In this document: piece after piece, positions 1 to 40,937 of the stretch
How positions within the stretch are numbered: position 1 is the first letter of the stretch
How the letters are laid out: each line of letters begins with the position of its first letter
From: Bacteroidaceae bacterium
GTDB taxonomy: Bacteria; Bacteroidota; Bacteroidia; Bacteroidales; Bacteroidaceae
Assembly (NCBI GenBank): GCA_017526905.1
Contig: JAFXQT010000036.1
Coordinates: 1 to 40,937 of the forward strand
Direction of reading: 5' to 3'
Length of the DNA: 40,937 nt
Notes under the pieces: model-generated
The model's database searches: none
What the model was told of the DNA's origin: nothing
Seen by the model: only the letters and a program-made list of their open reading frames with translations
Made by a program: the position numbers and the translations under genes

Positions 1-1095
1 GAGAAGGCTCCCTGTATCATCTTTATTGACGAGATAGATGCTGTGGGCCGTGCCCGTAGTCGCAATGCCATGATGGGCGGCAATGACGAGCGCGAGTCCA
101 CCCTGAACCAACTGCTTACGGAGATGGATGGCTTCGGCACCAACTCCGGCGTCATCATCCTGGCTGCCACCAACCGTGCCGACATCCTGGACAAGGCGCT
201 GCTGCGTGCCGGACGCTTCGACCGTCAGATCCATGTGGACCTGCCCGACCTGAACGAGCGCAAAGAGGTGTTCAAGGTGCACCTGAAGCCGTTGAAGTGC
301 GACGAAACGGTCGATGTCGATCTGCTGGCACGCCAAACGCCCGGCTTCAGCGGTGCCGATATCGCCAATGTGTGCAACGAAGCGGCCCTCATCGCCGCCC
401 GCTATGGTAAGACGGCCGTGTCGAAGGACGATTTCATCAATGCCGTGGACCGCATCGTAGGCGGACTGGAGAAGAAGACAAAGGTGATGACCGACGAGGA
501 GAAGCGCACCATCGCCCTGCACGAGGCCGGACATGCCACCATATCCTGGAACCTGCAGTATGCCAACCCGCTCATCAAGGTCACCATTGTGCCCCGTGGC
601 CGTGCCCTCGGTGCCGCCTGGTATCTGCCGGAGGAGCGCCAAATAACCACCAAGGAGCAGATGCTGGACGAGATGTGCGCCACCTTGGGCGGACGTGCAG
701 CCGAGGAACTCTTCACCGGTCACATCAGCAGCGGTGCCATGAACGACCTGGAGCGTGTGACCAAGCAGGCCTATGGCATGATCGCCTATATGGGTATGAG
801 CGACCGCCTGCCCAACCTCTGCTATTATAACAACGACGAGTATTCGTGGCAGCGCCCTTACTCCGAAGCCACCGCCGAACTCATCGACGAGGAGGTGAAG
901 CGCATGATCAACGAGCAATACGAACGTGCCAAGGCCATCCTGAAAGAGAAAATGGATGGCCACCACCAGCTGGCCGACCTCCTGGTGGAGCGCGAAGTCA
1001 TCTTCGCGGAGGATGTCGAGCACATCTTCGGCAAGCGCCCCTGGGCCAGCCGCACCGAGGAACTGCTGGAACAGGAGGGGAAAAATGAAGGATGA
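1..1095 (+). CDS. ftsH: ATP-dependent zinc metalloprotease FtsH (3' part)
   Basis: Membrane-anchored AAA+ protease that extracts and degrades misfolded membrane proteins and some cytosolic regulators. Only the C-terminal 364 codons are present; the frame is already open at base 1, so the GTG at 43 is not a start. The fragment begins in the Walker B strand (CIIFIDEID), continues through the second region of homology ([10 protein letters not shown], the arginine fingers) and reaches the zinc site HEAGH at fragment codons 174-178, with the downstream acidic zinc ligand expected in the [12 protein letters not shown] segment. The C-terminal helical part is complete and ends in an acidic, charged tail. 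The membrane segments and Walker A lie outside the window. cdsA follows on the same strand, an order I recall from other Bacteroidales, but a 360-bp repeat-filled gap separates them. Identification is secure. Confidence 0.97.
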
Positions 1096-1096
1096 G

Positions 1097-1141
1097 GGGC
1101 CCCCTGTGATCCCCCGGTGGGGGATGATGAATGACGAATGA
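1097..1141 (+). repeat. GC-rich dispersed repeat (GGGCCCCCTGTG type)
   Basis: GGGCCCCCTGTG at 1097-1108 is followed by a C-run/G-run dyad (CCCCCGGTGGGGG). The same 12-mer occurs twice inside lpxB (12782-12793 and 12809-12820), also followed by a longer C-run/G-run dyad, so this is a dispersed family. It starts two bases after the ftsH stop codon. Confidence 0.7.
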
Positions 1142-1444
1142 CGAATGACGACTGATGAATGACGAATGACGAATGTTGAATGGCGAATGATGAATGACGA
1201 ATGATGAATGATGAATGACGAATAAGAGAATGCTGTGCTCGGCCCGCAGGGCCGCTTCGCTCTGTGCAGAATGACAAAGAACACCGAGTAACAGTGCATC
1301 GCGGTTTCCCCGCGATGAATACCCAATAAATGCCTGCACACATCGCGGTTTCCCCGCGATGAATCCCCAATAAACGCCTGCACGCATCGCGGTTTTCCCG
1401 CGATGAATACCCGATGAACACTTCTATGCATCGCGGTTCCCGCG
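1130..1444 (+). repeat. Composite intergenic repeat element, copy 1 (direct)
   Basis: No gene is supported here. From 1130 to about 1220 the DNA is a degenerate ATGACGA/ATGATGA simple repeat. A unique-looking middle part with AATAAGAGAATGCTG (near 1220) and ACAAAGAACACCGAGT (near 1273-1288) follows. Then come four hairpin units starting at 1298, 1341, 1385 and 1429 (period 43-44 bp), each built on CATCGCGG-TTTYC-CCGCGATG; the last has a degenerate right arm and ends a few bases before cdsA. The same order of modules appears reverse-complemented at 8746-8938. Open frames through it (HSSFVIRHSSF-type peptides) are repeat translations and not credible genes. Confidence 0.85.
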
Positions 1445-1457
1445 GTGACCTATAATT

Positions 1458-2312
1458 ATGAAAGAAATGATGATCCGCGCGCTGACCGGCGCCTTGTTCC
1501 TGGTCGTGATGGTGGGTGGCATGGTGTGGAACGCCATGTCCTTCGCCCTGCTTTTTACCGTTGTAACAGCCCTCACCCTGTGGGAAGCCTATGGGCTGGT
1601 GAACCGCCAGGACGGCGTAGATGTGAACCGTGTCATCGGCACCACCGCCGGCACCTATATGTTCGTGGCCTTTTTTGCCGCCTCCGTGGGAATCGAGGGC
1701 CTTTCCGTGCCCTTGCTGTTCCTGCCGTGGCTCATCACCCTCATCTATCTCCTGATCAGCGAGCTCTATCTGTGCCACACACAGCCCCTGCACACCTGGG
1801 CCTACACCATGTGGGGCCAGTTGTATGTGGCCTTCCCCTTTGCCTTGTTGCCCATGCTTTATTTCGGCTACTCGTGGTTCATCCCCCTGGCCATCTTCAT
1901 CTTCCTGTGGTGCAGCGACACCGGCGCCTACTGCTGCGGCAGCCTGTTGGGCCGCCATAAGTTGTTCCCGCGCATCAGTCCGGGCAAGAGCTGGGAAGGC
2001 AGCATCGGCGGTGGCCTGATCACCGTGCTCGTTTCGCAAGTCATCGTCTGGCTGGGCCCGTCCACCATCCTCGCCGACGGCACCGCCGTCGTGTTCGGCC
2101 TCACCGCCCTGCAGTGGGCCGGTTTCGCGCTGGTAGTCGTTGTGTTCGGCACCTGGGGCGACCTCGTGGAGAGCCTGCTCAAACGTACGCTCGGCGTTAA
2201 GGACAGCGGTAACATCCTGCCCGGCCATGGTGGCATGCTGGACCGTTTCGACTCCTCCTTGCTGGCCATTCCCGCAGCCGCGGCTTATCTGCTTACGTTA
2301 GAGTTGCTCTAA
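1458..2312 (+). CDS. cdsA: Phosphatidate cytidylyltransferase
   Basis: Makes CDP-diacylglycerol from phosphatidic acid and CTP, the branch point for all phospholipids; an integral inner-membrane enzyme. The 284 residues are of usual length and form about eight hydrophobic segments. The C-terminal part holds the family signature: a loop SPGKSWEGSIGG near residues 174-185, and GVKDSGNILPGHGGMLDRFD near 246-265 with the conserved Lys-Asp and the GHGGxxDRxD core. The ATG at 1458 is directly preceded by the hairpin repeat element, so little room is left for a promoter and read-through from ftsH is likely. The next gene starts about 90 bp after the stop. Confidence 0.96.
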   Translation: MKEMMIRALTGALFLVVMVGGMVWNAMSFALLFTVVTALTLWEAYGLVNRQDGVDVNRVIGTTAGTYMFVAFFAASVGIEGLSVPLLFLPWLITLIYLLISELYLCHTQPLHTWAYTMWGQLYVAFPFALLPMLYFGYSWFIPLAIFIFLWCSDTGAYCCGSLLGRHKLFPRISPGKSWEGSIGGGLITVLVSQVIVWLGPSTILADGTAVVFGLTALQWAGFALVVVVFGTWGDLVESLLKRTLGVKDSGNILPGHGGMLDRFDSSLLAIPAAAAYLLTLELL

Positions 2313-2399
2313 TAATAAATGTTAAAAGTACACTTTATCCTTAAACTAATCTGTCCGACCTTACGTCTAACACACGTAAACTCACTATCGCATCAGAAC

Positions 2400-5300
2400 A
2401 TGAAACGCCTCCTCTTTACCCTTTTTGTGGTATGCCTCGCCATCGGAGCCTCTGCCCAGAAAATCACAGTGTCCGGAATCGTAGTTGACCAGACAGGCGA
2501 GAGTTTGCCTTCGGCCACCGTCGTGCTGCTCGAAGCCAAGGACAGCGCCCAGGTCACCGGCATCACCACCCAGACCGACGGTAAGTTCACTTTGCCCAAA
2601 GTCAAGGCTGGCACCTATATCCTCCGTGTGTCGTTTGTGGGTTTCCGAACCATCTATCAGAACCTCACCCTCACCAAGCAAAACTCATCGGTCAACCTGG
2701 GCACACTCACCCTCTACGACAATGCTCAGCTCATGAAAGAGGCCGAGGTGACGGCCCGTGCCGCACAGGTGGAGATGAAGGCAGACACCTTCGTCTATAA
2801 CACCGCTGCCTACCGTCTGCCCGAAGGTTCCAATCTCGAAGCGCTCATCAAGAAGATGCCGGGCGCCGAGGTGAGCGACGACGGCACCGTCAAGATCAAC
2901 GGCAAGGAGGTCAAGAAGATCATGGTGGATGGCAAGGAGTTCTTCCTGAACGACACCAAGACGGCCATGAAGAACCTGCCCACCAAGATGATCGATAAGA
3001 TCAAGGCCTACGACCGCCAGAGCGACTACAGCCGCATCACCGGCATTGACGACGGCGAGGAGCAGACCGTGCTGGACCTCACCGTGAAGAAAGGCATGAA
3101 GGAAGGCTGGCTCATCAACGGCGACTTTGCCATCGGTACTGAGAAACGCTATTCCGAGCGCTTGAATATCAGCCGCTTCACCGACCACTTCTCGTTCACC
3201 GTGCTGGGCTCGGCCAACAACGTGGCCGACCGCGGCTGGGGTGGCTTCCGTGGCTGGGGCGGTGGCGGTCTCACCGCCAACAAGGATGCAGGCACCAATT
3301 TTGCCTGGGACAACAGCAAGCGCGAGGACGAGAACGGCCGCTTCGAGGTGGGCGGAAGCGTCAGCTGGAACCACTCCAACTCCGACAACCTGAACCGCAG
3401 CAACTCCGAGACCTTCCTCAACGCCACCACCTCACAGTGGGCCAATAACATGAGTCAGAGCTACAACCACAGCACACGTGTCAACACCGACTGGCGCATG
3501 GAGTGGGGCATCGACACCCTCACCACCATCATGTTCCGCCCCTCCTTCAGCTACAGCGAAGGCCGCAACAACAGCCTGAGCAGCAGCGTAACATTCAACA
3601 ACGACCCCTACGAAGCCATGGACGACCCGCTCGCGCAGTACAAAGGCATCGTCGGCTCGGCCGTCGATTCCATCCTCGTCAACAGCAACGAGCGCGAGAA
3701 CTACGGCAACAACTCCAACTACAACCTGAACGGTAACCTCCAGATAAACCGCCGCCTCAACAAGCCCGGACGCAACATCAGCCTCGATGCCAACGGCAAC
3801 TACTCTGAGTCGAAGAACAAGAGCTGGAGCTGGAGCGACATCAACTACTACCAGCGCCAGACGGAGAACCTCTACACACAGTACAACAACAACCCCTCCA
3901 AGAACTGGAACTACCGCCTGCGCCTGAGCTATGCCGAGCCCATCTTCAAGGGCGCCAACCTGCAGGCAAGCTATTCGTTCCAGCGCCGCTTCTCCGACAC
4001 CAACCGCAACATCTACAGCACCCAGCAGTTCCCCGGCCTGCTCAGCAACGACAACCTCAAGCAGCGTTGGGACGACATCACCAGCAGCCGCTTTGCAGGA
4101 ATGAGTCAGGCCGACATCACCGCCTACCTCGTTGACCAGCTCTACGCCGGCACCCTCTCGTCCGATATCACCACGCTGTTGCAGGACATCACCAACAGCC
4201 AGTATGCCACCTACAACGAGTTCAACCACGATGCCAGCCTCATGCTGCGCTACCAGCTGGGCGACTGGCGCCTGAACGCCGGTGTCAGCTTCCAGCCTCA
4301 GACCACACACATGGACTATGCCAAGAACGAGCTGGACACCACCATCACCCGTCACGTGTTCAACTGGGCGCCGCGCATCGACCTGCGCTGGAAGATATCC
4401 AACACCTCGCAGCTCCGCCTGCGCTACAACGGCCGCATGAGCCAGCCTTCCATGACCAACCTGCTCGATGTGACCGACACCTCCAACCCCCTGGCCATCA
4501 GCAGCGGTAACCCCACCCTGGACCCCTCCTGGAACAACAACTTCAACGTGTTCTACAACGGCTACAAGGTCGAGCAGCAGATGGGGTGGATGGTCAACCT
4601 GGGCTTCAACCAAACACGCAACAGCATCAGCAGCGCCACCTTCTACAACCAGACCGAGGGCTCCCAAATCACCCTGCCCATGAACATCAACGGCAATTGG
4701 AGCACCAACCTGTGGCAGATGTTCAACACCGCCCTGGGCGAGAAGAAGTACTGGAACATCAACAACAACATCAACCTCAGCTATTCGCACAATGTGGGCT
4801 ACATGAGTTCCAACACCAACTTCGTGTTCGACCCCACCAACGTCGATTACAAGCTGCTCAGCAGCCTGCCCATGCAGAAGGCCACCACCAAGAGCCTTAA
4901 CTTCGGCGACAACATGCGCATCAACTACCGCCTCGACTTCATGGAACTGGGCGCCAATGCCGGCTTCAACTACCAGCACTCGCGCAACGACCTGCAAACC
5001 AACAACAACCTGGACACCTGGAGCTTCAACTACGGCGGCAACGTGCAGTTCAACCTGCCGTGGAACATGACCATCACCTCCGACATCAGTCAGCAGAGCC
5101 GTCGCGGCTACAACGACGAGAGCATGAACACCAACGAGCTCATCTGGAACGCCCAGCTGCAACAGTCCTTCTTCAAGGACCGCAGCCTCACAGTGAGCCT
5201 GGAGTGGTACGACATACTGGGCCAGCAGAGCAACATCAGCCGCAGCATCAGCGCTGTGAACCGCATCGACTCCTGGTCCAACGCCATCAACAGCTACGGC

Positions 5301-5462
5301 ATGCTGCACGTCATCTACCAGCTTAACCTCCTGGGCAACAAGGAAGCCCGTATGGGCGGATGGGGTGGCTTCGGAGGCCCCGGCTTCGGAGGCCCCGGCG
5401 GCGGTGGCGGCGGTCGTGGCGGCAATCGCGGTGGCGGTGGCTTCGGCGGCGGACGCCGTTGA
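2400..5462 (+). CDS. Outer-membrane beta-barrel protein with carboxypeptidase-regulatory-like and plug-like N-terminus
   Basis: Large outer-membrane protein of the OMP_b-brl_3 type, related to TonB-dependent receptors; substrate unknown. I place the start at ATG 2400 because it opens a clear signal peptide (MKRLLFTLFVVCLAIGASAQ); the frame is open from 2319 but the 27 extra codons do not look coding. Residues 21-110 form a CarboxypepD_reg-like beta sandwich (VSGIVVDQTGESLPSATV), about 130-240 are plug-like (LPEGSNLEALIKKMPGAEV, then IKAYDRQSDYSRITGIDDG), and the rest is Asn/Ser/Tyr/Trp-rich alternating strand sequence typical of barrels. The C-terminus is a Gly/Arg-rich low-complexity tail (residues about 985-1020), odd for a barrel, which normally ends in an aromatic. 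No SusD-like partner is adjacent, so this is probably not a polysaccharide-utilisation receptor. Confidence 0.9.
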   Translation: MKRLLFTLFVVCLAIGASAQKITVSGIVVDQTGESLPSATVVLLEAKDSAQVTGITTQTDGKFTLPKVKAGTYILRVSFVGFRTIYQNLTLTKQNSSVNLGTLTLYDNAQLMKEAEVTARAAQVEMKADTFVYNTAAYRLPEGSNLEALIKKMPGAEVSDDGTVKINGKEVKKIMVDGKEFFLNDTKTAMKNLPTKMIDKIKAYDRQSDYSRITGIDDGEEQTVLDLTVKKGMKEGWLINGDFAIGTEKRYSERLNISRFTDHFSFTVLGSANNVADRGWGGFRGWGGGGLTANKDAGTNFAWDNSKREDENGRFEVGGSVSWNHSNSDNLNRSNSETFLNATTSQWANNMSQSYNHSTRVNTDWRMEWGIDTLTTIMFRPSFSYSEGRNNSLSSSVTFNNDPYEAMDDPLAQYKGIVGSAVDSILVNSNERENYGNNSNYNLNGNLQINRRLNKPGRNISLDANGNYSESKNKSWSWSDINYYQRQTENLYTQYNNNPSKNWNYRLRLSYAEPIFKGANLQASYSFQRRFSDTNRNIYSTQQFPGLLSNDNLKQRWDDITSSRFAGMSQADITAYLVDQLYAGTLSSDITTLLQDITNSQYATYNEFNHDASLMLRYQLGDWRLNAGVSFQPQTTHMDYAKNELDTTITRHVFNWAPRIDLRWKISNTSQLRLRYNGRMSQPSMTNLLDVTDTSNPLAISSGNPTLDPSWNNNFNVFYNGYKVEQQMGWMVNLGFNQTRNSISSATFYNQTEGSQITLPMNINGNWSTNLWQMFNTALGEKKYWNINNNINLSYSHNVGYMSSNTNFVFDPTNVDYKLLSSLPMQKATTKSLNFGDNMRINYRLDFMELGANAGFNYQHSRNDLQTNNNLDTWSFNYGGNVQFNLPWNMTITSDISQQSRRGYNDESMNTNELIWNAQLQQSFFKDRSLTVSLEWYDILGQQSNISRSISAVNRIDSWSNAINSYGMLHVIYQLNLLGNKEARMGGWGGFGGPGFGGPGGGGGGRGGNRGGGGFGGGRR

Positions 5463-5518
5463 GGCATCGCTGCAACCCTTGCCTTTCCACCTGCTGCACC
5501 CACATATCGGCCGAAAAA

Positions 5519-5550
5519 TTTGGCCAACTCAGCTTTTCATCGTACATTTG
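5519..5550 (+). promoter_or_regulatory. Bacteroidota-type promoter of the DUF1573 gene
   Basis: A -33 box TTTG at 5519-5522 and a perfect -7 box TACATTTG (TAnnTTTG) at 5543-5550 are separated by 20 bp, the usual spacing for the Bacteroidota primary sigma factor. Transcription should start near 5555, leaving a leader of about 18 nt before the ATG at 5573. The -7 box lies inside the left arm of a perfect inverted repeat. Confidence 0.75.
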
Positions 5551-5578
5551 CGCAACAATCCGCAAATGTACGATGAAA
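5535..5578. repeat. Perfect 18-bp inverted repeat over promoter and start codon
   Basis: Left arm TTTCATCGTACATTTGCG (5535-5552) and right arm 5561-5578 are perfect reverse complements around an 8-nt centre (5553-5560). The left arm contains the -7 box, the right arm contains the ATG start (5573-5575). Because transcription should begin near the centre, the mRNA would carry only the right arm; a DNA-level operator is therefore more natural than an mRNA hairpin. Confidence 0.85.
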
Positions 5579-6646
5579 CTTTTTCACAGCACACTACTCA
5601 CCGCCCTGCTCGCCATCGGCCTGCAAGCCTCCGCACAGCCGCAGATGGTGCCCGTGCAGGACGTGGTCAATATGGGCGAACTGATGTTCCAGACGCCTAA
5701 GAATGTAGCATTTGAGTTTGTCAACAAGGGCACCGAGCCCCTGCGCATCCTGTCCGTGCACCCCTCGTGCGGCTGCACCACGGCCCAGTGGCCGCAGCAG
5801 CCCATAGCCCCCGGCGAGAGCGGCAAGATCACGGTCGTGTACGATGCCAAGATGCTGGGCACCTTCCAGAAGGAACTCGAAGTATATACCAATGCCGCCG
5901 ACGAGCCCATCTACCTGACCCTGCAAGGACGGGTCGTGTCGCAGATGACCGACTACGAGGGCGACTTCCCCGTGGACCTGGGCGTGGTGCGCATCAACAC
6001 CCGCGAGGTGGAGTTCGATGATGTGAACCGCGGCGACTATCCCGTGGCCTATATCGAACTGGTCAACACCACCAAGCACAGCTACACGCCGCAGCTCATG
6101 CACCTGCCCCCCTACCTTAACGTGAAGTATGCCCCCGAACGCCTGGCCGGTGGCCGCGTGGGCCGTATTATGCTCACCCTCGACAGCGAGAAACTGCCGG
6201 CCATGGGCCTGAACCAGACATCGGTCTATCTGGCCCGCTTCATGGGCGATAAGGTCACGGCGGAGAACGAGATCGACATCTCGGCCGTGCTGCTGCCCAA
6301 CTTCTCCACCCTCACCGCCTCGCAGCTCTCCCACGCCCCTGTGCTGAAACTCTCTGCCGACAGCCTCGACATGGGCACCATGGGCGGCAAGAAGAAACTC
6401 ACACAGGTCATCACCGTGACCAACACCGGCCAGCGCACACTCTCCATCGACCGCCTCCAGGTGTATGGCAAAGTGCTCAGCGTGAGTCTGAGCGACCGCC
6501 AGATCCTGCCCGGCAAGAGCGCCCGCCTCAAAGTGACAGCCTCGGCCCAGTACCTCCGCAAGTCCAAGTCGCGTCCCCGCGTGCTGCTCATCACCAACGA
6601 CCCCAAGCACGCCAAGGTGGTGATACCTGTCAACGTAGGGCTTTGA
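5573..6646 (+). CDS. DUF1573 domain protein, exported
   Basis: Exported protein of unknown function, common in Bacteroidota. Start ATG 5573 gives a signal peptide (MKLFHSTLLTALLAIGLQAS, then AQ); the 71 upstream codons in the same frame run through the tail of the previous gene and are not credible. Total 357 residues. Residues about 30-120 form a DUF1573 (Ig/MSP-like) domain with the typical FVNKGTEPLRI and HPSCGCTTAQW segments; a second Ig-like DUF1573 repeat sits near 250-355 (LDMGTMGGKK, ITVTNTGQRTLSI). The CGC motif is characteristic of the family; its role is not established. It has its own promoter with an overlapping 18-bp palindrome, and is followed after 130 bp of CCCATAAG repeats by meaB. 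Confidence 0.9.
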   Translation: MKLFHSTLLTALLAIGLQASAQPQMVPVQDVVNMGELMFQTPKNVAFEFVNKGTEPLRILSVHPSCGCTTAQWPQQPIAPGESGKITVVYDAKMLGTFQKELEVYTNAADEPIYLTLQGRVVSQMTDYEGDFPVDLGVVRINTREVEFDDVNRGDYPVAYIELVNTTKHSYTPQLMHLPPYLNVKYAPERLAGGRVGRIMLTLDSEKLPAMGLNQTSVYLARFMGDKVTAENEIDISAVLLPNFSTLTASQLSHAPVLKLSADSLDMGTMGGKKKLTQVITVTNTGQRTLSIDRLQVYGKVLSVSLSDRQILPGKSARLKVTASAQYLRKSKSRPRVLLITNDPKHAKVVIPVNVGL

Positions 6647-6649
6647 CAG

Positions 6650-6745
6650 GCCCCATTGCCCCATAAGGCCCATAAGGCGGCCCATAAGCCCCAAAAGGCC
6701 CATAAGCCCCATAAGCCTTATTAGCCCCATTAGCCCCATTTCTCC
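6650..6745 (+). repeat. CCCATAAGG/CCCATTAG simple repeat
   Basis: Degenerate tandem units of 9-11 bp (CCCATAAGG, CCCATAAGC, CCCATTAGC) begin a few bases after the DUF1573 stop and fade out just before the meaB ATG. They are C-rich on the coding strand and give no ribosome-binding signal. Confidence 0.8.
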
Positions 6746-6777
6746 CATCCCACCCATCACCCCAACCCACCCATGCC

Positions 6778-7878
6778 ATGATCCATCCCGAAAACAGCGA
6801 TGAATATAAAGGTCTCACCGTGAACAGCGGCGTTGAGAACACCACCATCATCAACCCCTACCTCCAGCGCGGGCGCTTTGCCCGCCACCGCCTCAGCGTG
6901 AACGACTATGTCGAGGGCATCGTGCGCGGCAACGTCACCGTCCTCGGTCAGGCTGTCACGCTGGTCGAATCCACCAACCCCGCCCACCAGGTGGTGGCGC
7001 AGGAAGTCATCGAGAAGTGCCTGCCCTACAGCGGCAACAGCATCCGCGTGGGCATCAGCGGTGTGCCCGGAGCGGGCAAGAGCACCAGCATCGACGAGAT
7101 CGGCATTCATGTGCTCAGTGAGCATGGCGGCAAACTGGCCGTCCTGGCTATCGACCCCAGCAGCGAGCGCTCCAAAGGCTCCATCCTGGGCGATAAGACG
7201 CGCATGGAGAAACTCAGTGTGCACCCCGACTCCTTCATCCGTCCCAGTCCCTCGGCTGGCTCGCTGGGCGGCGTGGCCCGCAAGACCCGCGAGACCATCA
7301 TCCTGTGCGAGGCAGCCGGTTTCGACAAGATCTTTGTCGAGACGGTGGGCGTAGGGCAGAGCGAGACGGCCTGCCACTCCATGGTGGATTTCTTCCTGCT
7401 CATACAGCTGGCCGGAACGGGCGATGAGTTGCAAGGCATCAAGCGCGGCATCATGGAAATGGCCGACGGTATCGTCATTAACAAATGCGACGGTTCCAAC
7501 GTGGATGCCTGCCACCGTGCCGCCACCGAGTTCCGCAACGCCCTGCACCTCTTTCCGGCCCCCGACAGCGGCTGGACGCCGCAGGTGCTCTGCTACAGCG
7601 GCTTCTACGGCTTCGGCATCAAGGAGGTGTGGGACATGGTCTATGCCTACATCGACTTCGTGAAGCAGAACGGCTACTTCGACTACCGCCGCGCCGAACA
7701 GGCCAAATACTGGATGTATGAGAGCATCAACGAGCAACTCCGCAGCAGCTTCTACAACAATCCCACCATTGCCGACCTCCTGCCCGGTGCCGAATCCCAG
7801 GTGCTGGGTGGCCAGCAAACCTCCTTCATCGCAGCCAAACGCCTGCTGGACACTTACTTCCAAGGCTTGAAAGGCTGA
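6778..7878 (+). CDS. meaB: Methylmalonyl-CoA mutase-associated GTPase MeaB
   Basis: G3E-family P-loop GTPase that chaperones adenosylcobalamin loading and protection of methylmalonyl-CoA mutase in the succinate-propionate pathway. The 366 residues are near family length. Visible motifs: P-loop GVPGAGKS near residues 94-101, the DPSS segment near 127-130, Walker B-type VETVGVGQSE near 187-196, and NKCDG near 233-237 as the guanine-specificity motif. The C-terminal dimerisation arm (YWMYESINEQLRSSFYNN) is present. The mutase subunits are not in the window, so the link to propionate formation is inferred from the family. A hairpin terminator lies 280 bp downstream, after the 44-bp repeats. Confidence 0.96.
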   Translation: MIHPENSDEYKGLTVNSGVENTTIINPYLQRGRFARHRLSVNDYVEGIVRGNVTVLGQAVTLVESTNPAHQVVAQEVIEKCLPYSGNSIRVGISGVPGAGKSTSIDEIGIHVLSEHGGKLAVLAIDPSSERSKGSILGDKTRMEKLSVHPDSFIRPSPSAGSLGGVARKTRETIILCEAAGFDKIFVETVGVGQSETACHSMVDFFLLIQLAGTGDELQGIKRGIMEMADGIVINKCDGSNVDACHRAATEFRNALHLFPAPDSGWTPQVLCYSGFYGFGIKEVWDMVYAYIDFVKQNGYFDYRRAEQAKYWMYESINEQLRSSFYNNPTIADLLPGAESQVLGGQQTSFIAAKRLLDTYFQGLKG

Positions 7879-7990
7879 GCGAACTCGAGCCTCTTCAGCC
7901 CGAACACCCCCTCGACTTGGCTCTTACGATAGGTCCTGCTTCGTCTTTAAGATAGGCTTTTTTGCTAACAAGATGGGCTCGTCTTGCCAA

Positions 7991-8122
7991 CAACATAGGT
8001 GCTCTTCGCCATCAAGGCAGTCTTGTTTAGCTATCAACATAGGTGCTCTTCGCCATCAAGGCAGTCTTGTTCAGCTATCAACATAGGTGCTCTTCGCTAT
8101 CGGCATCGATTTGTTTAGCTAT
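7991..8122 (+). repeat. 44-bp tandem repeat, three copies
   Basis: Units start at 7991, 8035 and 8079, each opening with CAACATAGGTGCTCTTCGC and ending with AGCTAT. The first two differ at one base; the third is diverged in its centre. Looser relatives (GCTAACAAGATGGGCTCGTC, GTAGTTTTTCTTCGCC) extend the pattern from about 7930 to 8145. 44 is not a multiple of three and no gene is supported. Confidence 0.9.
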
Positions 8123-8159
8123 CCAGGTAGTTTTTCTTCGCCTTTAAGCAACCCCGCTT

Positions 8160-8199
8160 TGCCCCTGACCCGACTTGTGGCCAGGGGCATTTTAATTTT
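8160..8199 (+). terminator. Intrinsic terminator
   Basis: Stem TGCCCCTG (8160-8167) with CAGGGGCA (8182-8189), 14-nt loop, followed by TTTTAATTTT. It points in the meaB direction and would end transcripts that run through the 44-bp repeats. Confidence 0.75.
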
Positions 8200-8241
8200 C
8201 GCTTTCCCCTCAAACGAGTACAAGGTTAGGCTCAAGATAAA

Positions 8242-8350
8242 TTATACGTACGTTGAACTACAATTTATACGTACGTACAACCTATAGTTATACGTACGTA
8301 CAATTGATAGTTATACGTACGTACAAATTATAGTTATACGTACGTATAAC
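8242..8350 (+). repeat. 23-bp ACGTACGT array A (five copies)
   Basis: Core ACGTACGT occurs at 8246, 8269, 8292, 8315 and 8338, an exact 23-bp period. The conserved 16 bp TTATACGTACGTACAA is symmetric except for one position pair; the 7 bp between cores vary (CCTATAG, TTGATAG, ATTATAG). The two outer copies have degenerate right flanks. It lies between convergent meaB and the C10 protease. A second array with the same unit and strand is at 34044-34174. No gene is supported; low-complexity frames read through it. Confidence 0.95.
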
Positions 8351-8532
8351 TCTATTTTGGGCTGGGGAGGAGCTTTGTTTGTGGGTAAGTATGGTTCTGT
8401 TTGAGGCTGTTATGGGCCGCGAGCGGGCCTCGGTCATGGGTGGTGCGGTGGGGAAGGTGGAAGGGGCGGAGGAGAGGTAAGATGGGGTGGAGACGAGGGG
8501 CGGATGGGGGTGCTTTTGTAGGGAGTGGGGGC

Positions 8533-8648
8533 GAGGGTGGAAGAGCGGTGGCGAGGGTTGGTTGGTGGTGAAGGTGGAAGGGTGGGGGTGAGGGTGGAAG
8601 AGCGGTGGCGAGGGTGGGCTTGTTGGTGATGAAGGTGGAAGGGTGGGG
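8533..8648 (+). repeat. G-rich tandem repeat of about 57-60 bp, two copies
   Basis: GAGGGTGGAAGAGCGGTGGC opens a unit at 8533 and again at 8590; the second copy is 3 bp longer. The surrounding 8400-8740 is strongly G-rich on the + strand. The opposite strand shows a Pro/His/Ser-rich open frame across it which is composition-driven and not credible as a gene. Confidence 0.85.
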
Positions 8649-8745
8649 TTACGAAAGCGCCCCTGGTGCGGGTGCATCAAGGGCGCAGGGTTTTGGGTGC
8701 TGCGGGCATCGTGGGGTGGGGCGATGCATGCGGTTTGTTCAGCGG

Positions 8746-8938
8746 GTATTCATCGCGGGAAAACCGCGATGCACTGTGACTCGGTGTTCTTTGTTATTCT
8801 TCACCGAGCAAAGTGTGTCTGAGGGCGGGGCGCAGCATTCTCTTATTCATCATTCGCCATTCTCTTCATCGAGCTAAGTGTTTCAGAGGGCCGGCCGCAG
8901 CATTCTCTTATTCGTCATTCGTCATTCCTCATTCCTCA
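8746..8938 (-). repeat. Composite intergenic repeat element, copy 2 (inverted)
   Basis: Reverse-complement counterpart of the element at 1130-1444: one CATCGCGG hairpin at 8751-8771, then ACTCGGTGTTCTTTGT, then the CAGCATTCTCTTATTC module twice, then TCATTCGTCATTCCTCATTC simple repeat. The final repeat unit supplies the stop codon of the C10 protease gene. Only one hairpin is present here against four in copy 1, but the middle module is duplicated. Confidence 0.85.
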
Positions 8939-11900
8939 TTCTCCCACCACAACCTTTCTGCCGTTCTGCACGTAGATGCCGCGGGTGGGCTTGCTTACGC
9001 GCTGGCCGCTGAGGTTGTAGAAGGTGGTGGAGGCGGGCTTGTTGGCTGTGGGTGCGCCCTGGATGCCGACCAGCGTGTCGGGCATGCTGATGACGAGCTT
9101 GGCGTAGTCGCAGGCAAACGGCACGATGTAGGTGCTGAAGGCGGGCACGGTGGTGGTGTAGTGCAGGGCGAAGCTGGAGCCGTCGGCGTCGAGGGTATAG
9201 ACTGACGCTTGTTGCTGCTGCATGAGGGTGCTGCGCAGGCTCACCTGCTCGCCAGTGACGCTGGCCTTGAAGGTGACGGGGATGAGGGCGTCCTGGCCGC
9301 TGAAGGTGATGGGCTGGCCGGTGAGGGTGCTGCCCGGGGTGAGGGCGATGAGGTAGGGCCGGTTGGCCTGGAGCATCTCGGCGTAGTCGAAATGCAGCAC
9401 GTCGGCATCCTCATGGTCGAACTCCATGATGAGCAGGTCCTTGCCGGTGTCGGTGGGTGCCTGTGCCCACGTCAGGTTCTTGGCCGAGCCGTCCACTTGG
9501 GCGCTGATAGTGCTGGCGGTGAAGGGCAGTGCGATGGTGTTCCAGCCGCCCTTCTCGGAGTGGGCCTGTGTGAACTGGCGGGTGTAGCTGATGTTGTTGG
9601 CGGTGAACTCGGTGGGAGTGACGAAGTCGTAGCCATCGGTCAGGGTGAGCTGTTCGGCCACGCCGCCGCGCACGATGTTGGTGGTGAGGCCTGTGGGCAC
9701 GGCATCGCCCTCGGCCAGGAAGTAGATGGTGTTGGGGTTGCCGCCGCTCACCTTGCTCACGCCGGCTTCAGACAGGTCCACTGCCACGGCGTTGTTGTCG
9801 GCCACTACCTCGGTAGTGGGCGCTGTGTACTGCTTGGTGCCGTTGGCAAAGTAGGTGGTCACGCCGGGCTGCAGCGTGCGCTGGTAAGCCCAGTCGAAGG
9901 CTATCTCGGTGTCGCCCACGTAGAGCCAGGGCACATAGGGCTGGCCGTAGCTGAGGCCGCTGATGCTGAAGGGCACGTCGGCGCTCTCTCCGGCGGGTAT
10001 GCTCACACGCAGGTAGTCGTTCTTCACGGTGGCGTAGTGCTGGCCATCCTCTGTGCCGAGGGTCATGAAGAGGAGCTCGCCGTCGAAGTCGTTGGCCGAG
10101 TTGTTTCGCACGGTCATGGTGCCGGCCAGGCTGCCATACACCACCTGGCTGGTGCCGTTGGCATAGGTGAAGGCGGTGAGAGTGAGGTCGGGCTCGGTGC
10201 TGCCGCCGGCAGTCACGTTCACGTTGACGTGGCCGATGACGTTCGTGCCGGCCTCGTCCAGACAGATGGCCAGGTCGTTGGTGCCGGTGGCCACGGGCGT
10301 GTAGTAGAAGGAGATGGTGGCCGTTTCGTTGGTCTGGATGGTGGCGCCGGTGTAGGGCACGGGGTTATCTTGGGCATCGTAGGTGGCGGCGGCATCGCGC
10401 AGGTACAGGATGCCGTAGAACTCGTCGGCGCTGTTGCGCAGCTTCACCTGCACCTCGGTGCTCAGACCGGTCTTGGCCTTGCCCACCACGCTGGAACTGA
10501 CGATGGTGAGTTTAGCCTCGGGCTGGTAGTGCAGGGTGGTGATGTTGCCGTCCTTCACGGTGACGAGGGCGTACTCCTTGTTGTGGTTGATGTTGGTGTG
10601 CAGTTCGGTCTCGGTGGAGACCTTGCTCACAGGCACGTACTTGTAGGTGCCGTCGGCCAGGCCGAGGCTCTGCAGGTCGATGCGGAAGTGGCTGCTGTAC
10701 TGGCCGTAGTTGGGGCCCAGCGTCCAGTTCTTTGTGTACCATGTGGGGTTGACGAGCTTGCCGTCGTCGGTGACCTGAGCAAAGCCCGCGTCGAAGGTGT
10801 GTGTGTCGCCGGTCAGGTTGAAGATGTCGGCCTTGAGGATGGTGCCCTCCACGTCGAAGTTGCTGGCCGTCATCTGTACTACATGGTCAGCGGTCTCGCC
10901 GTCCTGCTTCTTGATGCCGATCACGGCGTCCTGGCCGTAGCTGTAGCCGTCCTCGGTGGAGCTGGCGCCGGCACCGCTCGAGCTGCCGGGGTTGGCCACG
11001 GACAGGGCGAAGTAGCCGTTGCACCAGCCGCCCCAGCCCCAGTTGATGTGGAACAGGCCCTCGCCGTCGTAGCCGTCAACCACGAAGGCGTGGCCGCCGC
11101 CGGAGGACTGTCCGCCGTAGAGCACGGGGCGCTGGGCCTCAAGCTCGGCATACATCAGCTCCAGCCACTCGGCATAGCTGTAGTCCTCGCGGTGGATCTT
11201 GCGCGTGGTGGCGCTGTAGTCGAAGTAGTCCACCAGCGCGTCGGCCGTGGCCGTGATGGCTGCGCTGGAACCGCCGTTGGCGTTGTTGGCATAGTTCATG
11301 TGCACGGAGGCGCCGCAGGCGGCCATTAGCGTGGCCACGGCCTGACAGGCCTCGGTGTCCTCATCGTTGGCGTTGTAAGTGGGTTTCATCTTGTCCCAGG
11401 CCAGGGGAGTGCCGGCGGCCACGGCGGGCACGCTGATCTGTCCCAGACCGCCCCAGATGGTGCTGCACTGGTAGGCAGGAATCTGCTGGGTGGTGGCAGC
11501 TGGCCACTGGTGGTAGAACATGACTTGTGCCATGGCGGTGGCCACGCAGCCGGTGGCGCTGGTGCCCATGTTGAAGAACTCGGGGCAGCTGCCGTTGTAG
11601 GGAGCCTCCTGGTCCCACAGGGTGGGCAGCATCGGGGCAATGGAGTATTTGGCTTTGGCGCGCAGCGGAGCGCGTTGTGCCCCGGCAGCCGGGCGGGTGA
11701 CGGTCTTCACGTCAAGCTGGCGCATCTGGTCGGCATAGCCTGCCAGCCATGCCTTCAGGTTGTCGGGCATGCGGCTGGCGTCGAAGGTGCCGCGGTCGGC
11801 ATAGCCCAGGATGGGTGCGGTGCGGTCGTCGCCGCTCACGATGACGAAGCCATCGCCCTGGCCCACGTTGAACACGTAGAAGGCATCGGCCACGGCCTCC

Positions 11901-12067
11901 TGCAGCGATTGGCCGGCGGTGGCACTGCGCAGCTGGCGTGCGCCGTTGCTGTGGTGTTTCTGACTGAGGAACTGGCGCGCTTGCTGCATGGCAGCCTCGC
12001 GCCCTACGGGTGCTGCCCAGCACAGGGAGGCGGCGAGCAGCGCGGTGAGTAGGGTAAACTTTCGCAT
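8936..12067 (-). CDS. C10-family (streptopain-like) cysteine protease with C-terminal sorting-like tail
   Basis: Secreted cysteine protease, 1043 residues. A signal peptide (MRKFTLLTALLAASLCWA) is followed by a Spi/propeptide-like region (about 20-120) and the C10 catalytic domain (about 140-360). The nucleophile is Cys174 in TSATGCVATAMAQ and the catalytic His326 lies in SSGGGHAFVVDGYDG, followed by the conserved HINWGWGGWCNGYF. Residues about 390-960 are Ig/beta-sandwich repeats. The C-terminus (FYNLSGQRVSKPTRGIYVQN) is the tail common on Prevotella secreted proteins and resembles a type 9 secretion sorting signal; a PorE-like protein is encoded 26 kb away. Family members process host or dietary protein; the substrate here is unknown. 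A good promoter lies just upstream, so it is probably transcribed alone. Confidence 0.93.
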   Translation of the reverse strand: MRKFTLLTALLAASLCWAAPVGREAAMQQARQFLSQKHHSNGARQLRSATAGQSLQEAVADAFYVFNVGQGDGFVIVSGDDRTAPILGYADRGTFDASRMPDNLKAWLAGYADQMRQLDVKTVTRPAAGAQRAPLRAKAKYSIAPMLPTLWDQEAPYNGSCPEFFNMGTSATGCVATAMAQVMFYHQWPAATTQQIPAYQCSTIWGGLGQISVPAVAAGTPLAWDKMKPTYNANDEDTEACQAVATLMAACGASVHMNYANNANGGSSAAITATADALVDYFDYSATTRKIHREDYSYAEWLELMYAELEAQRPVLYGGQSSGGGHAFVVDGYDGEGLFHINWGWGGWCNGYFALSVANPGSSSGAGASSTEDGYSYGQDAVIGIKKQDGETADHVVQMTASNFDVEGTILKADIFNLTGDTHTFDAGFAQVTDDGKLVNPTWYTKNWTLGPNYGQYSSHFRIDLQSLGLADGTYKYVPVSKVSTETELHTNINHNKEYALVTVKDGNITTLHYQPEAKLTIVSSSVVGKAKTGLSTEVQVKLRNSADEFYGILYLRDAAATYDAQDNPVPYTGATIQTNETATISFYYTPVATGTNDLAICLDEAGTNVIGHVNVNVTAGGSTEPDLTLTAFTYANGTSQVVYGSLAGTMTVRNNSANDFDGELLFMTLGTEDGQHYATVKNDYLRVSIPAGESADVPFSISGLSYGQPYVPWLYVGDTEIAFDWAYQRTLQPGVTTYFANGTKQYTAPTTEVVADNNAVAVDLSEAGVSKVSGGNPNTIYFLAEGDAVPTGLTTNIVRGGVAEQLTLTDGYDFVTPTEFTANNISYTRQFTQAHSEKGGWNTIALPFTASTISAQVDGSAKNLTWAQAPTDTGKDLLIMEFDHEDADVLHFDYAEMLQANRPYLIALTPGSTLTGQPITFSGQDALIPVTFKASVTGEQVSLRSTLMQQQQASVYTLDADGSSFALHYTTTVPAFSTYIVPFACDYAKLVISMPDTLVGIQGAPTANKPASTTFYNLSGQRVSKPTRGIYVQNGRKVVVGE

Positions 12068-12112
12068 AAGTTGTTATTGTATCTTTGTTTTAAGTTCGGT
12101 AGGTTGTCGGCG

Positions 12113-12144
12113 CAAAGATATACAAAAAATGCAAAAGCAAGCAA
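12113..12144 (-). promoter_or_regulatory. Promoter of the C10 protease gene
   Basis: On the minus strand a perfect -7 box TATCTTTG (CAAAGATA at 12113-12120) is preceded after 21 bp by a TTG (CAA at 12142-12144) fitting the -33 box. The expected start near 12107 gives a leader of about 40 nt. Confidence 0.7.
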
Positions 12145-12185
12145 GAAAGGGCGGAATAAATGGTGGAGTCTGACGAAGTGGCCCC

Positions 12186-13427
12186 TTATTGCCGTTCTTT
12201 CAGCAAACGGACTATGAGTTGTGCGGCGCGTTTGGGTGCTCCGGGGGCTCCCAGCCTGCGTGCCACCTCCTCGTAGCCCTGCAGCATGGCCTCGCGCTGC
12301 TTGCTGCCGGGCAGGATGGCGGTCAGGTGCCGGCGCAGGTTGGCCACGTTCATCTGTTCGGCCACCAGTTCGGGCACCACTTCGGTGCCAGCCACGAGGT
12401 TGACCAGCGATATGTACGGTATCTTCAGGATGAGGCGTCGGCCCAGCGAGGCCAGCCGGCCGGCCCGCATGTAGTAGCACACCACTTGCGGCACGCGGAA
12501 AAGGGCGGTTTCGAGGGTGGCGGTGCCGCTGGTGACCAGTGCCGCCGTGGCGCAGGAGAGCAGGGCGTAGGTGTCGGTTTGGAATGCCGGTGCATCGGCT
12601 TCCTGCCAGTTGGGCAGGGATTGCAGCACACTTTGGTAGTAGTCCGGCTCGATGCCGGGCGCTGCGGCTATGACGATGCGGTAGTGCTCGCGGTAGGGCT
12701 CCACGGCGACCAGCATTCGGCTGAGGTTGTCGCGGATTTCTTGTCGGCGCGAACCGGGCAGGAGGGCAATTAACGGAAGGAGGGCCCCCTGTGAAGTGGT
12801 GGGAGGGAGGGCCCCCTGTGGCCCCCCGGCGGGGGGCGTTGTTCCTGGCGCGGAAGTTACTGATGGGATGTTGGCACGAGCGTTTGCCCCCCTCCGGGGG
12901 GCTACGGGGGGCCTGTACGCTTCCACTTCGTCCATGGTGGGGTTGCCCACGTAGTGTATGGGGTAGCCGTGCTTCTTCTCGAAGAAGTCCACCTCGAAAG
13001 GCAGTATGGAGAACAGCTCGTCCACGTCGCGCTTCAGGGCCTTGATGCGGTACTCCTTCCACGCCCACAGCTTCGGCGCGATGTAATAATAGACGGGGCA
13101 AATACCGATGGAATGGGCAAATTTGGCCATCTTGAGGTTGAAACCGGGGTAATCGACAAGGATAAGCACGTGGGGCTGCCACGCCACGATGTCGGCCTTG
13201 CATTGCTGCATGCCGTGCAGGATGGTGCGTGCATGCAACAGCACGGGGATAATGCCCATGTAGGCCAGGTCGCGGTAGTGGCGCACCAGCGTCATTCCTT
13301 GGGCTGCCATCAGGTCGCCGCCGAAGCCGCGGAACTCGGCCTGCGCATCTTCGGCTTTCAGTGCGGCTATGAGGTGCGAGGCATGGAGGTCGCCGCTGGC
13401 CTCGCCCGCTATGAGGTAATACTTCAC
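12186..13427 (-). CDS. lpxB: Lipid-A-disaccharide synthase with an in-frame repeat insertion
   Basis: GT19 glycosyltransferase joining UDP-2,3-diacylglucosamine and lipid X to the lipid A disaccharide at the inner membrane. Family landmarks: N-terminal IAGEASGDLHASHLI, PHVLILVDYPGFNLKMAKF, YYYIAPKLWAWKEYRIK, VGNPTMDEV, ALLPGSRRQEI, and VTSGTATLETALFRVPQVVC. At 413 residues it is longer than the usual 370-385. The excess sits at residues about 172-216 (12780-12914), between VGNPTMDEV and the ALLPGSR strand: Pro/Gly/Ala-rich sequence (PPVAPRRGA, PPAGGPQGALPPTTSQGA) encoded by the same GC-rich repeat found after ftsH. The join falls in the linker between the two Rossmann lobes, so the enzyme may well still work. 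It lies 88 bp downstream of surE on the same strand. Confidence 0.95.
   Translation of the reverse strand: MKYYLIAGEASGDLHASHLIAALKAEDAQAEFRGFGGDLMAAQGMTLVRHYRDLAYMGIIPVLLHARTILHGMQQCKADIVAWQPHVLILVDYPGFNLKMAKFAHSIGICPVYYYIAPKLWAWKEYRIKALKRDVDELFSILPFEVDFFEKKHGYPIHYVGNPTMDEVEAYRPPVAPRRGANARANIPSVTSAPGTTPPAGGPQGALPPTTSQGALLPLIALLPGSRRQEIRDNLSRMLVAVEPYREHYRIVIAAAPGIEPDYYQSVLQSLPNWQEADAPAFQTDTYALLSCATAALVTSGTATLETALFRVPQVVCYYMRAGRLASLGRRLILKIPYISLVNLVAGTEVVPELVAEQMNVANLRRHLTAILPGSKQREAMLQGYEEVARRLGAPGAPKRAAQLIVRLLKERQ
12780..12914 (-). repeat. GC-rich repeat embedded in lpxB
   Basis: Contains GGGCCCCCTGTG twice on the + strand (12782-12793, 12809-12820), a CCCCCCGGCGGGGGG dyad, and GCCCCCCTCCGGGGGGC with a following ACGGGGGGCC. 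About 135 bp (45 codons) in frame with lpxB and free of stop codons. A shorter relative is at 1097. Confidence 0.85.
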
Positions 13428-13515
13428 TGAGATGGAGGGTTATGCCCACCCCGATCCCTCCCTGGGGAGGGGGCTCGTTTGAGCTTAGGGTATGCCTGGG
13501 GGTAGGTGTGTAAGT

Positions 13516-14403
13516 TTATACGTTGGACTCGGAATGGATGATGAATGATTGCAGTTGCTGCATGGCACTGTGGGCGGTGGTGTCCACGCCGACGGGCACA
13601 ACGGGGCAGTAGCCGGCGCGGAGGGCGGCGAAGTCGGTGTCGGTGGCTTCGGGCTCCAGGTCGGTGAAGGTGCCGGTCAGCCTGAAGGTGTGCGTGCGGA
13701 AGGGGTCGTCCGACTGTGCCTGCTGCTCCTCGGCCGTGGGCTCCCACTCGGCGCTCCACTGGCCGCGTGCCTGCCGGGCCACCTGCCAGCCGCGGAAGGG
13801 CCTGTCGGTGGGTATGTTTATGTTCAGGCACACCCCCGTGGGCAGCCCGCGTTGCACGACCGTCTGGCACAGGCGGGCAATGGCCTGCAGGGTGTCGGCC
13901 CCCACCGGGTGCTCGGCGTAGCGCTGTCCGCGTGCCAGGTAGAGTGAGAGTCCGATGCTTGGGATGCCCTTCATGCACCCCTCCAGCACGGCACCCATCG
14001 TGCCGCTGTAGTGCACGCTGATGCTGGCATTGTCGCCGGCATTGATGCCGCTCAGCAGCAGGTCTGGGCGGCGTGGCAGAATGTTGTGCAGGGCCAGTTT
14101 CACGCAGTCCACGGGTGTGCCGGAGCAGACAAACCAGTGCACGTTGTCGGCATCGGTCTGTGTCTCGACACATGCCTTGGCTTCGGGGTGTTCGGGAACA
14201 GTAGCCTGGGCCAGTTCGTCCGCAGGCAGCAGGCGGTAGCGCACCGGCTCGGTGCAGGTGATGGCACAGGCGGCACCGGAGCGGGGCCCGTCGGGGGCCA
14301 CTACATACAGTTCGGCTATCGGCCCGATGGCCCGTGCCAGGGCTTGGATGCCCGGGGCCTGCCAGCCGTCGTCGTTGGTGATCAGTATCAGCGCTTTGCT
14401 CAT
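13516..14403 (-). CDS. surE: 5'/3'-nucleotidase SurE
   Basis: Metal-dependent phosphatase that dephosphorylates nucleoside monophosphates (and short polyphosphate in some species). The N-terminal NDDGW at residues 10-14 supplies the metal-binding Asp pair; LVV-type strand plus APDGPRSG, CSGTPVDCVKLAL, LLSGINAGDNASISVHYSGT and the adjacent MGAVLEG are the standard motifs. The 295 residues exceed the usual 250-260; extra sequence lies near residues 58-90 (LPADELAQATVPEHPEAKAC) before the CSGTPVD motif and in the C-terminal third. The start is immediately preceded by GATAAAAGATAAGAG repeats that fill the 37-bp gap from the macroglobulin gene, so both may share a transcript. lpxB follows. Confidence 0.95.
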   Translation of the reverse strand: MSKALILITNDDGWQAPGIQALARAIGPIAELYVVAPDGPRSGAACAITCTEPVRYRLLPADELAQATVPEHPEAKACVETQTDADNVHWFVCSGTPVDCVKLALHNILPRRPDLLLSGINAGDNASISVHYSGTMGAVLEGCMKGIPSIGLSLYLARGQRYAEHPVGADTLQAIARLCQTVVQRGLPTGVCLNINIPTDRPFRGWQVARQARGQWSAEWEPTAEEQQAQSDDPFRTHTFRLTGTFTDLEPEATDTDFAALRAGYCPVVPVGVDTTAHSAMQQLQSFIIHSESNV

Positions 14404-14446
14404 CTTTTATCTCTTATCTTTTATCTCTTATCTCTTATCTTTAATC
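14404..14446 (-). repeat. GATAAGAG/GATAAAAG simple repeat before surE
   Basis: Purine-rich on the minus strand, units of 8-15 bp (AGATAAAAGATAAGAG) that abut the surE ATG and reach into the last codons of the macroglobulin gene. The same unit precedes folA at 26948-27004, also abutting a start region. Confidence 0.85.
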
Positions 14447-17400
14447 TTCAATCTCCACACTCTTCCCTCCCGTGTGTCCTTCGTACTCAGGTGCATACAG
14501 GCACTGGATGCGGCACAGGCCGGTGGAGTAGCGGCCGCTGCGGTCGATGAAGGCCGTCTCTTCCAGCACGTAGGTGCCCTTGGGCAGACGGTCAAAGAAA
14601 TAGTCGGTGCGAGCATCGCGCACGGCGCGGTAGTAGCCCAGCCCGCCCTGGTAGTGGTAGCCCGACACCTGCTCGGCCGGCTCGGCAGCGGCCGGACGGT
14701 CGGCACTGAGGCAAACGTACTCGTAGTCGCGGTCGGCCGTGATGATGTAGCGTGTGGTGAACTTATCGCCCACGGTCGGCGTCGTGTTGCTCAGTTCGCA
14801 GCGTATGCCGAGTCCCGCAGCCTGGGCGCTGGCATCGGCAATGGGTGTGAGGTACTGGGCATAGACGGCTCCCCAGGCCTCGGTGGGCGTGTGGCGTTGC
14901 ACGGTGATGGCGCGTGGCGCACGGCCGTCGGTGTAGGTTTGGCGGATATAGCCCAAGGCAGCGGGCGAGGCCTGCGTGTCGCGGGTACGGCCGTCGGCGG
15001 CCGAGGGTTCCACCACCGTGCGGCTGCGCCCGTAGTCCAGCGTCAGACGGTCCTTGCCGGTGGCGTTCAGTTCGGCTTCGGCTTCGTGCAGTAGGGCGTA
15101 GATGGCGTTGGTGGTGCAGATGCTCGATTCCCACATCTGCGTGCGTTTCTGCTGCAGCAGCCAACGGCGCATGCCTCGCATCAGCGGTGTCTGCGCGCCT
15201 TCCATGGCCTCGGCAGCCTCCATGGCCGTGGTGTGCACGATGATCTTGTGGGCCGTGGGCGTGAAACTGCCGCCGGCATAGTCGAAGAAGGTACCGTGGG
15301 CCTGGGTGCTGGTGGCGTGTTCGCGCAGTGCGTCATAGTAGAGGCGGGCCTCCTGCTGCCGGCCGTCGGCCTTGAGCACGATGGCTGCCATGGCCCGTTC
15401 GCTGTTGCTCATGCCGGCCACCGAGCCTTTCAGGTGGTCCAGAAGGTAGCGCACGTCGGCCTGCTGGCTCCGGTTGAGACGGACGCCCGCCTGCTGCGTG
15501 ATGTACACGTAGTCCAGGTGCATGAGCGAGGCCGTGCTGATGGTGGTTCCCTTGGCCTCGGCCTTGCGCATGTCGGCCACGTCGTGGGCCACCTGCTTGG
15601 CCAGGAAGGCAAAGGCTTGCTGGAGCAGTTGGTTGGCCTGCTGAGCGGCGTCCTCGGACAGGGTGCTGAAGTCGGAGGTGAGGGCGCGCAGGTGGGTCAG
15701 TTCGATGGCCACGAGGCGCGTCATCAGTTCGCTGCTGCGCATGCCGGGGAACCAGGCAAAGCCGCCGTCGTCCTCCTGACGCTGGGCCAGCCGCTGGAAC
15801 GAGGTGCCGATGCGCTGTTCCACCAGGTTGGGATCGAACAGGTCGATGAGCTGTGCCCGCCGCTCGGCATCGGTCTGTGCCTCGCGCAGCCACGGGGTCT
15901 CGTCCAGGATCAGCTGCTTGAGCTCCTCGTTGCGGGACAAGGGCGAGGTGTTGGCACCCGATGTAGCGTTGGCTTGCTGCTTCCAGAGGCCGACGATGTC
16001 CTTGAGCCGTGGGGTGGTGGCGGCGATGTGGGCAGCCAGCGTGTTGGCGTAGCATACGGCCGTGAGCGAGAGCACGTCGTCGTGTTGCGCCTCGCGCAGG
16101 GCGGGCAGTGCCTGCACCACATTCCAGATGGGGTGGGTGGTGTACTCTACGGTGAGGCGCCGGTGTGTGGCGCTGGGGTTGTCCTTATTAAATAAGGTGC
16201 TCAGGTCGGTGGTGTAGGTGCCGCTGCTGTCGGCCTGTATCTCCACGCTCTCGGTGACCCACGTCTGGGCGGAGAGGATGGGCAGGTAGCGCTGTTCGCC
16301 GTCGGTGAAGACAGTGGTGCCGTTGTTGTCGTCGGCATCGGCTTTGCGCTTGCGATTCTTGGAGGTGCGGCCCTTGGTGGCGGCGTTCTTGGTGCTGCCG
16401 GTAGTGGCCGTGAGGCGCACAGCCACGATGGGGTACTGCTCGGTGGGCGTGTAGGCGAAGGAGAGCACCGTCTCGCCTTGTGCCGTGGTGGCGAAGGGTG
16501 CTTCCTGCCGAAGGATGAGGCGCTCGGTCTCGGGGTCGAACACCTCCAGGAGGGCGGTGCCGCTGAGCGGTTGGTCGGTGAGGTTCTGCACGCTGGCGCG
16601 GATGTTGCCCTGGTCGGACGCGCGGAGGAAACGGGGCAGGTGCAGGCTGGCCATCAGTTCCTTGCGGGCCGTGGTTTGCGCCTGGATGCAGGCCGTTTGC
16701 ATGTCGGGTGTGTGGGCGATGCCCAGCAGTTGCCATGTGGTGAGGCTCTCGGGCAGCGTGAAGCTGAGTGTGACCTCGCCTGTGTGTGGGTTGGTGTGCA
16801 GGCGTGGCATGAAGGCGGCCGTTTCGTTGAAGTTGGTGCGCAGGGCGGCCACGGGGGCATCGGCCTTGGGACTTAGCTGCTCGATGTCGGGCTCGGACAA
16901 TTCGACGCTGCCCCCTATGCCCTTTGCCTGGGCGGCCATCAGCATGGGCGCTTCCATCTCGGCACTCTCCTCCACGGCATACAAGGCATCAGCATTGGCC
17001 ATGGTGGCTCTCGCTGGAGCATTGGCCCCCGTCATCAGCAGGCGTTTCTTGCTTTTGGTCTGCAGGCCGGCGATGCGTCCACGCAGCCCGTATCCTAAGC
17101 CGAAGGACATGCCGCTGGTCCATTTTTCATCGATTTCATCGAAGGTCAGCGCGGGCACTTTCAGCGATTTCATCGGGAAATAGAGGGCTATCTGCCGGCG
17201 TTCCATGAAGGGACAGAATACATACCATATGCGGAAGGGAATGTTGTGGAAACGGTTTACGGACAGGTTCCATTGGTGGGCCACCAGTTGGTCCAACGAG
17301 GCATCGTAGATGGTGGCCATGAGGTTGGCCGGGGCGGGCGTGCCGTCGGGGCGTGTCAGCCGCAACGTCCATGTCTGCTGCTCGCCGGGATGGGTGTGGT

Positions 17401-20347
17401 CGCGGAAGGTGGTCCACTCCCATTTCAGCTGGCTGCTGGGCTGGCGCAATCTTAACGTCTGGTTCCAGCTGTAGGATGTGCCGTGCTTCACAAAAGCGAA
17501 CGAAGCCTCTACTCCGTCGGCATACTCGGGGCGGTAGGGGATTTCCAGCGTCTGCAGTTGGTTGGACAGACGCACGATGCGGTTCTCCACCGTGCCCTTA
17601 TGGCTTTCCAAGCGGTAGTAGATGACCACGTCGTCAAAGCTGCTGCCCACCTGTATGCGTGCCGGGTGCTGGGCGTCGAAGCTGGCATCGGGGCAGTAGA
17701 ACCACTCGTTCTTCGGGCAGGGCAGCTGTGTGTCGGACATGCCGAACACGTAGAAGGGGGCTTTGGCCGATGCAGTGTCCTGCCCGGCCTTGGCCACAGC
17801 CCGCAGTTCGTATTGTCCGGAAGGCAGGCGGCGGATGGCCTCGGCCAGCGCGTCGGTTTCCTTGCCGGTGGGTGTGGCGGGTTGGCTGAAGGTGCCTTCG
17901 GCCGTGGCGGGCGTGCCATCATCAGCTCCGGCTGGCACGATGCGCCAGGTCACGGTGCCGGCAGTGGGCTTCTCGGTGGAGGAGAGCAGGGCGAAGGTCG
18001 GTTTCTTAAGGCGCTCGCGGTCCTGCTGCTCGTTCATGGTCAGCTGCAAGCGCAGGGGTGTGGTGCACAGGGGTACATCGATGTGGCCCTCGCGCGTCTC
18101 GCCCACAGCGCTCAGCACTTCGGCGTCCAGCGTCAGCCTCAGACCATAGGTGAGGGCTTCGGCAGGTATGTCCTTGAGCGGCACCTGCACGGCAAAAGCG
18201 CCGGTTTCATCGGTCCAAACGGTGTCGGCAGGCATGCGTGGCGAGTCGTCGTGGCGGAACCACCACCAGTAGGGATAGCTGAACTGGTAGTGTGCAGTGA
18301 CACGTCCACCGCGCACGGGTACGCCGTTATACCCCTCCGCTTTTCCCGTCAGCGTGATGCTGTCCTGTGGCCATTGCAGGGCCGGTGCCTGGTCCATCTT
18401 CACCTCGAAGGTGGGGCGCTTGTACTCCTCTACCCGGAAACTGACCATGTGGCGGCTGCCGCTCTCCTGTATGGTGTACTGCCCGGGCAGTCCGCCGTCG
18501 GGCAGGACGAAGTCGGCCGCGAACACGCCCATGCTGTCCGTGCTTACCGTCTGCTGTGCCACTTCCTTGTTGTTGGCATCCCGCATGGTCAGGGTGAACT
18601 TTTGCCCAACCACCACCTGGGCATCCCAGTGCTTTTGGCTGTAGAGCAGGCCGCTGAGGCGGACGGTCTGGCCCGGGCGGTAGATGGCACGGTCGGTGTA
18701 GAGACGCACTTCGTGCCGGGTCTGTTCGGCTCGTTCGCGCTGATAGCCGCCCCAGATGTCCACGTTGGGTGCCCAGCAGTCGTCGGCCTTTGACACCTTG
18801 AAGCTATAGCTGCGGTTCTGGCTGTCGAGGCGGAAGCGAGAGCGCCCTTCGGCATCGGTGTGCTGCGTGTCGAACAACTTGAGGCTGTTGTCGCGGTGGC
18901 TCCTTTCGTAGCATTGCACGGTGGCACCTTCCACTGGATGCCCGCTCTCGGCATCGACCACTACCAGCTCGGTGACGCCGTCGTTCTCAGTGAAGTGTAT
19001 TGTGGCCAGAGCCGACACCTGTATCAACTGGTAATGTTGGTTGACGGTGCGCTGGGTGGCTTCGGTTTCGGCTGTTGTGGCGGTGAACAGCACGGCATAT
19101 AGGCCCATGCCTGGCGCCGTCCATGCGATGCTGTCCTCAATCTCTTTGTAGGGCGAGTTTTTGCCGATGGAATGGGCTATTTTCTGTATTGCAGTGCCTC
19201 GCTTGCGCAGGTAGGCAGGTATGTCCTTGAGCTGTCGGTGCAGTTCTTCATGCTTGAAGTCGGCCGGTAGGCGCAGCACCTCGGCGTTGATCCCGGTGGC
19301 GTTCTTGGTCCGCAAGTGCCACACGTAGGCTTTTCCGGGGTAGCAGGTGTTGTTGCCTTCCCACTGGATGTGTGGCTGACGCAGGTTGTTCAGTTGGTTC
19401 TGTACCTGACCGATGCGCTCGTAGCGCGGGTAGTGTTTCAGTGCGTACTCGGCCCATGTCGCTTTCAGACTGTCGGGTGCATCGGTGTCCAACAGCTTCA
19501 TATAGATCTCGGTACACAGCGGCAGGTCGGCATAGTGTTGCGCCAGCGCGGTGAGGCGTGCGATGAGGGCTGTGTCGCGTACTTGGACGTTGTCGTCGTC
19601 GGACCGCACGGTCTTGAAGGGGGAGGAAGCTTCTGCATCGCGTTCCAGTTCGGCCAGGTCGAGCTCCATGAGCAGCGTGGCCTCGCGGTTGCCTCTGCGT
19701 GCGTATTCATCGCGAACAGCCTTGGCATAGGTGACCAACTGCATCTCGTCCTGCCCCCAGGTGCGGTGGCGCTGGTCGCGCATGCGCTGCCAAAGGATGT
19801 GCAGCAGGTCGTGCCCGAAGTGGCGCGATGAGGTAGCCTGGGTCATAAATGGCAGCCAGTCCTTGCTGCGTGCCTGGGCCAGCGCCGGGATGTCGGCCAG
19901 CGACTGGTGCCAGTTGGCCATTGCGGCGCTGTCGTACTGTTCCACCGTCCATTCTTTCATATCCGTGCTTGTCAGTTCCAGGCTGCTTGCCTGCGAGCGG
20001 TGGCGGTTGTTCTGGTACACCTGTGCCAGGATGGAGGCGTACACGGCACGTGCTTCGGCAGCGGGTTCGGTCTTCCGGAGCGCCTCCAGTTGGGCCACGT
20101 CGGTGAAGAAACTGTCGGGCGCCCACTCCTGGTGCAGACCTGCGGCACACATGCGGGCGCTCATGGCCTGCCCCTTGTGCCCTTCGCGCAAGGCCTTCTG
20201 CAGGATCTGCTGCGTCACCTTATAGGCCGACTGTGGTTTGCCTTCCGCCTCGTGACGCTGTTCAGCCTTCCATAAGGCTTCGTAGGTCTGGGCGGTGGCT
20301 CCAAATGGTAATAAGCTCATAGCAAGGATGATAAAGAAAGATTTCAT
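14441..20347 (-). CDS. Alpha-2-macroglobulin family protein without thioester motif
   Basis: Very large periplasmic or surface-exposed macroglobulin, 1968 residues from ATG 20347, which opens a signal peptide (MKSFFIILAMSLLPFGATAQ); an upstream ATG at 20392 would only add 15 non-signal residues. Order: helical N-terminal region (about 20-330), first MG domain with YPGKAYVWHLRTKNATG, a carboxypeptidase-regulatory-like stretch (VVVDAESGHPVEGATVQCYE), MG2 near 545-650 (YTDRAIYRPGQTVRLSG), further MG domains, the A2M domain near 1165 (FMPRLHTNPHTGEVTLSF), then an all-helical TED-like domain (1400-1700). At the usual thioester position I see no CxEQ; the sequence runs NVVQALPALREAQHDDVLSL. Known family members trap proteases; this lineage would do so without covalent capture. 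Not next to a class C penicillin-binding protein, unlike E. coli yfhM. Confidence 0.92.
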   Translation of the reverse strand: MKSFFIILAMSLLPFGATAQTYEALWKAEQRHEAEGKPQSAYKVTQQILQKALREGHKGQAMSARMCAAGLHQEWAPDSFFTDVAQLEALRKTEPAAEARAVYASILAQVYQNNRHRSQASSLELTSTDMKEWTVEQYDSAAMANWHQSLADIPALAQARSKDWLPFMTQATSSRHFGHDLLHILWQRMRDQRHRTWGQDEMQLVTYAKAVRDEYARRGNREATLLMELDLAELERDAEASSPFKTVRSDDDNVQVRDTALIARLTALAQHYADLPLCTEIYMKLLDTDAPDSLKATWAEYALKHYPRYERIGQVQNQLNNLRQPHIQWEGNNTCYPGKAYVWHLRTKNATGINAEVLRLPADFKHEELHRQLKDIPAYLRKRGTAIQKIAHSIGKNSPYKEIEDSIAWTAPGMGLYAVLFTATTAETEATQRTVNQHYQLIQVSALATIHFTENDGVTELVVVDAESGHPVEGATVQCYERSHRDNSLKLFDTQHTDAEGRSRFRLDSQNRSYSFKVSKADDCWAPNVDIWGGYQRERAEQTRHEVRLYTDRAIYRPGQTVRLSGLLYSQKHWDAQVVVGQKFTLTMRDANNKEVAQQTVSTDSMGVFAADFVLPDGGLPGQYTIQESGSRHMVSFRVEEYKRPTFEVKMDQAPALQWPQDSITLTGKAEGYNGVPVRGGRVTAHYQFSYPYWWWFRHDDSPRMPADTVWTDETGAFAVQVPLKDIPAEALTYGLRLTLDAEVLSAVGETREGHIDVPLCTTPLRLQLTMNEQQDRERLKKPTFALLSSTEKPTAGTVTWRIVPAGADDGTPATAEGTFSQPATPTGKETDALAEAIRRLPSGQYELRAVAKAGQDTASAKAPFYVFGMSDTQLPCPKNEWFYCPDASFDAQHPARIQVGSSFDDVVIYYRLESHKGTVENRIVRLSNQLQTLEIPYRPEYADGVEASFAFVKHGTSYSWNQTLRLRQPSSQLKWEWTTFRDHTHPGEQQTWTLRLTRPDGTPAPANLMATIYDASLDQLVAHQWNLSVNRFHNIPFRIWYVFCPFMERRQIALYFPMKSLKVPALTFDEIDEKWTSGMSFGLGYGLRGRIAGLQTKSKKRLLMTGANAPARATMANADALYAVEESAEMEAPMLMAAQAKGIGGSVELSEPDIEQLSPKADAPVAALRTNFNETAAFMPRLHTNPHTGEVTLSFTLPESLTTWQLLGIAHTPDMQTACIQAQTTARKELMASLHLPRFLRASDQGNIRASVQNLTDQPLSGTALLEVFDPETERLILRQEAPFATTAQGETVLSFAYTPTEQYPIVAVRLTATTGSTKNAATKGRTSKNRKRKADADDNNGTTVFTDGEQRYLPILSAQTWVTESVEIQADSSGTYTTDLSTLFNKDNPSATHRRLTVEYTTHPIWNVVQALPALREAQHDDVLSLTAVCYANTLAAHIAATTPRLKDIVGLWKQQANATSGANTSPLSRNEELKQLILDETPWLREAQTDAERRAQLIDLFDPNLVEQRIGTSFQRLAQRQEDDGGFAWFPGMRSSELMTRLVAIELTHLRALTSDFSTLSEDAAQQANQLLQQAFAFLAKQVAHDVADMRKAEAKGTTISTASLMHLDYVYITQQAGVRLNRSQQADVRYLLDHLKGSVAGMSNSERAMAAIVLKADGRQQEARLYYDALREHATSTQAHGTFFDYAGGSFTPTAHKIIVHTTAMEAAEAMEGAQTPLMRGMRRWLLQQKRTQMWESSICTTNAIYALLHEAEAELNATGKDRLTLDYGRSRTVVEPSAADGRTRDTQASPAALGYIRQTYTDGRAPRAITVQRHTPTEAWGAVYAQYLTPIADASAQAAGLGIRCELSNTTPTVGDKFTTRYIITADRDYEYVCLSADRPAAAEPAEQVSGYHYQGGLGYYRAVRDARTDYFFDRLPKGTYVLEETAFIDRSGRYSTGLCRIQCLYAPEYEGHTGGKSVEIED

Positions 20348-20366
20348 AGGACGGTGTAGATAAAGA

Positions 20367-20427
20367 GCCCCAGGCTGTAGGCGCTGGGGCATTAGTGTAG
20401 GGGCGCGGACGGTGGTTCTGTCCGCGC
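20367..20427 (-). terminator. Two hairpins between pepD and the macroglobulin gene
   Basis: Hairpin 1: GCGCGGAC (20403-20410) with GTCCGCGC (20420-20427), 9-nt loop. Hairpin 2: GCCCCAG (20367-20373) with CTGGGGC (20384-20390), followed on the minus strand by TCTTTATC. The second fits an intrinsic terminator for pepD; it sits only about 20 bp before the macroglobulin ATG, so that gene would need a start site within or after it, or read-through. Confidence 0.6.
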
Positions 20428-20437
20428 GGTGTGTTGT

Positions 20438-21892
20438 TTAAGCTTCGGGAATCTCGGAGAGCAGCGTCTTGAGGAACTCCCAGAAACGGCCCACGCTGGG
20501 GATGTTGCAGCGCTCGTTGGGCGTGTGCGGTGAACGGAGGGTGGGGCCGAAGCTGATGAGGTCCATCTTCGGATAAACATCGCCGATGATGGAGCACTCC
20601 AGGCCGGCGTGTACCACCTGCACCAATGCGGGCTTGCCTTCCAGACGCTCGTAGAGGGCGGCCATCTGTGCGGCGATGGGCGAGTCGAAATTGGGCTGCC
20701 AGGCGCCGTATTGTCCGCCGTACTCTACCTTCATGCCGGCCATGCCGAACACGGCTTCGAACATCTCCTGCTCGTATTCCAGCATGGACTCGCTTGACGA
20801 GCGGGCCAGGATGAGGATCTCAGCCTTGCCGTCGGCAATGTTGATGATGGCCAGGTTGGAAGAGGTCTCCACGATGGTGGGCATGGAGGGGATGTTGCGC
20901 AGCACGCCGTCGTGGCAGGCCAGGATGGCATCCACCAGGTTGTCCTGAATCTCGGCAGGCACCTGCTTGGCGGGCACCTGCACGCGCTCCACGTCGATGG
21001 CAATCTCATCCTCCACGCCACGGAATTCGGTGGTGAAGGTGTCCAAGCAGAAGGCGGCCAGCTCGCGCAGGTCGGCCTCGTTCTCGGCGGGGATGGTCAG
21101 CACGGCGCAGGCGGTGCGTGGGATGGCATTGCGCATATTGCCGCCGTGCCAGGAGCAGAGGCGTGCGTCGTCATCGGCGATGGCTTGGCGCACCAGACGT
21201 GCCAGCAGTTTGTTGGCGTTGGCGCGTCCCTGGTTGATTTCCAGACCGGAATGGCCGCCCTTGCAGTCGCGCACGGTAACCTTCACGGCGATGTCGTTGG
21301 CGTCTGTGTCCACTTCCTGATAGCCCATGGTGGCTGTCACATTCACGCCGCCAGCCGAGCCGATGCAGAACTCGCCCTCGGTTTCGTTGTCGATATTGAG
21401 CAGGATGTCGCCGTGCAGCGTGTCGGCAGCCAAGTGGTTTACGCCATACATGCACGTCTCTTCATCGGCCGTGATGAGTGCTTCGAGCGGTCCGTGCTTC
21501 AGCGTGTTATCTTCAAACACAGCCATGATGGCAGCCACGCCGATGCCGTCGTCCGAGCCGAGTGTGGTGCCTTTGGCCTTGAGCCACTCGCCGTCGATCC
21601 AGGTCTCTATGGGGTCGGTTTCGAAGTTGTGGTTGCTTTCGTCGGTCTTCTGCGGCACCATATCCATGTGTGCCTGCATGACGCAGCACTTGCGGTTTTC
21701 CATGCCGGGCGTGGCGGGTTTGCGCATCACGATGTTCTCGCCGCCGTCCTTGAAGGCTTCGATACCGCGTTCCTTGGCCCAGTCGAGCAGGAACTGTTGA
21801 ATCTTTTCGAGGTGACCGCTTGGTCGCGGCACTTGTGTCAGTTTGTAGAAGTTGCCGAAGATGGCTTTCGGCTGTAGGTCTTGAATGGTCAT
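20438..21892 (-). CDS. pepD: Aminoacyl-histidine dipeptidase (cytosol non-specific dipeptidase)
   Basis: M20/M28-clan di-zinc peptidase that splits dipeptides such as carnosine and Xaa-His in the cytoplasm. The 484 residues match the family. Zinc-site segments are intact: CVMQAHMDMV near residues 69-78 with the His-x-Asp pair, GSDDGIGVAAIMA near 117-129 with the bridging Asp, and TADEETCMYGV near 150-160 with the catalytic Glu pair; NIDNETEGEFCIGSAGG is the next conserved strand, and a lid domain lies around 210-390. No signal peptide, consistent with a cytosolic enzyme. Upstream is a 28-bp TCATTC repeat; downstream are two hairpins. Confidence 0.96.
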   Translation of the reverse strand: MTIQDLQPKAIFGNFYKLTQVPRPSGHLEKIQQFLLDWAKERGIEAFKDGGENIVMRKPATPGMENRKCCVMQAHMDMVPQKTDESNHNFETDPIETWIDGEWLKAKGTTLGSDDGIGVAAIMAVFEDNTLKHGPLEALITADEETCMYGVNHLAADTLHGDILLNIDNETEGEFCIGSAGGVNVTATMGYQEVDTDANDIAVKVTVRDCKGGHSGLEINQGRANANKLLARLVRQAIADDDARLCSWHGGNMRNAIPRTACAVLTIPAENEADLRELAAFCLDTFTTEFRGVEDEIAIDVERVQVPAKQVPAEIQDNLVDAILACHDGVLRNIPSMPTIVETSSNLAIINIADGKAEILILARSSSESMLEYEQEMFEAVFGMAGMKVEYGGQYGAWQPNFDSPIAAQMAALYERLEGKPALVQVVHAGLECSIIGDVYPKMDLISFGPTLRSPHTPNERCNIPSVGRFWEFLKTLLSEIPEA

Positions 21893-21956
21893 TGTGCTTT
21901 GGTTTATGGGTTTAGTCTATGAGTTTGATTGCTTATGTGTGGAGGGTGTAGCTCCA

Positions 21957-22020
21957 TTCGTCATTCATCATTAGTCATTCATCATTCGTCATTCATCATT
22001 AGTCATTCATCATTCGTCAT
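21957..22020 (+). repeat. TCATTC simple repeat, two 28-bp higher-order units
   Basis: Units TCATTCATCATTAGTCATTC plus 8 bp (ATCATTCG) run 21961-21988 and 21989-22016, identical. Same family as the simple repeat in the composite elements near 1.2 kb and 8.9 kb. The 3' end of the flippase-like gene lies inside it: its last residues (MTNDE) and stop codon are encoded by the repeat. Confidence 0.9.
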
Positions 22021-22995
22021 TCTCCTTGTCATGCTGAGTGCCAGCACGGCATAGATTCCGAGGGCGATGACCAGTAGCGTCTGTATGGTGTGCACGATGA
22101 GGGCGAAGAGGGCACCGTCTGTGCCGGCCACGCCGAACAATACAAGCACCGTCTTTACGGCGAAGTGCCAGGGCCCGGCACCGTTGGGCGTGGGTACCAG
22201 CACGGCAAAAGTGCCTACTACGAAAGCCACCAAGGCCACGTCCCACCCCAGCATCGAGGTGAAGCCGAAGCAATAGAAGGCGAGGTAGAAGTGCAGGTAG
22301 TAGCTCACCCAGATGCCTACGCTGTGCAGCAGGAACAGCCACGGGTTGTGCACCTGGCGCACGGACAAGAGACCATCGGTGAGGCCCTGAAGGAATTTGC
22401 GAGTGCGGGAGAAGGTGCGCAGGCGCACCAGCAACCACACGCCCATGCACAGTACCAGCGCCGCACACAGCATGGTAACGACCCAGCCGGTGGGTGTGAA
22501 CTGAGCAAAAAGGCCACCCAGTGTCATGCCTGTGCGCTGGGCAAAGGCCACGAATACGGGCATCTCGAGCAGAATTACCACCACCGAAAGCGCTGCAATC
22601 ATGGCCATATCCACCACGCGCTCGGTCACCACGGTGCCTACGCCTTTGCTGAAGCTGATGCCATCCCACCGTTTCAGCACGCCGCAGCGCAGCACTTCGC
22701 CCACGCGGGGAATAACCAGGCTGCTGGCATAGGACAGGAAGATGGCGTTGATGCAGGTGTGCAGACGTGGTTGCTCGCCCAGCGGGCGCAACACCTGCTG
22801 CCAACGCAGGGCGCGGAACACCTGGGCCAGGATGCCAAACGGGAAGGTGAGCAGCATCCACCACCAGTTCATGCCGCTTTGCAGCGACAGGCGCACCGCT
22901 GTCCAGTCGAAACCGCGGTACATCCACCACAGGATGGCGCCGCCCAAAACGAAGGGCAACCCTATTTTTAATATGTAATTAAATGCCTTTTTCAA
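22003..22995 (-). CDS. Flippase-like (LPG synthase transmembrane domain, UPF0104) membrane protein
   Basis: Polytopic inner-membrane protein of the AglD/YbhN family; in known members linked to lipid or glycolipid translocation, but the substrate cannot be read here. About eight hydrophobic segments; typical motifs are RALRWQQVL near residue 60, NAIFLSYASSLVIPRVGEVLR near 80-100 split by a loop, and GAGPWHFAVKTVL near 270. The frame extends to a TTG at 23022, but that codon overlaps a perfect -7 box on the same strand and cannot be translated. No ATG occurs before residue 25, so I choose TTG 22995, which gives MKKAFNYILKIGLPFVLGG and 330 residues. The last codons come from the TCATTC repeat. 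Confidence 0.88.
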   Translation of the reverse strand: MKKAFNYILKIGLPFVLGGAILWWMYRGFDWTAVRLSLQSGMNWWWMLLTFPFGILAQVFRALRWQQVLRPLGEQPRLHTCINAIFLSYASSLVIPRVGEVLRCGVLKRWDGISFSKGVGTVVTERVVDMAMIAALSVVVILLEMPVFVAFAQRTGMTLGGLFAQFTPTGWVVTMLCAALVLCMGVWLLVRLRTFSRTRKFLQGLTDGLLSVRQVHNPWLFLLHSVGIWVSYYLHFYLAFYCFGFTSMLGWDVALVAFVVGTFAVLVPTPNGAGPWHFAVKTVLVLFGVAGTDGALFALIVHTIQTLLVIALGIYAVLALSMTRRMTNDE

Positions 22996-23019
22996 TTCTT
23001 TGATGTATCTTTGCAGCCA

Positions 23020-23051
23020 CAAAGGTAAACCAAGTTCGAGGCCTATGCAAG
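23020..23051 (-). promoter_or_regulatory. Promoter of the flippase-like gene
   Basis: Minus-strand -7 box TACCTTTG (CAAAGGTA at 23020-23027) with a TTG 20 bp upstream (CAAG at 23048-23051). Start expected near 23014, leaving about 19 nt before the proposed TTG start codon. A plus-strand TATCTTTG at 23006-23013 overlaps the region and might serve rsmA, but lacks a -33 box. Confidence 0.7.
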
Positions 23052-23134
23052 AAAAGCAGTGATTTTAACTTGTTTTTTCACTTGCCGCCGCCACAGCCCG
23101 TGTGCCTCGTTCAACTTCACTCGAACCGTAAAGA

Positions 23135-23956
23135 ATGAAAGCAGTAAGACCAAAGAAAGCGCTCGGCCAGCATTTCCTGACCGACTTGCCCACCGCACAA
23201 CGCATTGCCGACACGGTAGATGTGCGTCCTGACCTGCCCATCCTCGAAGTGGGACCTGGTATGGGGGTGCTCACTCAGTTCCTAATGCAGAAGGGGCGGG
23301 TGCTGAAGGTGGCCGAAATCGACGATGAATCGGTCGTTTTCTTGCGCCGTACCTATCCCAGCCTGGAGGATAGCATCATCGAGGACGACTTCCTGAAGAT
23401 GCATCTGGAACGCACCTTCGGCGGCCAGCCGTTCCTGCTAACCGGCAATTATCCCTATAACATTTCCAGCCAGATATTCTTCAAGATGCTGGACAACCGC
23501 GACCTCATTCCATGCTGCACGGGCATGATCCAGAAGGAGGTGGCCGAGCGGCTGGCGGCGCGGCCGGGCACAAAGGCCTACGGCATCCTGTCGGTGCTGG
23601 TGCAGGCTTGGTACGACGTCGAATACCTGTTCACTGTGCCGCCCTCGGTGTTCAACCCGCCGCCCAAGGTGCAGAGTGCGGTGGTGTGCATGCGCCGTAA
23701 CGATGCGCATGCGCTGGGCTGCAACGAGGACTTGTTCAAGCGGGTGGTCAAGACGACCTTCAACCAACGCCGCAAGATGCTCAGGGTAAACCTGCGTCCC
23801 TTGCTGGCCGAACTGGGCTTGCTCGAAGAGGGTAAACTGCCAGAGCGTCTCGCCGATGACTTCGACTTGACCCGCCGACCGGAGCAGCTCAGTCTGGCAC
23901 AGTTCGTTGAACTGACGCAGCGTTTGGAAGCACTGCTTGATGCCAGGCAGGGTTAG
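23135..23956 (+). CDS. rsmA: 16S rRNA dimethyladenosine transferase
   Basis: Dimethylates the two adjacent adenosines in the 3' terminal hairpin of 16S rRNA during late 30S assembly (KsgA). The 273 residues match the family. Motifs: KKALGQHFLTD at residues 6-16, SAM-binding VGPGMGVLTQF near 38-48, the acidic EIDDESV end of beta-2, and GNYPYNISSQIFF near 105-117 (the NxPY catalytic loop). The C-terminal helical domain is present (FNQRRKMLRVNLRPLL). It ends 9 bp before the convergent rsmF gene, with no room for a separate terminator. Confidence 0.97.
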   Translation: MKAVRPKKALGQHFLTDLPTAQRIADTVDVRPDLPILEVGPGMGVLTQFLMQKGRVLKVAEIDDESVVFLRRTYPSLEDSIIEDDFLKMHLERTFGGQPFLLTGNYPYNISSQIFFKMLDNRDLIPCCTGMIQKEVAERLAARPGTKAYGILSVLVQAWYDVEYLFTVPPSVFNPPPKVQSAVVCMRRNDAHALGCNEDLFKRVVKTTFNQRRKMLRVNLRPLLAELGLLEEGKLPERLADDFDLTRRPEQLSLAQFVELTQRLEALLDARQG

Positions 23957-23965
23957 AAGGTTCTC

Positions 23966-25504
23966 CTATTTTACTATGCTCTGTGGCTCAATGTGGGTGC
24001 TGCGGATGCGCCATTCCTTGGGGTAGAGGTTGTTAGCGCGTGTGCCCAAGTTCTTCATCAGTCCCAGGCGCTGCCCTTTGTAGCACACCTGCACCATGCC
24101 GCGTGGTGTGTCAGGCGGGAGGCAGAGGCTTTCGCCGCGCAGGTAGCGGAAAGCATCGTCCAGCGAGAGTTCCACTTGTGTCATGACCAGTGGCACCTCA
24201 CCGCTCTTGCGGTCTGGCTCAGGGCGGTCCAGCAGGTCGGTAGGTAGGGTGGTGAGCGCTGCAAACTGGCGGCGTAGGCGGTCGGCCTCGGATACCACCC
24301 CCTCTTGTAGGCCTTTCTTTCCCTTTTTAGCCTTTTTAAGCTCCTTTTTCCTGCTCTTCTTTTCGATGGAATCGGCAGAAATGCCTCCGAGTTCACCAAA
24401 GTTCACCGCGCTTCCATCGGTGGCTCCCGTTTTTAAACGATTATAAACGGTAGAGATGCTTCCAGCCCCCGTTTCATCGTTGTCCGTAGCGATGAAATCG
24501 GTATTTCCGTCCTTCTGAAGCACTGCGCAGAAGAAACCCTCGCCGCGGATGCGTCCTGGCAGGAAGTGATAGCATGGCAGGGCTGGTTGATGCCCTTCCT
24601 TGCCTGCGTCCGCGCCTACTTCTACGCTTAGGTCCGGTCGTGCTTCCATGCCTGAGTCCTTGCTCGTTTTCCGAAGGTCGCCCTGGATGCCCCACGATGT
24701 TTCCACCGGTATCTCCAGCACCTTGGCCCCCAGTTGGCGGGCAATCCATTCCACGTTGTCCTCGTCCTCTTCACGGTTGAACGTGCATGTGCTATATATC
24801 AGGATGCCGCCCGGCCGCAGGGCTGGCCACACGTCGGCCACGATCTGTCGTTGCCGCTCAGCACACTCCCGCACCAGCGCCTCGGACCACTGTGCCACGG
24901 CTTCTGCCTCCTTGCGCATCATCCCCTCGCCGGAGCAAGGCACATCGGCTAAAATCAAGTCGAAAGTATCGGTGAAACGGGCGAAATCGACCGGGTAGGC
25001 CTGAGTTACCACCACGTTCGGATGCCCCCATTTGCTCATGTTCTCGGCCAGCACTTGGCAGCGCGTGCGGATGGGCTCGTTGCTTACCAACAGGCACTGG
25101 TCGGGCAGCAGCGCACGTAGCAACGTGCTCTTCCCGCCGGGCGCGGCACAGAGATCCAGTGCGATCGTGGGTTGAGGATTGAAGATTGAGGCTTGTGGAT
25201 TCGTTGCGGGCCACGCCTGTAGCGTACGAAGTATGTGCGCAAGGAACATCGAACTGGCCTCCTGCACGTAGTAGCACCCTGCATGCAGCAGTGGGTCGGC
25301 CGTGAACGCGGGCCGTTCCTTCAGGTAGAAGCCTTCGGGGCACCACGGCACCTGGCCGTCGGCCTGAATGTTGATGCCTTGTCGGGCGGGATTCAGGCGG
25401 ATGCTTACGGATGGCTCGGTCTGCAGGCCGGCAATGAGCGCATCTGCAGTCTCCTTCGGCATGGTGCGCAGCAGGTATTCGATAAATGCTTTCGGTAGTT
25501 CCAT
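23966..25504 (-). CDS. RsmF/NOL1-family rRNA (cytosine-C5) methyltransferase
   Basis: SAM-dependent m5C methyltransferase of the RsmB/RsmF group, probably acting on 16S rRNA. 512 residues. The SAM site is LDLCAAPGGKST near 117-128; the two catalytic cysteines are in DVPCSGEGMMRKE (near 188-200) and YSTCTFNREEDEDNVEW (near 236-252). The C-terminal part carries a PUA-like region (LPPDTPRGMVQVCYKGQRLG). Two stretches look inserted: NPQASIFNPQPT just before the SAM motif, encoded by an AATCTTCAATCCTCAACC-type simple repeat, and a Lys-rich linker around residues 370-410 (KKSRKKELKKAKKGKKG). The start is ATG 25504; a perfect -7 box ends only 4 bp upstream, so the message is probably leaderless. Confidence 0.93.
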   Translation of the reverse strand: MELPKAFIEYLLRTMPKETADALIAGLQTEPSVSIRLNPARQGINIQADGQVPWCPEGFYLKERPAFTADPLLHAGCYYVQEASSMFLAHILRTLQAWPATNPQASIFNPQPTIALDLCAAPGGKSTLLRALLPDQCLLVSNEPIRTRCQVLAENMSKWGHPNVVVTQAYPVDFARFTDTFDLILADVPCSGEGMMRKEAEAVAQWSEALVRECAERQRQIVADVWPALRPGGILIYSTCTFNREEDEDNVEWIARQLGAKVLEIPVETSWGIQGDLRKTSKDSGMEARPDLSVEVGADAGKEGHQPALPCYHFLPGRIRGEGFFCAVLQKDGNTDFIATDNDETGAGSISTVYNRLKTGATDGSAVNFGELGGISADSIEKKSRKKELKKAKKGKKGLQEGVVSEADRLRRQFAALTTLPTDLLDRPEPDRKSGEVPLVMTQVELSLDDAFRYLRGESLCLPPDTPRGMVQVCYKGQRLGLMKNLGTRANNLYPKEWRIRSTHIEPQSIVK

Positions 25505-25508
25505 GCCG

Positions 25509-25516
25509 CAAAGATA
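25509..25516 (-). promoter_or_regulatory. -7 promoter box abutting the rsmF start
   Basis: Minus-strand TATCTTTG (CAAAGATA at 25509-25516) is followed by CGGC and then the ATG. Transcription 4-7 nt after the box would begin at or inside the start codon. The best TTG upstream is about 25 bp away, a long spacing, so the -33 assignment is open. Confidence 0.6.
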
Positions 25517-25558
25517 CTACGCTTAGAGGCTACGGCTGGCTCAATAAAGTTTTTTTAA

Positions 25559-25960
25559 CACTGTACCGATGCATTCCTGCCTTTTGGTGTGCCGAAAGTC
25601 GCCTCGGACGACGAAGTATTTGGCTCTTATTACGATGCCAAGTTGAACACCGTGACGGTGCCCGTTGATGTGAACGTGCTGTTAGGGCGGCGCGCCAAGC
25701 ACAAGTTTGAGGGTGCATTGGGTGTCAATCTCGGTTGTTACCATGAGCGCTTCAAGCTGCAAGGTGGTGGTATAAAGGTTGAGGGGAATCAGACCAACTT
25801 CGGCACCTTCTTCTATACCAATCTGGGCTATCGCTTCTGCTCGAAGAAAGGCCTCCTTGTGCGCGTTGGAATGACCTTTAATACCGATTTCATCGAAGGT
25901 CCGGAACTATTTGAAAAGCGAAACTTCGCGCCCTATTTCGGCATCGGCTACGCCTTCTGA
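25559..25960 (+). pseudogene. 3' remnant of an outer-membrane beta-barrel gene
   Basis: Open frame after a TAA at 25556-25558, reading DAFLPFGVPKVASDDEVFG and on to TNLGYRFCSKKGLLVRVGM, ending [11 protein letters not shown]. The alternating hydrophobic/polar pattern, Gly-Tyr/Phe endings of strands and terminal Phe are those of the last strands of a small 8-10-stranded barrel (OmpW/outer membrane beta-barrel type). No ATG, no signal peptide and no upstream frame: the coding part is at most 134 residues and its 5' end has been replaced by the rsmF promoter region. A GTG at 25589 could start a 123-residue protein, but it could not be exported. I therefore call it a decayed fragment. A strong terminator still follows it. 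Confidence 0.7.
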
Positions 25961-26007
25961 CGTGCCCCAACCCTCGGCCTGTCATGGCTGTCTGTTTGTA
26001 AAGATGA

Positions 26008-26050
26008 CCGGCTCCTGCCTCTGCATAAGGTGGGAGCCGGTGTTGTTTTG
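26008..26050 (+). terminator. Intrinsic terminator after the barrel remnant
   Basis: Stem 26008-26020 with 26028-26040 (CCGGCTCCTGCCT against AGGTGGGAGCCGG, 13 pairs including two G-T), 7-nt loop, followed by TGTTGTTTTG. It insulates thyA from upstream transcription. Confidence 0.85.
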
Positions 26051-26107
26051 TGGTGCAACCGGCGCGAATACTTCGGCTTTTTTTATCGGGGTTCCGCAGA
26101 AAAGCCT

Positions 26108-26115
26108 TATCTTTG
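26108..26115 (+). promoter_or_regulatory. -7 promoter box of thyA
   Basis: TATCTTTG, a perfect TAnnTTTG box, 26 bp before the thyA ATG and after the upstream terminator. I find no clear TTTG at the expected -33 distance. Confidence 0.6.
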
Positions 26116-26141
26116 TGCCCGTAATCATCAACCAAACGGCA

Positions 26142-26936
26142 ATGAAGCAATACTTAGACCTGCTACAGCGTATCTTGGATGAGGGGGCGGTCAAGACCGA
26201 CCGTACCGGCACGGGCACGAAGAGCGTGTTCGGCCACCAGATGCGCTTCAACCTGGAAGAAGGGTTCCCGCTGCTTACTACCAAGAAGCTGCACTTACGC
26301 AGCATCATCCACGAACTGCTGTGGTTCCTGCGTGGCGACACCAACATCAAGTATCTGCACGACAATAAGGTGACGATTTGGGACGAGTGGGCCGATGAGA
26401 ACGGCGACCTTGGTCCTATCTACGGGCACCAATGGCGCTCGTGGCCCGACTATGACGGCGGCACTATCGACCAGATAGCCAATGTGTTGGATCAGATCAG
26501 ACATAACCCGGACTCGCGGCGCATGATTGTGTCGGCATGGAATGTGGCCGAAGTCAGCAAGATGGCATTGCCACCCTGCCACACCCTGTTCCAGTTCTAC
26601 GTGGCCGACGGCCGCCTGTCGCTTCAGTTGTATCAGCGGTCGGCCGACACCTTCCTGGGCGTGCCCTTCAACATCGCTTCCTATGCGTTGCTGTGCCAGA
26701 TGATGGCACAGGTTACGGGCCTGAAACCCGGCTGGTTCGTACACACCACAGGCGACACCCATCTCTACCTGAACCACTTGGAGCAGGCCCGCTTGCAACT
26801 CACACGCACGCCGCGACCTCTGCCGCGCATGGTGCTGAACCCGGATGTGAAGGACCTGTTTGCCTTCCGCTATGAGGATTTCCAGCTGGAAGGCTACGAT
26901 CCCTGGCCGCACATCAAGGCCGATGTAGCGGTGTAG
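26142..26936 (+). CDS. thyA: Thymidylate synthase
   Basis: Folate-dependent conversion of dUMP to dTMP, producing dihydrofolate. ATG 26142 gives 264 residues, the same length as the E. coli enzyme; the frame is open further up but those 77 codons run through a terminator. Motifs: [15 protein letters not shown] at the N-terminus, [15 protein letters not shown] with the dUMP-phosphate Arg, [11 protein letters not shown], the catalytic Cys146 in [13 protein letters not shown], and [19 protein letters not shown]. The C-terminus ends [11 protein letters not shown] as in active enzymes. It has its own promoter and is followed by folA after 78 bp of purine-rich repeat, the usual pairing because dihydrofolate must be re-reduced. 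Confidence 0.98.
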
Positions 26937-26947
26937 GGGAAAGGCGA

Positions 26948-27004
26948 GAGATAAAAGATAAGAGTTAAGAGATAAAAGATAAGAGTTAAGAGATAAAAGA
27001 TAAG
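26948..27004 (+). repeat. 21-bp purine-rich tandem repeat between thyA and folA
   Basis: GAGATAAAAGATAAGAGTTA plus A repeats at 26948-26968 and 26969-26989, then a partial unit to about 27004. Related to the repeat before surE (14404-14446). It fills almost the whole intergenic space and ends 11 bp before the first folA ATG. Confidence 0.9.
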
Positions 27005-27014
27005 CACAGAAGAC

Positions 27015-27671
27015 ATGGAGCAAGATACCAATCAGTCTAACACATCTCGCTCACTCGCTTTCTTGGAGGGTCAAGCGTCCCTTCTTGAATGGTCAAGCGT
27101 CCCTTCGGGCCGAGCGCAGGCCGAGCGCGAGGGGACGGGGGAAGAGCCTTTCCCTTCTTTAGGGGCGTCCGGGGTGTCTGCCCCTCTCTCCTTGATTGCC
27201 GCCGTGGCTGCAAATGGTGCCATTGGCTTTGAGAACAAGCTTTTGTACTGGTTGCCCAACGACCTGAAGCGCTTCAAGGCACTCACCACGGGGCACACCA
27301 TCGTGATGGGGCGCCGCACGTTCGAGTCGCTGCCTAAGGGCGCGTTGCCCAATCGCAGAAATGTCGTGCTGTCAAGAAATGCCGATTTCATCGCAGCAGG
27401 GGCCGAGGTTTATCCCTCGCTCGAAGCCGCGTTGGACACGTGTGGCGCCGATGAAGAGGTGTATGTAATTGGAGGGGCCAGCATCTATGCGCAGGCGTTG
27501 CCCTTTGCCCGGCGGCTGTGCCTGACGCTTGTACACGACACTCCCGCCGCTGCCGATGCCTTCTTCCCGTGGCTCAACCCGTCCGATTGGCGCGTGGAGA
27601 ACGAGGAAAGGCACAGCACCGATGAGCGCCATGCCTTTAATTACACCTTTATTGATTACGTGCGCGCGTGA
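27015..27671 (+). CDS. folA: Dihydrofolate reductase with a doubtful N-terminal extension
   Basis: NADPH-dependent reduction of dihydrofolate to tetrahydrofolate. The enzyme core starts near residue 58 (SLIAAVAANGAIGFENKLLY) and shows the standard landmarks: WLPNDLKRFKALT (substrate-binding Asp), VMGRRTFESLP, RRNVVLSRN and VYVIGGASIYAQALP. From ATG 27015 the protein has 218 residues, about 55 more than a normal DHFR. The extra N-terminus is low-complexity and contains a 16-bp direct repeat (GGTCAAGCGTCCCTTC at 27069-27084 and 27091-27106), so it looks like repeat-derived DNA. A GTG at 27174 (codon 54) would give VSAPLSLIAAV and a normal 165-residue enzyme; I think that start is at least as likely. 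A terminator follows. Confidence 0.93.
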   Translation: MEQDTNQSNTSRSLAFLEGQASLLEWSSVPSGRAQAEREGTGEEPFPSLGASGVSAPLSLIAAVAANGAIGFENKLLYWLPNDLKRFKALTTGHTIVMGRRTFESLPKGALPNRRNVVLSRNADFIAAGAEVYPSLEAALDTCGADEEVYVIGGASIYAQALPFARRLCLTLVHDTPAAADAFFPWLNPSDWRVENEERHSTDERHAFNYTFIDYVRA

Positions 27672-27742
27672 GGCCGCACCCTCCGTCGGCTGGTGGTTCA
27701 CCATTCTTTGAGCCACCCCTAAGCCCGTGCATTTCATACTCG

Positions 27743-27769
27743 CAGCCATCGTTTGTCGGTGGCTGTTTT
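27743..27769 (+). terminator. Intrinsic terminator of thyA-folA
   Basis: Stem CAGCCATCG (27743-27751) with CGGTGGCTG (27757-27765), one G-T pair, TTTGT loop, followed by TTTTG. Located 72 bp after the folA stop and just before the convergent tolC end. Confidence 0.8.
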
Positions 27770-27795
27770 GTTTCGTGAGCCCCAGATGCTGGCCC

Positions 27796-29331
27796 TTACT
27801 TCATCCCAGTGGCGTGCCGATAGCTCAGTTGTGCCTTTTGCAGGTCGATGAAGGCATCGGTTTGCTTGTCGCAAGCCTGCTGATAGAGCAACTGAGCCTG
27901 GAGCAGGTCGGCCATGGTAGCTGTGCCTGCGTGGTAAGTGTCGCGATGAATGCGTAGGTTTTCGGCTGCCTGACCGATGCTGAAGCCTGCCAGTTGCAGC
28001 TGGCTTTGCGCTTCGGCCACATCGTTCAGCGCTTTCTGGATGCGTATGTCCAGCAGTTGTGCCCTATCCTCCATTTCCTGGCGTGCCTTCTGTTGTTCCA
28101 ACCGCTTGCGTTTCAGGGCATGGCTGCCGCCCCACCAGTCGGAGATGGGCACGGAGGCGGTGGCGAAGACCATACCGAAGGAGCGGTTGTTGTCCAGTAG
28201 GTTGTGGTAGTTGTAGCCTGCACCCACAGCCACGGAAGGCAGGCGCTTGCCCAGTTCCATCTTATATTGCAGGTCGGCAGCCTCCACCCCCTTCTGCAGC
28301 AGTTGGTATTCGGGGGTCAGATGAGCGTCCGTGCCCTGGTCAGCCGCGCCGATAGCGCCCTCCTCCTTGAGGGCGAGCGGTGAGGCGGGCAGTGGCGATT
28401 GTATTGTCCATGCCTCCTGCAGCCCGCAGTACTGCGTGATAAGCAGGCGTATGAGAGCCTTGCCGTTTGCCAGTTTCAGCCGCTGGCTTTGCACCTCGTT
28501 CTGTCTGAGCTGCACTTGCAGCAGGTCGTTGCGCAGGGCCACGCCGGCCTCCACGGCCGTTTGCGCGTCCTTGGCCAGGTCCGTCAGGAGCGAATCCACG
28601 GCATCCAGCGTGCGTTCTTTCTGCATCAGCGAGATCAGTTGCCAGTAGTATTGCTCAGTCTGTGCCTCCACCTCGTTCTCCGACAGGCGCAGTTTCAGCC
28701 GGCTCACTTCCTCGCCCAGACGTGCCAGCTTGTTGCCGTTGATAATCTGTCCGCCGGTGAACACGGGCAGGATGGCTTCGATGCCGGCGATGGTGCCGTT
28801 CTTCATCATGGTCATGGTCATGGGGCTGCTCAGTGCCGTCAATGCTTCGGCAGGCAGCATCTGTGCCAGCGTAGCACCCAGTTCCGGCGTGATGAATTCG
28901 GCGGGGTCGATGTCCATCTTAGTCATTCCCTTGTTGGCGTTGAACCAGAGGGCCGTTCCGCTTATGTTGGGAAAGTAGTTGGTGAAGGCCTCCTTGCGCT
29001 GCTCTTGGGCGGCAGTGATGTCCAGCCGTGCCGTGCGGGTGGCCAGGTTGTGCTGCAGGGCCGAGTCCTTGAGGTGGGATAATGAAAGGACGGGCTCAGG
29101 CTCTCCGGACGCGGACTCTCCGGACTCTCCCCCCGCCCTCCCTGTTAGGGAGGGAGCGGAATGTGTTAGACTTGGTGAGAGTGCTGCGCTTGGGAGGGTG
29201 GCCAAGAGATGTGCAGCCGAGGTGGAGCCCAAGTTAGGTGCCTCCGAGGCAATGCCTAAGTTAGGTGCGGCCGAGGTGGTGCCTACGGTGGCTAATGATG
29301 CTATGCTTAGTAGGAGTGATGATAAGTATCG
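27796..29331 (-). CDS. TolC-family outer-membrane efflux protein with repeat-encoded N-terminal segment
   Basis: Outer-membrane channel of the adjacent RND pump. ATG 29331 opens the signal peptide MRYLSSLLLSIASLATVGTT; the frame extends to a TTG at 29361, which adds ten non-signal residues. Total 511 residues. Mature residues about 30-85 are low complexity: a duplicated APNLGxASE/APNLGSTSA unit and SAPSLTGRAGGESGESASGE, the latter encoded by one arm of a 39-bp inverted repeat. From about residue 88 the two OEP (TolC) helical-barrel repeats begin (LSLSHLKDSALQHNLATRTA; second repeat from EYQLLQKGVEAADLQYKME, ending DLQKAQLSYRHATG). Last gene of the efflux operon, after a 157-bp repeat-filled gap. 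Confidence 0.92.
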   Translation of the reverse strand, partial: RYLSSLLLSIASLATVGTTSAAPNLGIASEAPNLGSTSAAHLLATLPSAALSPSLTHSAPSLTGRAGGESGESASGEPEPVLSLSHLKDSALQHNLATRTARLDITAAQEQRKEAFTNYFPNISGTALWFNANKGMTKMDIDPAEFITPELGATLAQMLPAEALTALSSPMTMTMMKNGTIAGIEAILPVFTGGQIINGNKLARLGEEVSRLKLRLSENEVEAQTEQYYWQLISLMQKERTLDAVDSLLTDLAKDAQTAVEAGVALRNDLLQVQLRQNEVQSQRLKLANGKALIRLLITQYCGLQEAWTIQSPLPASPLALKEEGAIGAADQGTDAHLTPEYQLLQKGVEAADLQYKMELGKRLPSVAVGAGYNYHNLLDNNRSFGMVFATASVPISDWWGGSHALKRKRLEQQKARQEMEDRAQLLDIRIQKALNDVAEAQSQLQLAGFSIGQAAENLRIHRDTYHAGTATMADLLQAQLLYQQACDKQTDAFIDLQKAQLSYRHATGMK

Positions 29332-29413
29332 CATAAGGCTGTATGTTGTCTGTGCTTGCAATGTCTGGTAAGTATCCGCTCCCTCCCTAACAGGGAGGGC
29401 GGGGGGAGAGTCC
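29122..29413. repeat. Perfect 39-bp inverted repeat bracketing the tolC start
   Basis: 29122-29160 and 29375-29413 are exact reverse complements (outer arm ends GGACTCTCC; inner part CCCTCCCTGTTAGGGAGGG, itself a dyad). They enclose 214 bp with the tolC start codon, signal peptide and first 57 codons. The left arm is inside the coding sequence, the right arm is upstream of it. Confidence 0.92.
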
Positions 29414-29476
29414 CGGGCGGAGGGAGAGTCCCGGGCGGGGAAGAGTCCGGGGCGGGGGGAGAGTCCGGGCGGTGAG
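29401..29476 (+). repeat. GAGAGTCCGGGCGG short tandem repeat
   Basis: Four degenerate units of 14-20 bp (GGAGAGTCCCGGGCGG, GGAAGAGTCCGGGGCGG and relatives) between the permease and TolC genes. Related words (GGACTCTCC) also occur within the tolC coding region near 29100-29130. Confidence 0.8.
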
Positions 29477-29488
29477 GGAGCCTGCGCT

Positions 29489-32400
29489 TTATTTCTTCAC
29501 GCTCAGTTTCCACCACACCACGGGCAGCACCGTCACCACGAGGATGAGGGTGCCGATGCCGCCGGCAAAGATGGTCACGCCCACCGGCATCCAGAACGAT
29601 GAACCGGCTATGATCATGGGAATCACACCCACGGCCGTGGTGGCGGTGGTCAGGAAGATGGGCACCATGCGCCGGTGGCCGGCATCGTAGGCTGCCTCCT
29701 GGATGGCGTAGTTATAGCGCCCGCGGTAGGTGTTGCGCTGCTCGGCGGTGGGGTGTGCAGGCGCCGGGTGGTCGGCGTGGAACTGCTTCATCAGCCCGTC
29801 GGCATGCTCAAAGATAAGTATCTCGTTGCGCATGATGATGCCCATGAGTGTAACCAGGCCGAAGATGCTGGTCAGGCCGATGGTGCGCCCCATCAGCCCC
29901 AGGCCCACCAAGGCTCCGGGCAGCATCAGGCCCAGTGCCCCCATGCAAAGGAAGGTTATGCCGAAGCGCTTGAAGTTGAACAGGATAAAGAAGAAGATGA
30001 TGACCATGGCTATGACGATGCCATAGTATATCTGCGGCATCTTCTCGTCGTTGTATTCCAGCTCGCCGCCCAGCTCGGCCCGCACGCCTTGGGGCAGTGG
30101 CAGGGCTTGCAGCATCTCGGCCAGGCGGTGCTCAACCGGCGCGGCGTAGGTGCCGCGGGCGAACTCGGCCGCCACGGTGAGGCAGCGCTGCCCGCCCCGG
30201 TGCATGATACGTCCCTCGCTCCAGCGGGGCTTGACCTTGGCTACCTGGCGCAGCGTGAGAGTGTTGGTGGCCGATGCCTGCGGGCTGAGTGCCGACAGCT
30301 GGGCACCCATGGCGGCGCTGATGGCTGCCTGCGGCGAGATGATGGGCGTGTCCTCAACGTCGGCCACGGTTAGTGTGGCCGTGTCGCGCACCACAATGGG
30401 CACTTCGTAGTCGGCCTCCCAGATGCTGCCCACGTGCAGGTCGGCGGTGGCGGTGGCCAGCGAGAGCGAGGCCGTGGTGCGGTTCACACCCAACTGAGCC
30501 GCAGCCACGGGGTCCAGCTCCACGCTGACCAGGGGGAAGGGCTGTTGGAAGTCGGTGTGCACCCACTCCAGCTCGGGCATGGGGCGCATTTGCTGCATCA
30601 GTCGTTCGGCCGCCACATGCAGCGAGTCGATGTCCTCGCCGTAGAAGCGGAACTCCAGTTCGGGCACCTCCAGGTAGTCCAGCCGACGGAACTTGACGTA
30701 GGCTTCGGGGTAGGCCTCGGACAGGTGTGGCTGATAGTCGGCCAGGAGGTCCAGCGTGGCCTGTTGGCTGGTGGTGTTCACGATGAATTGTGCGTAGTTG
30801 CGACCGGCCATCTGCGGGGCATAGCAGGTTTGGAAGCGGGGCGACGAGCACCCGATGAAAGTGGTGATGCCGGTGATGCGCTCGTCGGCCCGGATGGCGT
30901 CATAGACCGACTGTGCCACCCGCCGCGTGTCGGCCAGCCCCTTGCCCTCGGGCAGGAATATCTCCACGGCAAACTGGTCGCGGTCGCAGAAGGGGAAGAG
31001 GCGTATCTTCAGCGTGGGCACTATGAGCATGGACAGCACGATGCTTAACATTCCCAGCCCGATGGTCCAGTAGGGGCGCTTGAAGGTCCATGCCAGCACG
31101 CGGTCGTAGAACCTCTGCACGTGGTCGGTGAGGCGCTGGCCCGCCTTCTTGTTGTCGGGCGTGCCGATAATCCGCACGCACAGGAACGGAATCACTGCCA
31201 CGGCAATGGCCAGCGAAACCATGAGGTTGATGGTGATGGTCCAGGGGAAGGCCCCAATGGCATCGTAGAATGCGCCTGAGAAAGTGAGCAGGAAGGGGAA
31301 GAAGATGGCGCAGATGCACAGCGTGGCCAGGGCCATGGGCATGAAGTACTGCCTCACGGAATGGATGGCGGCAGCATGCGGTTCCTCGCCTTTGCCCACG
31401 TACTCCAGGTAGCCGTCGATCACCACGATGCTGTTATCCACAATCATGCCCAGCACCACAATCAGCCCTGCCAGCGTAATGATGTTGAGCGGGATGGCTG
31501 CCGCATACATAATGGCCACGCTGATGAACGTGCTGAGCGGTATGGTGATGGCTGCCACAACGGCCGAGCGCAGGGGGAAGAGCACCATCATGACCAGGAT
31601 AATCACGGCCATGCTGAGCAACAGGTCGCGCAGGAAGTCGTGTATGCTCATGCCCACTACCTTGGGCAGGTCGGCTATGCGGGTCAGGCTGACGTCGTCG
31701 GGCAGTTCCTCGTCGGAAAAGGCCGCCAGCACACGGTCCACCTCCTGGCCATAGGCCATGATGTTATTGCCCGTATTCATCTCCAGCGAGAGTAGCAGAC
31801 AGGGGTGCCCGTTCTGCTCAATGTAGCTGTTGCTCAGGTCGTACTCGCGCCGCACCGTGGCCACGTCGCGCACGCGGATGGTCTTACCCGAGGCGGGGTC
31901 GGAGTAGATAATCAGTTCGGCCACCTCCTGCTCGCTGTTCTGTGTGGGTTCTATGTGTATGAGCGTTTGCTGGTGGGGGTTGACCAGCGAGCCGGCCACG
32001 GTGGTCAGTCCCTCGGCCTGGAGGGCACCCATGAGCGTGGCCTGGCCGATGCCGTAGGCAGCCAGCCGCTTGCGGTCCACGTAGAGGCTTATCTGCTCCT
32101 TCTGCTCGCCATATTGCCGCACGTTGGCCACCGAGGGTATCTGTCGCAGGCGGTCGCTGAGGCGGTCGCTGTAGCCTTGCAGCTCGCGGTAGCTGCGCTC
32201 AGAGCTCTCTATGGCAATGAGCAGTGCCGAGGTGTTGCCGAAGTCGTCGTTGGCCACCAGTGCCACCACGCCCTTGGGCAGGCTCTGTTTGAACAGCGCC
32301 AGACCGTGCTTAATCTTGCTCCACACCTCGTCCTTGTTGTTCACGTTGTCGTGCAGCGCCACCAGCATCATGCCCATGCCGTTCTGCGATGTCGATGTGC

Positions 32401-32656
32401 TCTTTTCACGTTTCACCTCGGGGTACGTAAAAAGGAACCGTTCCAGCGGCCGTGTCACCTGCTGTTCCATCTCCTCGCTCGTGGCGCCGGGGTACATGGC
32501 AATGACCACCCCCTGGCGGATGGTGAAGGGTGGGAACTCGTCCTTGGGCATTACGTACATGCCATAAATGCCGAAGCCGAAGAGGATAGCCACGATAAGC
32601 AGCGTGATGCGGTAGTGTACGAGCGGCCAGCTCATCCAGTTTGTCTTGTCTTTCAT
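29489..32656 (-). CDS. RND-family efflux permease
   Basis: Inner-membrane proton/drug antiporter of the AcrB/HAE superfamily, 1055 residues. One N-terminal membrane helix (ITLLIVAILFGFGIYGMYV) is followed by a large periplasmic loop, helices 2-6, an internal repeat helix near 510 (PYWTIGLGMLSIVLSMLIV), a second periplasmic loop and helices 8-12. The helix-4 proton-relay segment near residues 400-412 reads GMIVDNSIVVID, a single Asp followed by Asn where AcrB has Asp-Asp, as in many Bacteroidota and metal-type pumps. Substrate cannot be predicted. Start ATG 32656 lies 5 bp after the adaptor stop codon, so translation is coupled; tolC follows. Confidence 0.95.
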   Translation of the reverse strand: MKDKTNWMSWPLVHYRITLLIVAILFGFGIYGMYVMPKDEFPPFTIRQGVVIAMYPGATSEEMEQQVTRPLERFLFTYPEVKREKSTSTSQNGMGMMLVALHDNVNNKDEVWSKIKHGLALFKQSLPKGVVALVANDDFGNTSALLIAIESSERSYRELQGYSDRLSDRLRQIPSVANVRQYGEQKEQISLYVDRKRLAAYGIGQATLMGALQAEGLTTVAGSLVNPHQQTLIHIEPTQNSEQEVAELIIYSDPASGKTIRVRDVATVRREYDLSNSYIEQNGHPCLLLSLEMNTGNNIMAYGQEVDRVLAAFSDEELPDDVSLTRIADLPKVVGMSIHDFLRDLLLSMAVIILVMMVLFPLRSAVVAAITIPLSTFISVAIMYAAAIPLNIITLAGLIVVLGMIVDNSIVVIDGYLEYVGKGEEPHAAAIHSVRQYFMPMALATLCICAIFFPFLLTFSGAFYDAIGAFPWTITINLMVSLAIAVAVIPFLCVRIIGTPDNKKAGQRLTDHVQRFYDRVLAWTFKRPYWTIGLGMLSIVLSMLIVPTLKIRLFPFCDRDQFAVEIFLPEGKGLADTRRVAQSVYDAIRADERITGITTFIGCSSPRFQTCYAPQMAGRNYAQFIVNTTSQQATLDLLADYQPHLSEAYPEAYVKFRRLDYLEVPELEFRFYGEDIDSLHVAAERLMQQMRPMPELEWVHTDFQQPFPLVSVELDPVAAAQLGVNRTTASLSLATATADLHVGSIWEADYEVPIVVRDTATLTVADVEDTPIISPQAAISAAMGAQLSALSPQASATNTLTLRQVAKVKPRWSEGRIMHRGGQRCLTVAAEFARGTYAAPVEHRLAEMLQALPLPQGVRAELGGELEYNDEKMPQIYYGIVIAMVIIFFFILFNFKRFGITFLCMGALGLMLPGALVGLGLMGRTIGLTSIFGLVTLMGIIMRNEILIFEHADGLMKQFHADHPAPAHPTAEQRNTYRGRYNYAIQEAAYDAGHRRMVPIFLTTATTAVGVIPMIIAGSSFWMPVGVTIFAGGIGTLILVVTVLPVVWWKLSVKK

Positions 32657-32661
32657 GCCTT

Positions 32662-33681
32662 TCAGAAGATTACTTTAGTGCCCTCGCTCAGTTTCTGATA
32701 GCCTTCGGTCACTACGCGTGCCCCCTCGGTCAGGCCGTTGGCCTGCACGCGGTTGCCCACCGTCTGGCCCAGCGTCACGGCCGTGCGGTGTGCGGTGCTG
32801 TCGGCGCCTATGCTCCACACAAAGAGCGAGCCGTCGGCACGGCGCTGCACGGCGGTGAGCGGCAGCGTGAGCATAGGTGTGGCGGGGCCTTGTGTGTCCA
32901 GGCTCACCTTGGCCACCATGCCCGGCAGCAAAGCCCGGTCCTTGTTATCCACACTCACGCGCACGTCGTAGGTGTGTGTGAGGGCATCGGCCTGCACCCC
33001 TTTCTCGATCCGTTGGCCTGCGAAGTCGCGGCCAATGGCTTCCACCTGGATGAGCGATCGTGTTTGCGGGGTGATAGCCGTCATGTCGGCCTCGGGCACC
33101 GAGAAGCGCACCTTGACCGAGCCCACGTTCAGGATGGTGACCACGGCCTGCGAGGGCATGGCCGTTTCGCCGGCCTTCACGCTTTGCCGGCCCACCACGC
33201 CGCTCACGGGAGCCGTGAGCCTGCAGTCGGCCACGTTCTTCTTGGCAATGGCCAGTTGCGAGTGCGCCTGCGCCACTTTGCTCTGAATTTCCACCCACTG
33301 CGCCTCGGTGAGCGAGCCCCGTTCGTGCAGCAGCTGATAGCGCTTCAGCGCGTCCTCGGCCTGGTTCACGGCAGCCTGAGCCCCTTGCAGCAGGTTGCGG
33401 GCCTGGGTGTCGTCCATCTCGGCGATGAGTTGTCCGCGGCTCACGTTCTGTCCTTCGCTCACGGCCACTCGGCGCACGGTGCCCATGGTGGTGAAGCTGA
33501 CGGCCGTGGCGGTTGCTTCCTCCACCACGCCCACATAGGTGTGGCTCTGGGCGCTGCTGTTCTGTCCCACCACTTCCGTTCGCACGCGGGTGGGCGCTTT
33601 CTGGCGTTGTTCTTGCTTGGTGCCGCAAGCGGCGAGCAGCAGTGTGCCCGTGGCGGCCATCAGTAAAGTACGTATGTTCAT
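32662..33681 (-). CDS. RND efflux periplasmic adaptor lipoprotein
   Basis: Membrane-fusion protein connecting the RND permease to TolC. ATG 33681 starts a lipoprotein signal, MNIRTLLMAATGTLLLAAC, with the lipid-modified Cys19 followed by GTKQEQRQK; the longer frame to 33840 is not used because it hides this signal. 339 residues. Layout: beta-barrel/lipoyl half (VGVVEEATATAVSFTTMGTV), an alpha-helical hairpin near 90-150 (LLQGAQAAVNQAEDALKRYQ), second lipoyl half (CRLTAPVSGVVGRQSVKAGE), beta-barrel and a C-terminal membrane-proximal domain (GNRVQANGLTEGARVVTEGY). First gene of the adaptor-permease-TolC operon. A weak -7 box GACCTTTG (33704-33711, minus strand) lies about 22 bp upstream. Confidence 0.95.
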   Translation of the reverse strand: MNIRTLLMAATGTLLLAACGTKQEQRQKAPTRVRTEVVGQNSSAQSHTYVGVVEEATATAVSFTTMGTVRRVAVSEGQNVSRGQLIAEMDDTQARNLLQGAQAAVNQAEDALKRYQLLHERGSLTEAQWVEIQSKVAQAHSQLAIAKKNVADCRLTAPVSGVVGRQSVKAGETAMPSQAVVTILNVGSVKVRFSVPEADMTAITPQTRSLIQVEAIGRDFAGQRIEKGVQADALTHTYDVRVSVDNKDRALLPGMVAKVSLDTQGPATPMLTLPLTAVQRRADGSLFVWSIGADSTAHRTAVTLGQTVGNRVQANGLTEGARVVTEGYQKLSEGTKVIF

Positions 33682-33928
33682 TTTTGTGTTCGGATTTTGG
33701 GCGCAAAGGTCGGAAAAAAGCGGGAAACGGCCTTGTCCTATAGGGTGGAAAATGGCCTCAGAAATTCCTTTTTTCGCCTTTCCTGCCGCCATAGTAGCAC
33801 TTTTAGACGCATCTGCGCCCCTCTCCGGGCCGCACAGCAAACTCCTGCCGTGCGTCAGAAATGGCCGTCGGTGCGTGGGCGAGAGATGCCCGTGGGCGCT
33901 GTGCTGCAGCGTGCTTTTGGTCGTGGCA

Positions 33929-33994
33929 GCGCTAAGAGGTAGGAACCGAGGCGTTAAGAGGTAGGAACCGAGGCGTTAAAAGGTAGGGGCAGAA
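33929..33994 (+). repeat. 22-bp tandem repeat, three copies
   Basis: GCGYTAAGAGGTAGGAACCG plus AG at 33929-33950 and 33951-33972, with a diverged third unit to 33994. It lies upstream of the efflux operon, 50 bp before the second 23-bp array. The rest of 33712-33928 shows no gene or clear signal. Confidence 0.85.
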
Positions 33995-34043
33995 ACGCTA
34001 TGTAGTATAGGCCGATTGGTTCCATGGTTGGGTACAAAGCAAG

Positions 34044-34174
34044 TTGAACGTACGTACAAATATAAATTATACGTACGTACAACTACATGTTATACGTACG
34101 TACAACTATATGTTATACGTACGTACAACTATATGTTATACGTACGTACAATTATAAGTTATACGTACGTACAA
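34044..34174 (+). repeat. 23-bp ACGTACGT array B (six copies)
   Basis: Cores at 34048, 34071, 34094, 34117, 34140 and 34163, again exactly 23 bp apart. Consensus TTATACGTACGTACAA plus 7 variable bases (CTACATG, CTATATG twice, TTATAAG). The first copy has a degenerate left flank (TTGA). Same unit, period and strand as array A at 8242-8350. It sits between the 3' end of the DUF349 gene and the upstream region of the efflux operon, about 360 bp from the adaptor start. Confidence 0.95.
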
Positions 34175-34345
34175 TTTCTTTTGAGGTCGGGGATGTATCA
34201 GAATGGGGCAGGTGTAGCGAGCGTTTGTGGCCTGGTTATTTGATGTTTGGGTCGTGGTTAGCTGGCTGATGGGGTAGCTGCAGGTTCGTTGTTACTCGGC
34301 TATTGGTCACCGATGGTTCGGCGGCAGTTGGCCGTAAGGATACGA

Positions 34346-34380
34346 AAAGGGCTGTGCCTGGGGTACAGACACAGCCCTTT
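34346..34380 (-). terminator. Intrinsic terminator downstream of the DUF349 gene
   Basis: Stem AAAGGGCTGTG (34346-34356) with CACAGCCCTTT (34370-34380), 13-nt loop; on the minus strand it runs into TTTTCGTATCC. It is about 200 bp after the DUF349 stop. Nothing else recognisable is seen between 34381 and 34575. Confidence 0.75.
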
Positions 34381-34575
34381 GGGATGGGTTGAGGGGCGGC
34401 AGAACTGGTGGGGTAGGGTGCCGCACTCTGGATAATGAACCTTTTTTGAAGAGCTTAGGGGCAGGCTTTTGCCCTTGCAAACCGAAACTGAAGGCTTCGG
34501 CAGCGGCCCGGGGCGTTGTGCTGGGCTTTGGGCTGTGGGCCCTTTCGGTGCTCCTTCAAGCAGGTTTGGTATTGC

Positions 34576-36630
34576 TTACTCGGCAGCCTCGGCAGCGGGA
34601 GCAGCTTCGGCCTCGGCAGCGGAAGCCTCGGCGGCAGGTGCCTCGGTGGCGGGGGCAGCAGCAGGTGCTGCAGCGGGCTGCTCTGAGGCGGGTGCCTCGG
34701 CAGGTGCTTCGGCTGCTTTCTCCTCGGCCTTGGGTGCGCGCATCTCGGTCTCCACGGCCTTGATCTTCTGCTTGAGCAGTTCCAGCTCGCCGTGCAGTTT
34801 CTCCACCTTCTTGTTCATCTCGGCCACGAGGCTGTTGCCGCTCTTGCTCTTGGCGTTGAGGAAGTTGAGGTTGGTTTCGTAGTTCTGCAGTTCGGCCTTC
34901 TGCTGGTCGTAGATGCGCATAAGGCGTTCGCGCTCGCGGCTGAGTGCGTTGCCGCCCTGGTCGATGGCTTTCTTGATGCTCTTCTGGAAGCCTTCCAGGC
35001 GGCGTCGTGCCTGGCTCTGGCCAAACTCCTTGTAGAGGCGGTCGGCCAGTTCGCGATATTCGGCATAGAGCTTGTCCTTGTCGCGGAAGGGCACGTGGCC
35101 GGTTTCGTTCCACTGCTGCTGCAGGTCGCGCACCTTGTCGATGGTGGCGTTGGCGGTGTCCTGGGCCAGCTCGCGCAGCTGGTCGATGATGCTGCGCTTG
35201 GTTTGCAGGTTGGCTTTCTCCTCGGCACGAGTGTCGGCGTTGGCCGCGTTCTTGGCCTCGAAGAACTTGTCGCAGGCGGCCGAGAAGCGTTTCCACAACT
35301 GCTCGCTATACTTGCGTGGCACGGCGCCGATGGCCTTCCACTGCTTTTGCAGTTCGATGAGCTTGTCGCTGGTCTTGCGCCACTCGGTGCTGTCCTGCAG
35401 GGCCTCAGCCTCGTCGGCCAGGCGGCGCTTGGCCTCGAGGTTGCTGGCCTGCTCGTCCTTGATGTTCTTGAAGAAGTCGGCCTTGGCGGTGAAGAAGCGG
35501 TCGCAGGCCACACGGAAGCGGTCGAACACGCGCTGGTTCATCTTTTGGGGTGCGAAGCCGATGGTCTTCCACTCGGCCTGTAGTGCCAGCACCTCCTTGG
35601 TCTTCTCGTCCCATGCGGCAAAGGTGTTGAGTCCTTCGAGGCTGATGTCCTCGGCGCGCTCGCACAGTTCGGTTTTCTTTTGCAGGTTCTCCTCCTCGCG
35701 GGCCTTGATGGCTTCGAAGTGTTCCTGGTGGCGCTTGTTTATCACGGTGCTTGCGGCCTTGAAGCGCTCCCAGATGCTGTCGCGCAGGTCCTTGGCCACG
35801 GGGCCGATTTCCTTGTAGTCGGCGTGCAGGGCCTGCAGCTTGTTGAATGCTGTGATGATATCGGTCTCGTCGGCCAGCTTCTCGGCGGCCTCGATGAGTC
35901 GTGTCTTGGCCTCGAGGTTCTTCTTGAAGTCGTACTCGCGGGCCTCGATGTGCAGTTTGAGCTGATCGTAGAACTGCTCCACGTAGAGCTGGTAGTTTTT
36001 CCAGATCTCGGTGGCTTTCTCGGCGGGCACGGAGCCTATCTCCTTCCATTTGGCCTGCAGCTGCTTGAACTCGTCGAAGTGGATGTTGGCCTCTTCGGGC
36101 GATGCAGCCAGTTCCTTGATGCGGTCGATGATGCTTTGTTTCTGGTTGAGATTGTCGGTTTTCTGTTGTTCCTGTGCCTCGGCCAGTTCGGCTCGACGGG
36201 CCCGGATGGCAGCCAGTGCCGATTTGAAGTTCTCCTCGGCCACGTCGATCTCGGGCTTGTACTGCTCAGGGTCGCCACCAGCCTCGATGTAGGCGTTGCG
36301 TGCGGCCAGCTGGTCGGCGCGGTGCAGCTTGTAGAACACCTGCTTGAGCAGATCGATCTCGGCCTTTTCGCCTCCTTGGCCTTCGGCGGTGATGGCCTGT
36401 AGGCGTTCCACCACTTGTTCTTTGGTGGTGTAGATAACCTTTTCGGCCTCCTCGGCTTCAGCTTCGGCCTGTGGTTCCGGTGCCTGTGCGGCGGGTTCGT
36501 CGGCCGGCTTTTCAGCGCTGGCGATGGTCTCTTCAGCCTGCGTCTCAGGTGTGGGCGCAGGTGCTGTCTGTACTTCTGCGGCCTGTGCCTCTACTTCGGG
36601 GGTAGGCTGCAGCTCGTTGGTTTCAGTCAT
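34576..36630 (-). CDS. DUF349 repeat protein, coiled-coil
   Basis: Cytosolic protein of unknown function, typical of Bacteroidota. ATG 36630 (MTETNELQPTPEVEAQAAEV) is preferred to the 36654 start because the extra eight codons add nothing. 684 residues: an acidic Ala/Pro/Glu-rich N-terminal tail (1-75), then at least five DUF349 units of about 70-75 residues, each containing a W-K-x-I/T-G-x-V/A-P core (KWKEIGSVPAEKATEIW, QWKAIGAVPRKYSEQLW, QWNETGHVPFRDKDKLY), a coiled coil near 590-640 (LHGELELLKQKIKAVETEM), and an Ala/Pro/Glu-rich C-terminal tail. Regularly spaced tryptophans suggest a helical rod. A weak -7-like TTAATTTG (36683-36690, minus strand) lies about 53 bp upstream. Family known, role not. 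Confidence 0.92.
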   Translation of the reverse strand: MTETNELQPTPEVEAQAAEVQTAPAPTPETQAEETIASAEKPADEPAAQAPEPQAEAEAEEAEKVIYTTKEQVVERLQAITAEGQGGEKAEIDLLKQVFYKLHRADQLAARNAYIEAGGDPEQYKPEIDVAEENFKSALAAIRARRAELAEAQEQQKTDNLNQKQSIIDRIKELAASPEEANIHFDEFKQLQAKWKEIGSVPAEKATEIWKNYQLYVEQFYDQLKLHIEAREYDFKKNLEAKTRLIEAAEKLADETDIITAFNKLQALHADYKEIGPVAKDLRDSIWERFKAASTVINKRHQEHFEAIKAREEENLQKKTELCERAEDISLEGLNTFAAWDEKTKEVLALQAEWKTIGFAPQKMNQRVFDRFRVACDRFFTAKADFFKNIKDEQASNLEAKRRLADEAEALQDSTEWRKTSDKLIELQKQWKAIGAVPRKYSEQLWKRFSAACDKFFEAKNAANADTRAEEKANLQTKRSIIDQLRELAQDTANATIDKVRDLQQQWNETGHVPFRDKDKLYAEYRELADRLYKEFGQSQARRRLEGFQKSIKKAIDQGGNALSRERERLMRIYDQQKAELQNYETNLNFLNAKSKSGNSLVAEMNKKVEKLHGELELLKQKIKAVETEMRAPKAEEKAAEAPAEAPASEQPAAAPAAAPATEAPAAEASAAEAEAAPAAEAAE

Positions 36631-36756
36631 ACTTTTAGTTGTTAGTGGAGCCAATGGGGCCCTGTTTGCAAATAAAACGCTGCAAATTAAGGTAAAAAAA
36701 AGTTTCCCGCCTAATGTTTTGGCATAAAAATGGGTTTCGGTCTTCGTTTTTCTGGT

Positions 36757-37683
36757 CTAAATCCAGGATTTTCGGCGGGAATACCACCAGAACATCACCG
36801 TGAGGGCCACGGAAAGGATGATGGCGATGGGGAAGCCGACGGGGCTTTGCTCCATGCCGTTGACAAGGTTCATGCCAAAGAAGCTGGCCACCAAGGTGGG
36901 CACCATGAGGAACATGCTGACCAGCGTGAGGGTCTTCATCACGGTGGACATGTTGTTGTTGATGATGTTGGCGTAGGTGTCCATGGTGGAGTCCAGGATG
37001 TTGGTGTAGATGGCGGTGGTCTCGCGGGCCTGGCTGATCTCGATGTTCACGTCCTCGATGAGGTCGGCATCCAGCTCGTCCACCGGCAGCTTGAACTTGA
37101 GCTTGGACAGGAGGGTTTCGTTGCCGCGGATGGAGGTGGCAAAGTAGGTGAGGCTGTCCTGCAGGCGCGACAGGTTGATGAGGTCGGCATTGTCCACCTT
37201 GCGGTCCAGGTGCTGCTTGGCAGCCTCGATGCGGGCGCTGATCTGCTTGAGGCGCTTGAGGTACCACACGGCCGACGACAGGAACAGGCGGAACACCATG
37301 TCGACCGAGTCGGTGAAGCCGGCGCCGCGCTTCTGCTGGAAGGTGACGAAGTCGATCATCATGTTTGTTTCGAAGTTGCACACGGTGATGCACACCTCCT
37401 TGTTCAGAATGATGCCGAGGGGGATGGTGGTGTAGGGTGTGCGGGAGCGCACTTCCTTGACGTAGGGTATGCGCAGGATGATGAGGATCCAGCCGTCGTC
37501 GTACTCGTAGCGGGCACGCTCGTCGGTATCGGCGATGTCGTCCAGGAAATAGTCGGGGATGCTCAACTCGTGCAGGAGGAAATCGACGTCCTCTTGAGTG
37601 GGGCAGGTTACTTGAACCCAGCAGTTGGGTTCCCATTGGCTGCAGGTGTGCAGCCCTTTGGTGGTGTTCCAGAAGGTTCGCAT
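36757..37683 (-). CDS. corA: CorA-family magnesium transporter
   Basis: Pentameric Mg2+ channel/transporter of the inner membrane. ATG 37683 (MRTFWNTTKGLH) gives 308 residues; a TTG two codons upstream is less likely. The N-terminal alpha/beta domain (VTCPTQEDVDFLLHELSIPD) is followed by the long stalk helix and the two C-terminal membrane helices: TLVSMFLMVPTLVASFFGMN carries the GMN selectivity motif near residues 272-274, then the acidic/polar loop LVNGMEQSPVG, then FPIAIILSVALTVMFWWYSR. The basic end (RRKSWI) is typical. A leader of about 150 nt with nested inverted repeats that include the start codon precedes it (see 37674-37844). Confidence 0.95.
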   Translation of the reverse strand: MRTFWNTTKGLHTCSQWEPNCWVQVTCPTQEDVDFLLHELSIPDYFLDDIADTDERARYEYDDGWILIILRIPYVKEVRSRTPYTTIPLGIILNKEVCITVCNFETNMMIDFVTFQQKRGAGFTDSVDMVFRLFLSSAVWYLKRLKQISARIEAAKQHLDRKVDNADLINLSRLQDSLTYFATSIRGNETLLSKLKFKLPVDELDADLIEDVNIEISQARETTAIYTNILDSTMDTYANIINNNMSTVMKTLTLVSMFLMVPTLVASFFGMNLVNGMEQSPVGFPIAIILSVALTVMFWWYSRRKSWI

Positions 37684-37767
37684 TGGCAAAAAGGCGTTTG
37701 TGCAGTGAGGCGCATGGCCTGTGCAGGGTTAGCGGGCCGCCGGAGGCCCGCCATGCGATGCGAACCT
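37674..37767 (-). promoter_or_regulatory. Structured corA leader, candidate RNA regulator
   Basis: Three nested inverted repeats: P1 AGGTTCGCAT (37674-37683) with ATGCGAACCT (37758-37767), P2 CGCATGGC (37711-37718) with GCCATGCG (37750-37757), P3 GCGGGCC (37732-37738) with GGCCCGC (37745-37751, overlapping P2 by two bases). On the mRNA, P1 pairs leader sequence with the corA AUG and the next seven bases, so the folded form would hide the start codon. I know no matching riboswitch class; the regulatory role is inference. Confidence 0.5.
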
Positions 37768-37836
37768 CAGCCCTTACTCGGTGTTACGTTGATGATAATC
37801 GTCCATTTACGATATAAAGGATGGTTGAACGGCGGC

Positions 37837-37844
37837 AAAGGTAC
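37837..37844 (-). promoter_or_regulatory. -7 promoter box of corA
   Basis: Minus-strand TACCTTTG (CAAAGGTA), perfect TAnnTTTG. A start near 37831 gives a leader of about 148 nt containing the nested hairpins. No TTG at the standard -33 distance is evident. Confidence 0.55.
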
Positions 37845-38013
37845 GCTTTTTCTGCCAATGCGGCACCATAAAAGCCCGACTTTTTTGCGTGCGGGGCCGT
37901 AATTTGGTGTGTTGCGGTCGGCAGGGGCTGTCCTGGGCGCGGTGGGGCGTGGCGTTTTGGTGCGGCGGCGGACCTGCGGACGGGGGCGCCGCCCAGGGGT
38001 GTCGGCCTACAAA

Positions 38014-38058
38014 CAAGGCGGGCAATGGCTCGGTGTGTTGCGGCCATTGCCCGCCTTG
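38014..38058 (-). terminator. Long-stem terminator after the PorE-like gene
   Basis: Perfect 15-bp stem CAAGGCGGGCAATGG (38014-38028) with its complement at 38044-38058 and a 15-nt loop, 22 bp after the stop codon of the gene on the minus strand. The following T-run is short (TTTG). The stretch from 37845 to 38013 holds no other recognisable feature. Confidence 0.7.
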
Positions 38059-38080
38059 GCTGGGCGATGCAGGGTGTGTG

Positions 38081-40273
38081 CTATGGTGCAGCCGGGTCGG
38101 CGGCGTCGGCATCGGCATCGGATTGGGGCTGTCTTTGGTCGGGTTCGGTGGGCTTGGTGGCGGCGACCTTGTCAAACAGCCCGTAGGTGGTGCGCAGCAC
38201 GCGGAACTCGGTGCGCCGGTTCAGTGCGTTGCAGGCCTCGCGCTGTGCCTCGTCGGGCAGTTTGAGGATGTATGCCTCGGTCAGTGTGTCGCCCACGTGC
38301 AGGAATGGGTTCTGCTCGGCATTGCGGCGTTTCACCACCTTGGGGCGGCTCTCGCCATAGCCCTTTGGGGTGAGGCGATCGGCGGCGATGCCGTGGTCGA
38401 TGAGGTAGCGGACCACGCTCTCGGCGCGGCGCTGGCTGAGGCGCTCGTTGTACTGGTCGTTGCCGCGGAAGTCGCAGTGGGAGGACAGTTCGATGGTGAC
38501 GTTGGGGTTCTCGGTGAGCAGGGCGGTCAGGCGGTCGAGCGACTCGGTGGAGGCGGAGTCGAGCTGGGCCGAGTCGAAGGCGTAGAACACGTTCTCCACC
38601 AGCACCGGCGAGCCCATGCTGGCCAGGGGGAACTGCAGCACGTACTCGTTGGACACGCTGCTGGTGTCCACGTAGAGTTCCTCCACATGGTTCAGGTAGC
38701 CTTGGCAGGTGCCCAGGAAGATGTAGTGGACCTGTGGCTGCACCACCACGGTGAAGGAGCCGTCGCCGCGCACGCTCAGCTTTTGGTTGGTGCCGTCGTT
38801 GCCCACCATATAGACGAGGCCGGCGGGCAGCTCGTAGCCGTCCTTCTCATAGACCCAGCCCTTCACGGTTTGCAGCACTTCGGGGCATTCGAAACTCATG
38901 ATATGGTCCCAGCCGCGGGCATCGCCCCGGTTGGTGGCAAAGAAGCCCCGGTTGTGTACGCCCTCGAAAGTCATTCCGAAGTCGTCGGCGGCCGAGTTCA
39001 TGGGGTATTTGAGGTTCTCCACGGTCCACTGGTGGGTGATGGTGTCCTGCCGGGCGCAGAACAGGTCGAGGCCTCCCATGCCGGGGTGGCCGTCGGACGA
39101 GAAGTAGAGCTCGCCGTTGGGGCGGAAGGTGGGGAACATCTCGTCGCCGGGCGTGTTGATGGGGGCACCGAGGTTCTCGGCTCCGCCCAGCACGCTGCCT
39201 TCGATGCTGATGCGCCAGATGTCCTTGCCGCCGTGGCCGCCGGGCATGTCGCTGACGAAGTAGAGCCAAAGGCCATCGGGCGACACGGCGGGGTGTGCAA
39301 AGCTGGACAGCGTGTCCTTGCTGATGCGCACGTCCTGCGGCTTGGCCCAGGCGGCATCGCTGCGGGCCGAGCTGACGATCTGTGCGTAGCGCGGGTAGTC
39401 GGGGTCGGTGCTGCAGCGGGTCAGGTACATTGTCTTGCCGTCGGGCGAGAAGGCGCAGGCCCCCTCTTCCAACTCGGTGTTCAGTTCGCCCTCAACGGCT
39501 TCGGGCATCTGCCACTTGCCTTTCTCGTCCTTCTTCGACACCCAGATGTCGGCATACTTCGTGCCGGTGATACCACTCAGCTCGTCGCCGATGGCCTGTG
39601 GGCGTGTGGTGGTGAAGTAGAGCTGGTCCCAGTCGTCGCCGAAGAGTGCGGGCGAATAGTCCGAGCGGCGCGAGGCGAAGATGGGCTCCTTCTTCACGGT
39701 GTGCAGCGTGGGCTTCTGCTTCCAGAGCTGGGCCAGGCGGCAGCCGATGAGGCCGTTGGTGGCCAGGGTGTCCATCTGCAGGGTGCTGACGTTGTATGGG
39801 CTGTTGGCGCTGAGGTCGCGATAGGCCAGGTAGTTCTTCTCGGCGTTCTTGTAGTCACCGCTTTTCTGCTGCAGGCGTGCCAGGTGCAGGGTGGCCGGCA
39901 CGATGGTGGCCAGGTAGGCCGAGTCCTCCTCGGGCAGCAGCTCGCCCTTCTGCTTGCGGCTGTCGGCATGGGCCTTGTCCAGGTAGCGGATGCCGTTCTG
40001 GTAGGCACCGACGCCCTTGGCCGTGTAGTTGATGCGGCGGTAGCAGTCGGCCATCTTCAGCGCGCGCTCACCGCGCTTGCTGCGGTCCTTGGTGGCGGTT
40101 TTGTTATAGGCGTTTTTGTATTCGGTGGCGGCGTCGAAGTACTCGCCCCGGGCATAGAACTGGTCGCCCTTGCGCATGCTGCTCTCGGCATTGCAAGCCA
40201 CAAGCACAACCATCGCCACGGCTGCTGCCATGACGATGTAGAGGATGTGGTGTGTGCGTTGCCAGGTGTTCAT
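38081..40273 (-). CDS. PorE-like lipoprotein (TPR, beta-propeller, regulatory-like, OmpA domains)
   Basis: 730 residues from ATG 40273. Lipoprotein signal with lipobox LVAC (Cys27). Residues about 30-180 are TPR-like helices (MRKGDQFYARGEYFDAATEY). Residues about 185-460 form a PD40/WD40-like propeller: FSPDGKTMYLTR, VSPDGLWLYFVSDMPGG, FRPNGELYFSSDGHPGMGG. A carboxypeptidase-regulatory-like domain follows (VKGWVYEKDGYELPAGLVYM), then an OmpA domain from about 550 (VFYAFDSAQLDSASTESLD; SSHCDFRGNDQYNERLSQRR) holding the Asp and Arg that bind peptidoglycan. This order is that of Porphyromonas gingivalis PorE, a peptidoglycan-bound component of the type 9 secretion system. Paralogues with the same layout exist, so I give no symbol. 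The start lies 27 bp after the topB stop, suggesting co-transcription. Confidence 0.88.
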   Translation of the reverse strand: MNTWQRTHHILYIVMAAAVAMVVLVACNAESSMRKGDQFYARGEYFDAATEYKNAYNKTATKDRSKRGERALKMADCYRRINYTAKGVGAYQNGIRYLDKAHADSRKQKGELLPEEDSAYLATIVPATLHLARLQQKSGDYKNAEKNYLAYRDLSANSPYNVSTLQMDTLATNGLIGCRLAQLWKQKPTLHTVKKEPIFASRRSDYSPALFGDDWDQLYFTTTRPQAIGDELSGITGTKYADIWVSKKDEKGKWQMPEAVEGELNTELEEGACAFSPDGKTMYLTRCSTDPDYPRYAQIVSSARSDAAWAKPQDVRISKDTLSSFAHPAVSPDGLWLYFVSDMPGGHGGKDIWRISIEGSVLGGAENLGAPINTPGDEMFPTFRPNGELYFSSDGHPGMGGLDLFCARQDTITHQWTVENLKYPMNSAADDFGMTFEGVHNRGFFATNRGDARGWDHIMSFECPEVLQTVKGWVYEKDGYELPAGLVYMVGNDGTNQKLSVRGDGSFTVVVQPQVHYIFLGTCQGYLNHVEELYVDTSSVSNEYVLQFPLASMGSPVLVENVFYAFDSAQLDSASTESLDRLTALLTENPNVTIELSSHCDFRGNDQYNERLSQRRAESVVRYLIDHGIAADRLTPKGYGESRPKVVKRRNAEQNPFLHVGDTLTEAYILKLPDEAQREACNALNRRTEFRVLRTTYGLFDKVAATKPTEPDQRQPQSDADADAADPAAP

Positions 40274-40300
40274 CGTTATAATAACGGACAAGGGCGGCTT

Positions 40301-40816
40301 TTATTGTGTGGCGGCCGCAGCAACATGGCGGTTGCTGTTGTCCTGCATCACGGCCAGGACGATGTCGCTGACCATCTGCTTGAGCTCGGCGATGAATTCG
40401 GTGGCGCTGTATTCGTGGCGCTCGATCTGCCGCAGTTTCTTCTCCCAGATGCCGGTGAGCTCGGCGCTTTTGAGCAGTTCCTCGTGGATGAGGGCGATGA
40501 GCTGCGTGCCGGTGTCGGTGGGGGCCAGGCTCTTGCGGTTGCGGCGTATGTAGCCGCGCTTGAAGAGTGTCTCGATGATGGCGGCGCGGGTGGAGGGGCG
40601 GCCGATGCCGTTCTCCTTCAGGGCATCGCGCAGCTCGTCGTCCTCGACCAGTTTGCCGGCCGTTTCCATGGCGCGTAGCAGCGTGGCCTCGGTGTAGGGC
40701 TTGGGCGGCGTGGTCTGCTTCTCAGCCAGGTTGGGGGTGTGGGGGCCGTGCTCGCCCTTGCGGAAGGGCGGGAGGGTGCCGTCGGGCTGGGCCGGGGAGG
40801 AGGGGGAGGTGCTGCT
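40301..40816 (-). pseudogene. topB: DNA topoisomerase III, C-terminal fragment, broken upstream
   Basis: C-terminal 171 codons of a type IA topoisomerase. Recognisable are LPPFRKGEHGPHTP, QTTPPKPYTEATLLRAMETA, LRDALKENGIGRPSTRAAII and LFKRGYIRRNRKSLAPTDTG, matching the end of Bacteroidota TopB. The frame is open without a start from 40816 but hits an in-frame TGA at 40817-40819, where the protein should continue for several hundred residues including the active-site Tyr. Beyond this point the sequence reads as a different protein on the other strand. Either the gene is truncated by a rearrangement, or the contig end is chimeric; I favour the latter because the junction is only about 130 bp from the end. 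Confidence 0.8.
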
Positions 40817-40937
40817 TCAAAGCAACACCGTCACCATCCGCCGGGCGATGGAGGAGATGCAGGAGTATACGGAGCAGAAGTATATCTTCTACGGCCACAC
40901 CCGGCACCTTCTCCTGGGGGAGATTGCCGCCCGCAGC
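40806..40937 (+). other. Non-homologous end segment with an open frame
   Basis: On the + strand the frame EVLLQSNTVTIRRAMEEMQE, then YTEQKYIFYGHTRHLLLGEI, then AARS stays open to the end of the window and has the composition of a real helical protein, unlike the shadows elsewhere. It does not continue topB on the minus strand. I do not recognise the protein. It may be the start of another gene joined here by rearrangement or by assembly error. Confidence 0.45.

Follow-up and report, generated by a model that had tools for sequence, protein, structure and literature searches.

Array A, a run of five near-palindromic sites repeated every 23 bp, is probably one of 13 dispersed copies of an array bound by a HU-HIG protein that the same genome encodes. 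The window analysed here, a stretch of 40,937 bp, is the entire contig C73 of the source genome (G000, a MAG whose 104 contigs add up to 2.80 Mb, with a completeness of 79%). Another copy of the array, on contig C98, stops 154 bp short of the ATG of a gene (C98:1886-2368) whose product is a HU-HIG protein (PF18291; 81.6 bits, cut-off 26.2), and related genomes often carry arrays, mostly with cores that differ from that of G000, upstream of their own HU-HIG genes.

Two arrays in the window

The ACGTACGT cores of array A begin at positions 8246, 8269, 8292, 8315 and 8338, every step being 23 bp, and the exact register of five near-palindromic sites given in the preliminary description is borne out. 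With up to three mismatches allowed, TTATACGTACGTACAA has 22 matches in the window, corresponding to 11 sites read on both strands, which belong to array A and to a second array, array B (Table 1); shuffled sequences gave a mean of 0.07 matches (100 shuffles). Array B, 11 arrays on other contigs and the conserved inverted flanks described below go beyond what had been seen in array A. The genes enclosing array A, which encode a MeaB GTPase and a C10 peptidase, are convergent. The hairpin lying between MeaB and the array is missing from the list of the terminator scan, its loop being longer than the scan allows.

Table 1. Arrays, array ends and neighbouring features in the window.
Feature	Position	Strand	Remarks
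MeaB GTPase, left neighbour of array A	6778-7878	+	PF03308, 333 bits; ends at 7878
Hairpin TGCCCCTG/CAGGGGCA, then T-rich tail, between MeaB and array A	8160-8199	+	by eye
Array A, left inverted end	8222-8241	+	GGTTAGGCTCAAGATAAA-type; genome consensus ACCTCAAANGAAA
Array A, five TTATACGTACGTACAA-type 16-mers at 23-bp pitch	8242-8349	+	8242-8257, 8265-8280, 8288-8303, 8311-8326, 8334-8349
Array A, right inverted end, degenerate	8350-8372	-	
C10 peptidase with inhibitor I69 domain, right neighbour of array A	8936-12067	-	ends at 8936
HlyD-type adaptor, left neighbour of array B	32662-33840	-	
Array B, six sites at 23-bp pitch	34044-34174	+	
Array B, right inverted end	34175-34193	-	TTTCTTTTGAGGTCGGGG-type
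DUF349 protein, right neighbour of array B	34576-36654	-	

Thirteen arrays in the source genome

Across G000, the pattern of two cores 23 bp apart has 52 forward matches. In total, the genome holds 13 arrays of 4-6 sites each (66 cores) spread over 11 contigs, and their 53 intervals include a single exception to 23 bp, an interval of 22 bp on C83. The sites are nearly confined to these arrays: allowing up to two mismatches, TTRTACGTACGTAYAA has 66 matches in G000 and, among the matches listed, 64 of the 66 fall within the 13 arrays. A unit occurring at random throughout the genome, with spacers as conserved as the cores, had been named beforehand as the sign of a plain tandem repeat; this is not what was found, the cores being more conserved than the spacers. 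On the other hand, the 7-nt spacers do not vary freely, as had been described, but hold ~4.8 of 14 bits (n = 52, whole genome), and their consensus, near CTANTAG, is itself a dyad. Since this dyad lies between the cores, the array offers one dyad per ~11.5 bp.

The array ends are also conserved. The inverted consensus ACCTCAAANGAAA is common to the 26 pooled ends, and a weaker conservation of the flanks continues out to position -80 or so; A recurs at -8, -30, -52 and -74, i.e., in a 22-bp phase, and there is no sharp end. The copies align pairwise over ~90-165 bp with roughly 70-95% identity (among the matches listed), their spacers come in similar order, and some adjacent units are identical, which indicates that local duplication occurs. 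The identical pitch at 13 loci, the near confinement of the sites to arrays, the inverted flanks and the copy upstream of a HU-HIG gene, with its analogues in relatives, argue for a putative binding-site array over a slipped repeat, the reading already preferred in the preliminary description.

As to genomic context, convergent genes enclose seven of the 13 arrays (for two of these, on C82 and C95, one of the neighbours lacks a Pfam hit) and codirectional genes enclose six, while no array stands between divergent genes. The convergent position pointed out for array A is correct for that array and does not hold as a rule. The lack of divergent contexts (0.75^13 = 0.024) would fit RNA-level elements of 3′ regions, such as terminators or mRNA-stabilising hairpins; moreover, a hairpin is possible from each spacer dyad, and the terminator scan marks minus-strand hairpins in arrays A and B. 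The hairpins marked contain 5 G-C pairs among 18-19 and are followed by weak T tails, and their counts are 3 and 2 vs shuffle means of 1.2 and 1.0. The Rfam matches on the array concern families of eukaryotic miRNAs and one family of viral UTRs, all below the gathering scores (best 46 bits vs 101). We consider an RNA-level function very unlikely, given that the polarity of the sites agrees with transcription in three of the six codirectional arrays and disagrees in the other three, that relatives do have arrays between divergent genes (gene directions taken partly from ORFs alone), and that flanks of the same element are no more complementary than flanks of different elements over the last 30 bases (p = 0.85 in G000, p = 0.12 in G013). 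On the same complementarity test, a stem formed by pairing between left and right flanks was discarded.

The Pfam scan of the 40 ORFs flanking the 13 arrays revealed neither a common theme among the neighbours nor a replication gene or initiator. The parS consensus, TGTTNCACGTGAAACA, has no match in the window with up to three mismatches; identification of the array as iterons or parS, one of the options first considered, finds no support in these results. As to conserved neighbours, a check that had also been suggested, none of 19 MeaB loci of relatives has a 23-bp array, and a conserved position beside this gene was discarded, although 22-bp repeats are present elsewhere in the fetched stretch in three of the 19.

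Occurrence of the pattern in other genomes

A scan of the genome and its relatives for cores 23 bp apart, as originally suggested, recovers the 13 arrays of G000 and little else: of 60 further genomes, 36 of them congeneric, G007 alone carries the pair pattern, which is absent from 35 of the 36 congeneric genomes. In GTDB contigs, a stricter pattern occurs only in Candidatus Bacteroides merdigallinarum and an uncultured Mediterranea, in a comparison from which close records of the window's genome may be left out. The flanks of the ACGTACGT pairs in G007 and Mediterranea differ from the flanks in G000, and relatives show no enrichment of the end pattern ACCTCAAANNAAATT. A viral origin was rejected, as no viral contig carries the stricter pattern and similar phage DNA was not found. 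HU-HIG relatives do sit on three phage records.

Arrays with other cores in relatives

A sample of 40 stretches (0.8 Mb) from six genomes of the same genus revealed arrays built on different cores. G016 has a CTCTATAGAG core at pitch 22, and G013 has a TGAAAAT-NN-ATTTTCA core at pitch 21 together with a CATGTACATG core at pitch 22, while intergenic TCTAGA-type arrays of pitch 18 are found in G067 (L054:12933) and G013 (L077:9972). More arrays of pitch 22, with cores present repeatedly in the genome concerned, were noticed in G011 (L061, L065, L067 and L069; e.g., ACCCTGCA) and G016 (L071, L073 and L075; e.g., AATTAGG-type or TACGACCGTA). The G013 pattern is matched 201 times on the forward strand of its own genome, from which we estimate ~67 arrays (three matches per complete array); on both strands it has 8 matches in G071, 4 in G075 and 4 in G069, and none in the other 57 genomes. 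Four hairpins are present in 14 of the 16 G013 arrays that were read and two in another, the last array being truncated by a contig end; the arrays of G069, G071 and G075 are longer than two hairpins. The G013 elements are built like those of G000, with inverted ends and A-tracts every 22 bp around the array. As for the G016 pattern, its 8 forward matches lie at five places of G016, and the other 60 genomes have none.

Over pitches of 12-40, three-unit arrays with a lagged identity of 75% or more are commonest in this sample at pitch 22 (23 arrays), followed by pitch 21 (5 arrays), each of the other pitches being represented by at most 4. This distribution, the stronger conservation of cores than of spacers and the enrichment upstream of HU-HIG genes reported below speak against a plain, functionless intergenic minisatellite, which we regard as extremely improbable even though tandem repeats are frequent in this genus and local duplication has produced some identical neighbouring units.

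Arrays upstream of HU-HIG genes

The gene kind common to array flanks in G013, G071 and G075 is a HU-HIG gene with a C-terminal winged-helix-like part. The relationship of HU-HIG to HU and IHF comes from profile matches, which include solved IHF and HU structures. Two protein queries, of the wHTH type and of the G000 type, gave matches in 39 and 49, respectively, of 61 genomes, and the best 30 loci of each, one per genome, were considered; all 30 were used for the G000 type and 26 for the wHTH type, four partial matches (L174, L176, L178 and L179) being dropped. Arrays were defined as three units with a lagged identity of at least 0.65 at a lag of 20-24, at most 400 bp from the gene, a lag window chosen after arrays had been seen.

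With the wHTH type, arrays are present upstream of 18 of the 26 genes, all at pitch 21, and downstream of 1 of 26 (p = 1e-6). The G000 type has them upstream in 13 of 30 cases (twelve at pitch 22, and G000 itself at 23) and downstream in 2 of 30 (p = 0.002), so that the pooled figures are 31/56 upstream vs 3/56 downstream. The other lag windows gave, for the 26 wHTH-type and the 30 G000-type loci, 1 and 6 arrays at lags 15-19, 1 and 0 at 25-29, and none at 30-34. The base rate was taken from ORFs of the six-genome sample, called mechanically (at least 150 aa, longest kept): arrays lie upstream of 27/457 and downstream of 35/481, where the figure of 27 also counts dispersed arrays and one HU-HIG gene, and the difference between 31/56 and 27/457 is highly significant (p = 7e-19). 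MeaB genes, used as a control, have arrays upstream in 1/19 and downstream in 0/18 cases. Similarly, named records of Bacteroides, Parabacteroides and Phocaeicola yielded 18 HU-HIG matches at 16 loci, and the 12 loci read have 8 arrays upstream and none downstream (p = 0.001).

The consensus units exceed shuffled ones in dyad symmetry (combined p of 8e-9, 6e-4 and 4e-3). In a Mantel test whose set takes in the weak arrays L158, L164 and L166, similarity between proteins correlates with similarity between motifs for the wHTH type (rho 0.31, p = 0.0015, n = 22); for the G000 type, rho is 0.11 (p = 0.22) and the Pearson coefficient 0.29 (p = 0.019), with n = 14, a set that leaves G000 itself aside because of its pitch of 23. 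In about half of the HU-HIG genes tested, an upstream array was not found. Among the named records, two of the four loci without arrays adjoin DUF4248 and smalltalk genes, and perhaps represent another subtype.

Dispersed cores and HU-HIG promoter cores

Only one of the 13 arrays of G000 adjoins a HU-HIG gene. The core of the dispersed arrays equals a HU-HIG promoter core in 9 of the 13 species examined, as judged from incomplete genomes and a subset of the HU-HIG loci. The match holds for G000, G013, G071 and G075. In G016, one of nine HU-HIG loci has a CTCTATAGAG-type array, with the full CTCTATAGAG in only one of its three sites, and this locus was read after the dispersed arrays were known. 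Starting from the promoters, the motif of G033 occurs at 13 further places in its own genome and in none of 60 others, and that of G070 recurs at 2 places. The Parabacteroides distasonis promoter array is found at 14 places in 8 Parabacteroides records and that of B. finegoldii at 5 places in 5 records, the own copy included in both counts; the best place in each record has no annotated feature beneath it. These records are labelled as plasmids and were taken as pieces of chromosome, because they carry genes such as rpsL, valine--tRNA ligase and pnp. On the other hand, the G017 promoter motif has an exact match at its own gene only; a pitch-21 array is present at each of the three HU-HIG promoters read in G069, but the dispersed ATTTTCA core is missing from all three; the TCTAGA core of G067 has no promoter match among five HU-HIG loci, nor has the ACCCTGCA core of G011 at one HU-HIG locus.

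Comparison with known systems

REP/BIME elements are species-specific, dispersed palindromes associated with RAYT proteins, and copies lie beside the gene of the cognate protein. The G000 arrays resemble them in being dispersed, species-specific and palindromic, with one copy beside a candidate cognate gene, but the protein is a HU-HIG and not a Y1 transposase, and the arrays keep a fixed phase of 21-23 bp. A RAYT was sought and discarded, G000 (79% complete) having no PF01797 match. IHF recognises single, asymmetric sites, HU binds largely without sequence specificity, and both proteins bend DNA. HU-HIG shares a related fold with them according to the profiles; the arrays described here are instead phased palindromes with a core private to each species. 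Burroughs and co-workers reportedly described, in Cell Cycle in 2017, HU-HIG expansions in Bacteroidetes, which belong to the same Pfam family PF18291, predicting a role in the recognition of invasive DNA or in chromosome partition and giving no DNA target. In the open-licence literature, we found no report of arrays bound by HU-HIG proteins.

The nearest published element, likened by unit length and layout since the unit sequence is absent from the main text, is BrickBuilt of Porphyromonas gingivalis, a 23-nt tandem unit with a conserved and a variable half, present in ~19 nearly species-specific intergenic copies (PMC4596501). Like BrickBuilt, the G000 arrays consist of a tandem unit of ~23 nt in dispersed intergenic copies. 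BrickBuilt has up to 22.8 repeats, a leader and tail of up to ~300 nt and IS5-like TIRs, with irregular target-site duplications, and is interpreted as a MITE; no protein is linked to it in the sections of the paper covered here (PMC4596501). By eye, the G000 inverted ends ACCTCAAANGAAA differ from the BrickBuilt TIR GAGACCTTTGCA (Table 2 of PMC4596501). BrickBuilt_14 sits between PGN_0871 (-) and PGN_0872 (+), the latter encoding a DNA-binding protein of PF00216 (PMC4596501). Furthermore, BrickBuilt_7 adjoins scpA, which encodes methylmalonyl-CoA mutase (PMC4596501); in G000, MeaB and methylmalonyl-CoA mutase (C98:4-1254), partners in the same pathway, each adjoin an array, which may be due to chance.

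The BrickBuilt precedent, the near restriction of the pattern to one species and the inverted ends, spacer order and extended similarity shared by the 13 copies are what would be expected of a MITE- or REP-like repeat copied by a transposase, the array being an internal minisatellite and the HU-HIG neighbour either incidental or served by sites that the repeat carries along. Such an origin is, in our opinion, unlikely. A consistent target-site duplication was not found in 13 G000 and 14 G013 elements, G016, like the incomplete G000, has no PF01797 transposase (the one family covered), and conservation of the flanks fades in a 22-bp phase instead of ending sharply. A copied repeat also leaves unaccounted for the arrays of different core sequence that precede HU-HIG genes.

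A possible role for the arrays

The DNA itself shows the arrays with their common core, their location upstream of the gene, a dependence of pitch on protein subtype (21 or 22-23 bp) and a change of core from species to species. From these features we infer that the HU-HIG protein binds the array, and likewise its mode of binding, autoregulation and any role of array A. The protein, probably a dimer, would occupy successive dyads and thereby coat or wrap 85-131 bp of array DNA. The C98 copy would act as an autoregulatory operator, and the operator array named among the initial options would fit this one copy. The other 12, array A included, may serve as additional docking sites, with an effect on local chromosome shape or on the expression of neighbouring genes. 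For array A, an architectural role seems likelier than control of the MeaB or C10 peptidase gene, because both genes end towards the array, beyond a terminator-like hairpin. The copies may have spread as mobile units, which would be compatible with HU-HIG binding.

A broader and rather doubtful extension, which we put forward tentatively, is that HU-HIG proteins are architectural proteins with private codes throughout Bacteroidales: the array at the own promoter would set the level of the protein, and the same code at few to tens of intergenic sites would wrap or loop the chromosome, with a pitch fixed by subtype and a core rewritten in each species, so that the arrays mark own DNA. If binding is confirmed, a large family of HU-like proteins of Bacteroidota would gain a DNA target readable from sequence, and hitherto unexplained intergenic minisatellites would become linked to a protein. 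Paralogues appear to use different cores at equal pitch, thus offering a natural series on how specificity is gained and changed in HU/IHF-type proteins. Direct testing is feasible, since the cultured gut species P. distasonis and B. finegoldii carry examples.

Additional repeats in the window and in related records

Further repeats of 22 or 44 bp occur in the window at 33929-33987, where the repeat stops 57 bp short of array B, at 27060-27106 and at 7991-8123; they are possibly degenerate arrays of other codes. A longer repeat containing GCATCGCGG...CCGCGATGAATACC has inverted copies, 86% alike, at 1206-1324 and ~8744-8862. ARAGORN calls a tRNA-Val (gac) at 11033-11110, within the C10 peptidase frame and on the same strand, which is possibly a false call. 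In G007 (L016 and L017) and Mediterranea (L030), the ACGTACGT pairs at 23 bp are part of another dispersed element, which has CGTTCA repeats next to it; CGTTCA cores are also present upstream of two HU-HIG genes of G069. Finally, a contig of Candidatus Bacteroides merdigallinarum (DXBX01000054.1; L029:5891-6140) carries five ACGTACGT followed by six AGATGTACATCT in one 23-bp register, and this two-core array sits between a convergent tRNA synthetase gene and mutL-like gene.
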